From Anaerovibrio lipolyticus LB2005 (GTDB lineage Bacteria > Bacillota > Negativicutes > Selenomonadales > Selenomonadaceae), in NCBI RefSeq assembly GCF_000621545.1, contig NZ_JHYA01000007.1, positions 62,001 to 126,000 on the forward strand: a stretch of 64,000 nt of DNA. Direction: 5' to 3'. The notes beneath the pieces were generated by a model. It made no database searches. It was not told the DNA's origin and worked only from the letters and a program-made list of their open reading frames with translations. A program made the translations under genes and the position numbers. Positions 1-64,000 of the stretch are shown here, piece by piece (position 1 is the stretch's first letter; each line of letters starts with the position of its first letter).

Positions 1-282
1 CTTTACAAATTAAGCTATAACAAATTCTATATTGACGAAATCTATGAAGCCCTTATCAAGGTATTTGTAGATGGCGTTGCCAAGGTATTCTACTGGATTG
101 ATATCTACATCGTTGATGGCATTGTCAACGGTCTGGCTCATCTGGTAGGGGGCATCAGCTGGATTTTAAGCAAGGCACAAAATGGACAGGCTCAGCATTA
201 TTCCGGAGTCTTCATCTGTGGTGTGGTAATCCTTGTGGCTTATAGCCTCTACTATTTGGCAGTTCTGGGAGGTGCATTGTAA
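1..282 (+). CDS. nuoL: NADH-quinone oxidoreductase subunit L, C-terminal end (partial)
   Basis: Only the last 93 codons are in the window; the frame is open from base 1 to the TAA at 280-282. The peptide contains KFYIDEIYEALI, typical of the lateral-helix and C-terminal region of NuoL, and ends in a hydrophobic membrane helix. NuoL is one of three antiporter-like proton-pumping subunits of complex I in the cytoplasmic membrane. The stop codon overlaps the nuoM start in the form TAATG, so the two are translationally coupled. The assignment rests on this short segment plus the nuoM-nuoN context. The 5' part lies outside the window. Confidence 0.9.
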   Translation, partial: LYKLSYNKFYIDEIYEALIKVFVDGVAKVFYWIDIYIVDGIVNGLAHLVGGISWILSKAQNGQAQHYSGVFICGVVILVAYSLYYLAVLGGAL

Positions 283-1817
283 TGACTAGCTTTCCTTTGT
301 TATCAGCAGTCCTGCTGGCACCTATCTGCGCTGCTGTAATTCTGTGCTTTGTCTCTCCAAAGGCAGCACAGTCCGTAAGGGTTATTGCTGCTTCAGCCAT
401 GACTGTGGCATTGGCTCTTACCTTGTATGCTTTCTTTAGCTATGATATGACAGCAGGGGGCATGCAGTTTACCGAAAGTATTCCCTGGATTAAGGATTTA
501 GGTGTTCACTACGCATTAGGTGTAGATGGAATTTCCCTTCCTATGCTGTTGCTCACAGATCTCATTGGTTTGGCGGCAGTGTACAGCTCCTGGAATATTA
601 CCAATCGCCCAAAGGAATTTTACATTCTGCTGATGATTCTCATTGCGGGTGTAACGGGTACCTTTATTGCAACTGATCTGTTTATATTCCTTCTTTGCTA
701 TGAGGTAGTGGTTATTCCTATTTACATCATGGTAATTATTTGGGGCTCCACCAAGAGGGTTTCCAAGGAATATGCGGGTATGAAGCTCACCATATATCTT
801 TTGATGGGATCTGCTTTTATGCTGGTGGGTGTAGTTGCCCTTTATCTTACTGTTGGTGATGTGGTTGGCTTCAGAACCTTTGATATGCAGGCATTGGCTG
901 TGGCAGGGCAGAATGGTCTTCTCAGTGAGGAATTCCAGATTTTTGCGTTCCTGTTGTTGCTCCTGGGATTTGGTTCACTGCTTTCCATGTTCCCTTTCCA
1001 CAGCTGGTCTCCAGATGGTTATGCTGGTGCACCAACTGCGGTTTCAATGATTCATGCTGGCGTACTTAAGAAAATCGGTGGCTATGGTCTTATCCGTCTT
1101 GGCCTTCTGGTGCTTCCATTGGGTGCCAGATTCTGGGCTCCGGTTATTGCGGCTCTGGCCATCATAAATGTAATGTATGCCGCATATATAGCACTTGCCC
1201 AAAAGGATTTGAAGTATGTAATCGGTTATTCCTCTGTATCACACATGGGTTACGTTCTTCTTGGTTTTGCCTGCCTTAATGTGGTATCTGTAAGCGGTGC
1301 TGTTGCCAATATGGTGGCTCATGGTGTAATGAGTGCCCTGTTCTTCTCCATGATTGGTTTTGTATATGAAAAGACTCATCTGAGAAGCGTTACTGAGCTC
1401 CGCGGTCTGGCTCATCAGATGCCTCGTGTAGCCACCGGCTTTATGCTGGCTGGTATGGCATCTTTGGGGCTGCCAGGACTCATCGGCTTCATTCCGGAGT
1501 TTACGATTTTCGTCGGTTCCTTCAGTGTATATCCTGTTTTTGCTATTCTGGCAATTTCCGGTATCATCTTCACCGCCCTTTACACCCTGCGTGTATTGGC
1601 GAAGGTGCTGTTTGGACCTAGGGATTCTAAATTTGACAGATATAAGGATGCCAGAGGCGTGGAGATGATGCCACTGGTAATTCTGGGTATTGCACTGGTT
1701 GGCTTTGGTATATTCCCACAGTTGCTCATGGGAATGGTTGGCTCCGGCACGGAGCAGCTCATGCCATTGCTTGATCGTATTGCAGAAGTACCTGGGTTCA
1801 TAGGAGGGATCAGATAA
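282..1817 (+). CDS. nuoM: NADH-quinone oxidoreductase subunit M
   Basis: A 511-residue polytopic membrane protein with the normal NuoM length and about 14 hydrophobic segments. NuoM is an antiporter-like proton channel of complex I. Visible family features are the buried glutamate in the YEVVVIPIYIM segment and the lysine in the HAGVLKKIGGYGLIRL segment, both part of the proton path in the family. The ATG overlaps the nuoL stop, and the nuoN ATG overlaps this stop (TAATG), so nuoL-M-N form one tightly coupled operon end. An electron-transport complex of this type in a fermentative anaerobe suggests proton-motive oxidation of NADH or ferredoxin; the electron-input subunits are not in view, so the donor cannot be decided. 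Confidence 0.97.
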   Translation: MTSFPLLSAVLLAPICAAVILCFVSPKAAQSVRVIAASAMTVALALTLYAFFSYDMTAGGMQFTESIPWIKDLGVHYALGVDGISLPMLLLTDLIGLAAVYSSWNITNRPKEFYILLMILIAGVTGTFIATDLFIFLLCYEVVVIPIYIMVIIWGSTKRVSKEYAGMKLTIYLLMGSAFMLVGVVALYLTVGDVVGFRTFDMQALAVAGQNGLLSEEFQIFAFLLLLLGFGSLLSMFPFHSWSPDGYAGAPTAVSMIHAGVLKKIGGYGLIRLGLLVLPLGARFWAPVIAALAIINVMYAAYIALAQKDLKYVIGYSSVSHMGYVLLGFACLNVVSVSGAVANMVAHGVMSALFFSMIGFVYEKTHLRSVTELRGLAHQMPRVATGFMLAGMASLGLPGLIGFIPEFTIFVGSFSVYPVFAILAISGIIFTALYTLRVLAKVLFGPRDSKFDRYKDARGVEMMPLVILGIALVGFGIFPQLLMGMVGSGTEQLMPLLDRIAEVPGFIGGIR

Positions 1818-3265
1818 TGAATTTTGAAGCTATTAGTACAGAAATTTTCATTTTGGTCCTTGGCCTTTTTGCTATTGTTATGGACCTGGTATTACCTAAG
1901 AATGAGTCCCGCAAGAGCATTGGTGGGGTTCTGGTATTTGCCCTCACCGGATGGGTTCTGTATATGTTTTCCATGTATGTGCCAGAGACTGCCGTGGCCG
2001 ATGGTTCAGCAACAACAAGATATTTCATGGATATGATGTATATCGTGGACAACTATTCTTTGTTCTTTAAACAGTTATTTATGGTTGCCACTGTGTTTAC
2101 GCTACTGTTTTCCATGGATTATATGCAGACCGTGCTTCGTTACAAGGGTGAGTTTTACGCTCTCCTGATGACAGCACTTCTCGGTATGTGCGTTCTTGCT
2201 TCTGCTAATGATTTCCTGACTGCCTTCATTGGTCTGGAGCTCATGACAATTTCTTTCTATATTTTGGTTGGTGCAAGGATTTCTTCCGTGAATTCCTCTG
2301 AGGCTGCGGTAAAGTATCTGGTTGTTGGATCTGTATCTACGGCTATCATGCTTTATGGTATCAGCCTGGTATATGGTTCTACTGGTACAGTGCAGTTTTA
2401 TGAGATGTTCCACAACCAGCATTTGTTTTCAGCTGCGGGGCTTGCTGGAGCCACTATGATAATGATTGGCTTCTTCTTCAAGCTGTCAGTTATTCCGTTC
2501 CACATGTGGGCTCCTGATGTATATCAGGGGGCACCAACACCGATTACGGCCATGCTGGCCATGGGTTCCAAGGCTGCTGGTATTGCGGTGTTCATGCGTG
2601 TGATTTATGTTGCCTTCCCGTTGATTGGCTTCTATTGGTTGCCAATCTTGGCAGTTTTGTCTGCAGTATGTATGATTGGCGGTAATATTATGGCCATTCG
2701 TCAGAATGATGTAAAGCGTATGCTGGCCTATTCATCTATTGCACAGGCAGGCTACATGATGGTGGGTATGGTATCTGCTGATTATCCTGGAATGAAGGCT
2801 GTAATGTTCTACGGCATGCTGTACGTATTTGCCAATGTAGGTGCCTTTACGGCTCTTACAGTGGTGGAACAGCAGCGCGGGGGATCTGATTACAAGTCAT
2901 TGGCTGGGCTTGCCAAGTCGGCCCCTGTTCTGGCGGCTGTCATGACCATTTCCTTGCTGTCCATGGCGGGTATTCCGCCTACAGCTGGCTTTGCCGGAAA
3001 ACTGTATCTCTTTACAGCTGTAGTAAATCAGGGTTATTTATGGCTGGCCTTTGTGGGCTTTATAATGTCCATGATTTCCGTTTACTACTATTTACAGGTA
3101 GCCAAGGCTATGTATCTGGCCGAGGGTGATGGCAAGGAGCTTCATATTAGCGGTGCAGTTAGGGCTGCCGCTGTATTGAGTGTCATCGCTACTATTCTCT
3201 TTGGTGTATGGCCTGAGAAGCTGGCAGAGCTTACGAATTTGGCTGCATATACTTTCCTGCAGTAA
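1817..3265 (+). CDS. nuoN: NADH-quinone oxidoreductase subunit N
   Basis: A 482-residue, highly hydrophobic protein, the third antiporter-like subunit of complex I. Recognisable segments are ELMTISFYILVG with the conserved glutamate and the long motif around KLSVIPFHMWAPDVYQGAP followed by the lysine-bearing helix. It is the last gene of the nuo operon, as is usual (L-M-N order), and is followed within 20 bases by a strong intrinsic terminator. Length and motif order are complete. No substitution of the key charged residues was noticed. Confidence 0.97.
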   Translation: MNFEAISTEIFILVLGLFAIVMDLVLPKNESRKSIGGVLVFALTGWVLYMFSMYVPETAVADGSATTRYFMDMMYIVDNYSLFFKQLFMVATVFTLLFSMDYMQTVLRYKGEFYALLMTALLGMCVLASANDFLTAFIGLELMTISFYILVGARISSVNSSEAAVKYLVVGSVSTAIMLYGISLVYGSTGTVQFYEMFHNQHLFSAAGLAGATMIMIGFFFKLSVIPFHMWAPDVYQGAPTPITAMLAMGSKAAGIAVFMRVIYVAFPLIGFYWLPILAVLSAVCMIGGNIMAIRQNDVKRMLAYSSIAQAGYMMVGMVSADYPGMKAVMFYGMLYVFANVGAFTALTVVEQQRGGSDYKSLAGLAKSAPVLAAVMTISLLSMAGIPPTAGFAGKLYLFTAVVNQGYLWLAFVGFIMSMISVYYYLQVAKAMYLAEGDGKELHISGAVRAAAVLSVIATILFGVWPEKLAELTNLAAYTFLQ

Positions 3266-3282
3266 GGATATTAATTGATAAT

Positions 3283-3333
3283 AAAAAATAGGGTCTGTGA
3301 CGAGATAAATGCCTTGTCATGGACCCTATTTTT
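3283..3333 (+). terminator. Intrinsic terminator of the nuo operon
   Basis: The arms AAATAGGGTC and GGACCCTATTT pair and can be extended inward with wobble pairs. The right arm runs into a T tract at 3329-3333. It starts 18 bases after the nuoN stop. Confidence 0.9.
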
Positions 3334-3398
3334 ACTATGAAATCTTAGTGAATCAAATCTGAAAGATGAAGATGAATTTTAGATTTCGTGTAAGGGCT

Positions 3399-3422
3399 GA
3401 TGAAAGCCCATATGCTTTCATC
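3399..3422. repeat. Short perfect inverted repeat in the nuoN-comFB gap
   Basis: GATGAAAGC (3399-3407) and GCTTTCATC (3414-3422) form a 9-bp stem with a 6-base loop. There is no proper T run after it. The remainder of 3334-3600 is AT-rich and I see no gene in it; this hairpin and the comFB promoter are the only structure found. Confidence 0.5.
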
Positions 3423-3512
3423 TTGCTTATTATGCTTTAAATCCAATTTTAGATAAACTTTTTTGGCCTAAATATGTATACAGTATATTTTTCAATAAAT
3501 ATTAATAATACA

Positions 3513-3541
3513 TTGCCTGGAAATTGGTATGATGTTAGAAT
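3513..3541 (+). promoter_or_regulatory. Predicted sigma-70-type promoter for the comFB-family gene
   Basis: TTGCCT (3513-3518), a 17-base spacer and TAGAAT (3536-3541) precede the gene by about 80 bases. It is a good but not perfect match. Confidence 0.5.
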
Positions 3542-3624
3542 TATAGTCAGTGGATAATTTCTAATAGCTATACTTATTAGTCTTAGCCAAGGGATGGCTA
3601 ATTTAATCAGGGAGGATTAATGGG

Positions 3625-3888
3625 ATGGTATTGAAGAACTACATGGAGGAATGTGTTCTGAATAAGCTGGAGGAGCTTATTCCAAAATATCCTGGATGTT
3701 GTTTTTGCGAAAATTGTAGGATGGATATAGTAAATTTGGCACTTAATCACTTGCCACCTAAATATGTATCTACGGATAAGGGACATGTTTTTGCCCGTGT
3801 GGAATGCTTTAACAGTCAAAGTGAAGTGGAAATCGTCAAACAAATTGCTGCGGCCATCGAACAGGTGGAGGCACACCCAAGACATTGA
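3625..3888 (+). CDS. ComFB-family protein (late competence protein family)
   Basis: An 87-residue protein matching the ComFB family through the YPGCCFCENCRMDIVNLALN and HLPPKYV segments; family members keep the Cys-rich block followed by LNxLPPKYV. ComFB was named from the Bacillus comF operon and is dispensable there. More recently members were reported to bind cyclic di-nucleotides such as c-di-GMP. Start chosen at ATG 3625 behind GGGAGGA at 3610-3616; the ATG at 3620 opens a frame that stops at once. The gene stands alone between its own promoter and a terminator, not with comFA or comFC. Whether it binds c-di-GMP here is inference, but the window also encodes a GGDEF-EAL protein. Confidence 0.85.
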   Translation: MVLKNYMEECVLNKLEELIPKYPGCCFCENCRMDIVNLALNHLPPKYVSTDKGHVFARVECFNSQSEVEIVKQIAAAIEQVEAHPRH

Positions 3889-3918
3889 TGTTTAAAAATA
3901 ATATTTTGCATAAAAAAT

Positions 3919-3955
3919 AGGCACTCTATCTCATGGAGAGGATAGAGTGCCTTTT
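3919..3955. terminator. Bidirectional intrinsic terminator between convergent genes
   Basis: GGCACTCTATC (3920-3930) pairs with GATAGAGTGCC (3941-3951), followed by TTTT on the plus strand and preceded by an A-run at 3912-3918 that becomes the T tract on the minus strand. It serves the comFB-family gene and the convergent aminotransferase. Confidence 0.88.
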
Positions 3956-3969
3956 GTATTTAAAAATAA

Positions 3970-5139
3970 TTATAAATGATTTACAAAATGCTCGATACGG
4001 GCCAGGGCCTCGGAGATTTGTTCTATGGAGGTGGCGTAGGAGCATCTTACGAAGCCTTCGCCACATTCACCAAAGGCGTTTCCTGGTACCAGTGCCACAT
4101 GCTCCTGCATGAGGATTTTCTCGGCAAATTCCTCTGACGAAAGACCAGTGGAGGTGATGTCAGGGAAAATATAGAAGGCACCCTTTGGCTCAAAGCACTT
4201 TAAACCAGCCTTTTGAAGTCCGTCGTAAATGAGACGACGGCGCTTATCATATTCTGAAACCATTTTTCTCATGTATTTCTCACCGTGGCGCAGGGCCTCC
4301 ACAGCAGCAATTTGGGCGGTGATTGGAGCACAGAGCATGGTATACTGATGAATCTTGGTCATGGCGGCAATGATGTCAGGATTGGACAGAGCATAGCCAA
4401 TTCGCCAGCCAGTCATGGCATAAGCCTTGGAAAAACCATTTAGAAGGATGGTTCTGTCCTTCATTTCAGGGAGTCCGGCAAAGCATACATGCTTGGTGTC
4501 CCCATAAGTAAGGTCACCGTATATTTCATCGGAAATAACGATAAGGTCATGCTTTACGGCAAAGCGGGCAATAGCCTCCAAATCTTCCTTGGAAAGAATG
4601 GCTCCCGTTGGATTGTTTGGATACCCAATAAGAAGAGCCTTGGTCTTTGGAGATACATGAGGCTCCAAATCAGCAGGCGTGATGCGGAAATCATTTTCAG
4701 CCTTGGCTGGTACAGGCACCGGTATACCACCTGCCAGAGTAGCACAGGCTTTGTAGGAAACATAGCATGGCTCCGGAATGAGAATTTCATCTCCAGGGGA
4801 GAGAATGGTACGCATGGCAATATCCAGAGCTTCACTTACACCTACAGTAACGAGTACATCGGTCTTTGGATCGTAATCAAGATCAAAACGTCTTTTATGC
4901 ATGAAGCAAATTTCTTCACGAAGCTCCATAAGACCACGATTGGCAGTATATGATGTGTAGCCCTGCTCCAGCCCGTATACGCAGCTTTCGCGAATGGACC
5001 ATGGAGTGACGAAGTCAGGCTCACCAACACCAAGGGAAATAACATCCTCCATTTCGGAAGCAATATCAAAGAATCTTCTTATACCAGAAGGCGGCACACT
5101 TTTTACGATAGGTGAAATTCTGTCATTCCAGTTTGTCAT
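3970..5139 (-). CDS. PLP-dependent class I/II aminotransferase
   Basis: A 389-residue fold-type I aminotransferase that transfers the amino group from an amino acid to a 2-oxo acid in the cytoplasm. Visible landmarks: the YxxNRG substrate loop near residue 64, NNPTG at 175-179, the PLP-binding Asp204 in SDEIY, and the Schiff-base lysine K238 in SKAYAMTGWR. The overall pattern resembles Bacillus PatA and AlaT/AspC-type enzymes, so the exact substrate cannot be read from sequence. The ATG overlaps the stop of the Lrp/AsnC-type gene by four bases (ATGA), so both are co-translated from one mRNA. The leader of that mRNA is a T-box whose best specifier reading is GCU (alanine), which hints at a role in alanine synthesis. 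Confidence 0.93.
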   Translation of the reverse strand: MTNWNDRISPIVKSVPPSGIRRFFDIASEMEDVISLGVGEPDFVTPWSIRESCVYGLEQGYTSYTANRGLMELREEICFMHKRRFDLDYDPKTDVLVTVGVSEALDIAMRTILSPGDEILIPEPCYVSYKACATLAGGIPVPVPAKAENDFRITPADLEPHVSPKTKALLIGYPNNPTGAILSKEDLEAIARFAVKHDLIVISDEIYGDLTYGDTKHVCFAGLPEMKDRTILLNGFSKAYAMTGWRIGYALSNPDIIAAMTKIHQYTMLCAPITAQIAAVEALRHGEKYMRKMVSEYDKRRRLIYDGLQKAGLKCFEPKGAFYIFPDITSTGLSSEEFAEKILMQEHVALVPGNAFGECGEGFVRCSYATSIEQISEALARIEHFVNHL

Positions 5140-5615
5140 ATACTCATCACCAACCTACGATCTTTTTCTTTATCATCAATGATAATGCCATCTTTCTTGT
5201 ATGGCTTCAACAGGAAATGGCTGCGGGTCTGGGTTACACCCTCAATGGTTGCCAGACGGGTGGCTACGAAATTGGCCACATCCTGCATGGATTTTCCTTC
5301 AATAATTACCAGCAAATCAAAGCTACCGGACATGAGATATACGGTGCGCACCTCGTCGAAGCGGTAAATGCGCTCGGCAATGGCGTCGAAGCCCACCTCT
5401 CTCTGTGGAGTGAGGTTTACCTCGATAATGGAGGTAACGGTATTTTCACCGGTTTTGTCCCAGTTGATGAGGGTATTGTAGCTGAGAATGATTTTATCCT
5501 TTTCCAGCTTGGCCATTTTTTCCTCAACCTCATATTCGCTGATATTCAGCATTGATGCCAGCTCCTTGGCCGGGCGGCGTGCATCGTGTTTTAAAAGCTC
5601 CAAAAGTTCACGCAT
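5136..5615 (-). CDS. Lrp/AsnC-family transcriptional regulator
   Basis: A 159-residue regulator with an N-terminal winged helix-turn-helix (DARRPAKELASMLNISEYEVEEKMAKLEKDKII pattern, about residues 8-40) and a C-terminal RAM ligand-binding domain ending near SHFLLKPYKKDG. Members are feast/famine regulators that sense amino acids as dimers or octamers. The frame runs 18 codons further upstream, but ATG 5615 has a proper AAAGGAG Shine-Dalgarno 8 bases before it, so the shorter start (MRELLELL) is used. The gene overlaps the aminotransferase by 4 bases and lies directly behind the T-box terminator. It may regulate its own operon in response to the amino acid made; this is inference. Confidence 0.9.
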   Translation of the reverse strand: MRELLELLKHDARRPAKELASMLNISEYEVEEKMAKLEKDKIILSYNTLINWDKTGENTVTSIIEVNLTPQREVGFDAIAERIYRFDEVRTVYLMSGSFDLLVIIEGKSMQDVANFVATRLATIEGVTQTRSHFLLKPYKKDGIIIDDKEKDRRLVMSI

Positions 5616-5648
5616 TGTAAATACTCCTTTGTCGTCATTGTTAATAAT

Positions 5649-5904
5649 AAAAAAAGCCCCGTCCAACAAAAGGACGAGGCATATTCCCGTGGTACCACCT
5701 TATTCGGCTCTACTGATGAGAGCCACTTAAGCTGCCATTATCGCTGGCTGACGGCAGAATTTTTACCCCTTGCAGGATATAATAATCTGCGGCTCATGAA
5801 TAGCTTTCCGCTTATTAATAATAGCAATTTTCACCAGACATTGCCTCTCTGAATTATTTCGTAAGCGTACTTTTTCAATCATCGCCTTAGCAATTTAAAA
5901 TTCT
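5649..5904 (-). promoter_or_regulatory. T-box riboswitch leader, probably tRNA-Ala specific
   Basis: On the minus strand the T-box core AAGGTGGTACCACGGG is at 5701-5686, followed by a terminator hairpin (5680-5656) with a seven-T run (5655-5649). Upstream, stem I can be drawn: basal helix GGC/ATGA with TCAT/GCC, an AGTA/GAA loop-E pair at the top of the specifier loop, then CGCTTA with TAAGCG, and a distal AGAGAG bulge and GGTGAA loop. After GAA comes A-GCT-A, so the likely specifier is GCU (alanine) followed by the usual purine. AGC (serine) or UUC (phenylalanine) are other readings. T-boxes antiterminate when uncharged cognate tRNA binds. It controls the Lrp/AsnC-aminotransferase operon. 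Confidence 0.9.
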
Positions 5905-5911
5905 TTTGCAT

Positions 5912-5940
5912 ACTATAGCACATTGAATTTCATTTTGCAA
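5912..5940 (-). promoter_or_regulatory. Promoter of the T-box / regulator / aminotransferase operon
   Basis: On the minus strand TTGCAA (5940-5935), a 17-base spacer and TATAGT (5917-5912) stand directly upstream of the T-box stem I, as expected for transcription starting near 5904. Confidence 0.7.
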
Positions 5941-5993
5941 GAGGTCTTGTTTGATATTGTTTCCAATGGTGCAGAATTGTTTACTTCCTTTCG

Positions 5994-6022
5994 TTGCATT
6001 GAAGCGAATATTTGAGTACAAT
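5994..6022 (+). promoter_or_regulatory. Predicted promoter for the YhcH-family gene
   Basis: TTGCAT (5994-5999), a 17-base spacer and TACAAT (6017-6022) lie 45 bases before the chosen start. It is divergent from the T-box promoter; the two -35 boxes are about 54 bases apart. Confidence 0.6.
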
Positions 6023-6066
6023 GAAAAAAGGAGTAAATTCGCTGCTTGTTAAAGGAGTCGATTATT

Positions 6067-6543
6067 TTGGTACTTGGAAAAATCAAAGAAGTAAGTTCAG
6101 GTTTCACAAAGTTCCCGGATGCCATACGGAAAGCCCTGTTTTTCCTGGCTGAACACAATTTTAATGAAATGAAAGACGGTACTTACCCCATTGATGGTAA
6201 AAACAGCTATGCAATTTTGCAGCGTTATAGTACCAGACTGCCGGAAAGCGGCAAACCAGAGGCCCATAGGCAATATGTGGATATCCAGTATATTGTCAGG
6301 GGGAGGGAGGAGCTGGGCTGGTGTCCATTGAATCCTGAGCTTATAGAGGCTTCCCCATACGATATTGAAAAAGACATAGTATTTTATGAAAAGCTTGTAC
6401 CTGGAAGCAGTGTAGTGCTTGATGAGGGTACATTTGCTGTTCTTTATCCTGCTGACGTACATCGTCCTTGCGGTTCCGTGGATGGAAAACTCGCACCAGT
6501 TACCAAGGTAGTCGTAAAGATTGCCGTGGATTACATAAAGTGA
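6067..6543 (+). CDS. YhcH/YjgK/YiaL family protein (cupin-like, DUF386)
   Basis: A 158-residue protein of the YhcH/YiaL/EbgC family: a small cupin-like beta-sandwich often encoded near sialic acid or sugar catabolic genes. Visible family motifs are the H-R-QYVDIQYIVRG segment and ADVHRPCG near the C-terminus, whose histidines bind a metal in solved members. Start taken as TTG 6067, nine bases after the AAAGGAG at 6051-6057; an in-frame TTG at 6046 lies before that site and is rejected. The neighbour purL follows after 36 bases, but no functional link is known. The substrate cannot be predicted. Confidence 0.85.
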   Translation: MVLGKIKEVSSGFTKFPDAIRKALFFLAEHNFNEMKDGTYPIDGKNSYAILQRYSTRLPESGKPEAHRQYVDIQYIVRGREELGWCPLNPELIEASPYDIEKDIVFYEKLVPGSSVVLDEGTFAVLYPADVHRPCGSVDGKLAPVTKVVVKIAVDYIK

Positions 6544-6579
6544 TGCTGTTTTTTTATTAAGTTTTTGGAGGCATGATTG

Positions 6580-9500
6580 ATGACTGTAAGAAGAATTTAC
6601 GTGGAGAAGCGTCAGGGTTTCTATGATATCCCGGCTCAGCAGCTTTGCGATGACCTTATTGAGAGTTTTCGCCTGACTGATCTTAGAGCTGTACGGTTGT
6701 TTAACCGCTACGATATCGAGGGCCTTAGTGATGAGGAATATGCTACAGTAAAGTCTGTGGTTTTTTCCGAGCCACCTGTTGATGTAGTATACGAGGAGAA
6801 GCTTCCTGAATTTGCAAATTCCAGGATGTTTGCTGCCGAATATCTGCCAGGACAGTATGACCAGACCGCGGACTCTGCCGCTCAGTGCGTACAGCTTGTT
6901 ACCCAGAAGGAACGCCCTATTATTGCGACTGCAAGGGTTGTGGTTCTGGTGGGCAGCATCGATGATGTCACTTTTGCCAAAATAAAGGATTATTATATTA
7001 ATGCAGTGGAAAGCCGTGAGGCTAAGCTGGAAAAGCCGGAATCCTTGGAGATGAAGCTGAAGGCGCCTGCGGATGTTGAGGTCCTTACAGGTTTTACATC
7101 TCTTTCGGATAGTGAACTTAAGACCTTCATGAATAATCGTGGCTTTGCCATGAGCTTTGAGGACCTGAAATTCTGTCAGAATTACTTCCGGGATATAGAG
7201 CATCGTGATCCAACCATTACTGAAATTAGGGTTATTGATACTTACTGGTCTGATCATTGCCGTCATACCACCTTTACCACTGCAATTGATTCAGTGGGGA
7301 TTGAACAAGGACCATATACACCAGTTATAGCCCAGGCATATCGACAGTATCAGGAGGACAGAAATCTGGTATACAGTGATGAAGATCGTGACGTTACTCT
7401 CATGGATCTGGCTGTTATCGGTATGAAGGTCCTTCGCCAGCAGGGAAAACTGGAGGATTTGGATAAGTCCGAGGAAATAAATGCTTGCAGTATCGTTGTC
7501 AATGCGGATATTGGCGGCGAAAACGAAGAATGGCTGGTTATGTTTAAAAACGAGACCCATAACCATCCTACAGAGATTGAGCCATTTGGTGGTGCTGCAA
7601 CCTGTCTTGGCGGTGCTATACGTGATCCTCTTTCAGGACGCTCTTATGTATATCAGGCTATGCGCGTAACCGGTGCTGCTGATCCTCGTCGTCCTGTTTC
7701 TGAGACAATAAAGGGTAAGCTGCCACAGAAAAAGATCACTCAGGGGGCCGCAGCAGGCTATAGTTCTTATGGCAATCAGATTGGTTTGGCCACTGGCCAG
7801 GTGACTGAGGTTTACCATGAGGGCTTTATGGCCAAGCGCATGGAGATAGGTGCCGTTATTGCTGCTGCTCCAAAGGTAAACGTAGTTCGTCAGGTTCCAA
7901 AGAAGGGCGATGTAGTTGTCCTGGTAGGCGGACGTACCGGCCGTGATGGCTGTGGCGGTGCAACTGGCTCTTCCAAGGAGCATACCACTGAGTCTTTGAC
8001 CACTGCCGGGGCAGAGGTTCAGAAGGGTAATCCTCCAACAGAGAGAAAGATTCAGCGACTTTTCCGTATACCTGTTGTGAGCAAGATGATTAAGCGGTGC
8101 AATGACTTTGGCGCCGGCGGTGTTTCCGTAGCTATCGGTGAGCTGACGGATGGCCTTGTGATTAATCTTGACTCCGTAAAGAAAAAATATGAAGGCCTTG
8201 ACGGTACAGAATTGGCTATCTCCGAATCCCAGGAGCGTATGGCAGTGGTTCTTGATGCCGGCAATGTGGACGATTTTATTAAATATGCCGATGAGGAAAA
8301 TTTAGAAGCAACAGTTGTTGCCCTGGTTACTGACGACAGACGTCTGGTGATGAAATGGCGTGGCAATAATATTGTTAATCTCAGCCGTGACTTCCTGGAC
8401 ACCAATGGCGTTAAGCAGCATATTGATGTGGAGGTGGCAGCTCCAGCCAAGGAAGATTGCTACTTTAGAAGGCTGCCTAAGAAAATTGAGGCCTTGGGCT
8501 CTGATATAGAAAAGGCTTGGCTGGAAAACTTAAAGGATCTTAATGTATGCAGTCAGAAGGGGCTGGCTGAGCGCTTTGATTCCACCATTGGCGGTAATAC
8601 CGTTCTTATGCCATTTGGAGGAACCCAGCAGATAACCCCTACTGAAGGTATGGTGGCCAAGCTGCCTGTTCTTGGTGCTGAAACTACAACAGCGACTGCT
8701 ATGACCTATGGTTACAATCCATATCTTATGGAGTGGAGTCCGTTCCATGGTGCTTTGTATGCTGTAGTGGAGGCTGTGGCCAAGATGGTGGCTCTGGGCG
8801 GTCGTGCTGATACTATTCGTATGACCTTCCAGGAGTATTTTGAAAGTCTGGGCAGAGATGCTGCCAAGTGGGGCAAGCCGTTCAGTGCCCTTTTAGGTGC
8901 TCTTTGGGCACAGCATCAGTTTGAGATTCCTGCCATTGGCGGTAAGGATTCCATGTCTGGTACCTTTATGGATATGACAGTGCCTCCTACACTTACGGCT
9001 TTTGCTGTGGATGTTATGAAGGCTGATAATGCCATTTCACCTGAATTTAAGTATGTTGGCAACAAGGTTTATTATGTTGAATCTCTTCGTAATGAGTTTG
9101 AGATGCCTGACTTTACATATCTGAAAAAGGCATACAGCAAGATTAGCCAGATGATTGCCGAAAAGAAGGTATTTGCTGCTTCCAGTGTTCGCATGGGCGG
9201 TGTGGCAGCTGCCATTACAAAGATGTGTCTTGGTAACAATATTGGCTTTAAGTTTAGTGCCAATATGAAAAAGATGGATTTGTTCCGTGCAGACTATGGC
9301 GGAATTATTCTGGAATTGGCAGATAATGTTGATGTGAAGGAAGCTCTCAAGGGTGTTCGTTATATTGAACTTGGTGAAACTACAGCAGTTACCAGTATTG
9401 TTTGTGGCAATGCGGTTATTACCTTGGCTGATGCCCTTAAAGCATATACCAATCCATTGGAGAAGATTTTCCCAACAAAGATAAAAATAGACAAGAAGCC

Positions 9501-10356
9501 GGTTAACGAGTTTCTGTATAAGAGCGGCAACCGCATAAAGAAGCAGATTACCATTGCCAAGCCAAAGATTTTTATTCCTGTATTCCCTGGCACTAACTGT
9601 GAGTATGACTCTGCACGGGCCTTCGAGAGGGCCGGTGGCGATCCACAGACCCTGGTTATTCGCAATTTGACTCCTTCTGCAGTTGAGGAATCTGTAGAGG
9701 CCATTGTAAAGGGGATTAAGGATTCCCAGATTGTGATGCTGCCTGGTGGGTTCAGTGGCGGTGATGAGCCGGATGGCTCTGGTAAGTTCATTGCAGCTAT
9801 GTTCCGCAATCCTCGCATAAAGGATGCAGTCCATGAGCTTCTTCAGAAGCGTGATGGTCTGATGCTGGGTATCTGTAATGGCTTCCAGGCATTGATAAAA
9901 TTAGGATTGGTTCCTTATGGCGAAATTCGCGATCTGAATGATAGTTCCCCAACCCTTACTCATAACCAGATCGGCCGCCATGTATCATGTATGGTGCGCA
10001 CCAAGGTTGTGTCAAACCTTTCTCCGTGGTTTAACAATGTAAAGGTGGGAGATATATTCACCATTCCTGTTTCCCATGGCGAGGGTCGCTTTGTAGCTGA
10101 CAAAGCTGTTGTGGGCAAGCTCCGTATTAACGGTCAGATAGCCACCCAGTATGTGGGTTCTACTGGTGCTCCTTCAGCAGATATTCCATTTAATCCAAAT
10201 GGCTCTGTTAATGCCATCGAAGGTATTACAAGCCCTGATGGACGTGTGCTGGGCAAAATGGGGCATTCTGAGCGTATTGGTGGCTGTGTTGCCAAGAATG
10301 TTCCAGGCAAGCAGGATCAGCAGATCTTCGAGGCTGGAGTAGCCTATTACAAATAA
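6580..10356 (+). CDS. purL: Phosphoribosylformylglycinamidine synthase (single-chain)
   Basis: A 1258-residue FGAM synthase that converts FGAR, glutamine and ATP to FGAM in step four of purine synthesis. The N-terminal part holds the synthetase halves, including DTYWSDHCRHTTF, FKNETHNHPTEIEPFGGAATC and GGRTGRDGCGGATGSSKEH. The C-terminal part is a class-I glutaminase with nucleophile Cys1099 in GICNGFQ and His1166/Glu1168 in SHGEGRF. The chain therefore carries synthetase and amidotransferase together, unlike the split PurL-PurQ-PurS of Bacillus; this long form is common in Clostridia and Negativicutes. Start at ATG 6580 behind GGAGG at 6567-6571; the TTG one codon earlier is less likely. No other pur gene is adjacent. 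Confidence 0.97.
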   Translation: MTVRRIYVEKRQGFYDIPAQQLCDDLIESFRLTDLRAVRLFNRYDIEGLSDEEYATVKSVVFSEPPVDVVYEEKLPEFANSRMFAAEYLPGQYDQTADSAAQCVQLVTQKERPIIATARVVVLVGSIDDVTFAKIKDYYINAVESREAKLEKPESLEMKLKAPADVEVLTGFTSLSDSELKTFMNNRGFAMSFEDLKFCQNYFRDIEHRDPTITEIRVIDTYWSDHCRHTTFTTAIDSVGIEQGPYTPVIAQAYRQYQEDRNLVYSDEDRDVTLMDLAVIGMKVLRQQGKLEDLDKSEEINACSIVVNADIGGENEEWLVMFKNETHNHPTEIEPFGGAATCLGGAIRDPLSGRSYVYQAMRVTGAADPRRPVSETIKGKLPQKKITQGAAAGYSSYGNQIGLATGQVTEVYHEGFMAKRMEIGAVIAAAPKVNVVRQVPKKGDVVVLVGGRTGRDGCGGATGSSKEHTTESLTTAGAEVQKGNPPTERKIQRLFRIPVVSKMIKRCNDFGAGGVSVAIGELTDGLVINLDSVKKKYEGLDGTELAISESQERMAVVLDAGNVDDFIKYADEENLEATVVALVTDDRRLVMKWRGNNIVNLSRDFLDTNGVKQHIDVEVAAPAKEDCYFRRLPKKIEALGSDIEKAWLENLKDLNVCSQKGLAERFDSTIGGNTVLMPFGGTQQITPTEGMVAKLPVLGAETTTATAMTYGYNPYLMEWSPFHGALYAVVEAVAKMVALGGRADTIRMTFQEYFESLGRDAAKWGKPFSALLGALWAQHQFEIPAIGGKDSMSGTFMDMTVPPTLTAFAVDVMKADNAISPEFKYVGNKVYYVESLRNEFEMPDFTYLKKAYSKISQMIAEKKVFAASSVRMGGVAAAITKMCLGNNIGFKFSANMKKMDLFRADYGGIILELADNVDVKEALKGVRYIELGETTAVTSIVCGNAVITLADALKAYTNPLEKIFPTKIKIDKKPVNEFLYKSGNRIKKQITIAKPKIFIPVFPGTNCEYDSARAFERAGGDPQTLVIRNLTPSAVEESVEAIVKGIKDSQIVMLPGGFSGGDEPDGSGKFIAAMFRNPRIKDAVHELLQKRDGLMLGICNGFQALIKLGLVPYGEIRDLNDSSPTLTHNQIGRHVSCMVRTKVVSNLSPWFNNVKVGDIFTIPVSHGEGRFVADKAVVGKLRINGQIATQYVGSTGAPSADIPFNPNGSVNAIEGITSPDGRVLGKMGHSERIGGCVAKNVPGKQDQQIFEAGVAYYK

Positions 10357-10390
10357 AATACAGTTGAAAGCTTGTATGTAAAAAGTTTCA

Positions 10391-10437
10391 AATGTGCTTT
10401 CTGGTATCTCGTTGAGATTTCAGAAAGCACATTTTTT
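10391..10437 (+). terminator. Intrinsic terminator after purL
   Basis: A perfect 13-bp stem (AATGTGCTTTCTG at 10391-10403 with CAGAAAGCACATT at 10421-10433) followed by a T run. Confidence 0.93.
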
Positions 10438-10836
10438 CTGCCCTGAAAATTATTTTTTCAGTGTAAAATCAGTGATTACAAGTGCTCAGAATAATTGTTC
10501 AAAAAATTTTTTAAAAATTTTCAGAAGAAAGAAGGAATTTAGTTTATTATGGCGAAATATACACGCGAGGAAAAAGTTAATAGGCTTGGATGCGTTCCAA
10601 ATGCCAATATGGCAGAGGAAACCATCTATCAACTGCTCCTGGTAATATGAGTTTAGCCGCCGTACCTTAAGAGAGGATTCTTGTATGTGCTGCCAGACCA
10701 AGGAGAAAAGGTCGTGAATGGTATAGCACCTGTGATGGTTGGCACCATATTGCTGGAGCAACATTTTTGATTCGGGTATCATGTAGTTGCTTGCAGAGAG
10801 ATAGGCCAGGCTAAAAAATTAACTTCACCTTTTATG
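10438..10836 (+). other. Unexplained gap before glpK, with a possible decayed small ORF
   Basis: About 400 bases without a convincing gene. A short frame opens at ATG 10549 (MAKYTREEKVNRL..., 33 codons, stop at 10648-10650) behind a weak AAGGA. The sequence then stays open in the next frame (YEFSRRTLRED... to the TGA at 10715-10717) and again in the third (REWYSTCDGWHHIAG... to a TAA near 10813). Such a staircase of frames could be a frameshifted remnant of one Cys-rich protein of roughly 85-90 residues, or chance. No riboswitch class, tRNA or other RNA family was recognised. It could also be the untranslated leader of the glp transcript. Confidence 0.3.
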
Positions 10837-12399
<1,563 letters not shown>

Positions 12400-12455
12400 T
12401 CAAAAAAGATTAGTTTCTTAAATTAAGTTGTTCATTTTTTAAGAATTCAATTTCT

Positions 12456-12482
12456 GGTACCGGCCCCATCCGGGGCTGGTAC
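12456..12482 (+). other. GC-rich intercistronic hairpin between glpK and glpF
   Basis: The segments GTACCGGCCCC and GGGGCTGGTAC form an 11-bp stem with one G-U pair and a tight loop. There is no T run after it, so it is more likely an mRNA-stability or processing hairpin that could set glpK against glpF levels than a terminator. Confidence 0.6.
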
Positions 12483-12540
12483 TGGATATGAATTGCAGCA
12501 ATTATTTTTATTATTTTTTTGAAAGAAGAGGGATAAGAAA

Positions 12541-13269
12541 ATGGATAATTTGTTAGGCGAGTTCGTCGGCACTATGGTACTGATGGTATTTGGTTGCGGT
12601 GTTAATGCAAACATGACTTTGGCTAAGTGTTATGGTCGCGGTGGCGGCTGGATCTGCACAACCACTGGATGGTGTTTTGCAGTAGTAATGGGTGTTTACA
12701 CCTCTGTAGCTCTGGGCGCTCCTCAGGCTGATATCAATCCTTCCGTTACTATTGCCAAGACTTTGGCAGGCGTTTACACTTGGGATCAGTTTGCTGCTAC
12801 TTCCATCGTTCAGATTCTCGGTGGTATCCTCGGTGCAATCATTGTTTACCTGGCATATCTCCCACATTGGGCAGAGACTGAAGGCAGCAAGCTTGGTGTA
12901 TTCTCCACTGCAAATGCTTGCGGTAACCAGATGACTGGTTTCCTCGGCGAGTTTATCGCTACCTTCTTCCTGATGTTCGGTATCTGGTGCATCTTCTCCA
13001 AGGGTGTTCAGGGCTCCATCGGCCTTGCTCCTGGCTTTGGCCCTTATCTCGTAGGTTGCTTGATCTGGGCTCTTGGTCTTTCCCTTGGCGGCTGCACTGG
13101 TTATGCAATGAACGCTGCTCGTGACCTTGGTCCAAGAATTGCTCATGCAATCCTGCCAATTCCTGACAAGGGCGACGGCAACTGGGGTTATGCTTGGGTT
13201 CCAGTAGTAGCTCCTCTTTGCGGTGGTGTTGCAGCTTATGTTGTATCCAGCGCTCTCGGTATTATCTGA
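12541..13269 (+). CDS. glpF: Glycerol facilitator / aquaglyceroporin (MIP family)
   Basis: A 242-residue six-helix MIP channel for glycerol across the cytoplasmic membrane. The second half-helix box is followed by R-D as in glycerol-conducting members (MNAARDLGPRI), and the glpK and dha neighbours support glycerol as substrate. Both asparagine boxes depart from NPA: the first is NPS (DINPSVT) and the second is NAA, losing the proline of the helix cap. The two asparagines and the selectivity-filter arginine are kept. The length is slightly short for GlpF. Start at ATG 12541 behind GAAAGAAGAGG. The gene ends in a strong terminator, so the dha genes may have their own promoter. Confidence 0.92.
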   Translation: MDNLLGEFVGTMVLMVFGCGVNANMTLAKCYGRGGGWICTTTGWCFAVVMGVYTSVALGAPQADINPSVTIAKTLAGVYTWDQFAATSIVQILGGILGAIIVYLAYLPHWAETEGSKLGVFSTANACGNQMTGFLGEFIATFFLMFGIWCIFSKGVQGSIGLAPGFGPYLVGCLIWALGLSLGGCTGYAMNAARDLGPRIAHAILPIPDKGDGNWGYAWVPVVAPLCGGVAAYVVSSALGII

Positions 13270-13297
13270 TAGCATTTGCTAGTATGAGTTAATTAAA

Positions 13298-13335
13298 CAT
13301 CCCCACTTGTGGCTTCATAGGTGGGGATGCTTTTA
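13298..13335 (+). terminator. Intrinsic terminator after glpF
   Basis: CATCCCCAC (13298-13306) pairs with GTGGGGATG (13321-13329), followed by CTTTT. Confidence 0.88.
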
Positions 13336-13381
13336 TTAAACAGGGGTATTAGTTTTTATTAACTTTTCAGGAGGGATTTTT

Positions 13382-14371
13382 GTGAAGAAGCTTATTAACG
13401 AAGTTGTAAATGTTGAAGAGGAAATGATTCTTGGTTTGGTAAAATCTGCACCAGACAAGCTCCGTAAATTGGATTGCGGTACTGTTGTAGTAAGAGCCAA
13501 CAAGAAAGAAGGCAAGGTTGCATTGGTTTCCGGTGGCGGTAGTGGTCATGAGCCTGCACATGGCGGTTATGTTGGGGAAGGCATGCTGGATGGTGCAGTA
13601 GCAGGTGCTGTATTTACATCTCCTACTCCAGACCAGATTTATGAGGCCATTAAAGCTGTAGCAACTGATAAAGGTGTTCTCTGTATCGTAAAGAACTACA
13701 CTGGTGATATCATGAACTTTGAGATGGCTATTGATATGGCCAAGGATGAGGGTATCAAGGCTGATTATGTAGTAGTAAACGATGACGTTGCTGTTAAGGA
13801 TTCTCTTTATACAACTGGCCGTCGTGGCGTAGCTGGTACTGTTCTGGTACACAAGATTGCCGGTGCATTGGCAGAGAAGGGTGCTAGCCTGGAAGAGGTT
13901 AAGGCTGTAGCTGAAAAGGTTATTGCTAATGTTCGTACTATGGGTATGGCTATTACTGCTTGCACCATGCCAGCAGCTGGCAAGCCTGGTTTCGAGCTTG
14001 CTGACAACGAGATGGAAATCGGTATCGGTATCCATGGTGAGCCAGGTACTTCCCGTGAGGCTTTAAAGCCTGCTAATGCAATTGCTGAGGAGCTCCTCAA
14101 CAAGATTACTGATGATATTGACTTTGTTGGCAAGGAAGTAGCTGTTATTGTCAATGGCATGGGTGGTACTCCTCTCATGGAATTGTACATTGTTAACAAT
14201 TTCGTTCATGATTATCTGGACAAGAAGGGTATTAAGATTTATGATACTATGGTAGGAAACTATATGACATCTATCGAGATGGCTGGTTTCTCCATTACTC
14301 TGCTTCGTCTGGATGATGAACTTAAGTCCTTGTACAATGCAAAGGCAGATACACCAGCTCTGAAGCGCTAA
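13382..14371 (+). CDS. dhaK: PTS-type dihydroxyacetone kinase, substrate-binding subunit DhaK
   Basis: A 329-residue DhaK. It binds dihydroxyacetone covalently through a histidine, here H218 in GIGIHGEPG, and carries GGGSGHEPAH at 51-60 for the substrate pocket. With DhaL and DhaM it forms the phosphoenolpyruvate-dependent kinase that yields dihydroxyacetone phosphate. Start is GTG 13382, seven bases or so after AGGAGG. The next gene dhaL follows within 25-40 bases depending on its start. The glycerol dehydrogenase that would supply dihydroxyacetone is not in the window. Confidence 0.96.
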   Translation: MKKLINEVVNVEEEMILGLVKSAPDKLRKLDCGTVVVRANKKEGKVALVSGGGSGHEPAHGGYVGEGMLDGAVAGAVFTSPTPDQIYEAIKAVATDKGVLCIVKNYTGDIMNFEMAIDMAKDEGIKADYVVVNDDVAVKDSLYTTGRRGVAGTVLVHKIAGALAEKGASLEEVKAVAEKVIANVRTMGMAITACTMPAAGKPGFELADNEMEIGIGIHGEPGTSREALKPANAIAEELLNKITDDIDFVGKEVAVIVNGMGGTPLMELYIVNNFVHDYLDKKGIKIYDTMVGNYMTSIEMAGFSITLLRLDDELKSLYNAKADTPALKR

Positions 14372-14394
14372 TAAACTGAGGGGAGCTGTTTAAA

Positions 14395-15018
14395 ACGATT
14401 ACTAATGCACAGATGATTGACATCTTGAAGGCTATTGCTGCCAAGATCGATGAAGAAAAGGATTATCTCACTGAACTTGACAACGAGATTGCTGATGGTG
14501 ATCACGGTGTAAACATGGCTAAGGGTTTTGATGCAGTTGTAGCAAAATTGGACGCTATGGCTGGAAAGGATATTGGAAGTATCCTTAAAACAACTGGTAT
14601 GACACTGGTATCTACCGTTGGCGGTTCTGCCGGTCCTCTTTATGGTACTGCTTTTATGAAGGCTGGTGCCAAGCTGGCTGGCAAGAATGAAATGGATGGC
14701 AAGGACCTTGTTGATGCATTGGAGGCTGCAATTGGCGGTATCCAGATGCGTGGCAAGGCTACCACCGGCGAAAAGACCATGCTGGACGCTCTCTGCCCTG
14801 CTTTTGATGCATTGAAGGAAGGCATAGAGGCTGGTGAGGATCTTAAGGATGCTTTGGCTAAGGCTGTTAAGGCGGCTGAAGATGGTGTGGAGTACACCAA
14901 GACCATCAAGGCTACCAAGGGACGCGCAAGCTACATTGGTGACCGTAGTATTGGTCATCAGGACCCTGGCGCAACCTCCGCATTCTATATGCTGGAGACC
15001 CTGTTGGCAAACATCTGA
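14395..15018 (+). CDS. dhaL: PTS-type dihydroxyacetone kinase, ADP-binding subunit DhaL
   Basis: DhaL holds ADP as a cofactor that is rephosphorylated by DhaM and passes phosphate to dihydroxyacetone on DhaK. The DNEIADGDHGVNM segment carries the Mg-binding aspartates, and GGSAGPLYGTAF and RASYIGDRSIGHQDPG are family motifs. The first in-frame ATG is 14413, but it has no Shine-Dalgarno. A strong GAGGGGAG lies at 14378-14385, nine bases before an in-frame ACG (14395) and twelve before ATT (14398). DhaL proteins usually begin with a few residues before the AQM-like segment, so translation probably starts at one of these rare codons, or the C of ACG is a base error for ATG. I give 14395; ATG 14413 yields 201 residues. 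Confidence 0.9.
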   Translation, partial: TITNAQMIDILKAIAAKIDEEKDYLTELDNEIADGDHGVNMAKGFDAVVAKLDAMAGKDIGSILKTTGMTLVSTVGGSAGPLYGTAFMKAGAKLAGKNEMDGKDLVDALEAAIGGIQMRGKATTGEKTMLDALCPAFDALKEGIEAGEDLKDALAKAVKAAEDGVEYTKTIKATKGRASYIGDRSIGHQDPGATSAFYMLETLLANI

Positions 15019-15034
15019 TAATTAAGTTTTCTAG

Positions 15035-15072
15035 AGCCAGGCTTAGGGGAAGCTCCTGGGCCTGGCTTTTCT
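15035..15072 (+). terminator. Terminator-like hairpin between dhaL and dhaM
   Basis: AGCCAGGC (15035-15042) pairs with GCCTGGCT (15060-15067), with further pairing inside, then a short T run. The dhaM Shine-Dalgarno follows at once, so this probably gives partial termination and lowers dhaM relative to dhaKL. Confidence 0.75.
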
Positions 15073-15090
15073 TTTAAGGAGAATTGAAAT

Positions 15091-15477
15091 ATGGTTGGTG
15101 TAGTTATTGTTTCCCATAGCCAGACTTTGGCCGAGGGCGTAGTTGAATTGGCAAAACTGATGGCTTCTGATGCAAAGATTGTTGCAGCGGGCGGTCTTGA
15201 CGATGGTACTCCTGGTACCAGCTTTGAGAAGATTTACAATGCAGTTGAGGAAGTTTATTCTGATGACGGTGTTGCAGTTCTCATGGATATGGGCAGTGCT
15301 GTAATGACCACTGAAATGGTTATTGAGGCAATGGAAGGCCGTAAGATTGTTATGCTGGATGGTCCTGTTGTGGAAGGCGGCGTTGTAGTAGCCCTGGAAG
15401 CATCACTGGGTACTCCGTTGGAGGAGCTTCAGGAAAAGGTTGATGAAGCAAGAGATACTAAAAAATTAGATAACTGA
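15091..15477 (+). CDS. dhaM: Dihydroxyacetone kinase phosphotransferase subunit DhaM (EIIA domain only)
   Basis: A 128-residue mannose-type EIIA domain that carries phosphate from HPr to the ADP of DhaL. The phosphorylated histidine is H9 in VVIVSHS. The GSAVMTTEM segment is also typical. The protein consists of the EIIA domain alone, without the HPr and enzyme-I-like domains present in the longer E. coli DhaM, so general PTS proteins encoded elsewhere must supply phosphate. Start ATG 15091 behind AAGGAG. The gene ends the dha cluster before a clear terminator. Confidence 0.95.
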   Translation: MVGVVIVSHSQTLAEGVVELAKLMASDAKIVAAGGLDDGTPGTSFEKIYNAVEEVYSDDGVAVLMDMGSAVMTTEMVIEAMEGRKIVMLDGPVVEGGVVVALEASLGTPLEELQEKVDEARDTKKLDN

Positions 15478-15512
15478 TTGGTTTTACCAATATAACAATA
15501 CATAATATGAGG

Positions 15513-15554
15513 CTGCGGATATGTCTGTTTGATGTCATACATCCGCAGTTTTTT
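15513..15554 (+). terminator. Intrinsic terminator after dhaM
   Basis: CTGCGGAT (15513-15520) pairs with ATCCGCAG (15541-15548), followed by a six-T run. Confidence 0.88.
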
Positions 15555-15734
15555 CTTTATACATAATATGAAATAGTACCATAGTCTTTATAATAAAAAG
15601 AAAATTTACATGGCATATATAAATTAGACAACAAATTGGCTAAAAAAATTAGCAAAAGGATGATTTGAAATTGTTAAAATATTCCTTTTTCTTTACAAAA
15701 TATGCTATAATAAAGTAGTCGGGAGGGGTAGCGA

Positions 15735-16625
15735 TTGAAGTTAAGAGGAAGCTTATGTCTGTTGCTGGCAGCTTTTATTTGGGGTGTCACTTTTGTGGCC
15801 CAGCTGGTAGGAATGGACAATATTGGCCCCTTTACCTACGGCTTTGCCCGCTATGTGGTAGGCGTTATGGCCATATTTGTTATTTGGTATGGCTTTAGAG
15901 GAAAACGCCGTGATGCCAAGGAGCATGGTGAGTATTATTCAGGCTGGAAGGCTGGCATGGGTGCCGGCGTAATTATGTTTGTGGCTTCCGCCTTTCAGCA
16001 GTGTGCGCTGCAGTATACGACTGCCGGCAAAACAGCATTTATAACCTGCTTATATATTATTTTTGTCCCGATTATTTCGGTGGTCATAGGAAAAATATTG
16101 AAGCTGGAAAATTGGATAGGCGCCTTGGCAGCTCTTATTGGGCTATATTGCTTGTCCATAAAAGGAGATTTTGATTTAAATTACGGTGATGTTCTTGCTT
16201 TTATCTGCTCTATATTTTGGTCATTGCATATTATGTATATTGACCGTTTTGCAGATAAAAAGGATAACATAGATATATCGGCATCACAGCTGGTGGTTTG
16301 TGCTGTGCTTAACGGTATAGCCGCCTTTGCCATGGAGAGTGTAGTTTGGCAACACATTGTAGATGCTTGGTTTCCAATAGCTTTTGCCGGGGTAATGTCC
16401 TCCGGGATAGCCTTTACCTTGCAGATTGTGGGGCAGAGATATGCGGAACCAGCTCATGCAGCTATTATAATGAGTCTTGAGTCAGTGTTTGGTGCTGTGG
16501 GAGGTTGGTTCGTGCTTAATGAGCAAATGTCCCATATAGAAGTGTTTGGCTGTATGATGATGCTAATGGGGATGCTGATTACTCAGGGTAGCGTTATTAT
16601 AAGAAATCATTCGTTTAAAATATAG
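15735..16625 (+). CDS. EamA/DMT-superfamily transporter
   Basis: A 296-residue membrane protein with about ten transmembrane helices in two EamA repeats; the first repeat opens with LAAFIWGVTFVAQLVG and the second around residue 150 with GDVLAFICSIFWSLHIMYID. The drug/metabolite transporter superfamily usually exports small metabolites or amino acids; the substrate cannot be told. Start is TTG 15735, six bases after GGGAGGGG at 15721-15728. A TATAAT at 15706-15711 would be a -10 box, without a convincing -35 box. The ftsZ-like gene follows after about 50 bases without a terminator, so co-transcription is possible. Confidence 0.88.
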   Translation: MKLRGSLCLLLAAFIWGVTFVAQLVGMDNIGPFTYGFARYVVGVMAIFVIWYGFRGKRRDAKEHGEYYSGWKAGMGAGVIMFVASAFQQCALQYTTAGKTAFITCLYIIFVPIISVVIGKILKLENWIGALAALIGLYCLSIKGDFDLNYGDVLAFICSIFWSLHIMYIDRFADKKDNIDISASQLVVCAVLNGIAAFAMESVVWQHIVDAWFPIAFAGVMSSGIAFTLQIVGQRYAEPAHAAIIMSLESVFGAVGGWFVLNEQMSHIEVFGCMMMLMGMLITQGSVIIRNHSFKI

Positions 16626-16678
16626 TATAGTATAGAAGAAATAAAGGATTCTTTTACACTATGGGGAGGATTGTAAGG

Positions 16679-17869
16679 ATGACTGAATCTAATTCTTCAA
16701 TAAGAGGAGCAGTTGTTACTATAAAAATCGTTGGTGTCGGTGGTGGCGGCAATAATGTTTTGGCCCGTCTTGCTGAGGATGGCATGGACAAGAGCCAGCT
16801 TGTAGCTGTTAATACGGACGTGCGTCAGCTCAGAATCCTTGATGCTGCAGGTATTCCTGCAGTTTTGATAGGTGCAAATTTAACTAGAGGCCGTGGTACT
16901 GGTGGCGATCCTGAAAAAGGACAGTCAGCAGCTATTTCTGATGCGGATCAGATTGCAGAGGCAATTCAGGGAGCTGATTTAGTATTCATTACTGCTGGCA
17001 TGGGTAAAGGCGTTGGTACCGGTGCGGCACCTGTAGTGGCCAAGATTGCCCATGATATGGGCATCCTCACAGTAGGTATGGTAACATTACCATTTTCCCA
17101 TGAGGGCAGCCGTAAAATGGAAGTCGCACGGGATGGTGTAAAGCTCCTGCGTGAACACATGGATGCACTGGTTGAGGTTAAAAATGATAATATTCAGCGT
17201 CTGCCTGAGTTTAAACAGAAGTCTGTCGGTGAGTCCTTCAGCATGGTGGATGATGTATTGCGTCAGTCCATCAGCAGCATAGTGGAAATGATTCAGACCA
17301 CAGGCGTTATTAATGTGGATTTTGCAGATGTTACAACCATTTTTAAGAGTGGTGAGAACTGTGATGCTGTCATGGGTATGGGTGAGGGAGCCAATGCCTT
17401 GGAGGCTGTTCAGACTGCAATTAGTTCTCCGCTTATTGAGACATCCATTAAGGGTGCTCGTGGACTTATAGTAAATCTGACAGGCAGCAAGGATTTGCCT
17501 CTCCATGATGTTAGGGAAGCCAATGAATTCCTTTATGATAACACCCATCCGGATGTAGAGAATATTATTGGTTTGGTTGTTGATGATAATATGGGGGACA
17601 GAGTAAGAGCTACAGTTATAGCCACTAACTTTGACCCTGCTGTTCTTGCTGATAAAAACAGCATTGTAAAGCCAATTCAGTTTGGCAAGGTGGAAGCACC
17701 TAATCCTGTTCCACCGCTTTACGTGGATAAGAAGCCAGAGCCTCAGCCAGATGCAGAGGGAAATGTTCAGACCAATGATGGTCCTGAGCTTATTGGCTTT
17801 ATGAAGCGTCCTGCCCATATGGGAGGCAGCAGTGTAAATGCAGTTAAAATAGAAGAGAAGAAAGATTAA
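16679..17869 (+). CDS. Divergent FtsZ homologue (tubulin/FtsZ GTPase family)
   Basis: A 396-residue FtsZ-family protein. It has the N-terminal GGGGNN (21-26), VNTD (44-47), the TRGRGTGGDPEKG segment, and the T7 catalytic loop NVDFAD (212-217) with both acidic residues. The tubulin signature, normally GGGTGTG, reads GKGVGTG (109-115). The usual SNAVN after the first glycine box is NNVLAR. A linker rich in P, E and Q leads to a C-terminal LIGFMKRP that only loosely recalls the FtsA/ZipA-binding peptide. The locus lacks the usual division neighbours (ftsA, ftsQ, mur genes). I read it as a paralogue or a highly diverged FtsZ. Start ATG 16679 has GGGAGG nine bases before it; an in-frame ATG at 16661 precedes that site. 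tcdA begins 11 bases later. Confidence 0.85.
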   Translation: MTESNSSIRGAVVTIKIVGVGGGGNNVLARLAEDGMDKSQLVAVNTDVRQLRILDAAGIPAVLIGANLTRGRGTGGDPEKGQSAAISDADQIAEAIQGADLVFITAGMGKGVGTGAAPVVAKIAHDMGILTVGMVTLPFSHEGSRKMEVARDGVKLLREHMDALVEVKNDNIQRLPEFKQKSVGESFSMVDDVLRQSISSIVEMIQTTGVINVDFADVTTIFKSGENCDAVMGMGEGANALEAVQTAISSPLIETSIKGARGLIVNLTGSKDLPLHDVREANEFLYDNTHPDVENIIGLVVDDNMGDRVRATVIATNFDPAVLADKNSIVKPIQFGKVEAPNPVPPLYVDKKPEPQPDAEGNVQTNDGPELIGFMKRPAHMGGSSVNAVKIEEKKD

Positions 17870-17880
17870 TAAATAGATTT

Positions 17881-18621
17881 ATGGAAACTCGTTTTGAAAG
17901 GACAGAGCTGCTTCTGGGAGAAGCGGCTCTGACGAAGATGTCCGGTAGCCGTGTAGTTGTTTTTGGTGTTGGTGGTGTTGGTTCATATACCGTTGAAGCC
18001 TTGGCCAGATGCGGTATCGGGCATTTTTTGCTTATAGACAATGATGTAGTCAGTGTAAGCAATATCAACCGGCAGTTACATGCACTCACAAGTACAGTGG
18101 GGCAGTACAAGACCAGGCTTATGGCTGAACGCATAAAGGAGATTAATCCAAAGGCGGTGGTAGAAACAATTGAGGATTTTTATCTGCCAGATAACCGGGA
18201 TAAATTCCTCAAGGGGAAGATTGATTATATTGTGGATGCCATAGACACAGTGACAGCCAAAATAGACTTGGCTGTGCAGGCTGATAAAATGGGAATACCG
18301 ATTATCAGCAGCATGGGAGCTGGCAATAAGCTGAATCCGGCAGAATTTGAGGTTTCGGATATATATAAAACCAGCGTGTGTCCCTTGGCAAGAGTGATGC
18401 GTCAGAAGCTGAAAAAGCTGGGAGTGAAGAAGCTTAAGGTGGTCTATTCCAAAGAAGAACCTATTAAGCCAAAGAAAAAATCTGGGGAGACAGATGATAT
18501 TTCCAATGGTGCATCAAAAAAGGCTGTTCCAGGCAGCGTGTCGTTCGTTCCTTCAGTTGCCGGCCTTATCGTAGCCAGTGAGGTAGTGAAGGATCTGTGT
18601 AATGGGTTAATTGAACGATAA
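17881..18621 (+). CDS. tcdA: tRNA threonylcarbamoyladenosine dehydratase
   Basis: A 246-residue E1-like enzyme of the ThiF/MoeB fold. TcdA activates the carboxyl of t6A37 in tRNA with ATP and cyclises it to ct6A. The ATP-binding glycine motif VFGVGGVGSYTVEALARCGIG (split here: VFGVGGVGS near residues 27-35) and IDNDVVSVSNINRQ are visible, as is the C-terminal VPSVAGLIVASEVV helix. Length is typical. No good Shine-Dalgarno precedes ATG 17881; the gene is 11 bases after the FtsZ-like stop and may depend on translational coupling. Together with MtaB, encoded at 39.4 kb, it could produce the doubly modified ms2ct6A known from Bacillus. Confidence 0.93.
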   Translation: METRFERTELLLGEAALTKMSGSRVVVFGVGGVGSYTVEALARCGIGHFLLIDNDVVSVSNINRQLHALTSTVGQYKTRLMAERIKEINPKAVVETIEDFYLPDNRDKFLKGKIDYIVDAIDTVTAKIDLAVQADKMGIPIISSMGAGNKLNPAEFEVSDIYKTSVCPLARVMRQKLKKLGVKKLKVVYSKEEPIKPKKKSGETDDISNGASKKAVPGSVSFVPSVAGLIVASEVVKDLCNGLIER

Positions 18622-18685
18622 AATTAGCCTTGGTTTGGTTATTTCCGTGTATACATTATAATTTAACAATTTTGTTATATCTACT

Positions 18686-18714
18686 ATGACAATAAAATAA
18701 TATTATGATATAAT
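18686..18714 (+). promoter_or_regulatory. Predicted promoter of the TRAP transporter operon
   Basis: ATGACA (18686-18691), a 17-base spacer and TATAAT (18709-18714), 67 bases before the solute-binding protein gene. Confidence 0.65.
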
Positions 18715-18781
18715 ATTATTTGTTGTATGCCAAAACTTTATAAGGGGTTTTGAGGTGTAAATGTATAAGGAGGAATAAGAA

Positions 18782-19732
18782 ATGAAACTGTTTGGCAAAC
18801 TTTCTCTGTTAAGCGTCATGCTGGTGACAATTATTGCACTGGTTGCAGGTTGCGGCGGCGATGGCGGTAAGAAATTCCTGAACATTGCTACTGGTGGTAC
18901 TGCTGGTACCTACTATCCAATCGGTGGCGCAATGTCTGAGATCCTGAACAATGAGATTAAGGGCATGAACGCAAGCGCTCAGAGTACTGGTGCAACTGTA
19001 GCAAACATCAATATGTTGAAAGAAGGTCAGGTGGATCTGGCTATCGTTCAGAACGATATTACCTACTATGCTGCTAACGGCACAGAGATGTTCGAAGGCA
19101 AGAAGGTAGAAAACATTAAGGGTATTGCTACTCTGTATCCAGAGACCTGTCAGATTGTAACTCTTGATGGTAAGGGCATCAAGACAATTGCAGATTTGAA
19201 GGGCAAGCGCGTTGCTGTAGGTGCTATGGGTAGTGGTGCTGAGGCCAATGCACGTCAGATTCTCGCCGCTTATGGCATTACTTATGATGATATTGATGAG
19301 CAGTTCCTTTCCTTCAGTGAGGCTGCAAGCGCATTAAAGGACGGTAACGTTGATGCAGCATTCCTCACCGCTGGTTATCCTACTGCTGCAGTACAGGATA
19401 TCGCTTCCCAGAACAAGGTTCGTCTGCTTCCTGTAGAGGCTGCAAAGGCTGATGCTTTGATTGCCAAGTATCCATTCTACACCAAGGTTACTATTCCAGC
19501 AGGTACTTATGGCATGACTGAGCCAGTAGAGGCTATTTCTGTTATGGCTATGCTCGTATGCTCTGACAAGGTTGACGATGCTCTTGGTTATGAAATCACC
19601 AAGGCTCTCTTCACTCACCTTGATCGCATTCAGGCAGCACATGCAGCAGCAAAGGCTATTAGCAAGGAAGGCGCAGTTAAGGGTATGCCAATTCCTATGA
19701 ATGCCGGTGCTGAGAAGTTCTTTAAAGAGTAA
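18782..19732 (+). CDS. TAXI-family TRAP transporter solute-binding lipoprotein
   Basis: A 316-residue periplasmic binding protein of the TAXI type. The N-terminal signal ends in the lipobox VAGC with Cys24, so it is probably lipid-anchored. The family start FLNIATGGTAGTYYPIGGAM and the QSTGATVANINML and LAIVQNDITYYA segments are clear. TAXI-TRAP systems take up organic acids such as glutamate or 2-oxoglutarate in a few studied cases; the ligand here is unknown. Codon choice is biased as in highly expressed genes. It is followed by the DUF1850 gene and the fused permease, the usual TAXI operon order. A strong predicted promoter precedes it. Confidence 0.93.
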   Translation: MKLFGKLSLLSVMLVTIIALVAGCGGDGGKKFLNIATGGTAGTYYPIGGAMSEILNNEIKGMNASAQSTGATVANINMLKEGQVDLAIVQNDITYYAANGTEMFEGKKVENIKGIATLYPETCQIVTLDGKGIKTIADLKGKRVAVGAMGSGAEANARQILAAYGITYDDIDEQFLSFSEAASALKDGNVDAAFLTAGYPTAAVQDIASQNKVRLLPVEAAKADALIAKYPFYTKVTIPAGTYGMTEPVEAISVMAMLVCSDKVDDALGYEITKALFTHLDRIQAAHAAAKAISKEGAVKGMPIPMNAGAEKFFKE

Positions 19733-19738
19733 GAGAAT

Positions 19739-20275
19739 ATGAAAGCTATGGGAGCTGTTATAGAAGCTATTCTTTCAGCTCCCCTTTTTAAAATGATAAA
19801 AAGAATACTTGTATCATGTATACTGGTATTGGTCTTGTGCTGTACCGGTTGGTGGCTGACAAGGCCAATGCTCAGTATATATGGAAATGAAACTCAAAAA
19901 GTTGTAACTATGAATGTTACACCAGAAACCAAACTGGAAATAAGCTTTATACATTCAGTACAAAAGACTTTAGTGGAGGAGTTTCTCGTCCCCGATGAGA
20001 AGCTAAAAGGTTTTGTGCTGAATTCCACCAAATATCATTCCTTTGGTGTTGGATTGCCTTTTATGGAGTCAGATGGTGCCTTTCGACAGGAAGGAAATGC
20101 CTTTATTATGGATGATATGAACCGTCACTTCAATGAATTGAACCTGCGTACTGGAGTGGGTACTAAGCTGACGGTTACGGTTGATGATCAGAAATTTGAG
20201 CTTTATGAAATGTTTGAGCCTGGTCAAAAAATAGATATTGTTATTATACCTAGATATAAGACCTTTTTAAGGTAA
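19739..20275 (+). CDS. DUF1850 protein of the TAXI-TRAP operon
   Basis: A 178-residue protein with an N-terminal membrane anchor (about residues 20-45) and an outward domain with ISFIHSVQKT and SFGVGLPFMESDGA, which are DUF1850 hallmarks. Such proteins are regularly encoded between the TAXI binding protein and the permease; their role is not known. The start is uncertain: ATG 19739 has only a weak AAGAG, and the first 18 codons coincide with a terminator-like hairpin (19750-19789). ATG 19793 (MIKRILVSC) would start at the membrane anchor but has no Shine-Dalgarno. Confidence 0.82.
   Translation: MKAMGAVIEAILSAPLFKMIKRILVSCILVLVLCCTGWWLTRPMLSIYGNETQKVVTMNVTPETKLEISFIHSVQKTLVEEFLVPDEKLKGFVLNSTKYHSFGVGLPFMESDGAFRQEGNAFIMDDMNRHFNELNLRTGVGTKLTVTVDDQKFELYEMFEPGQKIDIVIIPRYKTFLR
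19750..19789 (+). terminator. Terminator-like hairpin inside the TRAP operon
   Basis: GGGAGCTG (19750-19757) pairs with CAGCTCCC (19776-19783), followed by C and five T. It lies 17 bases after the binding-protein stop and overlaps the 5' end of the DUF1850 frame, so it probably attenuates the membrane genes relative to the binding protein. Confidence 0.75.
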
Positions 20276-20301
20276 CGGTAAGAAGGAGGGATTATACAGC
20301 T

Positions 20302-22239
20302 ATGGCAGAAGAAAAAGATGAAAAAGAACTGGCCGCCGAAGTGCTGAAAAAGTACGATAAAGAGTCAGATACTATGCTGTATACAGGGGTTATGGCCAAG
20401 ATCGTTTCGGCCATTGCAATTACGTTTTCAGTATTCCAGTTATATACCGCTATCTTTGGTGTACTGGATGCCCAGCTCCAGAGAGCTGTGCATTTAGGGT
20501 TCGCCTTGGCGCTGTCATATTTACTTTATCCTACCAGAAAATCCTGGTCCAGAACCAAAGTCCACCCATTTGATGTACTTCTGTCAATATTGGGTGCTGC
20601 AGCACCTGCTTACATCTGTATTATGTACCGTGAGCTGGCCATGCGTGCTGGTATGGTAACACCTACAGATATGATAATTGGTGTTCTCGGTCTGCTGCTG
20701 GTGGTGGAGGCCACTCGCCGTGTAGTTGGTATCCCAATGGTTGTTGTGGTGTTGGTATTTTTAACTTACGCATTTGCAGGACCTTATATGCCTGGTGTTC
20801 TTGCTCACAGAGGATTGTCCATAGAACAGCTGGTAGGTCACTTGTATTTTACTACTGAGGGTATTTTTGGTATTCCGTTGGGTGTATCGTCGACCTTCAT
20901 ATTCCTGTTTATTTTGTTTGGTGCTTATCTGGAATCAACTGGATTGGGCAAATTCTTTATTGATATTGCTAATGCAATTGCTGGTTGGGCCAGTGGCGGC
21001 CCGGCAAAGGTAGCTGTACTTTCCAGTGCTCTTATGGGTACTGTATCCGGAAGCTCCGTTGCCAATGTTGCCGGCACTGGAAGCTTTACTATCCCAATGA
21101 TGAAAAAGCTGGGCTATCGCAAGGAATTTGCGGGAGCAGTTGAGGCCGCATCCTCCACTGGTGGTCAGCTGATGCCACCAGTAATGGGCGCTGCTGCATT
21201 TCTCATGGCGGAGTTTGTAGGTGTGCCTTATATTGATATCGTCGCAGCTGCTGTAATTCCAGCAATTTTGTACTTTACAGGCTTGTGGCTGGGGGTTCAT
21301 CTGGAAGCCAAGCGCAATAATTTGAAGGGTGTACCTCGTGATCAGCTGCCAAAGGCATGGGTTATCTTCAAGGAACGCGGTCATTTGGCTATTCCGCTGG
21401 TAGTTATTGTTTATCTGTTGGTAACCGGTTATACTCCAATGCGTGCTGCACTGGTAGCAATTGTGCTTTCTATTGTGGCATCTGCTTTAAGAAAGTCCAC
21501 CCGCATGAAGCCAATCGAGATTATCAAGGGCTTGGAGGCTGGTGCCCGTAATGTATTGGGCGTTGTTATTGCATGTGCTTCCGCAGGTATCATTATTGGT
21601 GTTGTAACCAAGACTGGTATTGGCTTGAAGCTGGCATCTGGTCTCTTGGCATTGTCCGGAGGCAATTTGCTCCTTACAATGTTCTTTACCATGATTACTT
21701 CAATCATTTTGGGCATGGGCGTTCCTACCACCGCAAACTACGTAATTACATCAACTATTGCGGCTCCGGCTCTTGTGCAGATGGGTGTACCAGTATTGGC
21801 TGCCCACATGTTCGTGTTCTACTTCGGAATAATTGCGGATGTAACACCACCTGTAGCCTTGGCGGCCTATGCGGCCTCGGGTATCAGTGGTGGTAAACCG
21901 CTGATGACAGGTGTAAATGCGTCGAAGCTGGCTATAGGAGCCTTCATCATACCATATATATTTGTAATGTCGCCAATGATATTGATGATAAATGCCACGG
22001 CCTTTGGATTAATATTCTCCACGGTCACGGCAATATTGGGAATGGTGGGTGTAAGCTCTGCAATGATTGGCTATCTGGCAGATCACAGCAAGCCTATTGA
22101 AAGAGTTATCCTCTTTGTAGGTGGTATTTTGATGATCATTCCTGGTGTTGAAACCGATATTCCAGGTATGATTATTCTCATGGCAATTTTGCTGTTGCAG
22201 AGAAAACGTCACAAGGATTCTGAACCTGTTGGTGCATAA
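20302..22239 (+). CDS. TRAP transporter permease, fused 4TM/12TM type (TAXI)
   Basis: A 645-residue integral membrane protein in which the small DctQ-like and large DctM-like TRAP subunits are fused, as is normal for TAXI systems. A hydrophilic N-terminus of about 25 residues is followed by the small-subunit helices (about 30-165) and the large domain with GTVSGSSVANVAGTGSFTIPMM and STGGQLMPPVMGAAAFLM, motifs of the ion-coupled elevator core. The later GMGVPTTANYVITST segment repeats the pattern. Transport is driven by a sodium or proton gradient. Start ATG 20302 behind AAGGAGG. It ends the operon before a strong terminator. Confidence 0.95.
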   Translation: MAEEKDEKELAAEVLKKYDKESDTMLYTGVMAKIVSAIAITFSVFQLYTAIFGVLDAQLQRAVHLGFALALSYLLYPTRKSWSRTKVHPFDVLLSILGAAAPAYICIMYRELAMRAGMVTPTDMIIGVLGLLLVVEATRRVVGIPMVVVVLVFLTYAFAGPYMPGVLAHRGLSIEQLVGHLYFTTEGIFGIPLGVSSTFIFLFILFGAYLESTGLGKFFIDIANAIAGWASGGPAKVAVLSSALMGTVSGSSVANVAGTGSFTIPMMKKLGYRKEFAGAVEAASSTGGQLMPPVMGAAAFLMAEFVGVPYIDIVAAAVIPAILYFTGLWLGVHLEAKRNNLKGVPRDQLPKAWVIFKERGHLAIPLVVIVYLLVTGYTPMRAALVAIVLSIVASALRKSTRMKPIEIIKGLEAGARNVLGVVIACASAGIIIGVVTKTGIGLKLASGLLALSGGNLLLTMFFTMITSIILGMGVPTTANYVITSTIAAPALVQMGVPVLAAHMFVFYFGIIADVTPPVALAAYAASGISGGKPLMTGVNASKLAIGAFIIPYIFVMSPMILMINATAFGLIFSTVTAILGMVGVSSAMIGYLADHSKPIERVILFVGGILMIIPGVETDIPGMIILMAILLLQRKRHKDSEPVGA

Positions 22240-22262
22240 CATTTAATTTCATGAAAAATAGT

Positions 22263-22306
22263 ACCCTGAATTACTTTTAAAATGTAATTCAGGGTGCTTC
22301 TTTTTT
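22263..22306 (+). terminator. Intrinsic terminator after the TRAP operon
   Basis: A perfect 12-bp stem, ACCCTGAATTAC (22263-22274) with GTAATTCAGGGT (22284-22295), followed by TTCTTTTTT. Confidence 0.93.
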
Positions 22307-22384
22307 AGCTAAAAATATTGAATTAACAGGGGAATTTGTATATCATTGTATATAAGAGTGCTAGTATCTGCGATTGGGGGATGA

Positions 22385-24112
22385 GTGATATCAATGAATA
22401 AGCGTACGAATATCCCACAAGGCTCTATTCTCAGACGAATATCCTTATTTTTCAAAATGATTCAGCGAACCACGGATGATTACTATTTTGCTACGGACAT
22501 TGATGAGAATCTGATTACTGTGTCGGCGAATATGGTCAATGATTTTGAGGTTCCCAGTGAGTGCTTCTACGATATGGATCGTTATTGGACCCCGTTGATT
22601 CATCCGGATGATTTGGACGGTTTTTATGAATCCATGAAGATACCGGAATCCAGAAAGGCTAATATTGGTCACGATTATGAATATCGTGTGAAGAACAGAA
22701 AAGGAGATTACGTATGGGTGCGTTGTCGGGGGCAGTATGCCTTTGATACCCGTACGGATAAGCCTTTCTTGTTTCTTGGCTGTATCAAAAAGCTGGCCCA
22801 GAGGAATCATGCCGATGAGCTTACGGGATTGCTGAACAAGTATCAATTTGAACATGCTGTCAAGGTAGCCTTGAACCGGTATCGCGTGGATGGAACCGGC
22901 GGGGCTCTGATGGTGCTCGGAATCGATAATTTTAAAATTGTTAATGAAACCTATAACCGTCACTACGGTGATGAGGTGCTGAAGCTGGCTGCAAAGATGA
23001 TATCAGATGTATTACCAGCTGGGGTAATGCTGTATAAGATGGACGGTGACGAATTCGCCCTGGTTATACAGGATGTGGACACAGAAAAGGTTGAAGATAT
23101 TTACGGAAGTATTCAGAAAAGCTTTGCCCGTCCTCATAATATTGACGGCAAGCAATTTTTCTGTACTGTTTCCTGTGGTACTGTGTTGTTCCCTCAGGCT
23201 GGCAAGGACTATCTGGTTCTTCATAAGCATGCAGAGGCTGCCTTGGATTTGGCCAAAAAGGATGGTAAAAACAAGAATTGTATTTTCTCAAAGGAGAACT
23301 ACAATCGCTGGATACGTTCACTGAGTATGCGTGATGATCTCAGGGTAAGTATTGAGCGGGGCTGTGAAGGATTTTCTCTGTTTTATCAGCCCCAGGTCAG
23401 CGCCAAGGAAAATAGAATTATTGGTGCGGAGGCTTTGCTTCGTTGGCGCAATCCTAAGGGACGCATGGTTTCACCAATGGAATTTATCCGTATTCTTGAG
23501 GAAACTAAGATGATTATTCCGGTGGGACACTGGATTTTTGAAACTGCTGTTAAGCAATGCAAGGAGTGGCAGAAGATTAATCCGGACATGAGCATCAGCA
23601 TCAATTTGTCCTATGAGCAGATTAAGGATGCTTCCTTCAAGGATTTTGTGGTGGATTGTCTAAAGCGGTATGAGATTGCCCCGGAGCAAATCGTGCTGGA
23701 GCTGACGGAATCAACCATCGTGTCTGACTGGAGCAATATTAACCGCCAGTTTGATGATTTCCGCAAGCTGGGTATAAGGATTGCCATGGATGATTTTGGT
23801 ACAGGCTATTCTTCTTTGGCTTATTTGAAAAATTTGTCCTGTGATATCGTAAAGATTGACCGGGCCTTTGTTACTCACATTACAGAGAAGGATAATGCCT
23901 TTGACCGTCGACTTGTAGGGGTTACTGTGGATTTGTGCCATAGTGTTAATATCAAGTGTTGTATAGAAGGCGTGGAAACCGAGGAGGAATATGCCCTCCT
24001 TAGGGATATATGCCATGCTGACTGTATTCAGGGATATTTGTTTGGTCGTCCTGAGTCGCCGGAAAACTTCGAATTGAAATATTTTAAAGGTGAATCCACC
24101 CGCGCGGAATAG
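22385..24112 (+). CDS. PAS-GGDEF-EAL protein (c-di-GMP turnover)
   Basis: A 575-residue cytoplasmic signalling protein with no membrane segment. A PAS domain (about 25-125, PAC end DYVWVRCRGQYAFD) is followed by a GGDEF domain and an EAL domain. The diguanylate cyclase signature reads DGDEF (220-224) rather than GGDEF, so cyclase activity is doubtful. The EAL domain keeps EALLRW (349-354), the Asn in SINLSYEQ, the Glu in ELTES, DDFGTG (469-474), the Lys in VKIDRAF and the Glu in EGVETEEEY, so a working c-di-GMP phosphodiesterase is expected. GTG 22385 lies only 4 bases after GGGGG at 22376-22380, and ATG 22394 lies 13 bases after it; either could start. Confidence 0.92.
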   Translation: MISMNKRTNIPQGSILRRISLFFKMIQRTTDDYYFATDIDENLITVSANMVNDFEVPSECFYDMDRYWTPLIHPDDLDGFYESMKIPESRKANIGHDYEYRVKNRKGDYVWVRCRGQYAFDTRTDKPFLFLGCIKKLAQRNHADELTGLLNKYQFEHAVKVALNRYRVDGTGGALMVLGIDNFKIVNETYNRHYGDEVLKLAAKMISDVLPAGVMLYKMDGDEFALVIQDVDTEKVEDIYGSIQKSFARPHNIDGKQFFCTVSCGTVLFPQAGKDYLVLHKHAEAALDLAKKDGKNKNCIFSKENYNRWIRSLSMRDDLRVSIERGCEGFSLFYQPQVSAKENRIIGAEALLRWRNPKGRMVSPMEFIRILEETKMIIPVGHWIFETAVKQCKEWQKINPDMSISINLSYEQIKDASFKDFVVDCLKRYEIAPEQIVLELTESTIVSDWSNINRQFDDFRKLGIRIAMDDFGTGYSSLAYLKNLSCDIVKIDRAFVTHITEKDNAFDRRLVGVTVDLCHSVNIKCCIEGVETEEEYALLRDICHADCIQGYLFGRPESPENFELKYFKGESTRAE

Positions 24113-24151
24113 AGTGTTTTTGTAAAGTTGTAGTTTGTTTTAGGAGATTTT

Positions 24152-24649
24152 ATGCCAAGAGATAAGGAAGAAATGCCGGAGATTACCCTATTGGGCAATC
24201 AGAATACTAAATATGGTTTCGAATATGATTCGGGGGTGCTGGAGACCTTTGATAACAAGCATCCAGACAATGACTATTGGGTAAAGTTCAACTGTCCTGA
24301 ATTTACTTCCCTGTGCCCTATTACAGGGCAGCCGGATTTTGCTACCATCTATATTTCCTATGTACCTGATATTAAGATGGTGGAAAGCAAGTCACTGAAG
24401 CTGTATTTGTTCAGTTTCCGCAATCATGGTGATTTCCATGAGGATGTGGTGAATATTATCAAGAAGGATCTTATTAAGCTTATGAACCCAAAGTATATTG
24501 AGGTGTGGGGCAAGTTCCTTCCAAGGGGGGGTATTTCCATTGATCCTTATACCAACTATGGTCGCCCTGGAACCAAGTTTGAGGAGCTGGCCTGGCACAG
24601 ATTTCAGCAGCATGATTTGGCCTTTATGGACAAAGTGGATAACCGATAA
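24152..24649 (+). CDS. queF: NADPH-dependent 7-cyano-7-deazaguanine reductase
   Basis: A 165-residue unimodular QueF of the Bacillus type. It reduces preQ0 to preQ1 with two NADPH on the way to queuosine in tRNA. The signature [17 protein letters not shown] contains the cysteine that forms the thioimide with the nitrile and the proton-donating aspartate; [20 protein letters not shown] is the NADPH-binding motif of the family. No other que gene is adjacent and no preQ1 riboswitch was seen in the 39-base gap. The start at ATG 24152 follows TTTTAGGAGATTTT. It ends before a terminator. Confidence 0.96.
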
Positions 24650-24672
24650 AATAATTATTAATGAGTGTTTAG

Positions 24673-24708
24673 AATACTCCTGTATATTTTATGCAGGGGT
24701 ATTTTTTT
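24673..24708 (+). terminator. Intrinsic terminator after queF
   Basis: AATACTCCTGTAT (24673-24685) pairs, with some G-U pairs, with ATGCAGGGGTATT (24691-24703), followed by a T run. Confidence 0.88.
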
Positions 24709-24741
24709 ACATTAAAATAGAAAAATAAATAGAGTATCATA

Positions 24742-24769
24742 TTGAAAATATTTAATAATGATATATAAT
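24742..24769 (+). promoter_or_regulatory. Predicted promoter for comEA
   Basis: TTGAAA (24742-24747), a 16-base spacer and TATAAT (24764-24769), 24 bases before the comEA ATG. Confidence 0.6.
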
Positions 24770-24793
24770 TTAATTAAAAAAGAAGGTGAGAAC

Positions 24794-25393
24794 ATGGATA
24801 TTGTTAAAAAATCACTACTAATGTTAGCGGGGATATTATTACTTGCAGTTGGTATAATCTATTGGCAACTGGGCAGTGATGAAAACCTTGAAAACGGGGC
24901 AACCAGCGGACAGACACTGGATAATACCACAGAGGAGCGTGGTGGAGCAGCTAATATTGCAGTATATGTTTGTGGGGCGGTGAAGAATCCTGGAGTAGTG
25001 CTGCTAAGTCCCAACAGTCGTGTGGGAGATGCCATAAACAGTTGTGGAGGCCTGCTTCCCAATGCCAATGCAGAAAACATTAATTTGGCGGAGGGGATTA
25101 AGGATGGGATGCAGATAAAGGTACAGTCAAGGAATATGAATCCCGGTAGTGAGGGAATGGGGCAGGGGACTGCCTTACCAGGAAAAGGGGAATCGGCTGA
25201 TGGCAAAATCAATATCAACACAGCCGGCATTGAGGAATTGACAAGGATTCCAGGTGTAGGCAAGGCAACAGCCCAGAGAATAATTGATTACAGAGCTCAG
25301 AACGGTACTTTTGAGGATATAGAAGATTTAAAGAAAATCAAGGGGATTGGCAAGGCGAAGTTTGAAAAAATGGCGCCTAAAATAACCATTTAA
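24794..25393 (+). CDS. comEA: ComEA family DNA-binding competence protein
   Basis: A 199-residue protein with one N-terminal membrane anchor (about 7-25), an SLBB domain (about 55-115, starting at IAVYVCGAVKNPGVV) and a C-terminal helix-hairpin-helix pair (KININTAGIEELTRIPGVG and the FEDIEDLKKIKGIGKAK region). ComEA binds incoming double-stranded DNA outside the cytoplasmic membrane and hands it to ComEC. ATG 24794 is chosen over the in-frame ATG at 24758, because AAGGTGAG lies just before it while the earlier ATG overlaps the -10 region. comEC follows about 50 bases later, so DNA uptake genes form a pair. Confidence 0.93.
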   Translation: MDIVKKSLLMLAGILLLAVGIIYWQLGSDENLENGATSGQTLDNTTEERGGAANIAVYVCGAVKNPGVVLLSPNSRVGDAINSCGGLLPNANAENINLAEGIKDGMQIKVQSRNMNPGSEGMGQGTALPGKGESADGKININTAGIEELTRIPGVGKATAQRIIDYRAQNGTFEDIEDLKKIKGIGKAKFEKMAPKITI

Positions 25394-25447
25394 CTTGCTG
25401 ATATTTAAATGGGATTTATTCGATGCGGAAGAATGATGGAGAACAAT

Positions 25448-27796
25448 ATGTTTAATGGACGGCTGTCACCTAAGGTATTGGTAAACGGGTTGCTGGCTTT
25501 GCTTATTGTGGCAATACTACTTGGAAGGAAGTTTGCCTGTTTACCCGGCATGAATATGGATCAGGGAGATATTGGCCAATGGGCGGAGCGGGAGATTACA
25601 GTGGTGGGAGAGCTGGTGAATGCACCTGCGATGCGTATTGATGATGCTGGTAAGCGTCATATAAAATATGTAATAGCCAGTAATCAGGTTCTTGTAGGAG
25701 GGAAATGGACCGATACCCACGGAAAAATTATTTTGTATGCCAATGATACTTCTTTCGATACTCATAAGGGGCTGTTGAGGGAAGGGGAATACGGCGAAGA
25801 AAAATATGGTCGTTCAGGGGATCAAATCAAAGTCAGCGGTAAATTGATGAAGCTCCATGACTATCAAAATCCCGGGCGTATAGATATGATAACGGTCAAT
25901 TTTGCCCAGGGAATTCATGGTCAGATGTCTGCAGGGAAATACAGCATTGAGCTTACGGGGCAAGAAAAAAATATAATGTCACGGGTGGCTGAGAAAATAC
26001 GTCATTTATATAAAAGTCAGCTGGAGGCTGTTATGCCCAGAGAGGACAGTGCTGCCATATTTGCCATGTTATTTGGAGGTTATGGAGGTATTAAGCCGGA
26101 GCTGCTAGAGGCCTTTACGATTACAGGCTTGATTCATATTCTCTCAGTATCCGGTTCCCATATCACTTTGATGGCTGGCACCGCCAATGTTATAGGGCGA
26201 TTACTGGGATTGAGTGGTGGCCTGACTTCCCTTTTGGCAACAGTGATTATTGTAGTATACAGTTTGTTGGCAGGCTTTACCACCCCGGTTATTCGCTCGG
26301 CAATTATGGGAATATTAACTGTTATGGCCCTGTCTTTGGGACGGGAAAAGGATGCCCGGCATATTTTGAGCGTTACGGCCTTGGGATTATTGTTGATATG
26401 GCCACTTTCCCTTTTTGATATATCCTTTCAGCTATCCTTTGGGGCTACGGCTGGATTGCTTTATATATCACCGCTAATTGGCAGATATTTGAGAAAGTAT
26501 TTACCTCATTATATGGCTGATTCTTTGGGAGTAACCTTGGGTGCACAGCTGGCTGTTTTGCCCCTCATGGCCTGGTACTTCAATGTAATATCCATAAGTT
26601 CCTTGCTGGCAAATCTTGTGGTGGCTCCCGTGGTGGAACTGATTATTGTGATAAGCCTGCTGGCAGGTGTCTTGGTTGGGTTTCTTCCGGTGCTGGGGCA
26701 GTTCATTTTTATTGTATCCTCTATGCTTTTGGGCTTGGCATACGAGCTAACCCGCCTTATAGCCAGGCTGCCGGGGAGTCAGGTCTATTTGCCAACCCTT
26801 TGCATAACATTTTGGGGGATGTACTATGTATTATTGTTAATTTTTATTATGCCTGAGGATAAAAGAGCTTATTTTCGCAATAAGCTCAGCAATTTGTGTT
26901 GTATTGTAAAAAACGAAAGGAAAGACAGAAAAATAATTGGTGGTGGAGTGGCGTTGCTGTTGGCTGTAGCTGTAATTAGCTATGCAATTAGGCCAAATGA
27001 AATGCAGGTTCACTTTATTGATGTGGGGCAGGGTGATGCGGCTCTTGTAATAACTCCAAATGGGCATGCCTTTATGATTGATACGGGAGGTACCCGTCAG
27101 GGGGCTTATGATATAGGTGCCAGGGTGGATGTGCCATATTTGCTTCACTATGGGGTAAGAAAGCTGGATTTTATAATGCTTACCCATGCCCATGATGATC
27201 ATGCCAAGGGAGTAAGTGGCATATTGGGAAAAATACCAGTGGGGGCTGTTATGATAGGCCATGAAGGCCAGGAGGCCTATTTAAAAACCTTTGGTGGCTT
27301 AAATCCGGCCGTGAAAACAGAGCCCATGGTGGTTCTTAAGGAAGGTACTGAGATGAACCTTGACGGTGTACGGATTCAGGTATTATATGCTCCGGAGGAA
27401 AATAAAACCGGTGGAAGTACGGGAAATGAGTTTTCTAATTTGATAAGGGTATCCTATGGTAAGCATAGCTTTCTTTTTACCGGGGATTTGTCCAGTGAAC
27501 ATGAAAGCATATTGTGCAGCAGGGGGACACCTCTGGAAAGTACAGTTTTGAAGGTGGGCCATCATGGAAGCAATACCTCAAGCTCCCAGGAGTTCCTGAG
27601 GGCAGTAAAGCCTAAATGGAGCGTTATCAGTGTGGGATATGGCAATAGCTTTGGTCATCCTAAAAAAGAAATTTTGCAAAGACTGGAAAGCTGTACTGAC
27701 AGTAAGGTTTTGAGAACAGATGAAAATGGGGCGGTTGTATTTTATAGTGATGGAGAAAAATTGCGTGTTGATGCTCAAATAGTGTATGATAAATAA
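25448..27796 (+). CDS. comEC: ComEC/Rec2 DNA uptake channel
   Basis: A 782-residue polytopic protein with the three expected parts: an N-terminal DUF4131 region, a central competence domain (FAMLFGGYGG, ITGLIHILSVSGSHITL) with many membrane helices, and a C-terminal metallo-beta-lactamase-like nuclease domain (HFIDVGQGDAALV, THAHDDHAKG, KVGHHGSNTS). It transports single-stranded DNA into the cytoplasm. All metal ligands of the nuclease domain appear present. ATG 25448 is preferred because GGAGA lies 6 bases before it; in-frame ATGs at 25409, 25433 and 25436 lack a site. The stop overlaps the region just upstream of holA. Confidence 0.94.
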   Translation: MFNGRLSPKVLVNGLLALLIVAILLGRKFACLPGMNMDQGDIGQWAEREITVVGELVNAPAMRIDDAGKRHIKYVIASNQVLVGGKWTDTHGKIILYANDTSFDTHKGLLREGEYGEEKYGRSGDQIKVSGKLMKLHDYQNPGRIDMITVNFAQGIHGQMSAGKYSIELTGQEKNIMSRVAEKIRHLYKSQLEAVMPREDSAAIFAMLFGGYGGIKPELLEAFTITGLIHILSVSGSHITLMAGTANVIGRLLGLSGGLTSLLATVIIVVYSLLAGFTTPVIRSAIMGILTVMALSLGREKDARHILSVTALGLLLIWPLSLFDISFQLSFGATAGLLYISPLIGRYLRKYLPHYMADSLGVTLGAQLAVLPLMAWYFNVISISSLLANLVVAPVVELIIVISLLAGVLVGFLPVLGQFIFIVSSMLLGLAYELTRLIARLPGSQVYLPTLCITFWGMYYVLLLIFIMPEDKRAYFRNKLSNLCCIVKNERKDRKIIGGGVALLLAVAVISYAIRPNEMQVHFIDVGQGDAALVITPNGHAFMIDTGGTRQGAYDIGARVDVPYLLHYGVRKLDFIMLTHAHDDHAKGVSGILGKIPVGAVMIGHEGQEAYLKTFGGLNPAVKTEPMVVLKEGTEMNLDGVRIQVLYAPEENKTGGSTGNEFSNLIRVSYGKHSFLFTGDLSSEHESILCSRGTPLESTVLKVGHHGSNTSSSQEFLRAVKPKWSVISVGYGNSFGHPKKEILQRLESCTDSKVLRTDENGAVVFYSDGEKLRVDAQIVYDK

Positions 27797-27824
27797 GCAC
27801 TGTATGATATACGAAGGTGATTAT

Positions 27825-28895
27825 ATGAATTTTGGGGAATTGAAAACACGCTTAAAAAAAGGTGATGTCAGCCGGCTTTATTTATTGTCCGGTGAGGAAT
27901 CCTATTATATACAGAAGGCTGAAGAAGCAATTTTAAATACCTTGTTTCCTAAGGGATATAATGTTGAGGATGTACAGCTTGTAGACGGCACCAGTCTGTC
28001 TATTGTGGATTTTGTTGGTATGGTGGAAACAGTGCCGTTTTTTTCGCCTAAAAATGTAATTATTGTAAGAGATGCCATCATGTTTAAGGCAAAAAAGAGT
28101 GCAGAAAATGAAGCTGTTGGCAAGGACTCTGCCAAGCAGGCATCTGCAATGGAGGATCGTCTATATAAGCTGTTTGCCAATATGCCTGATTTCAGCATTG
28201 TTATTTTTGAGCTTCGGGGAAAGGCGGATGGCAGGAAGAAGCTCTATAAGGAATTTTCCAAGCACGCTCAGATTATGGAGGCTGCGTCAGTAAAGGCCTA
28301 TAATATTGATGAATGGCTTCAGGGGAAGCTCCAGGAGATTCATAAAACCATGGACAGGGAGGCCCATGCCTATTTTGTCCGGGCTGTGAGTATGATGGAG
28401 AATATTCCTTTGGGCTTTTTAGATAAGGAAATGGAAAAGCTCTCCCTATTTATGGGGCCGGAGCAGAAGCTGATAGATCGTGATACTCTGGTACAGGTCT
28501 TTTCTGATATGCCGGAGATTTACGGCTTTGCCATGAATGATGCCATAAGCAATCACGACATAAAAAAAGCCCTGTACCTGTTTAATAAGCAGCAGGAGCA
28601 GGGAGTATATATAGTACCTATAATAGGTCAGCTGGTACATTTCGTTCGTCAGATGTGGCAGGCGAAAACCATGCTGAACAAGGGGCTTAGGGATAAGGCC
28701 TTGGGACAGGCCATTGGGGTATCTCACCCCTTTATAATAAAAAAAATAATTAGAGAATGTCAGGGCTTTTCAGAGGAAACCCTTAAAAATGCCTTCCTCC
28801 AGTTGGCAGAGTGTGATTTGGGAGCCAAAACAGGCCGTCTGGATAATGCTGAGGTGGAAGGGGTAATCATTAGTCTTTGTGCCAATAATAAATAA
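27825..28895 (+). CDS. holA: DNA polymerase III subunit delta
   Basis: A 356-residue delta subunit of the clamp loader, which opens the beta sliding clamp. The RLYLLSGEESYYIQKAEEAI start, the VPFFSPKNVIIVRDA segment and the C-terminal KTGRLDNAEVEGVIISLC helix are typical. The location straight after comEC is common in Firmicutes. ATG 27825 with GAAGGTGA before it was chosen over an in-frame ATG at 27786, which overlaps the end of comEC. A bidirectional terminator separates it from convergent rpsT. Confidence 0.93.
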   Translation: MNFGELKTRLKKGDVSRLYLLSGEESYYIQKAEEAILNTLFPKGYNVEDVQLVDGTSLSIVDFVGMVETVPFFSPKNVIIVRDAIMFKAKKSAENEAVGKDSAKQASAMEDRLYKLFANMPDFSIVIFELRGKADGRKKLYKEFSKHAQIMEAASVKAYNIDEWLQGKLQEIHKTMDREAHAYFVRAVSMMENIPLGFLDKEMEKLSLFMGPEQKLIDRDTLVQVFSDMPEIYGFAMNDAISNHDIKKALYLFNKQQEQGVYIVPIIGQLVHFVRQMWQAKTMLNKGLRDKALGQAIGVSHPFIIKKIIRECQGFSEETLKNAFLQLAECDLGAKTGRLDNAEVEGVIISLCANNK

Positions 28896-28908
28896 AGTGC
28901 AATGTAAT

Positions 28909-28938
28909 AAAGCCTGCCTCCATGGGAGACAGGCTTTT
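28909..28938. terminator. Bidirectional terminator between holA and rpsT
   Basis: AAAGCCTGCCTC (28909-28920) pairs with GAGACAGGCTTTT (28926-28938) with one mismatch. A and T runs flank it on both sides. Confidence 0.88.
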
Positions 28939-28953
28939 ATTTCATGCGAATCA

Positions 28954-29217
28954 TTATGCCATTGCGTTAACCTTGCGAGCTAAACGGGACTTCTTACGGC
29001 TTGCACAATTCTTGTGATATACATGATTTGCAGCAGCCTGGTCGATAGTCTTGCATGCAAGTGCAAGGAGGGCCTTTGCTTCTTCAACGTTACCAGCTTC
29101 AACAGCGTCCATAACCTTGCGGGAAGCAGTTCTTACGCGAGACTTCTCAGCCAGGTTCTTAGCATGGCGCTTCGCGTCAGTCTTTACACTCAGAATAGAA
29201 GATTTAATGTTTGGCAA
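28954..29217 (-). CDS. rpsT: 30S ribosomal protein bS20
   Basis: An 87-residue basic protein of the small subunit that binds 16S rRNA. The N-terminus PNIKSSILSVKTDAKRHAKN and the C-terminal KNCASRKKSRLARKVN are typical. The start codon is TTG at 29217-29215, with GGGGGTG about 7 bases before it; the rpsT of E. coli also starts with UUG. It is transcribed convergently to holA and divergently from lepA, a frequent arrangement in Firmicutes. Confidence 0.95.
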   Translation of the reverse strand: MPNIKSSILSVKTDAKRHAKNLAEKSRVRTASRKVMDAVEAGNVEEAKALLALACKTIDQAAANHVYHKNCASRKKSRLARKVNAMA

Positions 29218-29405
29218 TTAGTTCACCCCCTTGAAATTTCAGTACCTATGTATTCTAGCATGGTAAAATGAAAAATGCAACATTTTATTTATGATTATTT
29301 TTCTGTCAATGGGAGTTTTTTCTATATAAATATGGAAAAATATTAATAACTGGGTTATAATAATTTGACTATTTGTGTTTACTTTTAACTCGAAGGGAAG
29401 AGATT

Positions 29406-31202
29406 ATGGATACAAAGAAAATTCGTAATTTTTCAATTATAGCTCATATTGACCATGGCAAGTCCACTATTGCCGATCGTCTTATCGAATATACAGGTAC
29501 CCTTTCCAAGCGTGAAATGGAAAATCAAGTGCTGGACAATATGGATTTGGAGCGGGAGCGTGGTATTACTATCAAGGCTCAGACGGTGCGCATTGATTAT
29601 AAGGGCAAGGACGGGGAAATGTATTGCCTGAATCTTATCGATACACCGGGCCATGTGGATTTTACCTATGAGGTTTCCCGTAGCTTGGCTGCCTGTGAGG
29701 GTGCCCTGCTGATTGTAGATGCTGCCCAGGGCGTCGAGGCTCAGACTCTGGCCAATGTTTATATGGCTTTGGAGCATGATCTGGAAATTATTCCTGTTAT
29801 TAACAAGATTGATTTGCCAAGCGCGGATCCCGACAGAGTTAAGCAGGAGATTGAGGATGTTATTGGCCTGGATGCCTCTGAGGCAATTTTGGCTTCTGCC
29901 AAAACCGGGCAGGGTATCGAGGAAATCCTTGATGCCATTGTGGAGCGTATTCCTGCACCATCAGGAGAGGCGGACAAACCTTTAAGTGCGCTGATTTTTG
30001 ACTCCTATTTTGATTCCTATAAGGGTGCCATTGCCCATATCCGTATTATGGACGGCGTTCTTAAAAAGGGCATGGGGCTTAAAATGATGGCTACAGGCAA
30101 GGTGTTTGATGCTACAGAAATTGGCTGCTTCCGTCCTCAGACCACGGAGCTTCAGGAAATGGGGCCCGGCTCTGTAGGATATTTGGCTGGTTCCCTTAAG
30201 CAGGTTCGTGATGTGCGGGTTGGTGATACTGTAACTCTTGCTGAGGGCGGCGTTACTGAGCCTTTGCCTGGTTATCGGGGCGTTACTCCGATGGTGTACT
30301 GCGGCCTTTATCCTGTGGACAGTGCAGATTATGATAATTTAAAGGATGCCTTGGAAAAGCTGCAGCTTAACGATGCTGCCCTGGTTTTTGAGCCAGAGAC
30401 CTCCATTGCCCTTGGCTTTGGTTATCGTTGTGGCTTCTTGGGCCTGCTTCACATGGACGTTATTCAGGAGCGTCTGGAGCGTGAGTATAATCTGAAGCTT
30501 ATAACAACCGCTCCAAGTGTTATTTATCACGTATTTAAGACTGACGGGGAAATGGTAACGGTGGATAATCCATCCGACCTGCCTGACCCAACCACTATTG
30601 ACCATATCGAGGAACCATTCGTTAAAGCCACTGTAATCGTTCCAAAGGATTTCGTGGGCGCTGTTATGGAGATTTCCCAGAATAAGCGCGGTGAGTTCAA
30701 GAGTATGGACTATCTGGATGTAAACCGGGTTATGGTAATTTATCATATTCCTCTTAGTGAAATAATCTATGATTATTTTGATAAGCTGAAATCCTCCACC
30801 AGAGGCTATGCTTCTCTCGATTATGAGTTGGCGGATTATCAGCCGGCAAAGCTGGTTAAGCTGGATATCCTTATGAATGGTGAAGCGGTGGATGCTCTGT
30901 CTACCATTGTTCATGTGGATAATGCGGCTTCCCGTGGTCGTTCTCTGGCTGCTAAGCTGAAGACCATTATTCCTCAGCAGATGTTTGAGATTCCAATTCA
31001 GGCAGCTATTGGCAATAAGATTATTGCCCGTGAAAATGTCCGTGCATTGCGTAAGGACGTTTTGGCCAAGTGCTATGGCGGTGATATTTCCCGTAAGCGC
31101 AAGCTGCTGGAAAAACAGAAGGAAGGTAAAAAGCGCATGAAGGCTGTGGGCAGGGTAGAGGTGCCACAGGAAGCATTCATGGCGATACTCAATATAGATT
31201 AA
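29406..31202 (+). CDS. lepA: Elongation factor 4 (LepA) GTPase
   Basis: A 598-residue translational GTPase of normal LepA length. G1 is AHIDHGKST near residue 14, G2/G3 are [12 protein letters not shown] and DTPGHVDF, and G4 is NKID. The LepA-specific C-terminal domain is present ([23 protein letters not shown]). The protein acts on ribosomes during initiation or back-translocation. ATG 29406 follows GAAGGGAAGAG; an in-frame TTG at 29373 is rejected. TATAAT at 29356-29361 gives a likely -10 element. A 295-base gap follows. Confidence 0.97.
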
Positions 31203-31269
31203 ATACGTCAAAAGAGTGTTGTCCTTCGCTCGGCTTCGTCACTAAAACTATTTTTTTCTTTCAATTAGT

Positions 31270-31346
31270 CAGTGAGAAAAATCCAAACTCGCTCGCCTTT
31301 ATACGATTGGTGTTGCTTCGCTCAAACAGTGGATGTTTTCTCACTG
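31270..31346. repeat. Long imperfect inverted repeat in the lepA-hemW gap
   Basis: CAGTGAGAAAAATCCA (31270-31285) pairs with TGGATGTTTTCTCACTG (31330-31346) with one bulge. The loop holds the related motifs ACTCGCTCGCC and GCTTCGCTCAAAC, and a third similar motif, CTTCGCTCGGCTTCG, lies at 31223-31237. The TCGCTC-rich, self-complementary make-up suggests a small dispersed intergenic repeat. The gap 31203-31497 contains no gene that I can see. Confidence 0.55.
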
Positions 31347-31420
31347 TGTAAGTATGAAAAAAACAGTTTATTAACGTTCCTCAGCCTAATGTCTCAGGAC
31401 AATCACCCTTTCGACGACTA

Positions 31421-31481
31421 TATAATAGAGGTGTGTGCGTATTGCCATGTAATCACATACCTCTTTTTTTATGACTATAAT
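31421..31481 (+). promoter_or_regulatory. Promoter-like boxes and terminator-like hairpin in the hemW leader
   Basis: A TATAAT at 31421-31426 is followed at once by a hairpin, GAGGTGTGTG (31428-31437) with CACATACCTC (31454-31463), and a seven-T run (31464-31470). A second TATAAT lies at 31476-31481, in the similar context GACTATAATAGAG, 17 bases before the hemW ATG. Either the hairpin terminates transcription entering from upstream, or it attenuates hemW. The -35 boxes are weak. Confidence 0.5.
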
Positions 31482-31497
31482 AGAGCTGGTGTAGGTT

Positions 31498-32649
31498 ATG
31501 ACAACTGATTTTGGCGTATATATCCATATCCCCTTTTGTAAGCAGAAATGCTTTTATTGTGATTTCCCATCCTTTGCGGGGCGGGAGAAGTACATAGATG
31601 AGTACCTTAACAGTCTGCACCATGAAATGGAGCTGGGGGCAGAAAGAATCGCTGAAAAGGGGAAATTGACTCCCCATACTATTTATATTGGTGGCGGAAC
31701 CCCCAGTCATTTGAATTTATCTCAAATGCAAATGCTGTTTGAAGCTATTCGTGCTAATATGCAGGTGAAAGATGTGGCAGAATTTACCATGGAAGTAAAT
31801 CCCTGCACCATAGATGAAGAAAAACTTCATTTAATGAAGGCTAATGGCATAACGCGTGTAAGTATAGGCGTGCAGAGCTTTGATGATGGCTGCTTGCAGC
31901 GCATTGGCAGGATTCACAAAAGCAGCATGGCAATTGAAAAGGTTAGGCTGGCCCAAAAGGCTGGTTTTGATAATATCAGTATCGACCTTATGTATGGCCT
32001 GCCGGGGCAGACATTGGATATGCTTAAGAAATCACTGGACAAGGCCATGGAGTTAGGCATTCAACATATTTCTGTTTACGGGCTTCAGCTGGAGGAAGGT
32101 ACAGTGCTGGCAAAGCAACAGGAAATGGGCAGATTGGAGCTGCCGGATGACGAAGCAGTGGAGAAAATGTACGATTATCTAGTGGAGTATTTGCCGGCCC
32201 ATGGCTTTAGCCGCTATGAGATATCCAATTATGCTATGGATGGATATTATAGTCGCCATAATACCCTTTATTGGCAGGATGTACCATATCTTGGATTTGG
32301 CTCTGGTGCCCATTCCTACTGGCGGGGAAACCGCTATGAAAATCCAGTGGACATTTGTGAATATATTAAGGCCACAGCAGAGGGCAAATTCCTTCATATT
32401 GTGGAGGAGGCTGTCAGCGAAAAGGCCCACATGGAAGAATTTTGTTTTCTGGGTTTGCGCATGACTAAGGGCATTAACAAGGAAAAATTCATGGAAAAAT
32501 TCAATCGGGACATCTATGAAGTCTTTGGCAATGCCATAAAAGAAATGACGGCCAAAGGCCTTTTGCAGGAAAATGATGGGGTATTATCTTTAACTCCAAT
32601 GGGTATGAAATACGGCAATATGGTATTTGGAGCATTCATAATTGAATAG
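31498..32649 (+). CDS. hemW: Radical SAM family heme chaperone HemW
   Basis: A 383-residue radical SAM protein. The cluster motif CKQKCFYCDF (14-23, cysteines with CxxxCxxC spacing) with the extra Cys/Asp-Phe part fits HemW rather than true HemN, which has a longer N-terminus. GGGTPSHLNLSQM and VSIGVQSFDDGCLQRIGR are further family segments. HemW proteins bind heme and help insert it into cytochromes; older databases call them oxygen-independent coproporphyrinogen oxidase. It lies before hrcA, as in many Firmicutes (lepA-hemW-hrcA order). Confidence 0.93.
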   Translation: MTTDFGVYIHIPFCKQKCFYCDFPSFAGREKYIDEYLNSLHHEMELGAERIAEKGKLTPHTIYIGGGTPSHLNLSQMQMLFEAIRANMQVKDVAEFTMEVNPCTIDEEKLHLMKANGITRVSIGVQSFDDGCLQRIGRIHKSSMAIEKVRLAQKAGFDNISIDLMYGLPGQTLDMLKKSLDKAMELGIQHISVYGLQLEEGTVLAKQQEMGRLELPDDEAVEKMYDYLVEYLPAHGFSRYEISNYAMDGYYSRHNTLYWQDVPYLGFGSGAHSYWRGNRYENPVDICEYIKATAEGKFLHIVEEAVSEKAHMEEFCFLGLRMTKGINKEKFMEKFNRDIYEVFGNAIKEMTAKGLLQENDGVLSLTPMGMKYGNMVFGAFIIE

Positions 32650-32715
32650 ATTACCAAGTTTTGGACGTATAAAACCTTTTGTATTGTAAAAAGTCAAATA
32701 TTTTGTCTTGACTTA

Positions 32716-32744
32716 TTGACTTTTATGTTCTTTAGGTTTATAGT
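32716..32744 (+). promoter_or_regulatory. Promoter of the hrcA-grpE-dnaK-dnaJ operon
   Basis: TTGACT (32716-32721), a 17-base spacer and TATAGT (32739-32744), directly before the CIRCE element. Confidence 0.82.
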
Positions 32745-32755
32745 CTTTATAGAAG

Positions 32756-32782
32756 TTAGCACTCAGCAACATGGAGTGCTAA
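32756..32782 (+). promoter_or_regulatory. CIRCE operator (HrcA binding site)
   Basis: A perfect match to the consensus TTAGCACTC-N9-GAGTGCTAA (32756-32764 and 32774-32782). It sits just after the predicted transcription start and before hrcA, so HrcA represses its own operon until heat shock. Confidence 0.97.
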
Positions 32783-32799
32783 CAACAGGAGAGATTGTT

Positions 32800-33825
32800 A
32801 TGATTGATGAGAGAAAGCAGCATATACTGCAGGCCGTCATTCAGGATTATATATCATCAGCGGAGCCAGTGGGATCAAGAACCTTGGCCCGTAAGTATGA
32901 TTTGGGCGTAAGTCCTGCAACTATAAGAAATGAAATGGCAGACCTTGAGATGCTGGGATATCTTGAACATATTCACACATCATCAGGCCGTATCCCTTCT
33001 TCCAAGGGTTATCGTCTTTATGTAGACTCTCTTCTGCCAGTTAAGCCTATGACTGATGCTGAAAAGGCTATCATTGATAAGTGGTACAAGACCAAGGTTC
33101 AGCGCATAGACCAGGTTTTCCAGGAAACGGCCAAGCTGATTTCCAAGATGACCAAGAATGTGTCTCTGGTGTTGGCACCACAGATTTCAAAGGCAGCTTT
33201 TAAATGTATGCAGTTCCTTCCGTTGGATGATCACCGGGTCATTGCAGTGCTGATGACTGATGCGGGCTTTGTGGAAAACCGCATTATGGAAATGCCGGAT
33301 GGCGCGTCCTTTGAAGATTTTCAGCGTATGGCTCAGGTGGCCAATGGCCATTTATCTGGTCACACACTGGAGACCATTCATACCAAGAGCTTGAAGCAGA
33401 TAGAATCCGCTATAGGCGATAAGGGCCTTTATGATTCAGCCTTTGACCTCATTAGCAAGGCATTGGATTCAGACCGCAAGGAGCGCCTCTATTTGGGGGG
33501 CACCACGGAGCTGATGACACAGCCGGAATTTCACAATGTGGATAAGGTTAAGGAGATTCTGCTCATGCTGGAGGAGGATCAGCTCATGAAGGATATTCTT
33601 CGTTCCCATTTGGGAGATGGTCTTACCGTATCCATAGGACAGGAAAATGAATACAGCGGCATTAAGGATTGTAGTATTATTACTGCAACATACCATCTGG
33701 ATGGAGAATTGCTTGGCTCATTGGCAGTTCTTGGGCCAACCAGAATGGAATATGGACGTACAATGTCCCTTTTAAATTATATGAACCAAAATCTCAATGA
33801 AGTCGTAAAAAGGCTGAATTGGTAG
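32800..33825 (+). CDS. hrcA: Heat-inducible transcription repressor HrcA
   Basis: A 341-residue repressor that binds CIRCE and is kept active by GroEL. The N-terminal winged helix (MIDERKQHILQAVIQDYI, then SPATIRNEMADLEMLGYLEH) and the GAF-like core are intact. ATG 32800 follows AGGAGA. A longer in-frame start at 32716 would run through the promoter and CIRCE and is rejected. It is first gene of the heat-shock operon, followed by grpE 25 bases later. Confidence 0.97.
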   Translation: MIDERKQHILQAVIQDYISSAEPVGSRTLARKYDLGVSPATIRNEMADLEMLGYLEHIHTSSGRIPSSKGYRLYVDSLLPVKPMTDAEKAIIDKWYKTKVQRIDQVFQETAKLISKMTKNVSLVLAPQISKAAFKCMQFLPLDDHRVIAVLMTDAGFVENRIMEMPDGASFEDFQRMAQVANGHLSGHTLETIHTKSLKQIESAIGDKGLYDSAFDLISKALDSDRKERLYLGGTTELMTQPEFHNVDKVKEILLMLEEDQLMKDILRSHLGDGLTVSIGQENEYSGIKDCSIITATYHLDGELLGSLAVLGPTRMEYGRTMSLLNYMNQNLNEVVKRLNW

Positions 33826-33850
33826 AATACTAAAGAGGTGAAAAAACAGA

Positions 33851-34444
33851 ATGCCTTTCGATAAAGACAAGCTTAAGAAAAAGGATGAAGAAAAGTTAGA
33901 GGAAATGCAGAGGGAGATTGATGAACATGATGAATCTTCTGAGGAGCTTGCCGATGCTGAAGCTGCAACTGAGGTTGTAGAGGATGTTCCGGAGGAAAAG
34001 GATGAGCTGGAGGAATTAAAGGAAAAGCTGGCTGAGGATGAGGAAAGATATAAGCGACTTCAGGCAGATTTTGAAAATTTCCGTCGTCGTACCCGCCAGG
34101 AAAAGGAAGAGTTGTCAGCTCTGGTAGTTCAGAATTTTATTACTGAGCTTTTGCCAATGGTTGACAATTTTGAACGCGCTATGGCTGCTGAGGCTACTGA
34201 TGCCGCAGCTTTCCAGCAGGGCGTGGATATGATATTTAATCAGCTCATGGAAATTTTGAAGAACCGGGGGCTGAAAAAGATTGAAACCAAGGATGCAAAG
34301 TTTGATCCAAACTTCCATCAGGCAGTAATGCGTGTGGAGAATCCTGAGCTGGAGGACGATACCATTGTCATGGAGCTTCAAAAGGGCTACATGGTAAAGG
34401 ATAAGGTTATCAGACCTTCCATGGTTCAGGTTGTATCTAATTAA
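33851..34444 (+). CDS. grpE: Nucleotide exchange factor GrpE
   Basis: A 197-residue GrpE. An acidic, disordered N-terminus of about 60 residues rich in E, D and K is followed by the long coiled coil (EDEERYKRLQADFENFRRRT) and the beta-wing domain (FDPNFHQAVMRVENPELEDDTIVMELQKGY). It releases ADP from DnaK. Start ATG 33851 behind AGAGGTGA. It lies between hrcA and dnaK in the conserved operon order. Confidence 0.97.
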   Translation: MPFDKDKLKKKDEEKLEEMQREIDEHDESSEELADAEAATEVVEDVPEEKDELEELKEKLAEDEERYKRLQADFENFRRRTRQEKEELSALVVQNFITELLPMVDNFERAMAAEATDAAAFQQGVDMIFNQLMEILKNRGLKKIETKDAKFDPNFHQAVMRVENPELEDDTIVMELQKGYMVKDKVIRPSMVQVVSN

Positions 34445-34492
34445 GGCTTGTTTTAATAAAATAGTTTGTTACTTTTAAGGAGGAAATATAAA

Positions 34493-36343
34493 ATGTCTAA
34501 GATTATTGGTATTGACTTAGGAACAACTAACTCTGTTGTATCTGTTATGGAAGGCGGCGAGCCTACAGTTATCACTAACCCTGAGGGCAGCCGTATTACC
34601 CCATCTGTTGTTGGCTTCACCAAGACTGGTGAGCGTCTGGTAGGTCAGCTGGCAAAGCGTCAGGCTGTATCCAACCCTGACCGTACCATCGCTTCCATCA
34701 AGCGTCACATGGGTGAGAAGAACTACACCGTTACTGTAGATGACAAGAGCTATACTCCACCAGAGATTTCTGCTATGATTCTTCAGAAGCTGAAGGCTGA
34801 CGCAGAGGCTTATCTTGGTGAGACCGTTTCCCAGGCAGTAATCACTGTTCCAGCATACTTCAACGACAGCCAGCGTCAGGCTACCAAGGATGCCGGTCAG
34901 ATTGCAGGCTTGGAGGTTCTCCGTATTATCAATGAGCCTACTGCTGCTGCACTGGCCTATGGTATTGATAAGGAAGATGCTCACACCGTTTTGGTATTCG
35001 ACCTTGGTGGTGGTACCTTCGATGTATCTATCCTCGATATTGATGGCGGTATGTTTGAGGTTCGTGCTACCAATGGTGATACCCATCTGGGCGGCGATGA
35101 CTTCGATCAGGCTGTTATGAACTGGATCGTTGAGGAATTCAAGAAGGAAAACGGCATTGATTTGTCCGCAGATAAGATGAGCGCACAGCGTGTTATTGAG
35201 GCTGCTGAGAAGGCTAAGATTGAGTTGTCCAGCATGATGTCCACCAACATCAACCTGCCATTCATCACTGCTGATGCTTCCGGTCCTAAGCATCTTGACC
35301 TCACCCTTACCCGTGCTAAGTTTGATGAGCTCACTGCTGATCTGGTTGAGCGCACCATGGTTCCTACCCGTAAGGCTATGGAAGATGCTGGCCTCACTGG
35401 CAACGATATTGACAAGATTCTGTTGGTTGGTGGTTCTTCCCGTATTCCAGCAGTTCAGGAAGCTATCAGAAAGTATCTTGGCAAGGAGCCACATCGTGGT
35501 ATTAACCCTGATGAGTGCGTATCTGTTGGTGCTGCTATCCAGGGCGGCGTTCTCTCCGGCGATTATGACGAGAAGGGCGTAGTTCTTTTGGATGTAACTC
35601 CACTTTCCCTTGGTATTGAGACCTTGGGCGGCGTTTGCACCAAGATTATTGAGCGTAACACCACCATTCCTACCTCCAAGAGCCAGGTATTCTCCACCGC
35701 AGCTGATAACCAGCCAGCAGTAGAGATTCACGTACTCCAGGGTGAGCGTGAGATGGCAGCAGGCAACAAGACTCTGGGCCGTTTCAATCTTACTGATATC
35801 CCACCAGCTCCTCGTGGAATCCCTCAGATTGAGGTTAAATTCGATATTGACTCCAATGGTATCGTACATGTATCCGCTAAGGATCTTGGTACCGGCAAGT
35901 CCCAGAATATTACCATTCAGTCTGACAGTGGCATGAGCAAGGAAGACATTGACCGCATGGTTAAGGAAGCTGAGGCTCACGCAGCAGAGGACAAGAAGCA
36001 GAAGGAAAACATTGAAATCCGCAACAATGCTGACTCCATGGTTTACCAGGCTGAGAAGGTTATTAAGGAGATGGGCGACAAGGCTGATGCGGCTCAGATC
36101 GAAAAGGTTAAGGCTGGCGTAGAGAAGGTTAAGGAAGCACTGAAGGGTACTGATAACGAAGCTATCAAGAAGGCTACTGAAGAGCTCCAGCAGCCACTTT
36201 ACGAAATCAGCGCTGCAGCATATCAGGCTGCACAGCAGGCTCAGCAAGCACAGGGCGGTCAGTCCGGTGCAGGTGCCCAGCAGGCGCCAAAGGATGATAA
36301 TGTAGTAGATGCAGACTTCACTGAGGTTAAGGAAGATAAGTAA
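34493..36343 (+). CDS. dnaK: Chaperone DnaK (Hsp70)
   Basis: A 616-residue Hsp70. The ATPase domain starts with [19 protein letters not shown] and contains [19 protein letters not shown] and [15 protein letters not shown]. The linker [12 protein letters not shown] leads to the peptide-binding domain, and a glutamine- and glycine-rich tail ends near [14 protein letters not shown]. The start at ATG 34493 follows AAGGAGG. Codon choice is strongly biased, as for an abundant protein. A reading frame of nearly a thousand codons on the other strand, running across dnaK and dnaJ, is a by-product of this bias. Confidence 0.98.
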
Positions 36344-36405
36344 TCCCGATTTTATTGAAGGCATAGATGCAGCTATTGCATAATGCATAAAAGTATTGTA
36401 GTATA

Positions 36406-36437
36406 TATGGGCTGCTGCCTTATGGTGGCAGCCCATA
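36406..36437 (+). other. Intercistronic hairpin between dnaK and dnaJ
   Basis: TATGGGCTGC and GCAGCCCATA form the base of a strong stem with GCC/GGT pairing inside. There is no T tract, and the dnaJ Shine-Dalgarno follows. It probably protects the dnaK message or reduces read-through. Confidence 0.6.
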
Positions 36438-36460
36438 CTTGATAGGATAAGGTGGATTAT

Positions 36461-37624
36461 ATGAGCGAAAAGCGAGATTATTATGAGGTCCTGGGACTCC
36501 AGAAGGGTGCTTCCGAGGCTGAAATAAAAAAAGCATATCGCAAGATGGCTATAAAATATCATCCTGACCGTAACCGTGATAACAAGGAAGAAGCAGAAGC
36601 CAAGATGAAGGAAATCAACGAGGCTTATGACGTTCTCAAGGATCCTCAGAAGAAGGCACAGTATGACCAGTTTGGCCATGCAGCCTTTGACGGTCCCGGC
36701 GGTGGAGCTGGTGGTTTCGGTGGCGGCTTCGGCGGCTTTGGCGGCGGAGATTTTGGAGATATATTTGAAACCTTCTTTGGCGGTGGTGGCGGCTTCGGTG
36801 GCTTTGGCGGCCGTTCCCGTCGTCCTGGTCCTGAGCAGGGGGCAGACCTTCGCTATGACTTGGAGATTACCTTTGAGGAAGCTGCATTTGGCAAGGAAGT
36901 GGAGCTTAACATTCCTCGTACTGAGAACTGTGAGAAGTGTCATGGTACTGGTGCTGCAGAGGGAACATCCCCTGAGGAATGTCCGCAGTGTCATGGAACT
37001 GGCCAGGTTCAGACTGTACGCAATACCCCATTGGGCCGTATGATGAGTACCTCCACCTGTGGTCGTTGCAGTGGTACTGGAAAGATTGTAAAAACTCCAT
37101 GTAAGGAGTGCGGTGGCAAGGGGCAGAAGAAGGTTCAGCGGAAGATCAAGGTTAATATCCCGGCTGGTATCGACGAGGGGCAGCGCATCAGAGTTGCTGG
37201 CGGTGGCCAGGCTGGTAAGCGCGGCGGTGCCAACGGTGATCTCTATGTATATATCTACATTAAGCGTCATGAGCTGTTTAGCCGCGAGGGCGCTGATGTA
37301 ATGTGCGAGGTACCTATTTCCTTTGTTCAGGCTGCTTTGGGTGACACCATAGAGGTGCCTACTATCCACGGGAAGGTTGAGATGAAGGTGGCAGCTGGTA
37401 CTCAGTCCGGCACCATTATGCGTCTCCGTGGCAAGGGAATTCCTATTTTGAGGCGTTCTGGTTCCTTTGGAGACCAGCACGTTCGTATCAAGGTTCTGAC
37501 TCCACAGAAGCTGTCTGATAAGCAGAAGGAACTCCTGAAGGAGTTTGGCGAAATCAGCGGGAAAAAAGTAAATCCTGAACAGGACAGCTTTTTTAATAAG
37601 ATGAAGAAGTTGTTTAAGAATTAA
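36461..37624 (+). CDS. dnaJ: Chaperone DnaJ (Hsp40)
   Basis: A 387-residue type I J-protein. The J domain carries HPD in [10 protein letters not shown] near residue 33. A Gly/Phe-rich region (about 75-115) follows, then four zinc-binding CxxCxGxG repeats ([32 protein letters not shown]), then the C-terminal substrate-binding domains. It stimulates the DnaK ATPase and delivers clients. ATG 36461 is preferred, with AAGGTGGA before it, over GTG 36452. Length is normal. Confidence 0.98.
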
Positions 37625-37634
37625 TTGATGTATT

Positions 37635-37663
37635 TACCCTGGGCGCATTATGCGTCTAGGGTA
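37635..37663 (+). other. Hairpin between dnaJ and prmA
   Basis: TACCCT (37635-37640) pairs with AGGGTA (37658-37663), with an inner stem GCGCA/TGCGT. No T run follows, so read-through into prmA is likely. Confidence 0.5.
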
Positions 37664-37701
37664 TTCGTCATGTATAGGAGAATTTTTAAGGAGCGAGAAA
37701 T

Positions 37702-38637
37702 ATGAAGTGGTGTGAAATAAGCATTCAGACAACCCATGAGGCTACGGAGCTTATTGCAGAGATTTTCAATGACTTGGGTGCCACCGGGGTGGTTATTGAG
37801 GATCCAGAGCTGGTAAACGACTATATTACCTCCGGCAAATGGGATTATACAGATATTCCTATTGCCACTGAAACTGAGGTGGTTACAGAAAAGGCATATT
37901 TGGCAGTGGATGGAGAACTGGAGGGCAAGCTCCAGACCTTCAAACAGGAGGTCAAGGCCCTTGAAGGCCGTGGCGTAAGCATTGCACCTGGTATTATTAC
38001 CACCAGCGAGCTGGCAGATGAGGACTGGTCAGATACATGGAAGCAGTATTTTCATACAGAAAAGCCGGGAGATCGCATTGTTATCAAGCCTAGCTGGGAG
38101 CAATATGAGCCAAAGGATGATGAAATCGTTGTGGAGCTGGACCCAGGAGCTGCCTTTGGAACGGGCACTCATGCCACCACATCCATGTGCATTTGCGAAC
38201 TGGAAAAGCTGGTGCAGCCAGGCATGAAGGTTTTTGATGTGGGCACAGGCTCCGGTATTTTGTCAATTATTGCTGCCAAGCTGGGAGCAAAGGATATTCA
38301 GGCAGTGGATTACGATGATTCCGTATTGAAAATCGTCCAGGAAAATCTGGAGGAAAATCACGTGGAAAATGTGATTTCAGTTGCCCAGAGCGATTTGATG
38401 CAGAATGTTCACGGCAAGGCCAATCTGGTAATTGCTAATATTGTGGCTGACATTATAATTCGTCTTTTTGATCAGCTGGACGACCATCTTGAGGAGGATG
38501 GCACTCTCCTTACCAGCGGTATTATTGAGGATCGTATTGACGATGTGATAAATGCTGCTACGGCCCATGGCTACGGTGTGGTTAAGCGCATGGAAAACAA
38601 GGGCTGGGCGTGCATAACGTTTAAGAAGCAGGCTTAA
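37702..38637 (+). CDS. prmA: Ribosomal protein uL11 methyltransferase
   Basis: A 311-residue SAM-dependent enzyme that trimethylates ribosomal protein L11. The N-terminal substrate-recognition domain (about 1-95) is followed by a Rossmann domain with DPGAAFGTGTHATT, VFDVGTGSGILSI and the NIVADI motif that replaces the usual NPPF. Position after dnaJ and before rsmE is typical for Firmicutes. The stop is 2 bases before the rsmE ATG. Confidence 0.97.
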   Translation: MKWCEISIQTTHEATELIAEIFNDLGATGVVIEDPELVNDYITSGKWDYTDIPIATETEVVTEKAYLAVDGELEGKLQTFKQEVKALEGRGVSIAPGIITTSELADEDWSDTWKQYFHTEKPGDRIVIKPSWEQYEPKDDEIVVELDPGAAFGTGTHATTSMCICELEKLVQPGMKVFDVGTGSGILSIIAAKLGAKDIQAVDYDDSVLKIVQENLEENHVENVISVAQSDLMQNVHGKANLVIANIVADIIIRLFDQLDDHLEEDGTLLTSGIIEDRIDDVINAATAHGYGVVKRMENKGWACITFKKQA

Positions 38638-38639
38638 TA

Positions 38640-39389
38640 ATGAGAAGAATCTTTATATCTGATTTATTAAAAGAAAATATAACCATAACCGGCCCTGATG
38701 CCCATCACCTTTCTCGGGTGATGCGTTCCAAAGAGGGAGACCATATTGTGGTGGCTGATGATGAAGGCAGGGTTGGGGAATATGTCATGACTGGCTTTAC
38801 AGAGGATAAGGTGGAGTTGAAGCTGGTGGCATATATTGATGAAAATACCGAATCCAATGTGGAGATTACTTTGGCTCAGTGTCTGCCCAAGGGAGATAAG
38901 CTGGAGCTTATTACCCAGAAGGCTACGGAGCTGGGCATTAACTCCATTGTGCCCCTGACCAGCGATAACTGTGTCGTGCGCTATGATGCCAAGAAAGCCA
39001 AGACTAAGCGTGATAAATGGCAGAAGATTGCCAATGAGGCTGGAAAGCAGTGTGGCAGAAGCCGTCTCCCTGAAGTGGAGGAAATTCAACCTTTGAAGCA
39101 ATGGCTGAAGGAAATGGCGGCTCATCAGGATGATGTGGCCCTTTGTATGTGCTACGAAAATGAGGAGCAGACCGGAATAAAGGAGTTTTTGGCAAAGTGC
39201 AGCCAGAAACGGTTTGCTGTGGTTATTGGCCCGGAGGGGGGCTTTTCCCTTGATGAGGCGGAGTATGCCAAAAAGCTGGGGATACCTTCCGTAAGTCTGG
39301 GCAGCAGAATTTTGAGGGCAGAAACGGCGGCTATTTCCGCCATGTCCATTATCCAGTATGAAAAAGGTGATTTAGGAGGTAGAAATTAA
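38640..39389 (+). CDS. rsmE: 16S rRNA (uracil-1498-N3)-methyltransferase
   Basis: A 249-residue SPOUT-class enzyme. The N-terminal PUA-like domain includes DAHHLSRVMRSKEGD, and the C-terminal knot has VIGPEGGFSLDEAEYA and SLGSRILRAETAAISAMS, which bind SAM. It methylates U1498 at the decoding site of the small subunit. It starts 2 bases after prmA and its stop overlaps the mtaB start (TAATG), so the three genes are co-translated. Confidence 0.96.
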   Translation: MRRIFISDLLKENITITGPDAHHLSRVMRSKEGDHIVVADDEGRVGEYVMTGFTEDKVELKLVAYIDENTESNVEITLAQCLPKGDKLELITQKATELGINSIVPLTSDNCVVRYDAKKAKTKRDKWQKIANEAGKQCGRSRLPEVEEIQPLKQWLKEMAAHQDDVALCMCYENEEQTGIKEFLAKCSQKRFAVVIGPEGGFSLDEAEYAKKLGIPSVSLGSRILRAETAAISAMSIIQYEKGDLGGRN

Positions 39390-40690
39390 TGTCGACAGTG
39401 GCGTTTATAACGCTGGGCTGCAAGGTAAACCAGTTTGAAACGGAATCCATGGAAGGACTTTTTAAGCAGTCCGGCTATGATATTGTTCCCAATACCAATG
39501 TGGCTGATGTTTATGTTATTAATACCTGCTCTGTTACCAGCTTTGGTGACAAGAAGTCCCGTCAGCTTATTCGCCGGGTACAGCGCCTTAATCCTAAAGC
39601 AATTATTGCCGTCACTGGCTGTTATTCCCAGGCGGCTCCAGATGAAGTAAAGGCCATTGAGGGGGTGCGTGTTGTTCTTGGTACCAGTGACCGTGCCAAT
39701 ATTGTAAACTATGTTGAGCAGGCCATGGCAGAGGATGGTATTATTGACAGGGTCGATGATATTATGAAGGCACGGGATTTTGAGGACATTCCTCTTTATG
39801 AAATGCCTGCAAGAACCAGAGCCTTCCTTAAAATTCAGGAGGGATGCACCAATTTTTGCAGCTATTGTATTATCCCTTATACCAGAGGGCCCCTTCGTTC
39901 CCGCAAGCTGGAAAGCATTCGCAGTGAAGCCAAAAAGCTGCTGGACCACGGCTTTAAGGAAATCGTGCTGACTGGTATTCACCTTGGTGCCTATGGCAAG
40001 GATTTCAAGGATGGCACATCCCTTTATGATGCGGCTAAGGCGGTATTGGAATTGCCTGGCCTTCGTCGGCTTCGACTAAGCTCCTTGGAATCCATTGAAC
40101 TGTCTAAGGAGCTACTGGATCTGATTAAGAATCATCCTAAGTTCAGTCATCATCTTCATTTGCCGTTACAGGCGGGCTCAGATGAGGTGCTGAAAAAGAT
40201 GAATCGCCACTATAATCGGGATGAGTTCACCAGTCTAATAAAAAATGTGAAGGAAAGTGTTCCAGGTGTGGCTATATCCACCGATGTTATTGTGGGGTTC
40301 CCAGGAGAGACAGAGGAAATGTTTGCTGAAAGCCTTGAGTATATAAAGACCCTTGGCTTTGCCAGAATGCATGTATTCCCATATTCTCCAAGAACGGGTA
40401 CTCCGGCTGCCAAGATGCCGGATCAGGTGCCTGAGCCGGTGAAAAAGGATAGGGTACACAGACTTCAAGCCCTGGCCCAGCAGATGGCCGAGGATTTCCA
40501 TAGCCAGTATTTGGGCACAGTTCAGGAGGTCCTCTTTGAAACCAATAATGATGGTATTACGGATGGACTTACTGATACTTATATTCGGGTTTATACCGAT
40601 GATGAAGTTGAGACCGGGGAACTATATAAAGTGCGCCTCGAAAAATTGTATAAAGACGGCTTATATGGTAAAATACAGAGGTGTGAGTAA
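39389..40690 (+). CDS. mtaB: tRNA t6A37 methylthiotransferase MtaB
   Basis: A 433-residue radical SAM methylthiotransferase that adds a methylthio group to t6A37. The N-terminal domain binds an auxiliary iron-sulfur cluster through C11 of LGCKVNQFE, the Cys of NTCSVTSFGDKK and the Cys of VTGCYSQ. The radical SAM motif is CTNFCSYCIIPYTRG near residue 150, and a TRAM-like RNA-binding domain ends the protein. The KKSRQ and DKK details match MtaB rather than MiaB. It overlaps rsmE by one base. Confidence 0.96.
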   Translation: MSTVAFITLGCKVNQFETESMEGLFKQSGYDIVPNTNVADVYVINTCSVTSFGDKKSRQLIRRVQRLNPKAIIAVTGCYSQAAPDEVKAIEGVRVVLGTSDRANIVNYVEQAMAEDGIIDRVDDIMKARDFEDIPLYEMPARTRAFLKIQEGCTNFCSYCIIPYTRGPLRSRKLESIRSEAKKLLDHGFKEIVLTGIHLGAYGKDFKDGTSLYDAAKAVLELPGLRRLRLSSLESIELSKELLDLIKNHPKFSHHLHLPLQAGSDEVLKKMNRHYNRDEFTSLIKNVKESVPGVAISTDVIVGFPGETEEMFAESLEYIKTLGFARMHVFPYSPRTGTPAAKMPDQVPEPVKKDRVHRLQALAQQMAEDFHSQYLGTVQEVLFETNNDGITDGLTDTYIRVYTDDEVETGELYKVRLEKLYKDGLYGKIQRCE

Positions 40691-40724
40691 CATTTAAGCA
40701 TAATGTAAAGGGAGGTGTACCAAA

Positions 40725-41072
40725 ATGGCAGATTGTATTTTTTGTAAAATTGCAAATAAGGAAATTCCTTCCACTGTTGTATATGAGGATGACCAAGTCA
40801 TTGCTTTTAAGGATTTGGAGCCTCAGGCACCAGTACATGTGCTTGTTATCCCTAAAAAGCATGTTGCTAGTATTGCAGCCTTAAAGTCTGAGGACAAGGA
40901 TCTGGCAGGCCATATTCTCTGTGAGGTTATTCCTAAGATTGCAAAGGAACAGGGCGTTGCCGATAGTGGCTTCCGCGTAGTTGCCAATACTGGCGCAGAA
41001 GGCGGCCAGACCGTCAACCACTTGCATTTCCACCTGTTAGGTGGTCGTTCAATGCAGTGGCCTCCAGGTTAA
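40725..41072 (+). CDS. HIT-family nucleotide hydrolase (HinT-like)
   Basis: A 115-residue HIT protein. The histidine triad HLHFHLLGG puts H99, H101 and H103 at the active site, and Cys4/Cys7 in DCIFCKIA begin the family fold. HinT-like enzymes hydrolyse purine nucleoside phosphoramidates. The gene follows mtaB and precedes rpsU, a conserved Firmicutes order. ATG 40725 follows GGGAGGTG. Confidence 0.95.
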   Translation: MADCIFCKIANKEIPSTVVYEDDQVIAFKDLEPQAPVHVLVIPKKHVASIAALKSEDKDLAGHILCEVIPKIAKEQGVADSGFRVVANTGAEGGQTVNHLHFHLLGGRSMQWPPG

Positions 41073-41113
41073 CATACACCATTGGGGCATGGGGGATTAA
41101 TTCCCATGAAATA

Positions 41114-41142
41114 TTGACATGGCTAAAATCTTTGTGTATAAT
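41114..41142 (+). promoter_or_regulatory. Consensus promoter for rpsU
   Basis: A perfect sigma-70-type promoter: TTGACA (41114-41119), 17-base spacer, TATAAT (41137-41142), 57 bases before the rpsU ATG. Confidence 0.92.
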
Positions 41143-41198
41143 AATCGGGTGTAGTTATGAAATACACTCCCAAGTCAATTGGAGGGGGGGAAAAATAG

Positions 41199-41381
41199 AT
41201 GGCAAACGAAATTAAAGTTGGTAAGAACGAGAGCATTGACAGCGCACTCCGCCGCTTTAAGCGCATGAGCCAGAAAGCTGGTACCATCGCTGAGGTTAGA
41301 AAGCGTGAGCATTATGAGAAGCCAAGTGTTCGCCGTAAGAAGAAGTCTGAGGCAGCTCGTAAGCGCAAGTTTAGAGCTTAA
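41199..41381 (+). CDS. rpsU: 30S ribosomal protein bS21
   Basis: A 60-residue, very basic ribosomal protein. [19 protein letters not shown] and the C-terminal [15 protein letters not shown] are typical. It acts in translation initiation on the small subunit. A GGAGGGGGG Shine-Dalgarno, a consensus promoter and a strong terminator make it an independent, strongly expressed unit. Confidence 0.97.
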
Positions 41382-41404
41382 TTATTAAAGCTTAATATGA
41401 AATT

Positions 41405-41452
41405 AAAGGCTATAGTCGTCCCGTTTCCATGGGATGGTTATAGCCTTTTCTA
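41405..41452 (+). terminator. Intrinsic terminator after rpsU
   Basis: AAAGGCTATA (41405-41414) pairs with TATAGCCTTT (41439-41448), with TCCC/GGGA pairing inside, then a T run. Confidence 0.92.
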
Positions 41453-41540
41453 ATGATTAAAATTTAATTATAAATGTTTAAAAAATAAATTATAAAAGCT
41501 CATTACTCATTAAACTTGCGTTAAATAAGGGCTTGACGTA

Positions 41541-41569
41541 TTGCGGTTACTTTTTTTGCGTGTTATTCT
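41541..41569 (+). promoter_or_regulatory. Predicted promoter for the exported 236-residue protein
   Basis: TTGCGG (41541-41546), 17-base spacer, TATTCT (41564-41569). Moderate match. Confidence 0.4.
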
Positions 41570-41610
41570 TTGGGTAAGAATAATGGAAAAATGGAAAAAG
41601 GGTGATGGAT

Positions 41611-42321
41611 ATGAAAAAGAAATTGGCAGTTGCTATTGCCCTGGCGGTAGGCCTGAATATGGGCCTGGGGCAGATAGTGCAAAATGATTTTACCGCTAAA
41701 ATGGGTTTAAACAGCCGGGCGGAGGCCTTTAATATTTTCAGCCTCTTTGCTCCGTCCAAGAAGGAAATTCAGAATTCCTACAAAAAGATGATTTCTTATT
41801 ACATGGCAGGCTTTGAACTGAGCAGCCGGGCGGCTGCAGTTTCCCACGAGCTGCTCAATGATTATGGAGTAGAGGCGGAGCTGGTAAATGTAAACGGCAT
41901 AAACGCTTCCACCGCTGGATATGATTCCTCGGTGGATATGGTAATGCAGAAGGGCAATTCCGGCAAGACAGTGAAGATGCCTGAAATAGATGCCAACAGG
42001 TTCTTTAATATGATACCTGCTGAGGATGCCCGTCTGGCAGAGGCCAAGAAGCTGGTTATGCTAAAGGATGAATGCTTTGCCCGTGGAAGGGACGAAGGAA
42101 CTTTCCTTGCAGCACAGGCCTTACTTTGTGGTGGTGACCAGACCAGAAATATAGCTATGCTTATAGGCAGTGCTATGCTCCTGAACGAGTGGAAGGACAG
42201 TGTGGACAGCTCCACAGGAGTAAATTATCAGAACTTTGAGAATTCCCTTCGGGCCATGAATAAAGTGGAAGTGGATCAGAGGAAAATAAAAGAAGCCGCT
42301 GATCGCCTGCGGAAGGGATAA
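41611..42321 (+). CDS. Exported protein of unknown function
   Basis: A 236-residue protein that I do not recognise. It has a clear Sec signal (MKKKLAVAIALAVGLNMGLG, cleavage probably after SRAEA near residue 40, which would make the signal region long). The mature part is mainly helical and contains two Cys, in DECFARG and LLCGGD, that could form a disulfide. ATG 41611 is chosen because it directly precedes the lysine-rich signal start and AAAGGGTGA lies well before it; GTG 41602 and ATG 41605 are in frame. It is the first of a run of exported proteins, with sfsA only 16 bases downstream. Confidence 0.75.
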   Translation: MKKKLAVAIALAVGLNMGLGQIVQNDFTAKMGLNSRAEAFNIFSLFAPSKKEIQNSYKKMISYYMAGFELSSRAAAVSHELLNDYGVEAELVNVNGINASTAGYDSSVDMVMQKGNSGKTVKMPEIDANRFFNMIPAEDARLAEAKKLVMLKDECFARGRDEGTFLAAQALLCGGDQTRNIAMLIGSAMLLNEWKDSVDSSTGVNYQNFENSLRAMNKVEVDQRKIKEAADRLRKG

Positions 42322-42337
42322 ATACTGGGAGAAATAT

Positions 42338-43012
42338 ATGCAGTATGGAAAAGTAATATGGGCTAAGTTTATTGAACGGCCTAATCGTTTTGTAGCCAAG
42401 GTTGAAATAAATGGTACGTTGGAAACGGTGCATGTAAAAAATACGGGCAGGTGCAAGGAACTTCTCCTGCCCGGAGTGGATGTGGTGCTTTCAGAGGCAG
42501 ACAACCCTAATCGCAAAACCCGTTATGATTTAATAGCTGTGGAGAAAGCAGGATTGGGCCTTATAAACATAGATAGTCAGGCTCCTAATAAGGTTATGGC
42601 AGAATGGCTGGCCGCTCAGGGCTTTGACTATATAAAGCCGGAGTACACCTATGGTGCTTCCAGAATAGACTTTTACATGGAGTGCCAAGGGCAAAAGTAT
42701 TTACTTGAGGTAAAGGGATGTACTCTTGAAAGAGATGGCATAGGATTTTTCCCCGATGCCCCTACAGAGCGTGGGGTGAAGCACATACATGAGCTTATTA
42801 AGGCAAAAAAGGAAGGGTATTGGGCTGGAATTGCCTTTGTGGTGCAAATGCCTAAGGTCAGTGAGGTTCGTCCAAATATTGAAACCCATCCCGCCTTTGG
42901 GGAAGCCATGGAGCAGGCAAGGGCTGCAGAAGTACAGATTTTAACACTGGGCTGCACGATAAAGCCTGATTCTTTGACAGTGGATAAAAAACGAATAAGT
43001 GGAAGTTTTTAA
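42338..43012 (+). CDS. sfsA: SfsA family nuclease-like protein
   Basis: A 224-residue protein with the SfsA pattern: FIERPNRFVAKVEING at the start (OB-fold part), VHVKNTGRCKELLLPG, and the C-terminal PD-(D/E)XK-like part with RIDFYME and LLEVKGCTLE. SfsA was named from stimulation of maltose genes in E. coli; it resembles a nuclease, but its role is not established. ATG 42338 follows GGGAGAAAT. It is complete. Confidence 0.95.
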   Translation: MQYGKVIWAKFIERPNRFVAKVEINGTLETVHVKNTGRCKELLLPGVDVVLSEADNPNRKTRYDLIAVEKAGLGLINIDSQAPNKVMAEWLAAQGFDYIKPEYTYGASRIDFYMECQGQKYLLEVKGCTLERDGIGFFPDAPTERGVKHIHELIKAKKEGYWAGIAFVVQMPKVSEVRPNIETHPAFGEAMEQARAAEVQILTLGCTIKPDSLTVDKKRISGSF

Positions 43013-43105
43013 TTTTTTTCTAATTAGCCTCTAATTGCCCTGTAGGGCAAAGGGGCTATATTTATTGTAAGGAAGTTGATGATGCTAACTAATGGGGGAT
43101 GAAAT

Positions 43106-44290
43106 ATGAGGCGGGCACTGGGTATATTTTTCATATTGGTAGTTATGGTGGTACTTCCAATGAGGATTGTATTTGCTGAAAAACCGGTTGTTTATATTCA
43201 GCCAGCCCTGACATACGAAAATTCCATCAATAAGATAAATATTGATGAGGATACCCGCCGGCAGGTGGAGCGGATAATTGGAGAAAGGCTAAAGCAAATC
43301 GCTGATGCAGGGGATTTGCCCTATGAGGTCAGAGTGGCTACGGCGGATTCCTATCATAGCACCAATGAGCATATTACAGACAGTGATAAGATATTTCTTT
43401 ACCCCACTATAATGGTCAGCACTTCTATAGATACAGTTAATAATAATTCACTGGAAACGGCATACACTTCAACTGTAATTGCAGGGATTTCGCTAATGTT
43501 CTGTATGCCAGAGGAAAATTTGGATATAACTAGGGTAACTGAAGACGGAAATCCGGTGAGCTTGAGGCTTTTGGGGCTAGTGCCTATGGTGGAGGCTGAA
43601 ACTATAGGCCTTTCCAGATATGATCCCAGCAATGACAGATGGCAGAATATTCACAATGCTCCCATAAGCGAATGGGAAAAGACGGGAAAGTTTATTTCCC
43701 TGGTGCGACAGATGATGAAGGATCATATCAGCTTTTCCAATATAATTGGTAATCTTAGAGATGACAAGGCAAAGCTGGGTATGGATACATATCAGGTGAC
43801 AGATGTTGATATGTCCTCGGAGATGGCCAAGGAGCTATTTACAGGAAAAGAAGCTGAGGATTTAAAATTTCTGGTGGGCTACTGTTTCACATCGGCTTAT
43901 CAGAAAAAGACCAAACGGGTAATGTATCCACCGGCAGTTGGCGGACAGGAGCTGGTTAACAGTATGATAAACGGAGCCTACAAGCTAAGCCTTGACAGTG
44001 CCAATGGTAAGGTGGATGTGCATATGAGTAATCCTGGACATTCTATACGGTTGGATATATCCGGGCTGGCCAGTGAAGTAGTGGATTCAGGGAATAACGT
44101 ATACACGACTTTGCATAAGGTGTGGCTGACAAAGAGTCCAGTGGATGGCAAGGAAAAGCGGGAGCTGAGTAGATTGCATGAGAGAACAGTTAAGCTGCCA
44201 CCGGGCACCAGCACCGATTCCGATGATAATCAGATTTATGCCGCGTTGCTTTTGGGACTGGCTCAGGAGCTGGGCGGGCAGGATAAATAG
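43106..44290 (+). CDS. Exported protein of unknown function in the LPP20/FlgT_N-like cluster
   Basis: A 394-residue protein with an N-terminal Sec signal (MRRALGIFFILVVMVVLPMR, cleavage near VFAEK). I do not recognise a family. The mature part starts with KPVVYIQPALTYEN and a likely amphipathic stretch (RQVERIIGERLKQIAD), which recalls proteins that compute with CsgG-like or surface-assembly domains, but the match is too weak to name. Start ATG 43106 with GGGGG 8 bases before it. The gene is followed closely (55 bases) by the next exported protein and shares its direction with three more, so it is probably one operon to 47.28 kb. Confidence 0.7.
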   Translation: MRRALGIFFILVVMVVLPMRIVFAEKPVVYIQPALTYENSINKINIDEDTRRQVERIIGERLKQIADAGDLPYEVRVATADSYHSTNEHITDSDKIFLYPTIMVSTSIDTVNNNSLETAYTSTVIAGISLMFCMPEENLDITRVTEDGNPVSLRLLGLVPMVEAETIGLSRYDPSNDRWQNIHNAPISEWEKTGKFISLVRQMMKDHISFSNIIGNLRDDKAKLGMDTYQVTDVDMSSEMAKELFTGKEAEDLKFLVGYCFTSAYQKKTKRVMYPPAVGGQELVNSMINGAYKLSLDSANGKVDVHMSNPGHSIRLDISGLASEVVDSGNNVYTTLHKVWLTKSPVDGKEKRELSRLHERTVKLPPGTSTDSDDNQIYAALLLGLAQELGGQDK

Positions 44291-44345
44291 TATGTATTGA
44301 AATAACGAGGGAAATGATAGTGGGCAGGAAAAGGATGATGGGAAT

Positions 44346-45506
44346 ATGATTAAATGCATAAAGAAAAAATGGATTATTCCTATAATGGCCTTTGGAGCAT
44401 TCCTGCTTGGCGGCGGATTCCTTAATCAGCAAATTTGCTCTGCAGAAATTGTAGAGGGAGTAGCTATATATAACGGGGACGCCCAGAAGGCCAGGGAAAT
44501 GGCCCTGAGAGATGCAATGAGAACCCTTTTGGAATCAAAGGTGGGCATGTATATCCGCAGCAATAGTGAGGTGGATATGGGAGTATTGGTTGTAGACAAA
44601 ATAATGGCCCGTTCCACTGGATATGTTCGTATTAATAAGGTGGTATCAGAAAGCATCGAGGGTGACGTTTATGTGGTAAGGGCAGATTTGGATGCAGATG
44701 ATACCAACATTGAAACAAAATATAAGGATGATGTGGCCAAGGCCATGGCGGCAGCATTGGAGCCCAGGGTGGCAAATGTGGCTGTGGTGGATTACGGTAT
44801 AGATGGAAGTATAAGGCGGGATGAACGGGCTGTGAACATTGTAGGTCAGTACCTCAGTGACATGGGAATCCAGATGGTGGAAAATGAAGGGGTGTCACAG
44901 CTGTTATCCCACAGCCTTAACCCTTATCCTTCGGATCTTAGACGAATTGCCAGAAATGATGGTGATAATGAAGCAAACTCCGTTTTGGCGGGTTCCTTGA
45001 GAGATGTAAATGTTAGTCGTGACAGTAGTGGCTATTACAAGGGCGTTGTGGAAGCAAGCTTCTCTCTTGTGGGGATTCAAAACGGATATGCCAATAGTTA
45101 TATGGAACAGTTTGTGGGGCTTGGTAAGACTGCAGATGAGGCCCTGTTTGCAGCCAGAAGGGAAGCTGCAGCCACAGCTACGGAGCATTTGGCAAGAGCA
45201 GCTCTGAAGACGATGCAGTTTGAAAATCGTGGTGGTGTAAATAACCTTAATACCACAGTGGAAATCCACGGATTGTGGGATAGGGCAAACCAAAGCGCAT
45301 TTTTTAACAGTCTGTTGGAGGGAGCCAGGTGCCGAATTACCAGAGCCGGCTTTTCTGCAAATGGTGCTTACAAGGTGAAGGTTATTGCTCAGGGCTGGGA
45401 AAATCTTTATGAGCTGTCACAGGAAATAGTAAGTGCAGCAGCCAGTAATGGATTATCTCTTGTGCCTTTGGAAAGCACCACAAAAATTATTCTTCAGGTT
45501 CAGTAA
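44346..45506 (+). CDS. Exported protein with FlgT_N/LPP20-like domain
   Basis: A 386-residue protein with a Sec signal (about 1-33, cleavage near CSAE). Residues about 35-125 read like the FlgT N-terminal/LPP20 domain: GVAIYNGDAQKAREMALRD, MRTLLESKVGMYIRSNSEV and DVYVVRADLD. The middle (VANVAVVDYGIDGSIRRDE, then QYLSDMGIQMVENEG) resembles the alpha/beta fold of FlgT or CsgG-related proteins. The C-terminal third has an alanine-rich helical segment (ADEALFAARREAAATATEHLARAA). FlgT itself belongs to the flagellar outer-membrane ring of Vibrio, but no flagellar gene is nearby, so the role is open. ATG 44346 follows AGGATGATGGGA. Confidence 0.72.
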   Translation: MIKCIKKKWIIPIMAFGAFLLGGGFLNQQICSAEIVEGVAIYNGDAQKAREMALRDAMRTLLESKVGMYIRSNSEVDMGVLVVDKIMARSTGYVRINKVVSESIEGDVYVVRADLDADDTNIETKYKDDVAKAMAAALEPRVANVAVVDYGIDGSIRRDERAVNIVGQYLSDMGIQMVENEGVSQLLSHSLNPYPSDLRRIARNDGDNEANSVLAGSLRDVNVSRDSSGYYKGVVEASFSLVGIQNGYANSYMEQFVGLGKTADEALFAARREAAATATEHLARAALKTMQFENRGGVNNLNTTVEIHGLWDRANQSAFFNSLLEGARCRITRAGFSANGAYKVKVIAQGWENLYELSQEIVSAAASNGLSLVPLESTTKIILQVQ

Positions 45507-45551
45507 GTTTTTATGATGTATCATGATTGCCGTGGAAGGAGGATGGGCACC

Positions 45552-46442
45552 ATGAACAGACGCTACGTAAAAATGAAATGGCAAATATTATTTATTTTCT
45601 TATTGATATCCTTGCTTTGCGGTATAGTTACCCATGGGGACGTCGAGGCATCACCTTTGGATGTGGTGAAGATAAGTGGTAGCGCTCCGGCAGGTATGGT
45701 TAATAAAGCCGTGGAGGATGCCAAAAAAAGAGCCGTTTTCAAGGTGCTATCCCATGAAACTAGGGCGGAAGGGGATCCCACCAGTATATTTTCACAGATG
45801 ATAGACCGATATGGCGATTACGTCAGCGACTGCAAGGTACTGAGCAGGGACACCAGTAACTCCAAAATGATGGTTATTGCTGAGGTTACTGTAAATCATT
45901 CCAAGCTAAACAAGGATTTTCAGGAATATGTTGGAAATAAACAGGTAACAAATGATGCTATGACAGCCAGTATATTAATGAGGGCCGTGAATACTTCAGA
46001 TAATCAGGGCTTTAGTGATAGCCTTCATGAGGCATTTTATCACAGATTTAGCAATTCGGGATTTCAGACAGAGGTAGAAGATGACGATATAAGAATTGTG
46101 AGGTCTTTATCTGATGCAGAATCCTATGGCAAATATCTTGGTTCTGTAAAAAGTCTGATAGATAATAACTCGATTATGGCAAACTTTGCTATTATCGGTG
46201 AGGCCAGTATTGATAAGCTGGTAGCCGCTCCTGCAGGAACAGGCTATATTGCAAAATCATCAGTGAAGGTGCAGGCCTACGATTGCATGAGAAAAACAGT
46301 TTTGAATGGATTTTATGAAACCTATGAAATTCTCGCCAATACCCCTCAGGAAGCGGAAAGACTGGCCATGGAAAAGGCAGGGCTGGATGCGGCAGAGGAT
46401 ATTGCCAATGGCACATTGAAATATTGGCGTACACATAAATAA
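45552..46442 (+). CDS. Exported LPP20/FlgT_N-like protein
   Basis: A 296-residue protein. After a basic N-terminus and signal (KWQILFIFLLISLLCGIV) the mature part has VNKAVEDAKKRAVFKVLSH, the alanine- and lysine-rich helix seen in LPP20-type proteins, followed by a beta-rich part (VIAEVTVNHSKL). The C-terminus (EILANTPQEAERLAMEKAGLDAAEDIA) resembles the C-terminal helix of the preceding protein. The ATG at 45552 is preferred, with AAGGAGG nine bases before it; ATG 45513 and 45543 lie in frame upstream. It follows the previous gene by 45 bases and probably belongs to the same operon. Confidence 0.7.
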   Translation: MNRRYVKMKWQILFIFLLISLLCGIVTHGDVEASPLDVVKISGSAPAGMVNKAVEDAKKRAVFKVLSHETRAEGDPTSIFSQMIDRYGDYVSDCKVLSRDTSNSKMMVIAEVTVNHSKLNKDFQEYVGNKQVTNDAMTASILMRAVNTSDNQGFSDSLHEAFYHRFSNSGFQTEVEDDDIRIVRSLSDAESYGKYLGSVKSLIDNNSIMANFAIIGEASIDKLVAAPAGTGYIAKSSVKVQAYDCMRKTVLNGFYETYEILANTPQEAERLAMEKAGLDAAEDIANGTLKYWRTHK

Positions 46443-46503
46443 AAGGTTTAAATAAGTGGTCATAAAAATAGTACATATAAATAAAAAATTGGGAGGAATT
46501 TTT

Positions 46504-47280
46504 ATGAAAAAGGTATTTTCGGTAATTGTTGCTTTGGCAATGATGCTCATGGGTTGTACAGCTTTTGCGGCAACTGACATCACAGATGGGGCTATCAAGG
46601 TTGAGGGCGTGGGTGCCCTGCAAAATCCTAATCCAGCGGCAGGCTACAGAGCCGCCAAAATGGATGCTATGCGCAATGCACTGGAGGAGGCTCAGGGAGT
46701 ATATATCGATTCTGAGACTACTGTCCGGGACAGCGTTATGGCCAGTGATGTAATCAAAACCCGTATCAATGGTATGATTAAGGGAGCCAAGGTAGTCCAG
46801 AGGTATAAGGATGCTGATGGCTATCATGTAGTTATTGAGTTCCCTGTTCATGGTGCCCAGTCCCTGGCAGCAGCTGTAATGCCAGCAACTGCCACTACTC
46901 CGGCTCCACTTCCAGCAGCCACTACATTTGTACCAGAGATTCCAGCAAGCACTGGTCCATACACAGGTCTTATCGTTGACTGCACTGGCCTTGGTCTTGA
47001 AACTGCCATGGCACCTGGTGTATTCACTGCAGATAATCAGCTGGTATACGGCAAGGCAAACTTCAGCTATGACCAGGTTGTAAACAAGGGCTATGTGGGC
47101 TATGCCAGAAGCATCAACAGCGGTGTATCCCGTGCCGGCTCTAACCCGCTTATCGTAAGAGCGCTGTCAGTTCAGGGCTTCGTAAATCCAGTGGTATCCT
47201 CTACTGATGCAGCCAGAATTTTAAGCGAAAACCAGATAACCGGCTTCCTTGGCCAGGGCAACGTGGTATTTGTGAAATAA
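46504..47280 (+). CDS. LPP20-family exported protein
   Basis: A 258-residue protein with a signal sequence (MKKVFSVIVALAMMLMGC), so possibly lipid-anchored at Cys18 (MMLMGC) or cleaved near AFAA. The LPP20 domain spans about 28-115: IKVEGVGALQNPNPAAGYRA, KMDAMRNALEEAQGVYIDSE, and YKDADGYHVVIEFPV. A proline/alanine-rich linker (about 118-138) is followed by a domain with YTGLIVDCTGLGLETAM and TDAARILSENQITGFLGQG. LPP20 proteins are outer-membrane or surface lipoproteins of unknown role. ATG 46504 follows GGGAGGAA; the in-frame start at 46456 precedes that site. It ends the cluster before a strong terminator. Confidence 0.82.
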   Translation: MKKVFSVIVALAMMLMGCTAFAATDITDGAIKVEGVGALQNPNPAAGYRAAKMDAMRNALEEAQGVYIDSETTVRDSVMASDVIKTRINGMIKGAKVVQRYKDADGYHVVIEFPVHGAQSLAAAVMPATATTPAPLPAATTFVPEIPASTGPYTGLIVDCTGLGLETAMAPGVFTADNQLVYGKANFSYDQVVNKGYVGYARSINSGVSRAGSNPLIVRALSVQGFVNPVVSSTDAARILSENQITGFLGQGNVVFVK

Positions 47281-47303
47281 AGGAATATCATCTGCAACAA
47301 ACG

Positions 47304-47346
47304 AAAATGGAGGCTCTCGTGTTGTGAGCCTCCATTTTTATTTTTT
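47304..47346 (+). terminator. Intrinsic terminator after the exported-protein cluster
   Basis: AATGGAGGCTC (47306-47316) pairs with GAGCCTCCATT (47326-47336), followed by a long T-rich tract, with an A-run on the left arm side. It lies between convergent genes and could act both ways. Confidence 0.92.
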
Positions 47347-47366
47347 ACTCTATGATTGGCAGCAGG

Positions 47367-47927
47367 TCAATTACCAAGAATTATACCGCCATGAATAAAA
47401 ATAGGTGTTCCGTTGGCAGCAGTCCAAGTGGGAACCTTTGTTGACAGCTTATAAGAGGTATCTAACATGTAGGCAGTGACAAGGATGGCACTGTCCTTGA
47501 TTTTGTGAAAGATTTTGCTGTCCAGTTCTACTTTATAAACCGCAAAGCTATGGGCGTCAATGGAAGAAGATGTCAGTGCCTGGGTGAAGACCATGTTATC
47601 GGACCACTGCCAGAGCTTTTCACCGTTTTTATCAGTAATAACAAAATCATAAAGCTGTCCGTCCCGATGGCTCACACTGTAAGGCAAATCACCACTGTTG
47701 GTAACCTTGAGCTCCATAAAAAGTGTTCCGTTACGTTTTTCAACGGTAAGCTCCTGAATAATATTATCAAATTGGATGGCGGCGTAGTTACAATTAGTGC
47801 TTGGGACACTGGATCCGGAGCCGGACACAGGGAAGGTGATACCGATTCCCGTACCAAAGCCAGCATTAGCAATGCTGGGGATACAAATGTTAATTGCCAC
47901 TACAAGGGTCAATAAAAATTTATACAT
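47367..47927 (-). CDS. Exported BsuPI-domain protein (putative proteinase inhibitor family)
   Basis: A 186-residue exported protein with a signal (MYKFLLTLVVAINICIPS, cleavage near ANA). The body fits the BsuPI family, an immunoglobulin-like beta-sandwich first described as the intracellular proteinase inhibitor of Bacillus: LFMELKVTNSGDLPYSVSHR, then QLYDFVITDKNGEKLWQWSDN and MVFTQA. Unlike the Bacillus inhibitor it is secreted, so protease inhibition is not assured. ATG at 47927 follows GAGGTGATGC on the minus strand. It is convergent with the LPP20 cluster. Confidence 0.8.
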   Translation of the reverse strand: MYKFLLTLVVAINICIPSIANAGFGTGIGITFPVSGSGSSVPSTNCNYAAIQFDNIIQELTVEKRNGTLFMELKVTNSGDLPYSVSHRDGQLYDFVITDKNGEKLWQWSDNMVFTQALTSSSIDAHSFAVYKVELDSKIFHKIKDSAILVTAYMLDTSYKLSTKVPTWTAANGTPIFIHGGIILGN

Positions 47928-48165
47928 AATGCATCACCTCGTGGAATATATTTTTACAACATTTTACAAAATTTTACGGTTTTAGTGAAGGAGGTTGCAG
48001 ATTAAAAAATGTGATGAAATATGATGTGATGTGAGATTTTAAAAAACTTCATATTATGATATACTTCTATAAGTAACCTATTAAAGGGGCTGTGGATACA
48101 GCTCCTTTGTTTTTACTTGTAAAATTATAGAAGAATCGAATATGAATAATTAAGCGGTGATACAG

Positions 48166-48966
48166 ATGAAAGAAATTGTTAAAAGAGCCCATGTTTGGAT
48201 GGATAAATACGTTAAAACCTTCTATGAGGATGATGAGGAGGTTATGCTGGGCATAAAAACCAAGGAGCTGCATACCGGGTATGTGACCTCCTATGCCAGA
48301 GAGCTGGCACAGCATTTGCAGCTTGATGAGCATGACGTACTGTTGGCAGAGCTGGTGGGACTGTTTCATGATGTGGGACGGTTCCGTCAGTGGAAGCTGT
48401 ATCGCACCTTTTCTGATGCCTTGTCAGAGGACCATGCTAATCTTGGCTTGAAGGTCATACAGGAGCTGCCATTTTTCCAGGAGTTAGGAGAGGAGGACAG
48501 GGACATTCTTCTTTTTGCCATTGGCAATCACAACAAGAAGGATATAGCTGCCCCACCAACCAAACGACATCTTCTTTTTGCCAGAATTATCCGTGATGCG
48601 GACAAGCTGGATATATTCAGGGTGCTGGAGCCGTATCTTACGGGCAAGAAAATCCAGACATTTTCCAAGATTCCTTTTGAGGATGAGAAAATGCTCTTTG
48701 CACCAGGATTTATAGATAAATTCGTCCGTGGGGAGCAGGTGGACTACAATGAAATCCGTACCAACAATGATCGCATATTGGTACGGCTTATGTGGGCCTA
48801 TGATATAAATTTTGCCTGGACCATGATTCGCATTCGGGAAAAGGGCTATCTCCCACGGGTTATGGAGCATTTGCCTCAGATTGAAAAGGTGAAGGAGGGT
48901 TACGCCAAGCTAAACAGATATGTGGAGGCAAAGTGTAATTCCTCAGATTTGGATATGCTGGACTAA
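48166..48966 (+). CDS. HD-domain phosphohydrolase family protein
   Basis: A 266-residue HD-domain protein. The metal-binding histidine of HTGYV, the HD pair in LFHDVGRFRQW, the histidine in AIGNHNKKDI and the aspartate in IRDADKLDIFRV are all visible in order. HD proteins hydrolyse phosphates of nucleotides or related compounds; the substrate is unknown. ATG 48166 is chosen with GGTGA before it; GTG 48157 is in frame. The gene stands alone between the BsuPI gene (opposite strand) and glnS. Confidence 0.85.
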   Translation: MKEIVKRAHVWMDKYVKTFYEDDEEVMLGIKTKELHTGYVTSYARELAQHLQLDEHDVLLAELVGLFHDVGRFRQWKLYRTFSDALSEDHANLGLKVIQELPFFQELGEEDRDILLFAIGNHNKKDIAAPPTKRHLLFARIIRDADKLDIFRVLEPYLTGKKIQTFSKIPFEDEKMLFAPGFIDKFVRGEQVDYNEIRTNNDRILVRLMWAYDINFAWTMIRIREKGYLPRVMEHLPQIEKVKEGYAKLNRYVEAKCNSSDLDMLD

Positions 48967-49106
48967 GGCGGTTTACTTAAATACAGAAGGCGTGTAAAAA
49001 CTCCTACTGAATAATCTCATTTTATGGTATACTTAAAGTTACTGATGGCCAAAGGGTCATCCCAGCCCCGTTAGTGGGGTAAAAGAAAGAAGGAGCGATT
49101 GATTAT

Positions 49107-50783
49107 ATGGCTGAGAACACTTCTGTTGGTTCCAACTTTATACAGAATGAAATAAATGATGATTTAAAGAATGGGTACTATCCTGAGGGAGTACATACCC
49201 GTTTCCCGCCTGAGCCAAATGGCTATCTTCACATTGGTCATGCCAAGTCTATTTGCCTGAACTTTGGCCTTGCCAAAAATAACGGCGGTATTTGTAATCT
49301 GCGTTTTGATGACACCAATCCTGTAAAAGAGGATGTGGAATATGTAGATTCCATTCAGGAGGATATTAAATGGCTGGGCTTCAGCTGGGATGACAGAATG
49401 TTTTTTGCTTCTGATTATTTCGGCAAGCTTTACGATTATGCTGTGGAGCTGATTAAGAAGGGTTTGGCTTATGTTGATGATCTTACCGCTGAGGAGATCC
49501 GTTCCTATCGTGGAACCCTCACTGAGCCAGGCAAGGAAAGTCCTTACCGCAATCGCAGTGTGGAGGAAAATCTGGAGCTTTTCCAGAAAATGAAGGCCGG
49601 TGAGTTTGGCGATGGTGAGAAGGTGCTTCGTGCCAAGATTGATATGTCAGCGCCTAATATTGTAATGCGTGACCCGGTTATTTATCGTATTGCCCATGTT
49701 TCCCATCATCGTACCGGGGATGAGTGGTGCATTTATCCAATGTATGACTTTGCGCATCCTCTTTCCGATGCTATTGAGGAAATAACCCATTCCGTATGTA
49801 CATTGGAATTTGAGGATCACAGACCATTCTACGACTGGCTTTTGGAGGCATTGGGCTTCAAGGTCGGTGCCCGTCCTCGTCAGATTGAGTTTGCCCGTTT
49901 AAATCTTACTAATACTGTAACCTCCAAGCGCAAGCTGCGTCAGCTGGTGGAGGAGGGCTATGTGTCCGGTTGGGATGACCCTCGTATGCCTACTATTTCT
50001 GGGCTGCGTCGTCGTGGCTACACTCCTAATTCTCTCCGCACCTTCTGTGAGGAAATTGGTGTGGCCAAGGCCAACAGCCTGGTGGATGTAGCTATGCTGG
50101 AGCACTGTGTCCGTGATGATTTAAATAAGAACGCTGACCGTATTATGGCTGTTCTTCACCCATTGAAGGTGGTTATTACCAATTACCCAGAGGGACAGAA
50201 GGAATTTATGGTGGCTGATAATAATCCTAATACCTCTGCCCATCGCTATGTACCATTCTCACGGGAGCTGTACATTGAGCAGGAGGATTTCATGGAGGAT
50301 GCACCCAAGAAGTTCTTCCGCTTAAAGCCAGAGGGTGAGGTTCGCTTAAAGCATGGTTATATAATTAAGTGTGAGGAAGTTATTAAGGATGAGGCAGGCA
50401 ATGTGGTGGAGCTTCACTGCACCTATGACCCTGAGTCCAAGACTGGCGGCGCTACTGCTAACCGCAAGGTGAAGGGTACCATTCATTGGGTATCTGCAGA
50501 GGATGCCATTGAGGCTGAGGTTCGCCTTTATGACTACCTTATTGAAACTGACGAAAATGGCGAAGTACCAGCAGATTTCCTGGCAGCTGTAAACAAGCAG
50601 TCCTTGGAGGTTGTAGAGCACGCTCTTATTGAGCCAAGTGCCAGCTTTACCGCTGTGGGAACCCATTACCAGTTCCTGCGTACCGGTTATTTTGTAGTTG
50701 ATAAGGATACCACCCCTGAAAAGCTGGTATTTAACCGTGTAGTTGGTCTGAAGGACAGCTGGGCCAAGGCCAAGAAGGGCTAA
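49107..50783 (+). CDS. glnS: Glutaminyl-tRNA synthetase
   Basis: A 558-residue class I synthetase that charges tRNA-Gln directly. The catalytic domain has [10 protein letters not shown] for HIGH and the usual signature lysine region reads [13 protein letters not shown], where many relatives have VMSKRKL. The C-terminal anticodon-binding part (about 340-558) includes [21 protein letters not shown]. Most Firmicutes lack GlnRS and use GatCAB, so a GlnRS is worth noting; Negativicutes and some clostridia have it. ATG 49107 follows AAGGAG. Confidence 0.95.
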
Positions 50784-50807
50784 GTAAAACTAGGAAGGGA
50801 TAAGACT

Positions 50808-51131
50808 ATGGGAAAGATACCAAAGGGATTATCTGATAAGGATATGCTGGATGGTTACGTTGAAGAGGTAACCATGGAGGCACAGTTTATGGCGGCGGAG
50901 GCTGCCGAGGACAAAAAGCGCCGGGAAAAGATTTTCGGCACCGGAAAGAACAGTCTTTCCATGTCCGGTCTTGATGACGAAACCCTGGAAAAGCTGGGAC
51001 GAAAGCTCCTTGAATTAAAAATGGAGCTTTTCCGCGAGGGCATCAAGAATTATACCCTTAAAGTAAAACGCGAGGATTGGGACATCGTTATCACTCCAGT
51101 GGTAAAGGGCCAGTCCATGAAGAAAAAATAA
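50808..51131 (+). CDS. Small conserved-looking protein of unknown function
   Basis: A 107-residue, hydrophilic, probably helical protein between glnS and leuS. There is no signal, membrane segment or known motif. The first half (DGYVEEVTMEAQFMAAEAAEDKKRREKIFG) is rich in E, A and K and likely helical; the second half ends in IVITPVVKGQSMKKK. A good AGGAAGGGA Shine-Dalgarno and normal codon use argue that it is expressed. It starts 24 bases after glnS, and leuS starts 43 bases later, so all three may be one operon. No function is suggested by sequence alone. Confidence 0.7.
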   Translation: MGKIPKGLSDKDMLDGYVEEVTMEAQFMAAEAAEDKKRREKIFGTGKNSLSMSGLDDETLEKLGRKLLELKMELFREGIKNYTLKVKREDWDIVITPVVKGQSMKKK

Positions 51132-51174
51132 ATTTTTGTAAAAATAAAGAATTAAACGTATGGGGGGCTTCACT

Positions 51175-53658
51175 GTGGAGAAATACATGCCACAAAAGAT
51201 TGAAAAGAAATGGCAGAAAAAATGGCTTGAGTCCAATGTTTATAAGACGGAAATGGACCCTAAAAAACCAAAATACTATACTCTGGAGATGTTCCCATAT
51301 CCATCCGGAAATCTTCACATGGGCCATGTGCGTAACTATTCCATTGGTGATGTACTCGCCCGTTACAAGACCATGGAGGGATTTAATGTAATTCATCCAA
51401 TGGGCTTTGATGCCTTTGGTATGCCTGCGGAAAATGCTGCTATCAAGCATGGTGTAAAGCCAGCAGATTGGACCTATTCCAACATGGACAACATGAAGCG
51501 TCAGCAGCGTGAAATGGGCCTGTCTTATGATTGGGACCGTGAGGTGGCTACCTGTCGTCCAGATTATTACAAGTGGACCCAGTGGCTCTTTGAGTTGTTC
51601 TACAAGCGTGGTCTGGCATACAAGAAAAAGGCCTATGTAAACTGGTGCGATACCTGCGGCACTGTATTGGCCAATGAGCAGGTTATTGATGGTCTGTGCT
51701 GGCGCTGTGATAACGAAGTAGTAAAGAAGGATTTGTCCCAGTGGTTCTTTAAGATTACTGACTATGCAGATGTGCTGCTGAAGGATTTGGACCTTTTAAA
51801 GGGCTGGCCAGAGCGTGTTAAAATCATGCAGGATAACTGGATTGGCCGTAGTGAAGGCTTGGAGCTGAACTTTGAGGTTCCGGAGCTCAATGAAACCCTT
51901 TCCGTATACACCACCCGTCCTGATACGGCCTATGGTATTACCTTTGTGGCATTGGCTGTTGAGCATCCAATGGTGGAGACTATCTGCAAGGCAAAGCCAG
52001 AAAAGGCAGATGAAATCCGCGCCTTCGTGAAGAAGGTTCAGAGCCAGTCTGATATTGAACGTACCTCCTCCGAGTCCGAGAAGGAAGGCGTTGGCACTGG
52101 TGTATATATGATTAACCCATTTAATGGCAACAAGGCTGAGATTTGGGTAACCAACTATGTATTGGCAGATTATGGTACTGGTGCAGTTATGGGTGTTCCT
52201 TCAGAGGATCAGCGTGACTGGATGTTTGCCCAAAAGTACAATTTAGATGTAATTGTTACCCTGCAGCCAAAGGGTGTTGAGCTGAAGGTTGAGGAAATGA
52301 CTGAGGCTTACACCGACAAGGATGGTATCCTCTGTAATTCCGGCGAATTCGATGGCCAGGATATTAAGACTGCCAGCAAGGGAATTATGGATAAGGCGGA
52401 GAGAGAGGGCTTTGGTAAGCGTCGCGTAAATTATCGCCTCCGTGACTGGCTGATTTCCCGTCAGCGCTATTGGGGTGCCCCAATTCCAGTTATTTACTGT
52501 GATGATTGCGGTGAGCAGCTAGTTCCGGAGGATCAGCTTCCTGTAATGCTGCCAGAAAATGTAAACTTTGAGGCAGGCTCCGTATCTCCATTGGCACAGT
52601 GCGAGGAATTTGTGAATTGCACTTGTCCAAAGTGCGGCAAGCCAGCTAAGCGTGAAACTGATACCATGGATACCTTCATTTGTTCCTCCTGGTATTATCT
52701 CCGCTACACCGATCCTAAGAATGACAAGAAGCCATTTGATAGCGACAAGGTTAATTACTGGGCTCCTGTTGACCAGTATATTGGTGGCATTGAGCATGCT
52801 ATTCTCCATTTGCTCTATTCCCGTTTTGTAACCAAGGTTCTTCGTGATGAGGGACTGGTGGATTTTGCGGAGCCATTCAGCAATCTCCTTACTCAGGGTA
52901 TGGTTCTTAAGGACGGCAGCAAAATGTCAAAATCCAAGGGCAACGTTGTTTCTCCTGAGGAAATCATTGGCGAATATGGTGCAGATACTGCTCGTCTCTT
53001 TATTATGTTTGCGGCTCCAGTGGAGCGTGATCTTGACTGGAGTGACGAGGGAGTTGCCGGTTCCTTCCGCTTCCTGAACCGCGTATGGCGTATTATCAGC
53101 CAGTTTGAGGACAAGATTAAGTCTGCTGGTGATGAGTATGACAAGAAGGCTCTTACTGATGATGAGAAGGAGCTGCGTCGCGTTCTTCATGTTACTATCA
53201 AGAAGGTTACAGAGGACATTCGTGACCGTTTCATGTTCAATACAGCCATCAGCTCTATTATGGAGCTGGTTAATGAGTTCTATAAGTTCCAGAATGATGA
53301 AAATGTGAATGCTGGTCTTGTTCGTGAGGTTTCCTTGAATCTCCTCAAGATGCTGGCTCCATTTGCTCCACACATGACAGAGGAGCTGTGGTCTGAGCTT
53401 ATTGGTGAGGACAGCAGTGTTCATGCCCAGAAGTGGCCTGTATGTGACGAGGCTGCCACTGTTAAGTCTGAGGTGGAGATCGTTCTCCAGATTAACGGCA
53501 AGGTTCGTGACCGCATTATGATTGCCACTGGCATCAGCCGTGAGGAAATGGAGGAGGCTGCCAAAAACAACAGCCGTGTTCAGGAGCTTACCGAGGGCAA
53601 AAATATTGTAAAGATGATTTGCGTTCCTGATAAACTTGTAAACGTAGTTGTAAAGTAA
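51175..53658 (+). CDS. leuS: Leucyl-tRNA synthetase
   Basis: An 827-residue class Ia synthetase. HIGH is HMGH in [19 protein letters not shown] and KMSKS is KMSKSKGN near residue 583. The editing (CP1) domain includes [14 protein letters not shown] and the threonine-rich pocket. The zinc-binding [18 protein letters not shown] region is present. Start is GTG 51175, seven bases after six G at 51162-51167; the ATG at 51160 overlaps this Shine-Dalgarno and is rejected. No leucine T-box was seen in the 43-base gap, unlike leuS of many Firmicutes. Confidence 0.97.
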
Positions 53659-53687
53659 TGAGTGCTACCTGAAAACATTGATAGATG

Positions 53688-53732
53688 GGCCCTGCCAAGA
53701 ATGTGTATCTTTGGCAGGGCCACTTGTTTTTG
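53688..53732 (+). terminator. Intrinsic terminator after leuS
   Basis: GGCCCTGCCAA (53688-53698) pairs with TTGGCAGGGCC (53711-53721), then CACTTGTTTTT. Confidence 0.9.
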
Positions 53733-53792
53733 TGGAGGATATCCACATAGAAAAGATTTTTAGTATATGTGTCCATATAGAGTGGATTTTGC

Positions 53793-53821
53793 TTGACATA
53801 GATGTCTCGTACCACTAGAAT
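53793..53821 (+). promoter_or_regulatory. Promoter of sstT
   Basis: TTGACA (53793-53798), 17-base spacer, TAGAAT (53816-53821). The -10 box lies inside an inverted repeat (see the next entry). Confidence 0.8.
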
Positions 53822-53847
53822 ATGTTTCTAGGTGGTGTACCACCTAG
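53811..53847 (+). promoter_or_regulatory. Overlapping palindromes at the sstT promoter (putative operator)
   Basis: CTAGGTGGT (53828-53836) and ACCACCTAG (53839-53847) form a near-perfect 20-base palindrome with a GT centre. The left arm can also pair with ACCACTAGAA (53811-53820), giving a second, mutually exclusive hairpin over the -10 box. As DNA the TGGT-N2-ACCA core resembles GntR-family operators; as RNA it could switch between two folds. No regulator gene is adjacent. Confidence 0.6.
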
Positions 53848-53881
53848 GTTTTATATTCTAAATATAAGGAGTTTATTTTTT

Positions 53882-55111
53882 ATGGTAACAGCATTCAGAA
53901 AATGGCAGAGCATTAGCTTGATTCTGCGTATTGTATGTGGTCTGGCTGTGGGCGTTATCTTGGCTCTTTCCTTGCCGGACAATGGTGTGGTTCCAATTTT
54001 TGGTAACCTGTTTGTAGGACTGTTGAAGGGTATTGCCCCTATATTGGTATTCGTTTTGGTAATCAGTGCTTTGGCCAATGCCTCTGGTGACATTGGTGGC
54101 CGCTTCAAAACAGTAGTATTCCTTTACGTAGTAGGAACACTTTTGGCAGCTGCGGCTGCAGTTTGCTTCAGCTTTGCTATGCCTGTGGGGATGGTACTTA
54201 CTGATGCAGCAACCAACACCCCTCCAGGTGGTATTGGGGAGGTTATCAAGACCATCCTTGCCAATATGGTTGCGAATCCTGTTGCAGCATTGATGAATGC
54301 AAACTATGTAGGTATTCTCTGTTGGGCTATAATTTTCGGTATGGGCTTCAAGAAATTGGCCTCTGATGGCACCAGAGAAATGGTGGCAGAGCTTGCTGCT
54401 GTAGTATCCCGTGCCGTAACCTGGATTATTCAGCTGGCTCCATTCGGTATCATGGGCCTGGTTTATTCTGCTGTATCAGAGAACGGTATGTCTATATTCG
54501 TGGATTATGGTATGCTGCTGGTAGTTTTGGTGGGTACCATGTTTATTATGACCTTTATAGTGAATCCGCTGATTGTGTTTATGTTTCTGCGTAAGAACCC
54601 ATATTCTCTGAACTGGAAATGTCTCCGTACCTCCGGTGTGACTGCTTTCTTCACCAGAAGCTCTGCAGCCAACATTCCGGTTAATATGGAGCTGTGCAAG
54701 GAACTTGGATTGGATGAGGATTTTTATTCTGTATCCGTTCCTCTTGGAGCTACCATCAATATGGAGGGGGCTGCTATCACCATTACTGTTATGACTCTGG
54801 CTGTGGCTCATACTCTTGGTATTCAGGTAGATATTCCTACTGCCATTATTCTTTCTGTTTTGGCTACTGTGGGTGCCTGCGGTGCCTCAGGTGTTGCCGG
54901 TGGTTCACTGCTCCTGATTCCTATGGCATGCTCTCTCTTTGGTATCTCCAATGATATTGCCATGCAGGCTGTAGGTGTAGGCTTCATCATTGGCGTAATT
55001 CAGGATTCCTGTGAGACGGCCCTTAATTCTTCCACGGATGCTCTCTTTGCAGCAACTGCGGAATTTAAGGAACGCCTTAATCGTGGTGAGGAAGTAAACA
55101 TGAATTTTTAA
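53882..55111 (+). CDS. sstT: Serine/threonine:sodium symporter SstT
   Basis: A 409-residue member of the dicarboxylate/amino acid:cation symporter family. The segment FTRSSAANIPVNMELCKELGLDE, then GATINMEGAAITITV and CGASGVAGGSLLLIPMA, is diagnostic of SstT, which takes up serine and threonine with Na+. It has the two hairpin loops and about eight membrane helices. ATG 53882 follows AAGGAG; a longer frame from 53822 would begin inside the operator. A strong terminator follows. It stands alone, so its control is probably through the upstream palindrome. Confidence 0.95.
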   Translation: MVTAFRKWQSISLILRIVCGLAVGVILALSLPDNGVVPIFGNLFVGLLKGIAPILVFVLVISALANASGDIGGRFKTVVFLYVVGTLLAAAAAVCFSFAMPVGMVLTDAATNTPPGGIGEVIKTILANMVANPVAALMNANYVGILCWAIIFGMGFKKLASDGTREMVAELAAVVSRAVTWIIQLAPFGIMGLVYSAVSENGMSIFVDYGMLLVVLVGTMFIMTFIVNPLIVFMFLRKNPYSLNWKCLRTSGVTAFFTRSSAANIPVNMELCKELGLDEDFYSVSVPLGATINMEGAAITITVMTLAVAHTLGIQVDIPTAIILSVLATVGACGASGVAGGSLLLIPMACSLFGISNDIAMQAVGVGFIIGVIQDSCETALNSSTDALFAATAEFKERLNRGEEVNMNF

Positions 55112-55147
55112 TGTATAAATTCATTTGAAATTTAATAAGAAAAAAGA

Positions 55148-55183
55148 AGGATTTTCTATCTTGGCGGTAGAAAATCCTTTTTG
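55148..55183 (+). terminator. Intrinsic terminator after sstT
   Basis: AAGGATTTTCTA (55148-55159) pairs with TAGAAAATCCTT (55169-55180), with a T run. Confidence 0.93.
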
Positions 55184-55268
55184 ATTGGAAAAATATTTTC
55201 GAAAGTAAAATGTTATTAAGAATGAAATGAATTATTAAATATATTCGGGTAGGACAGGAGAGGTCATC

Positions 55269-57254
55269 ATGAGTGTTTCAAGTGCAAGTTCTGTGTGGCT
55301 GAGCAGACCAGAAGCCTTTATTAATCCTCAGGAATTCAAGATTTTTTCCGGTGAGGATGATACGGTTAGTTATCTGCTGAACCAGTATATGGATGCAGTG
55401 ATTTACTTCACCTATGACAATGATATTATGCGGTTGGAAATGACAAATGACAAATATGAAGAAAATATTCTTCCCCAGGCTTCTCTTGACAGGGTAGGGG
55501 TTGATGGGCAGTGGCAGTTTTCTGATGATGAGGAAAAGCAGAAATTTAAAAGGCTGTTAAAGCGTGCTGAGAGGAGTAAAAGCTACGAAACAGAGGAAAT
55601 ATGGTTCCGCTCATTTTCTCAGTGTTGTGGTTATCAGGAATGCTGTTTGAACTTCCAGCTTCGTATGGTTGCCAAGCAGGGCAATGAGGTGTTGTACTGT
55701 GCTTTATTGTACAATGACACGGAAATGCAGCACTCCTTTAAGAGCATATCCGACAATGAAGCAAAATTCCGTATGGCAGCAGAGCAGGCCAATATATATG
55801 CATGGGAATATGATATTGCCACCCATGAAATGCGTCCTTGTACCAGATGTATGAGGGATTTGGGATTGCCGCCAGTGGTGGAAAATTATCCTGATCCTGT
55901 TTTTGAAAATGGTATTTTCCCACGGGATTACGAGGATATGTACCGCAACTGGCACGAGAGGCTGGCACAGGGAGAGGCACAAATTCAAGGAGTTATCCCA
56001 TTGACACCTGACAGGATCCCCTTTCATGTTCGCTATATCACGGAATTTGACAAGGATGGAAAGCCTATAAAGGCCTACGGTTCAGCTACCCTTGCTGTTG
56101 ACAACGAAAAGGAGTCACAGCTACGGGAGATAATTTCATCCCTTACCATGAAGTACGCTACTGTATTAAAGGTTGATTTGGATTCAGGTGAAACTGAGGT
56201 GCTTAATGTTGGGCATGATTCCTCAGTTCAGGTTCAGAATCTGTATTATGAAAACAAAACCTTCAGCTTCGAGGATATAAGAGAGGATTATTTGGAGAAT
56301 TATGTGTTTGATGCCGATGTTCCTAAAATGAAGGAATTGTTTTCTCTTGATTCCATAAAGAATATTTTGGCAAACGAGCATGATTTCACCCATAGCTATC
56401 GTATTGTCCGGAAACAAAAGACAGTATATATGCAGTGCCGTCTTTTTAACATGGCTGATCAAAAGAGTGCCATTATCGCTATCCGCAATGTGGATGATGT
56501 GATGAAGCTGAAGATGGAAACTGAGGATAAGCTGAGGCTGGATATTCAGAACTTTAGTGATGATATGGATGTGAATAATGCGGTTATCAATAATATGGGG
56601 GACAATATGTCCGATGTTGTGTACATTCTGGAGCATATTATTGACGGTAAGGAATCATTTAACGCGGAAGATATAAGTAATCTTCGTATGAATTTTGCAC
56701 TTATGGAGGAGCTGGCTCAGGATATTAAGAAGGCCAGCGAGCTAAAGAGTGTAAAGGATAAATCTAAACCTGAAACCTTTGATCTTTATGACATATACAA
56801 ATATGTGAAGACCTTTGCTGAGCCTATAGCTGAAAAGAAAAATATTGGGCTGTATGCTGATGAGAATATCAGCTCCCTTAAGTATTCAGAAGTGGTGGGA
56901 AATATGCTCTATGTGAAGCGTATTCTGTATAACGTAGTGCATAATGCGTTAAAATATAGTCCGGAGGGAACGGAAATTCATTGCTCGGCTGAGGCTAAGG
57001 CTCATGGTGGCAGGATTAACTGCAAGGTAAAAATATCTGATGAAGGAATCGGAATATCACAGGAATTCCAGAATAATATGTTCGATGCCTATACCCAGGA
57101 GAATCGCCAGGTGGACCCTTGGGCCAACGGACAAGGCTTGGGGCTTTATGTGGCAAAGCAGTTGCTGGAAAAAATCGGCGGTACCATAGCAGTATACAGT
57201 GCCGTAGATTTGGGAACCATCGTAACCGTAACCATGTCCTTTGATATTGCGTGA
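55269..57254 (+). CDS. PAS-domain histidine-kinase-like protein without a clear phosphoacceptor
   Basis: A 661-residue protein without membrane segments. PAS-like regions lie at about 35-150, 165-280 and 290-410. Residues 420-500 align with a dimerisation/phosphoacceptor helix pair; the position where HisKA proteins have NMSHDIRTPMNAI reads NMGDNMSDVVYIL (442-454), so the phosphoacceptor His is replaced by Asp445. The ATP-binding domain is intact: N-box HNALKYS with N559, DEGIGIS (591-597) and GQGLGLYVAK (621-630). It may be a pseudokinase, a regulator of another kinase, or phosphorylate differently. No response regulator is adjacent. ATG 55269 follows GGACAGGAGAGG. Confidence 0.87.
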   Translation: MSVSSASSVWLSRPEAFINPQEFKIFSGEDDTVSYLLNQYMDAVIYFTYDNDIMRLEMTNDKYEENILPQASLDRVGVDGQWQFSDDEEKQKFKRLLKRAERSKSYETEEIWFRSFSQCCGYQECCLNFQLRMVAKQGNEVLYCALLYNDTEMQHSFKSISDNEAKFRMAAEQANIYAWEYDIATHEMRPCTRCMRDLGLPPVVENYPDPVFENGIFPRDYEDMYRNWHERLAQGEAQIQGVIPLTPDRIPFHVRYITEFDKDGKPIKAYGSATLAVDNEKESQLREIISSLTMKYATVLKVDLDSGETEVLNVGHDSSVQVQNLYYENKTFSFEDIREDYLENYVFDADVPKMKELFSLDSIKNILANEHDFTHSYRIVRKQKTVYMQCRLFNMADQKSAIIAIRNVDDVMKLKMETEDKLRLDIQNFSDDMDVNNAVINNMGDNMSDVVYILEHIIDGKESFNAEDISNLRMNFALMEELAQDIKKASELKSVKDKSKPETFDLYDIYKYVKTFAEPIAEKKNIGLYADENISSLKYSEVVGNMLYVKRILYNVVHNALKYSPEGTEIHCSAEAKAHGGRINCKVKISDEGIGISQEFQNNMFDAYTQENRQVDPWANGQGLGLYVAKQLLEKIGGTIAVYSAVDLGTIVTVTMSFDIA

Positions 57255-57261
57255 ATAATGG

Positions 57262-57305
57262 GGCAGGAGACAGTAATTCGGTAAGTGGCTGTTTCCTGTC
57301 TTTTT
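57262..57305 (+). terminator. Intrinsic terminator after the kinase-like gene
   Basis: GGCAGGAGACAG (57262-57273) pairs with CTGTTTCCTGTC (57289-57300), including some G-U pairs, followed by TTTTT. Confidence 0.88.
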
Positions 57306-57372
57306 AGTTATTAATAATGATTTTCTTAAAAAAATAGATTTCTTCAGGGTGGCAAAATTTTAATGGATGGAG

Positions 57373-57394
57373 TATAATAACGAGAGTATGTTCT
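57373..57394 (+). promoter_or_regulatory. uvrB -10 box and possible degenerate LexA site
   Basis: TATAAT (57373-57378) is a -10 box without a good -35. Just after it, CGAGAGTATGTTCT (57381-57394) resembles the Firmicutes LexA box CGAAC-N4-GTTCG with three mismatches and an intact right half. uvrB is an SOS gene in many bacteria. Confidence 0.4.
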
Positions 57395-57418
57395 GTTATT
57401 AGTTAGGGAGGTAAGGAA

Positions 57419-59446
57419 ATGGCAGAGGTCCCTAAATTAAATAATATGGATTTTGGTGAGGGAATTCCCTTTAAGGTGGTAGCTCCATTTGAGCCTATGG
57501 GTGACCAAAATCAGGCTATTGAGGATTTGGCCGGAGGTATCGAAAATGGTCAGGAGGCCCAGGTGCTGTTGGGCGCTACTGGTACCGGAAAAACCTTTAC
57601 TATCGCCAAGCTCATTGAAAAGGTGCAGAAGCCTACGCTGGTTATTGCCCATAATAAGACACTGGCGGCCCAGCTGGCCAGCGAGTTTAAGACATTCTTT
57701 CCCGACAATTATGTGGGATACTTTGTCTCCTACTACGACTATTATCAGCCTGAAGCATATATTGCTTCCACTGATACTTACATAGAGAAGGATGCGTCCA
57801 TAAATGATGAAATCGATGAGCTGCGCCATTCTGCCACCTGCTCTCTCTTTGAACGGCGTGATGTTATTATTGTGGCCAGTGTGTCATGTATCTATGGCCT
57901 TGGCTCCCCTGAGAGCTATCACGAAATGGTGCTGTCCCTTCATAAGGGGCAGGAGATAGACAGAAACGATATTCTGCGAAGGCTGGTAAATATGCAGTAT
58001 GACCGCAATGATGTGGTACTGGAGCGTGGCCATTTTCGGGTTCGTGGTGATGTGGTGGAGATTTTCCCGGCTGGCTACAATAACCGCGGGGTACGCATTG
58101 AGATGTTCGGTGACGAGATTGACCGTATTGTGGAATTTGATGTGCTGACGGGAGAAATATTTGGCGAGCGCATTCACTCCATGGTTTTCCCTGCATCCCA
58201 TTATGTAACCCCCAAGGAAGATCTGGAGATTGCCATGGGCACCATCAGGGCAGAGATGGAGGAGCAGGTCAAGTTTTTCAAGGAGCACGACAAGCTCATT
58301 GAGGCCCAGCGCATTGAACAACGCACTAACTATGATTTGGAAATGATACAGGAAATGGGCTATTGCTCGGGTATCGAGAATTATTCCCGTCATCTGACTC
58401 AGCGAGCTCCCGGGGAGGCACCATATACGCTGTTGGATTATTTTCCGGAAGATTTTATGATGGTTATTGATGAGTCCCACGTTACCTTGCCACAGCTCAG
58501 GGCTATGTACGCCGGGGACCGCTCCCGAAAGGAATCCTTGGTGGATAATGGCTTTCGCCTGCCATCTGCCTTTGATAATCGTCCATTAAGATTTGAGGAG
58601 TTTGAGCAGCGAATAAATCAGATTGTTTATGTATCTGCTACTCCTGCCAAGTATGAGCTGTCAGGGGCCCAGCAGGTGGTACAGCAGATTATCCGTCCAA
58701 CGGGGCTCCTTGACCCGGAGGTGGAGGTTCGTCCTTTGGAGGGACAGATTGATGATCTTTTGGGAGAGATAAAGCTCCGTGTAAAGAAGGACCAGCGGGT
58801 GCTGGTAACCACCCTTACCAAAAAGATGGCAGAAAATCTTACGGAGTATTTAAAGGAAACCGGTATCAGAGTAAGATATCTTCACTCGGATATTGCCACC
58901 TTTGAGAGGGCGGAAATTATCCATGATTTGCGTGCCGGCGAATTTGACGTGCTGGTGGGCATTAACCTTCTCCGTGAAGGACTGGATATGCCGGAGGTGT
59001 CCTTGGTGGCTATTTTGGATGCGGACAAGGAAGGCTTTCTCCGTTCAGATACTTCCCTGATTCAGACCATTGGTCGTGCTGCCCGCAATGCCGAAGGCAA
59101 GGTTATTATGTATGCTGATAGAATCACTGATTCCATGAAGCGGGCCATGGATGAAACAGAACGCCGTCGGGAAATTCAGCAGGCCTATAATAAGGAGCAT
59201 GGCATTGTACCAAAAACTATTATCAAGCCTGTAAAAGCACTGATTGAAACCACTCTGGTGGCGGAGACAGCTGCTGCCTATAAAACTGATGATGGTAAGA
59301 AGAAAAAGAAGCTCACTGCCAAGAACAAGGAAGCTCTTATCAAAACCCTTACCAGAGAAATGCAGCAGGCCTCCAGGGCTCTGGAGTTTGAAAAAGCGGC
59401 AGAGCTCCGCGATATGATATGGGAGCTGGAAGGAAAAAATAAGTAA
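57419..59446 (+). CDS. uvrB: Excinuclease ABC subunit B
   Basis: A 675-residue helicase-like DNA damage verification subunit. Walker A is [10 protein letters not shown]; the damage-probing beta-hairpin is [20 protein letters not shown] is the Walker B region; [23 protein letters not shown] and QTIGRAARN are the helicase motifs. The C-terminal UVR motif ([20 protein letters not shown]) binds UvrC. ATG 57419 follows GGGAGGTAAGGAA. First gene of uvrB-uvrA-uvrC. Confidence 0.98.
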
Positions 59447-59473
59447 ATAATAGGATATAGAAGAGGTTTTTAA

Positions 59474-62299
59474 ATGGAAAAATATATCAGAATCAAGGGG
59501 GCAAGAGTCCACAATCTGAAAAATATAAACGTAGATATTCCCCGTGATAAAATGGTAGTAGTTACGGGACTTTCAGGGTCAGGGAAGTCTTCCCTGGCCT
59601 TTGATACGGTGTATGCCGAGGGACAGCGCCGCTATGTGGAGTCACTGTCTTCCTATGCCCGTATGTTTTTGGGACAGATGGACAAGCCGGATGTGGACTA
59701 TATTGAGGGGCTTTCACCGGCTATTTCCATTGACCAGAAGACCACCAGCCGCAATCCCCGTTCTACAGTGGGAACCGTAACGGAAATTTATGATTATATG
59801 CGTCTTCTCTTTGCCAGGGCTGGGCGGCCTCATTGTCCAAAGTGTGGCAAGCCAGTTAATCAGCAGTCCATTGATCAGATGCTGGCCCAGCTGTTGGAGC
59901 TGCCTGAGCGTACTAAGCTGCTGATAATTGCCCAGGTGGTTCGGGGAAAGAAGGGGGAGCATAAAAAGCTGCTGGAGCATATCCGCAAGGAGGGCTATAT
60001 CCGTGTCCGTATTGACGGGGAAATCATGGATGCCAGTGAGGAAATAAATCTGGAGAAAAACAAGAAGCATACTATTGAAGTGGTAGTGGACCGTCTTGTT
60101 ATCCGTGATGAAATTCGTCAGCGTTTGGCGGAGTCCATGGAGGCTGCATTAAAGCTGGGCGAGGGCGTGGCCTATGTTCAGATAGTGGACGGGGAAATGC
60201 TTATGTTCAGCCAGAATTTTGCCTGCATTGACTGTGGTATCAGCTTGCCAGAAATTGCTCCCCGCATGTTCTCCTTCAATAATCCTTTTGGTGCCTGTCC
60301 CGCTTGCAGTGGTCTTGGAAGTCATAGTGAGTTTGATATAGACCTGGTGATGCCGGATACTTCCCTTAGCTTGGCGGAGGGCCTTATTGCACCTCTTACC
60401 AATAATCCAAAATCCTATACCATGTGTCAGATGGGTTCTGTTTGTGAGGCCTATGGGGCTACCCTTGATACACCTTGGGAGGATATGAAGCCTGAGCTTC
60501 AGGAGGAGCTTCTTTATGGAACAGGGGAAAAGAAATATAGCTTCGGCTATGAGAATATGTTTGGTGTGTACAAGATCCATACTGGGCCTTTTGAGGGCGT
60601 AATGCCTCTGCTGGATCGCCGTTATCGGGAGTCGGATTCAGATGCCATGCGGGAGGATTTGGAAAATTACATGACCATTCATAAGTGTCCTGTATGTAAT
60701 GGGGCCCGCTTAAAGCCTGAGTCCCTGTCCGTAACTGTGGGGGAAAGGAATATTCAGCAGGTAACGGAAATGACTGTACGGGATTGCGCCACATTCTTTG
60801 ATAATTTGGAGCTGACTCAGCGGGAGCAGAAAATTGCAGCCCAGATTTTAAAGGAAATCCATGCCCGCTTGGGATTTTTGGTAACAGTTGGTCTTGATTA
60901 TCTTACCCTTTCCAGAGCAGCGGGAACCTTATCTGGAGGAGAGGCTCAGCGTATCCGTCTGGCCACTCAGATAGGCTCCGGTCTTGTTGGGGTGCTGTAT
61001 ATTCTTGATGAGCCAAGTATCGGTCTTCATCAAAGGGACAATGAACGGCTCCTTTCCGCGTTGAAAAACCTACGGGATTTGGGCAATACCCTTCTTATTG
61101 TGGAGCATGACGAGGATACTATGTTTGCAGCGGACCACATTATAGATATTGGTCCTGGAGCCGGGACAAATGGTGGTACAGTGGTGGCCCAGGGTACTGC
61201 CAAGGAAATAATGGCGGTGGATGAATCCGTAACAGGCCAGTATTTAAGCCGTAAAAAGTATATTCCGGTACCACAGGAACGTCGTGAAGGCAATGGCCTT
61301 TTTGTGGAAGTCATTGGGGCCAAGGAAAATAATCTGAAAAATCTTTCGGTTAAGTTTCCGTTGGGTACCTTTATAGTGGTTACTGGAGTTTCTGGCTCTG
61401 GCAAGAGTACCCTTATAAACGAGATACTGTACAAGGGTATTGCGTCAAAGTTGTACCGCACCAAGGGTAAGCCAGGCCAGTTCAAGGAAATCAAAGGGCT
61501 TAAGAATATTGATAAGATTATCAATATAGACCAGTCCCCTATTGGCAGAACACCACGCTCCAATCCAGCCACCTATACTGGGGTCTTTGACATGATACGG
61601 ACCTTGTTCAGCCAGACCACAGAGGCAAAGCTGCGGGGCTACAAGCCAGGGCGCTTCAGTTTCAATGTAAAGGGAGGACGCTGTGAGTCCTGCCGTGGTG
61701 ACGGTATTATAAAGATAGAAATGCACTTTTTACCGGATGTATACGTTCCTTGTGAGGTGTGCAAGGGGGCCCGTTATAATACGGAAACCTTGGAGGTTAA
61801 ATATAAGGGCAAATCCATCTCCGATGTATTGGATATGATAGTGGATGAGGCAGTGGAGTTCTTCAAGAATGTGCCTCGTATTGCCAATAAGCTTCAGATA
61901 ATGCAGGATGTGGGATTAGGTTATGTGAAGCTGGGACAGGCTGCTACTACCCTTTCTGGTGGTGAGGCCCAGCGCGTAAAGCTGGCCACGGAGCTGTCCA
62001 AGCGTTCCACCGGCAAAACTATGTATATATTGGATGAGCCGACCACGGGACTTCATGCAGCGGATATACATAAGCTGCTGGCTATTCTCCAGCGTCTGGT
62101 GGATGGTGGAGACACTGTAGTTGTCATTGAGCATAATCTTGATGTAATAAAATCCGCTGACCATATTATTGATCTTGGACCTGAGGGTGGCGACAAGGGG
62201 GGCACCATTGTAGTTGAGGGCACCCCGGAAAAGGTGGCAAAAACCAAGAAATCCTATACGGGTAAGTTCTTGAAGCCACTGCTGGAGGAAAAGCATTAA
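59474..62299 (+). CDS. uvrA: Excinuclease ABC subunit A
   Basis: A 941-residue damage-recognition ATPase. Two ABC modules: Walker [13 protein letters not shown] near residue 32 and [12 protein letters not shown] near 640; two signature motifs [12 protein letters not shown] and [12 protein letters not shown]. Zinc-binding cysteines are in [26 protein letters not shown] and CEVCKGARY. UvrA2 finds lesions and loads UvrB. The start ATG 59474 follows AGAAGAGG. It begins 27 bases after uvrB. Confidence 0.98.
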
Positions 62300-62302
62300 A
62301 TC

Positions 62303-62342
62303 AGGTCAGGGGCAGATTGGCTGAAGCCAACTGCCTCTGACC
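62303..62342 (+). other. Long hairpin between uvrA and uvrC
   Basis: GGTCAG-GGCAG-TTGGCT pairs with AGCCAA-CTGCC-CTGACC (62303-62342), with a two-base loop and a few mismatches. The T run is poor (TAATATATAATATT), so it may attenuate or stabilise rather than stop. Confidence 0.6.
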
Positions 62343-62373
62343 TAATATATAATATTACTTTGGAGGTGACAGA

Positions 62374-64000
62374 ATGAACAACACAATAGAGGAAAAGCTG
62401 GTGCTTCTGCCACATTCTCCTGGGGTCTACATCATGAAGGACGCCAAGGGCAAAATAATCTACGTGGGCAAGGCCATCAGCCTTAAAAACCGCGTTACCC
62501 AGTATTTCCGCCAAAACAGCAGTCATTCTGTCAAGGTGAAATCCATGGTGGCCCGTATTGAGGATTTCGAAACCATCCTCACCGGCTCTGAGGTGGAGGC
62601 CCTGATTTTGGAGTGCAATCTTATAAAGAAGCACCGTCCAAAATACAACATTAGTCTAAAGGATGATAAGAATTATCCATATTTAAAGGTTACCACCAAC
62701 GAGGTATTCCCCCGTGTTCATATAACCAGACGGGTGGCACGGGATGGCGCCAAGTATTTTGGCCCGTATACCAATGTTACGGCTCTTCATGAGAGCCTGC
62801 GGCTCTTAAAAAAGCTGTTCCCTTTGCGGAGCTGTCGCCGTATGGATTCAGACCGCCCGTGTCTGGAGCACCACATCAAAAGGTGCTTGGCCCCTTGTGC
62901 TGGGAAAATATCCCCAGAGGAATACAAGCTCATGATAGATGAGGTGTTGCTGTTTCTTGAGGGACGCACGGAGCAGGTGGAATATAACCTTAAGCAACGA
63001 ATGACAGCAGCAGCAGACAATCTGGAATTTGAACGTGCTGCCCGTCTGCGGGACCAGCTTTTGGCAGTGCAGAAGATTTCCGAAAAGCAGCGCATTATTA
63101 CCGGCGTGGGGGATCAGGATGCCATTGGCATGGCCCGTTCAGGTTTGGGCGTTTGTATGCAGATTTTTTACGTCCGTAGTGGTAAAATGGTAGGCAGAGA
63201 TTATTTCCTTCTTGATGGCAGTGAGGAAGAAACAGATGAAGCATTGCTCATAGCCTTTTTGAAGCAGTATTATAATCAGGCCACCTTTATTCCAAGGGAA
63301 ATATTGCTTCCTATGGAAGTGGAGGAGCAGGAGCTACTGGAGCAGTGGCTGGGAGAACAGGCCAAATACAAGGTATCTCTCAATGTGCCCAAGCGGGGTA
63401 CAAAAAGGGATATTGTGGAAATGGCCATTGGCAATGCGGAAAAGGCTCTGGCAGATGAGAGTGCCCGCCTGAAGCAGGCCAATGCCCAGACAGTGGGAGC
63501 TGTTCAGGAGCTGGGAAAATATCTTGGGCTGGTAAATCCTCCAACCCGTATGGAATGCTTCGATATTTCCCACACCCAGGGCTCGGAAACCGTGGCCTCC
63601 ATGGTGGTATTCGAGGATGGGGTGCCGAAAAAATCTGACTATCGTCGCTTTAAGATACGGAGTGCGGAAGGGAAGCCGGATGATTTCAAGTCTATGCGGG
63701 AGGTCACCATGCGCCGTTATGGCAAGGCAGATGCGGAAATGCCGGATCTGATTATCATCGATGGCGGTAAGGGACAACTCAGCTCCGCCTGTGAAATAAT
63801 CCGGGGAGCGGGTCATCTTACGGTTCCCGTGGTAGGCTTGGCCAAGCGTTTTGAGGAGGTTTATCGTGAAGGGGAATCCGACCCGGTGATACTTCCACGC
63901 AGCAGTCAGGCCCTGTATCTTATTCAGCGTATCCGTGATGAGGCCCATCGTTTTGCTATTACTTATCATAGAAAGCTACGAAACAAGCGGAATCTTGTTT
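62374..64000 (+). CDS. uvrC: Excinuclease ABC subunit C, N-terminal 542 codons (partial)
   Basis: Open from ATG 62374 (behind TTTGGAGGTGAC) to the window edge, 542 codons. The GIY-YIG nuclease domain starts with LPHSPGVYIMKDAKGKIIYVGKA; the Cys-rich RRMDSDRPCLEHHIKRCLAPC, the UVR motif (DNLEFERAARLRDQL) and the RNase-H-like endonuclease start (ECFDISHTQGSETVASMVVFEDG, IIDGGKGQL) follow. The C-terminal helix-hairpin-helix lies outside the window. It makes the 3' and 5' incisions in nucleotide excision repair. It is the last gene of the uvrB-uvrA-uvrC run. Confidence 0.96.
   Translation, partial: MNNTIEEKLVLLPHSPGVYIMKDAKGKIIYVGKAISLKNRVTQYFRQNSSHSVKVKSMVARIEDFETILTGSEVEALILECNLIKKHRPKYNISLKDDKNYPYLKVTTNEVFPRVHITRRVARDGAKYFGPYTNVTALHESLRLLKKLFPLRSCRRMDSDRPCLEHHIKRCLAPCAGKISPEEYKLMIDEVLLFLEGRTEQVEYNLKQRMTAAADNLEFERAARLRDQLLAVQKISEKQRIITGVGDQDAIGMARSGLGVCMQIFYVRSGKMVGRDYFLLDGSEEETDEALLIAFLKQYYNQATFIPREILLPMEVEEQELLEQWLGEQAKYKVSLNVPKRGTKRDIVEMAIGNAEKALADESARLKQANAQTVGAVQELGKYLGLVNPPTRMECFDISHTQGSETVASMVVFEDGVPKKSDYRRFKIRSAEGKPDDFKSMREVTMRRYGKADAEMPDLIIIDGGKGQLSSACEIIRGAGHLTVPVVGLAKRFEEVYREGESDPVILPRSSQALYLIQRIRDEAHRFAITYHRKLRNKRNLV

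Follow-up and report, generated by a model that had tools for sequence, protein, structure and literature searches.

A locus in the rumen bacterium Anaerovibrio lipolyticus LB2005 raises the question of what proteins resembling the flagellar FlgT and FlgP are doing where no flagellar genes are at hand. Proteins of the FlgO/P/T type have been described in the flagellar motors of Proteobacteria and Campylobacterota, where FlgT and FlgP make up rings that encircle the flagellum beneath the outer membrane (the H-ring and the basal disk). In the 64,000-nucleotide stretch of DNA that we analyzed (the window), four open reading frames lie head to tail on the + strand, separated by short gaps: p1 (43106 to 44290, 394 aa), p2 (44346 to 45506, 386 aa), p3 (45552 to 46442, 296 aa, or 309 aa from the longest start), and p4 (46504 to 47280, 258 aa, or 274 aa from an upstream GTG). 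Each product has a hydrophobic signal sequence at its N terminus, and the preliminary description of the run as four consecutive same-strand genes for exported proteins of 394, 386, 296, and 258 residues is borne out. So is the single terminator with which it was said to end: a Rho-independent hairpin with a 14-bp stem and a T tract is located at the 3′ end of the cassette (47303 to 47346, + strand) and folds at −22.4 kcal/mol (z = −5.5); its loop length is probably the reason why the consensus terminator scan misses it. All four genes are under purifying selection, and their dN/dS values of 0.05 to 0.11 against orthologues indicate that they are real, constrained genes.

The cluster of four genes described initially is present, but the unit does not begin at p1. 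It extends upstream to p0 (41602 to 42321, + strand), which codes for an exported protein of 237 to 239 aa and is a fifth cassette member that had been overlooked. In most cassettes p0 is immediately 5′ of p1, with gaps of −4 to 121 bp where sfsA is absent, and it too is under purifying selection (dN/dS, 0.03 to 0.07). Among 41 related genomes, p0 is present in 11 of the 12 that bear the cassette and in 0 of the 29 others; within the genus Anaerovibrio the corresponding counts are 10/11 and 0/5 (Fisher p 0.0014, with kinship ignored). Three genomes (G004, G009, and G011) have p0 at a site unlinked from the cassette. Inside the genus p0 is among the best-conserved members, and between distant cassettes, where its identification depends on position and weak similarity, it is the most divergent (∼20% identity). 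It is probably a helical protein, and the Pfam search places it in no known family; a match to AcrF8 (E = 0.014) is below the cut-off and was treated as noise, as were the matches of p0 to p4 to TetR_C_38, LuxE, 50S_L17, ring nuclease, Asr, and TrsH. The proteins encoded by the cassette are 96 to 99% identical to their counterparts at locus L032, and p4 has a lower dS and a higher codon adaptation than p0 to p3.

In the studied genome and some of its relatives (A. lipolyticus-type), p0 and p1 are separated by sfsA (42338 to 43012, + strand), named from its sequence as a member of the sugar fermentation stimulation protein family. This gene is missing from the p0–p1 interval at L033, L034, L038, and L040 to L042, and at L036 and L037 it adjoins p1 and p0 is not there; we conclude that it is probably a bystander in the A. 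lipolyticus-type genomes. The interval between sfsA and p1 contains a stable hairpin (43020 to 43077, + strand) that is a possible terminator or attenuator; the folded segment (43005 to 43080) gives −26.2 kcal/mol (z = −4.3), and there are no Rfam matches over positions 41000 to 48200, this hairpin included.

The relationship to FlgP is seen in p4, a two-domain protein with an LPP20/FlgP-type domain at residues ∼34 to 115 and a C-terminal domain at ∼133 to 256. Its Pfam match to LPP20 is above the cut-off (E = 6.4e-6; 27.0 bits versus 25.9), LPP20 is matched at E 0.01 in 12 of 13 homologues, and the p4 profile matches the FlgP structures 9hmf (E = 1.7e-16) and 8z5n (E = 2.5e-11). In the FlgP family, ring formation is reported to be associated with an insert that separates the helix from the second strand (PMC12222027), and the alignment of p4 with FlgP is gapless at the sequence level across the helix-to-strand-2 segment in which this insert resides. 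Campylobacter jejuni FlgP (9hmf; PMC12222027), whose helix and ring-forming insert region are covered by the alignments of both p4 and p2, differs in being a flagellar lipoprotein of 171 aa that lacks the second domain of p4, whereas p4 has no conserved lipobox. A regular-expression check finds a candidate lipobox (LMGC) in p4, and LMGC, LVGC, or LMSC at the expected place, beside an AxA site, in Anaerovibrio-type p4 only; most p4 proteins outside this type have none. The C-terminal half of p4 matches Treponema pallidum Tp0624 (5jir; E = 8e-12) and resembles its domain 2. According to PMC5104382, Tp0624 is divided into three domains: domain 1 combines a beta-sheet with a long helix, which is what an LPP20-type domain should look like, and domain 2 is a pseudo beta-sandwich. 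The OmpA-like third domain is absent from p4.

The second and third proteins resemble FlgT. p2 consists of an N-terminal FlgT_N/LPP20-type domain, a middle region that it has in common with p3, and a C-terminal region of its own. Its FlgT_N match (E = 3.5e-6; 27.9 bits) is 0.9 bit short of the Pfam cut-off of 28.8, and FlgT_N is matched in 8 of 15 homologues. Campylobacter FlgP (9hmf) is likewise matched by the p2 profile (E = 1.4e-10), in a gapless alignment of profile positions 40 to 113 that spans the ring-forming insert segment. A relationship of p2 to LipL46 was rejected as weak (18 bits against 400). Using hhalign, p2 and p3 align over 250 columns (E = 2.4e-12), and p3 is a paralogue of p2 minus the C-terminal region of the latter; profile comparison similarly aligns p2 with p4 over 82 columns (E = 2.1e-13). 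The suggestion that the three proteins are paralogues of one another thus holds for p2 with either partner, but the direct comparison of p3 with p4 is weak (E = 0.004).

No meaningful Pfam domain is found in p3, FlgT_N included, and its relationship to FlgT is drawn from a structural model (AF2; pLDDT, 81; pTM, 0.52). The best Foldseek matches of this model are the LPHT-ring chain 8z5n_0 (2.4e-9) and FlgT 3w1e (8.9e-9), over ∼290 columns, and the predicted fold of p3 is like that of the N-terminal and middle parts of FlgT. TM-scores to FlgT-type chains are low (0.25 to 0.33), and the domain orientation of FlgT is therefore not reproduced in the model. At the position of the FlgP insert the model has a short helix and no beta-hairpin insert, so p3 may not oligomerize in the manner of FlgP. 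With p4 above and p2 just under the Pfam cut-offs for LPP20 and FlgT_N, respectively, and p3 included by its predicted fold, the three proteins with LPP20/FlgT_N-like domains of the preliminary description are accounted for.

For p1, the Pfam search gives no meaningful match, and profile comparison relates its sequence neither to p2 and p3 nor to any other profile tested; these included the CsgG-like proteins of the class, and homology of p1 to CsgG is unsupported at the profile level. The p3 profile likewise has no match to these proteins, and no CsgG domain is matched by Pfam in any of p0 to p4. In a model of p1 (AF2; pLDDT, 72.9; pTM, 0.75), the chain seems to consist of two mixed alpha/beta units that resemble each other and are of a broad HpaA/FlgT/CsgG/LptE type, with HpaA as the best Foldseek match (E = 1.6e-4), followed by the LPHT-ring chain 8z5n_0 (5e-4), the curli complex (8e-4), and FlgT 3w1e (9.9e-4). 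The model is of moderate confidence, and these E-values are weak.

The genes p1 to p4 are clustered in every complete Anaerovibrio locus. Across 180 genomes of the class, p1 is found in 8, to which a local profile adds G101, and p3 is found in 9 with one further borderline match; the two genes are found in the same genomes. The nine genomes with the five-gene cassette (the pentad) represent four genera of Selenomonadaceae and families f15 and f31. All complete cassettes have p1, p2, and p3 contiguous and in constant order, usually with p4 next, although p4 is located elsewhere at L042, L089, and L092. The gene neighborhood is thus kept in relatives, and its recurrence in other genera and families agrees with the original proposal of one conserved system. 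The accompanying proposal that the system is lineage specific fails, as diverged cassettes are present in other Selenomonadaceae and in f15 and f31, and triads (see below) are common in the class. From conservation, co-occurrence, and homology, the locus is one conserved exported system of FlgT/FlgP-type parts, composed of p0 together with p1 to p4.

Simpler and commoner than the pentad in the class are triads of CsgG-like, FlgT-like, and LPP20 genes (L053, L049, L100, L132, L140, and others). These share with the pentad the architecture of p4 and a FlgT-like neighbor, but they carry a CsgG-domain protein (these third members match CsgG and LpoB, and some also FlgT_M and FlgT_C) and lack p0, p1, and p3. 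The p2 proteins of the pentads group together in a single clade with 100/100 support, and the triads' FlgT-like proteins lie outside it. The p4 proteins behave differently: in a quick tree those of the pentads are scattered rather than forming one clade, with 8 changes, and p4 may therefore have moved between cassette types. Genes of the p4 type are present in 67 of the 180 genomes, and a set of 92 such genes, which is not an unbiased sample, includes 20 in pentad loci, 21 near FlgT-like and CsgG-like genes, and 43 that are alone. CorA, TPR, ROK, and DUF3829 lead the 25 commonest of 104 families neighboring p4-type genes, which may reflect a shared genome context.

Several features set the cassette apart from the H-ring of Vibrio and Shewanella, composed of FlgT, FlgP, and FlgO (8z5n; 3w1e). 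The p3 model resembles the N-terminal and middle parts of FlgT, with p2 as its paralogue, and the p4 N-terminal domain is of the FlgP type. However, the cassette is away from flagellar genes and exists without flagella in f15 genomes, it has two FlgT-like paralogues where the H-ring has one, p4 has an extra C-terminal domain, p0 and p1 are extra subunits, and the pentad has no FlgO/CsgG profile match (p3 compared with FlgO chains gives E = 0.7).

The cassette product is most likely a periplasmic complex apposed to the outer membrane, a localization that we infer. Our preferred reading, which we regard as quite plausible while falling somewhat short of probable, is that the five genes, with their FlgT/FlgP folds, specify a ring or disc with a second layer at the outer membrane. 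The FlgP-type domain of p4 would polymerize into a ring or disc at the periplasmic face of the membrane, the FlgT-like p2 and p3 would dock onto it as a second layer, p1 would be a further scaffold subunit, and p0 a cassette-specific accessory. That the complex is possibly a ring follows from the retention in p4 and p2, judging from their alignments, of the span that holds the ring-forming insert of Campylobacter FlgP. The regular-expression check finds no convincing lipobox in p0 to p3, and, unlike for the FlgP and CsgG lipoproteins, attachment to the outer membrane therefore requires another explanation. We note that PMC5491611 reports the Negativicutes to be without the Lol lipoprotein pathway, and the scarcity of lipoboxes agrees with the lack of Lol components described there. 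A non-flagellar ring machine of diderm Firmicutes, apposed to the outer membrane, built of FlgP/FlgT-type subunits without lipid anchors, and surrounding or stabilizing an undescribed envelope structure, is conceivable but doubtful.

A flagellar role would account for the same homologies, if the cassette were an optional accessory in Anaerovibrio that surrounds the L/P rings with a layer resembling the H-ring or the basal disk and is encoded apart from the flagellar genes; we consider this unlikely. The matches of p4 and p2 to FlgP and of p3, by fold, to FlgT are as expected for such a layer, and p4-type genes track FlgH, which is present in 92 of the 180 class genomes: 58/67 with p4-type genes versus 34/113 without (Fisher p 6e-14, with kinship ignored), and 7/9 of the pentad genomes. 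FlgH is missing throughout several families, and phylogeny confounds this correlation. Nine p4-bearing genomes, including the pentad genomes G101 and G139, have neither FlgH nor flagellar rod proteins, and no flagellar family is among the 25 commonest of the 104 families neighboring p4, both of which argue against the accessory. The ORF list of the window contains no recognizable flagellar gene, as was noted at the outset for the surroundings of the run, and the studied genome carries its cassette on contig C7 and its FlgH and flagellar rod genes on C10 and C11. Flagellins are present in all 16 Anaerovibrio genomes, 5 of which are without the cassette. Because H-ring genes are missing from many flagellated Gammaproteobacteria (PMC6375700), this absence is not decisive and provides a weak argument; the cassettes without flagella in G101 and G139 provide a stronger one. 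Given five flagellin-bearing genomes without the cassette and two cassette genomes without flagella, a general flagellar role is unsupported, and the cassette is probably non-flagellar, a view that is supported and not proven. As the cassette is neither linked to flagellar genes nor dependent on the presence of a flagellum, its product is probably an envelope structure that has yet to be described. Co-occurrence with secretins is uninformative, since 177 of the 180 genomes are positive.

The proteins need not form one machine, and could be separate periplasmic or surface proteins similar to HpaA, Lpp20, and Tp0624, such as adhesins or envelope-integrity factors. HpaA is indeed the best fold match of p1, p4 is like domains 1 and 2 of Tp0624, for which no ring is reported in the available text of PMC5104382, many p4-type genes are solitary, and p0 to p3 are without lipoboxes; but the contiguity of p1, p2, and p3 in all complete cassettes with p4 adjoining, the genome-by-genome co-occurrence of p1 and p3, and the presence of p0 with the cassette even when unlinked make this explanation improbable. 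A CsgG/PelC-type export system, in which p1 to p3 would make up a gate in the periplasm or outer membrane and p0 would be the exported cargo, is suggested by the clear CsgG-domain proteins in the related triads, by weak matches of the p3 and p1 models to PelC, GNA1162, or CsgG, and by the divergence of p0 between distant cassettes. We regard it as very unlikely, as the pentad lacks a CsgG-family protein by profile, the lipobox usual in CsgG is absent from p1 and p3, and p0, rather than being the most variable member inside the genus, ranks with the most conserved ones.

Limited searching of the literature on LPP20 with Negativicutes or CsgG found no published description of the cassette, and searches on the LPHT ring with flagellar, or pairing TolB_N, CsgG, and FlgT, found nothing. 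The available portions of two papers on the Negativicutes envelope, PMC5491611 included, make no mention of CsgG, and LPP20 is unmentioned in those of PMC5491611 and of the Tp0624 paper (PMC5104382). The persistence of a FlgT/FlgP-type cassette without flagella in Negativicutes suggests a wider role for these folds at the outer membrane, and flagellar rings may be a single instance of it. If these relatives of lipoprotein ring proteins are indeed non-lipidated in Negativicutes, which PMC5491611 reports to be Lol-less, the means of attachment to the outer membrane in diderm Firmicutes would become directly testable.

Adjacent to the cassette of exported-protein genes (p0 to p4) in the window, on the opposite strand, is a gene for an exported protein with a BsuPI domain (intracellular proteinase inhibitor family; 47367-47927), and a BsuPI-domain gene adjoins the cassette in several Anaerovibrio genomes. 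A stable hairpin (43020-43077; z, -4.3) lies between sfsA and p1, and is possibly a terminator, an attenuator, or an element of another role.

The cassettes vary between loci, with those at loci L035 and L042 having additional copies of p4, that at L089 carrying up to three p0-like genes in tandem, and that at L092 having a p3 lengthened to 637 aa. In Anaerovibrio sp. JC8 (G013), two overlapping ORFs of 97 and 349 aa take the place of an intact p2 (L038:7165-8323), indicating a frameshift, which may stem from either sequencing error or decay. The window's own genome has a second FlgT_N-like gene, which is solitary (L048:7888-8766, G000:C6).

One gene of the p4 type codes for a 464-aa protein in which an N-terminal extension precedes a complete p4-type part (L047:9230-10624), and in three genomes p4-type genes are adjoined by efflux-pump-like genes (L053:696-9689, L095:7362-14178, and L096:7247-14189), named as TolC/adaptor/RND or MacB-like from sequence starts only. 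Within the window, dS is lower for p4 (46504-47280) than for p0 to p3, and its codon-adaptation value (relative to a reference set of dnaK and glpK only) exceeds theirs, which suggests that p4 is more highly expressed.
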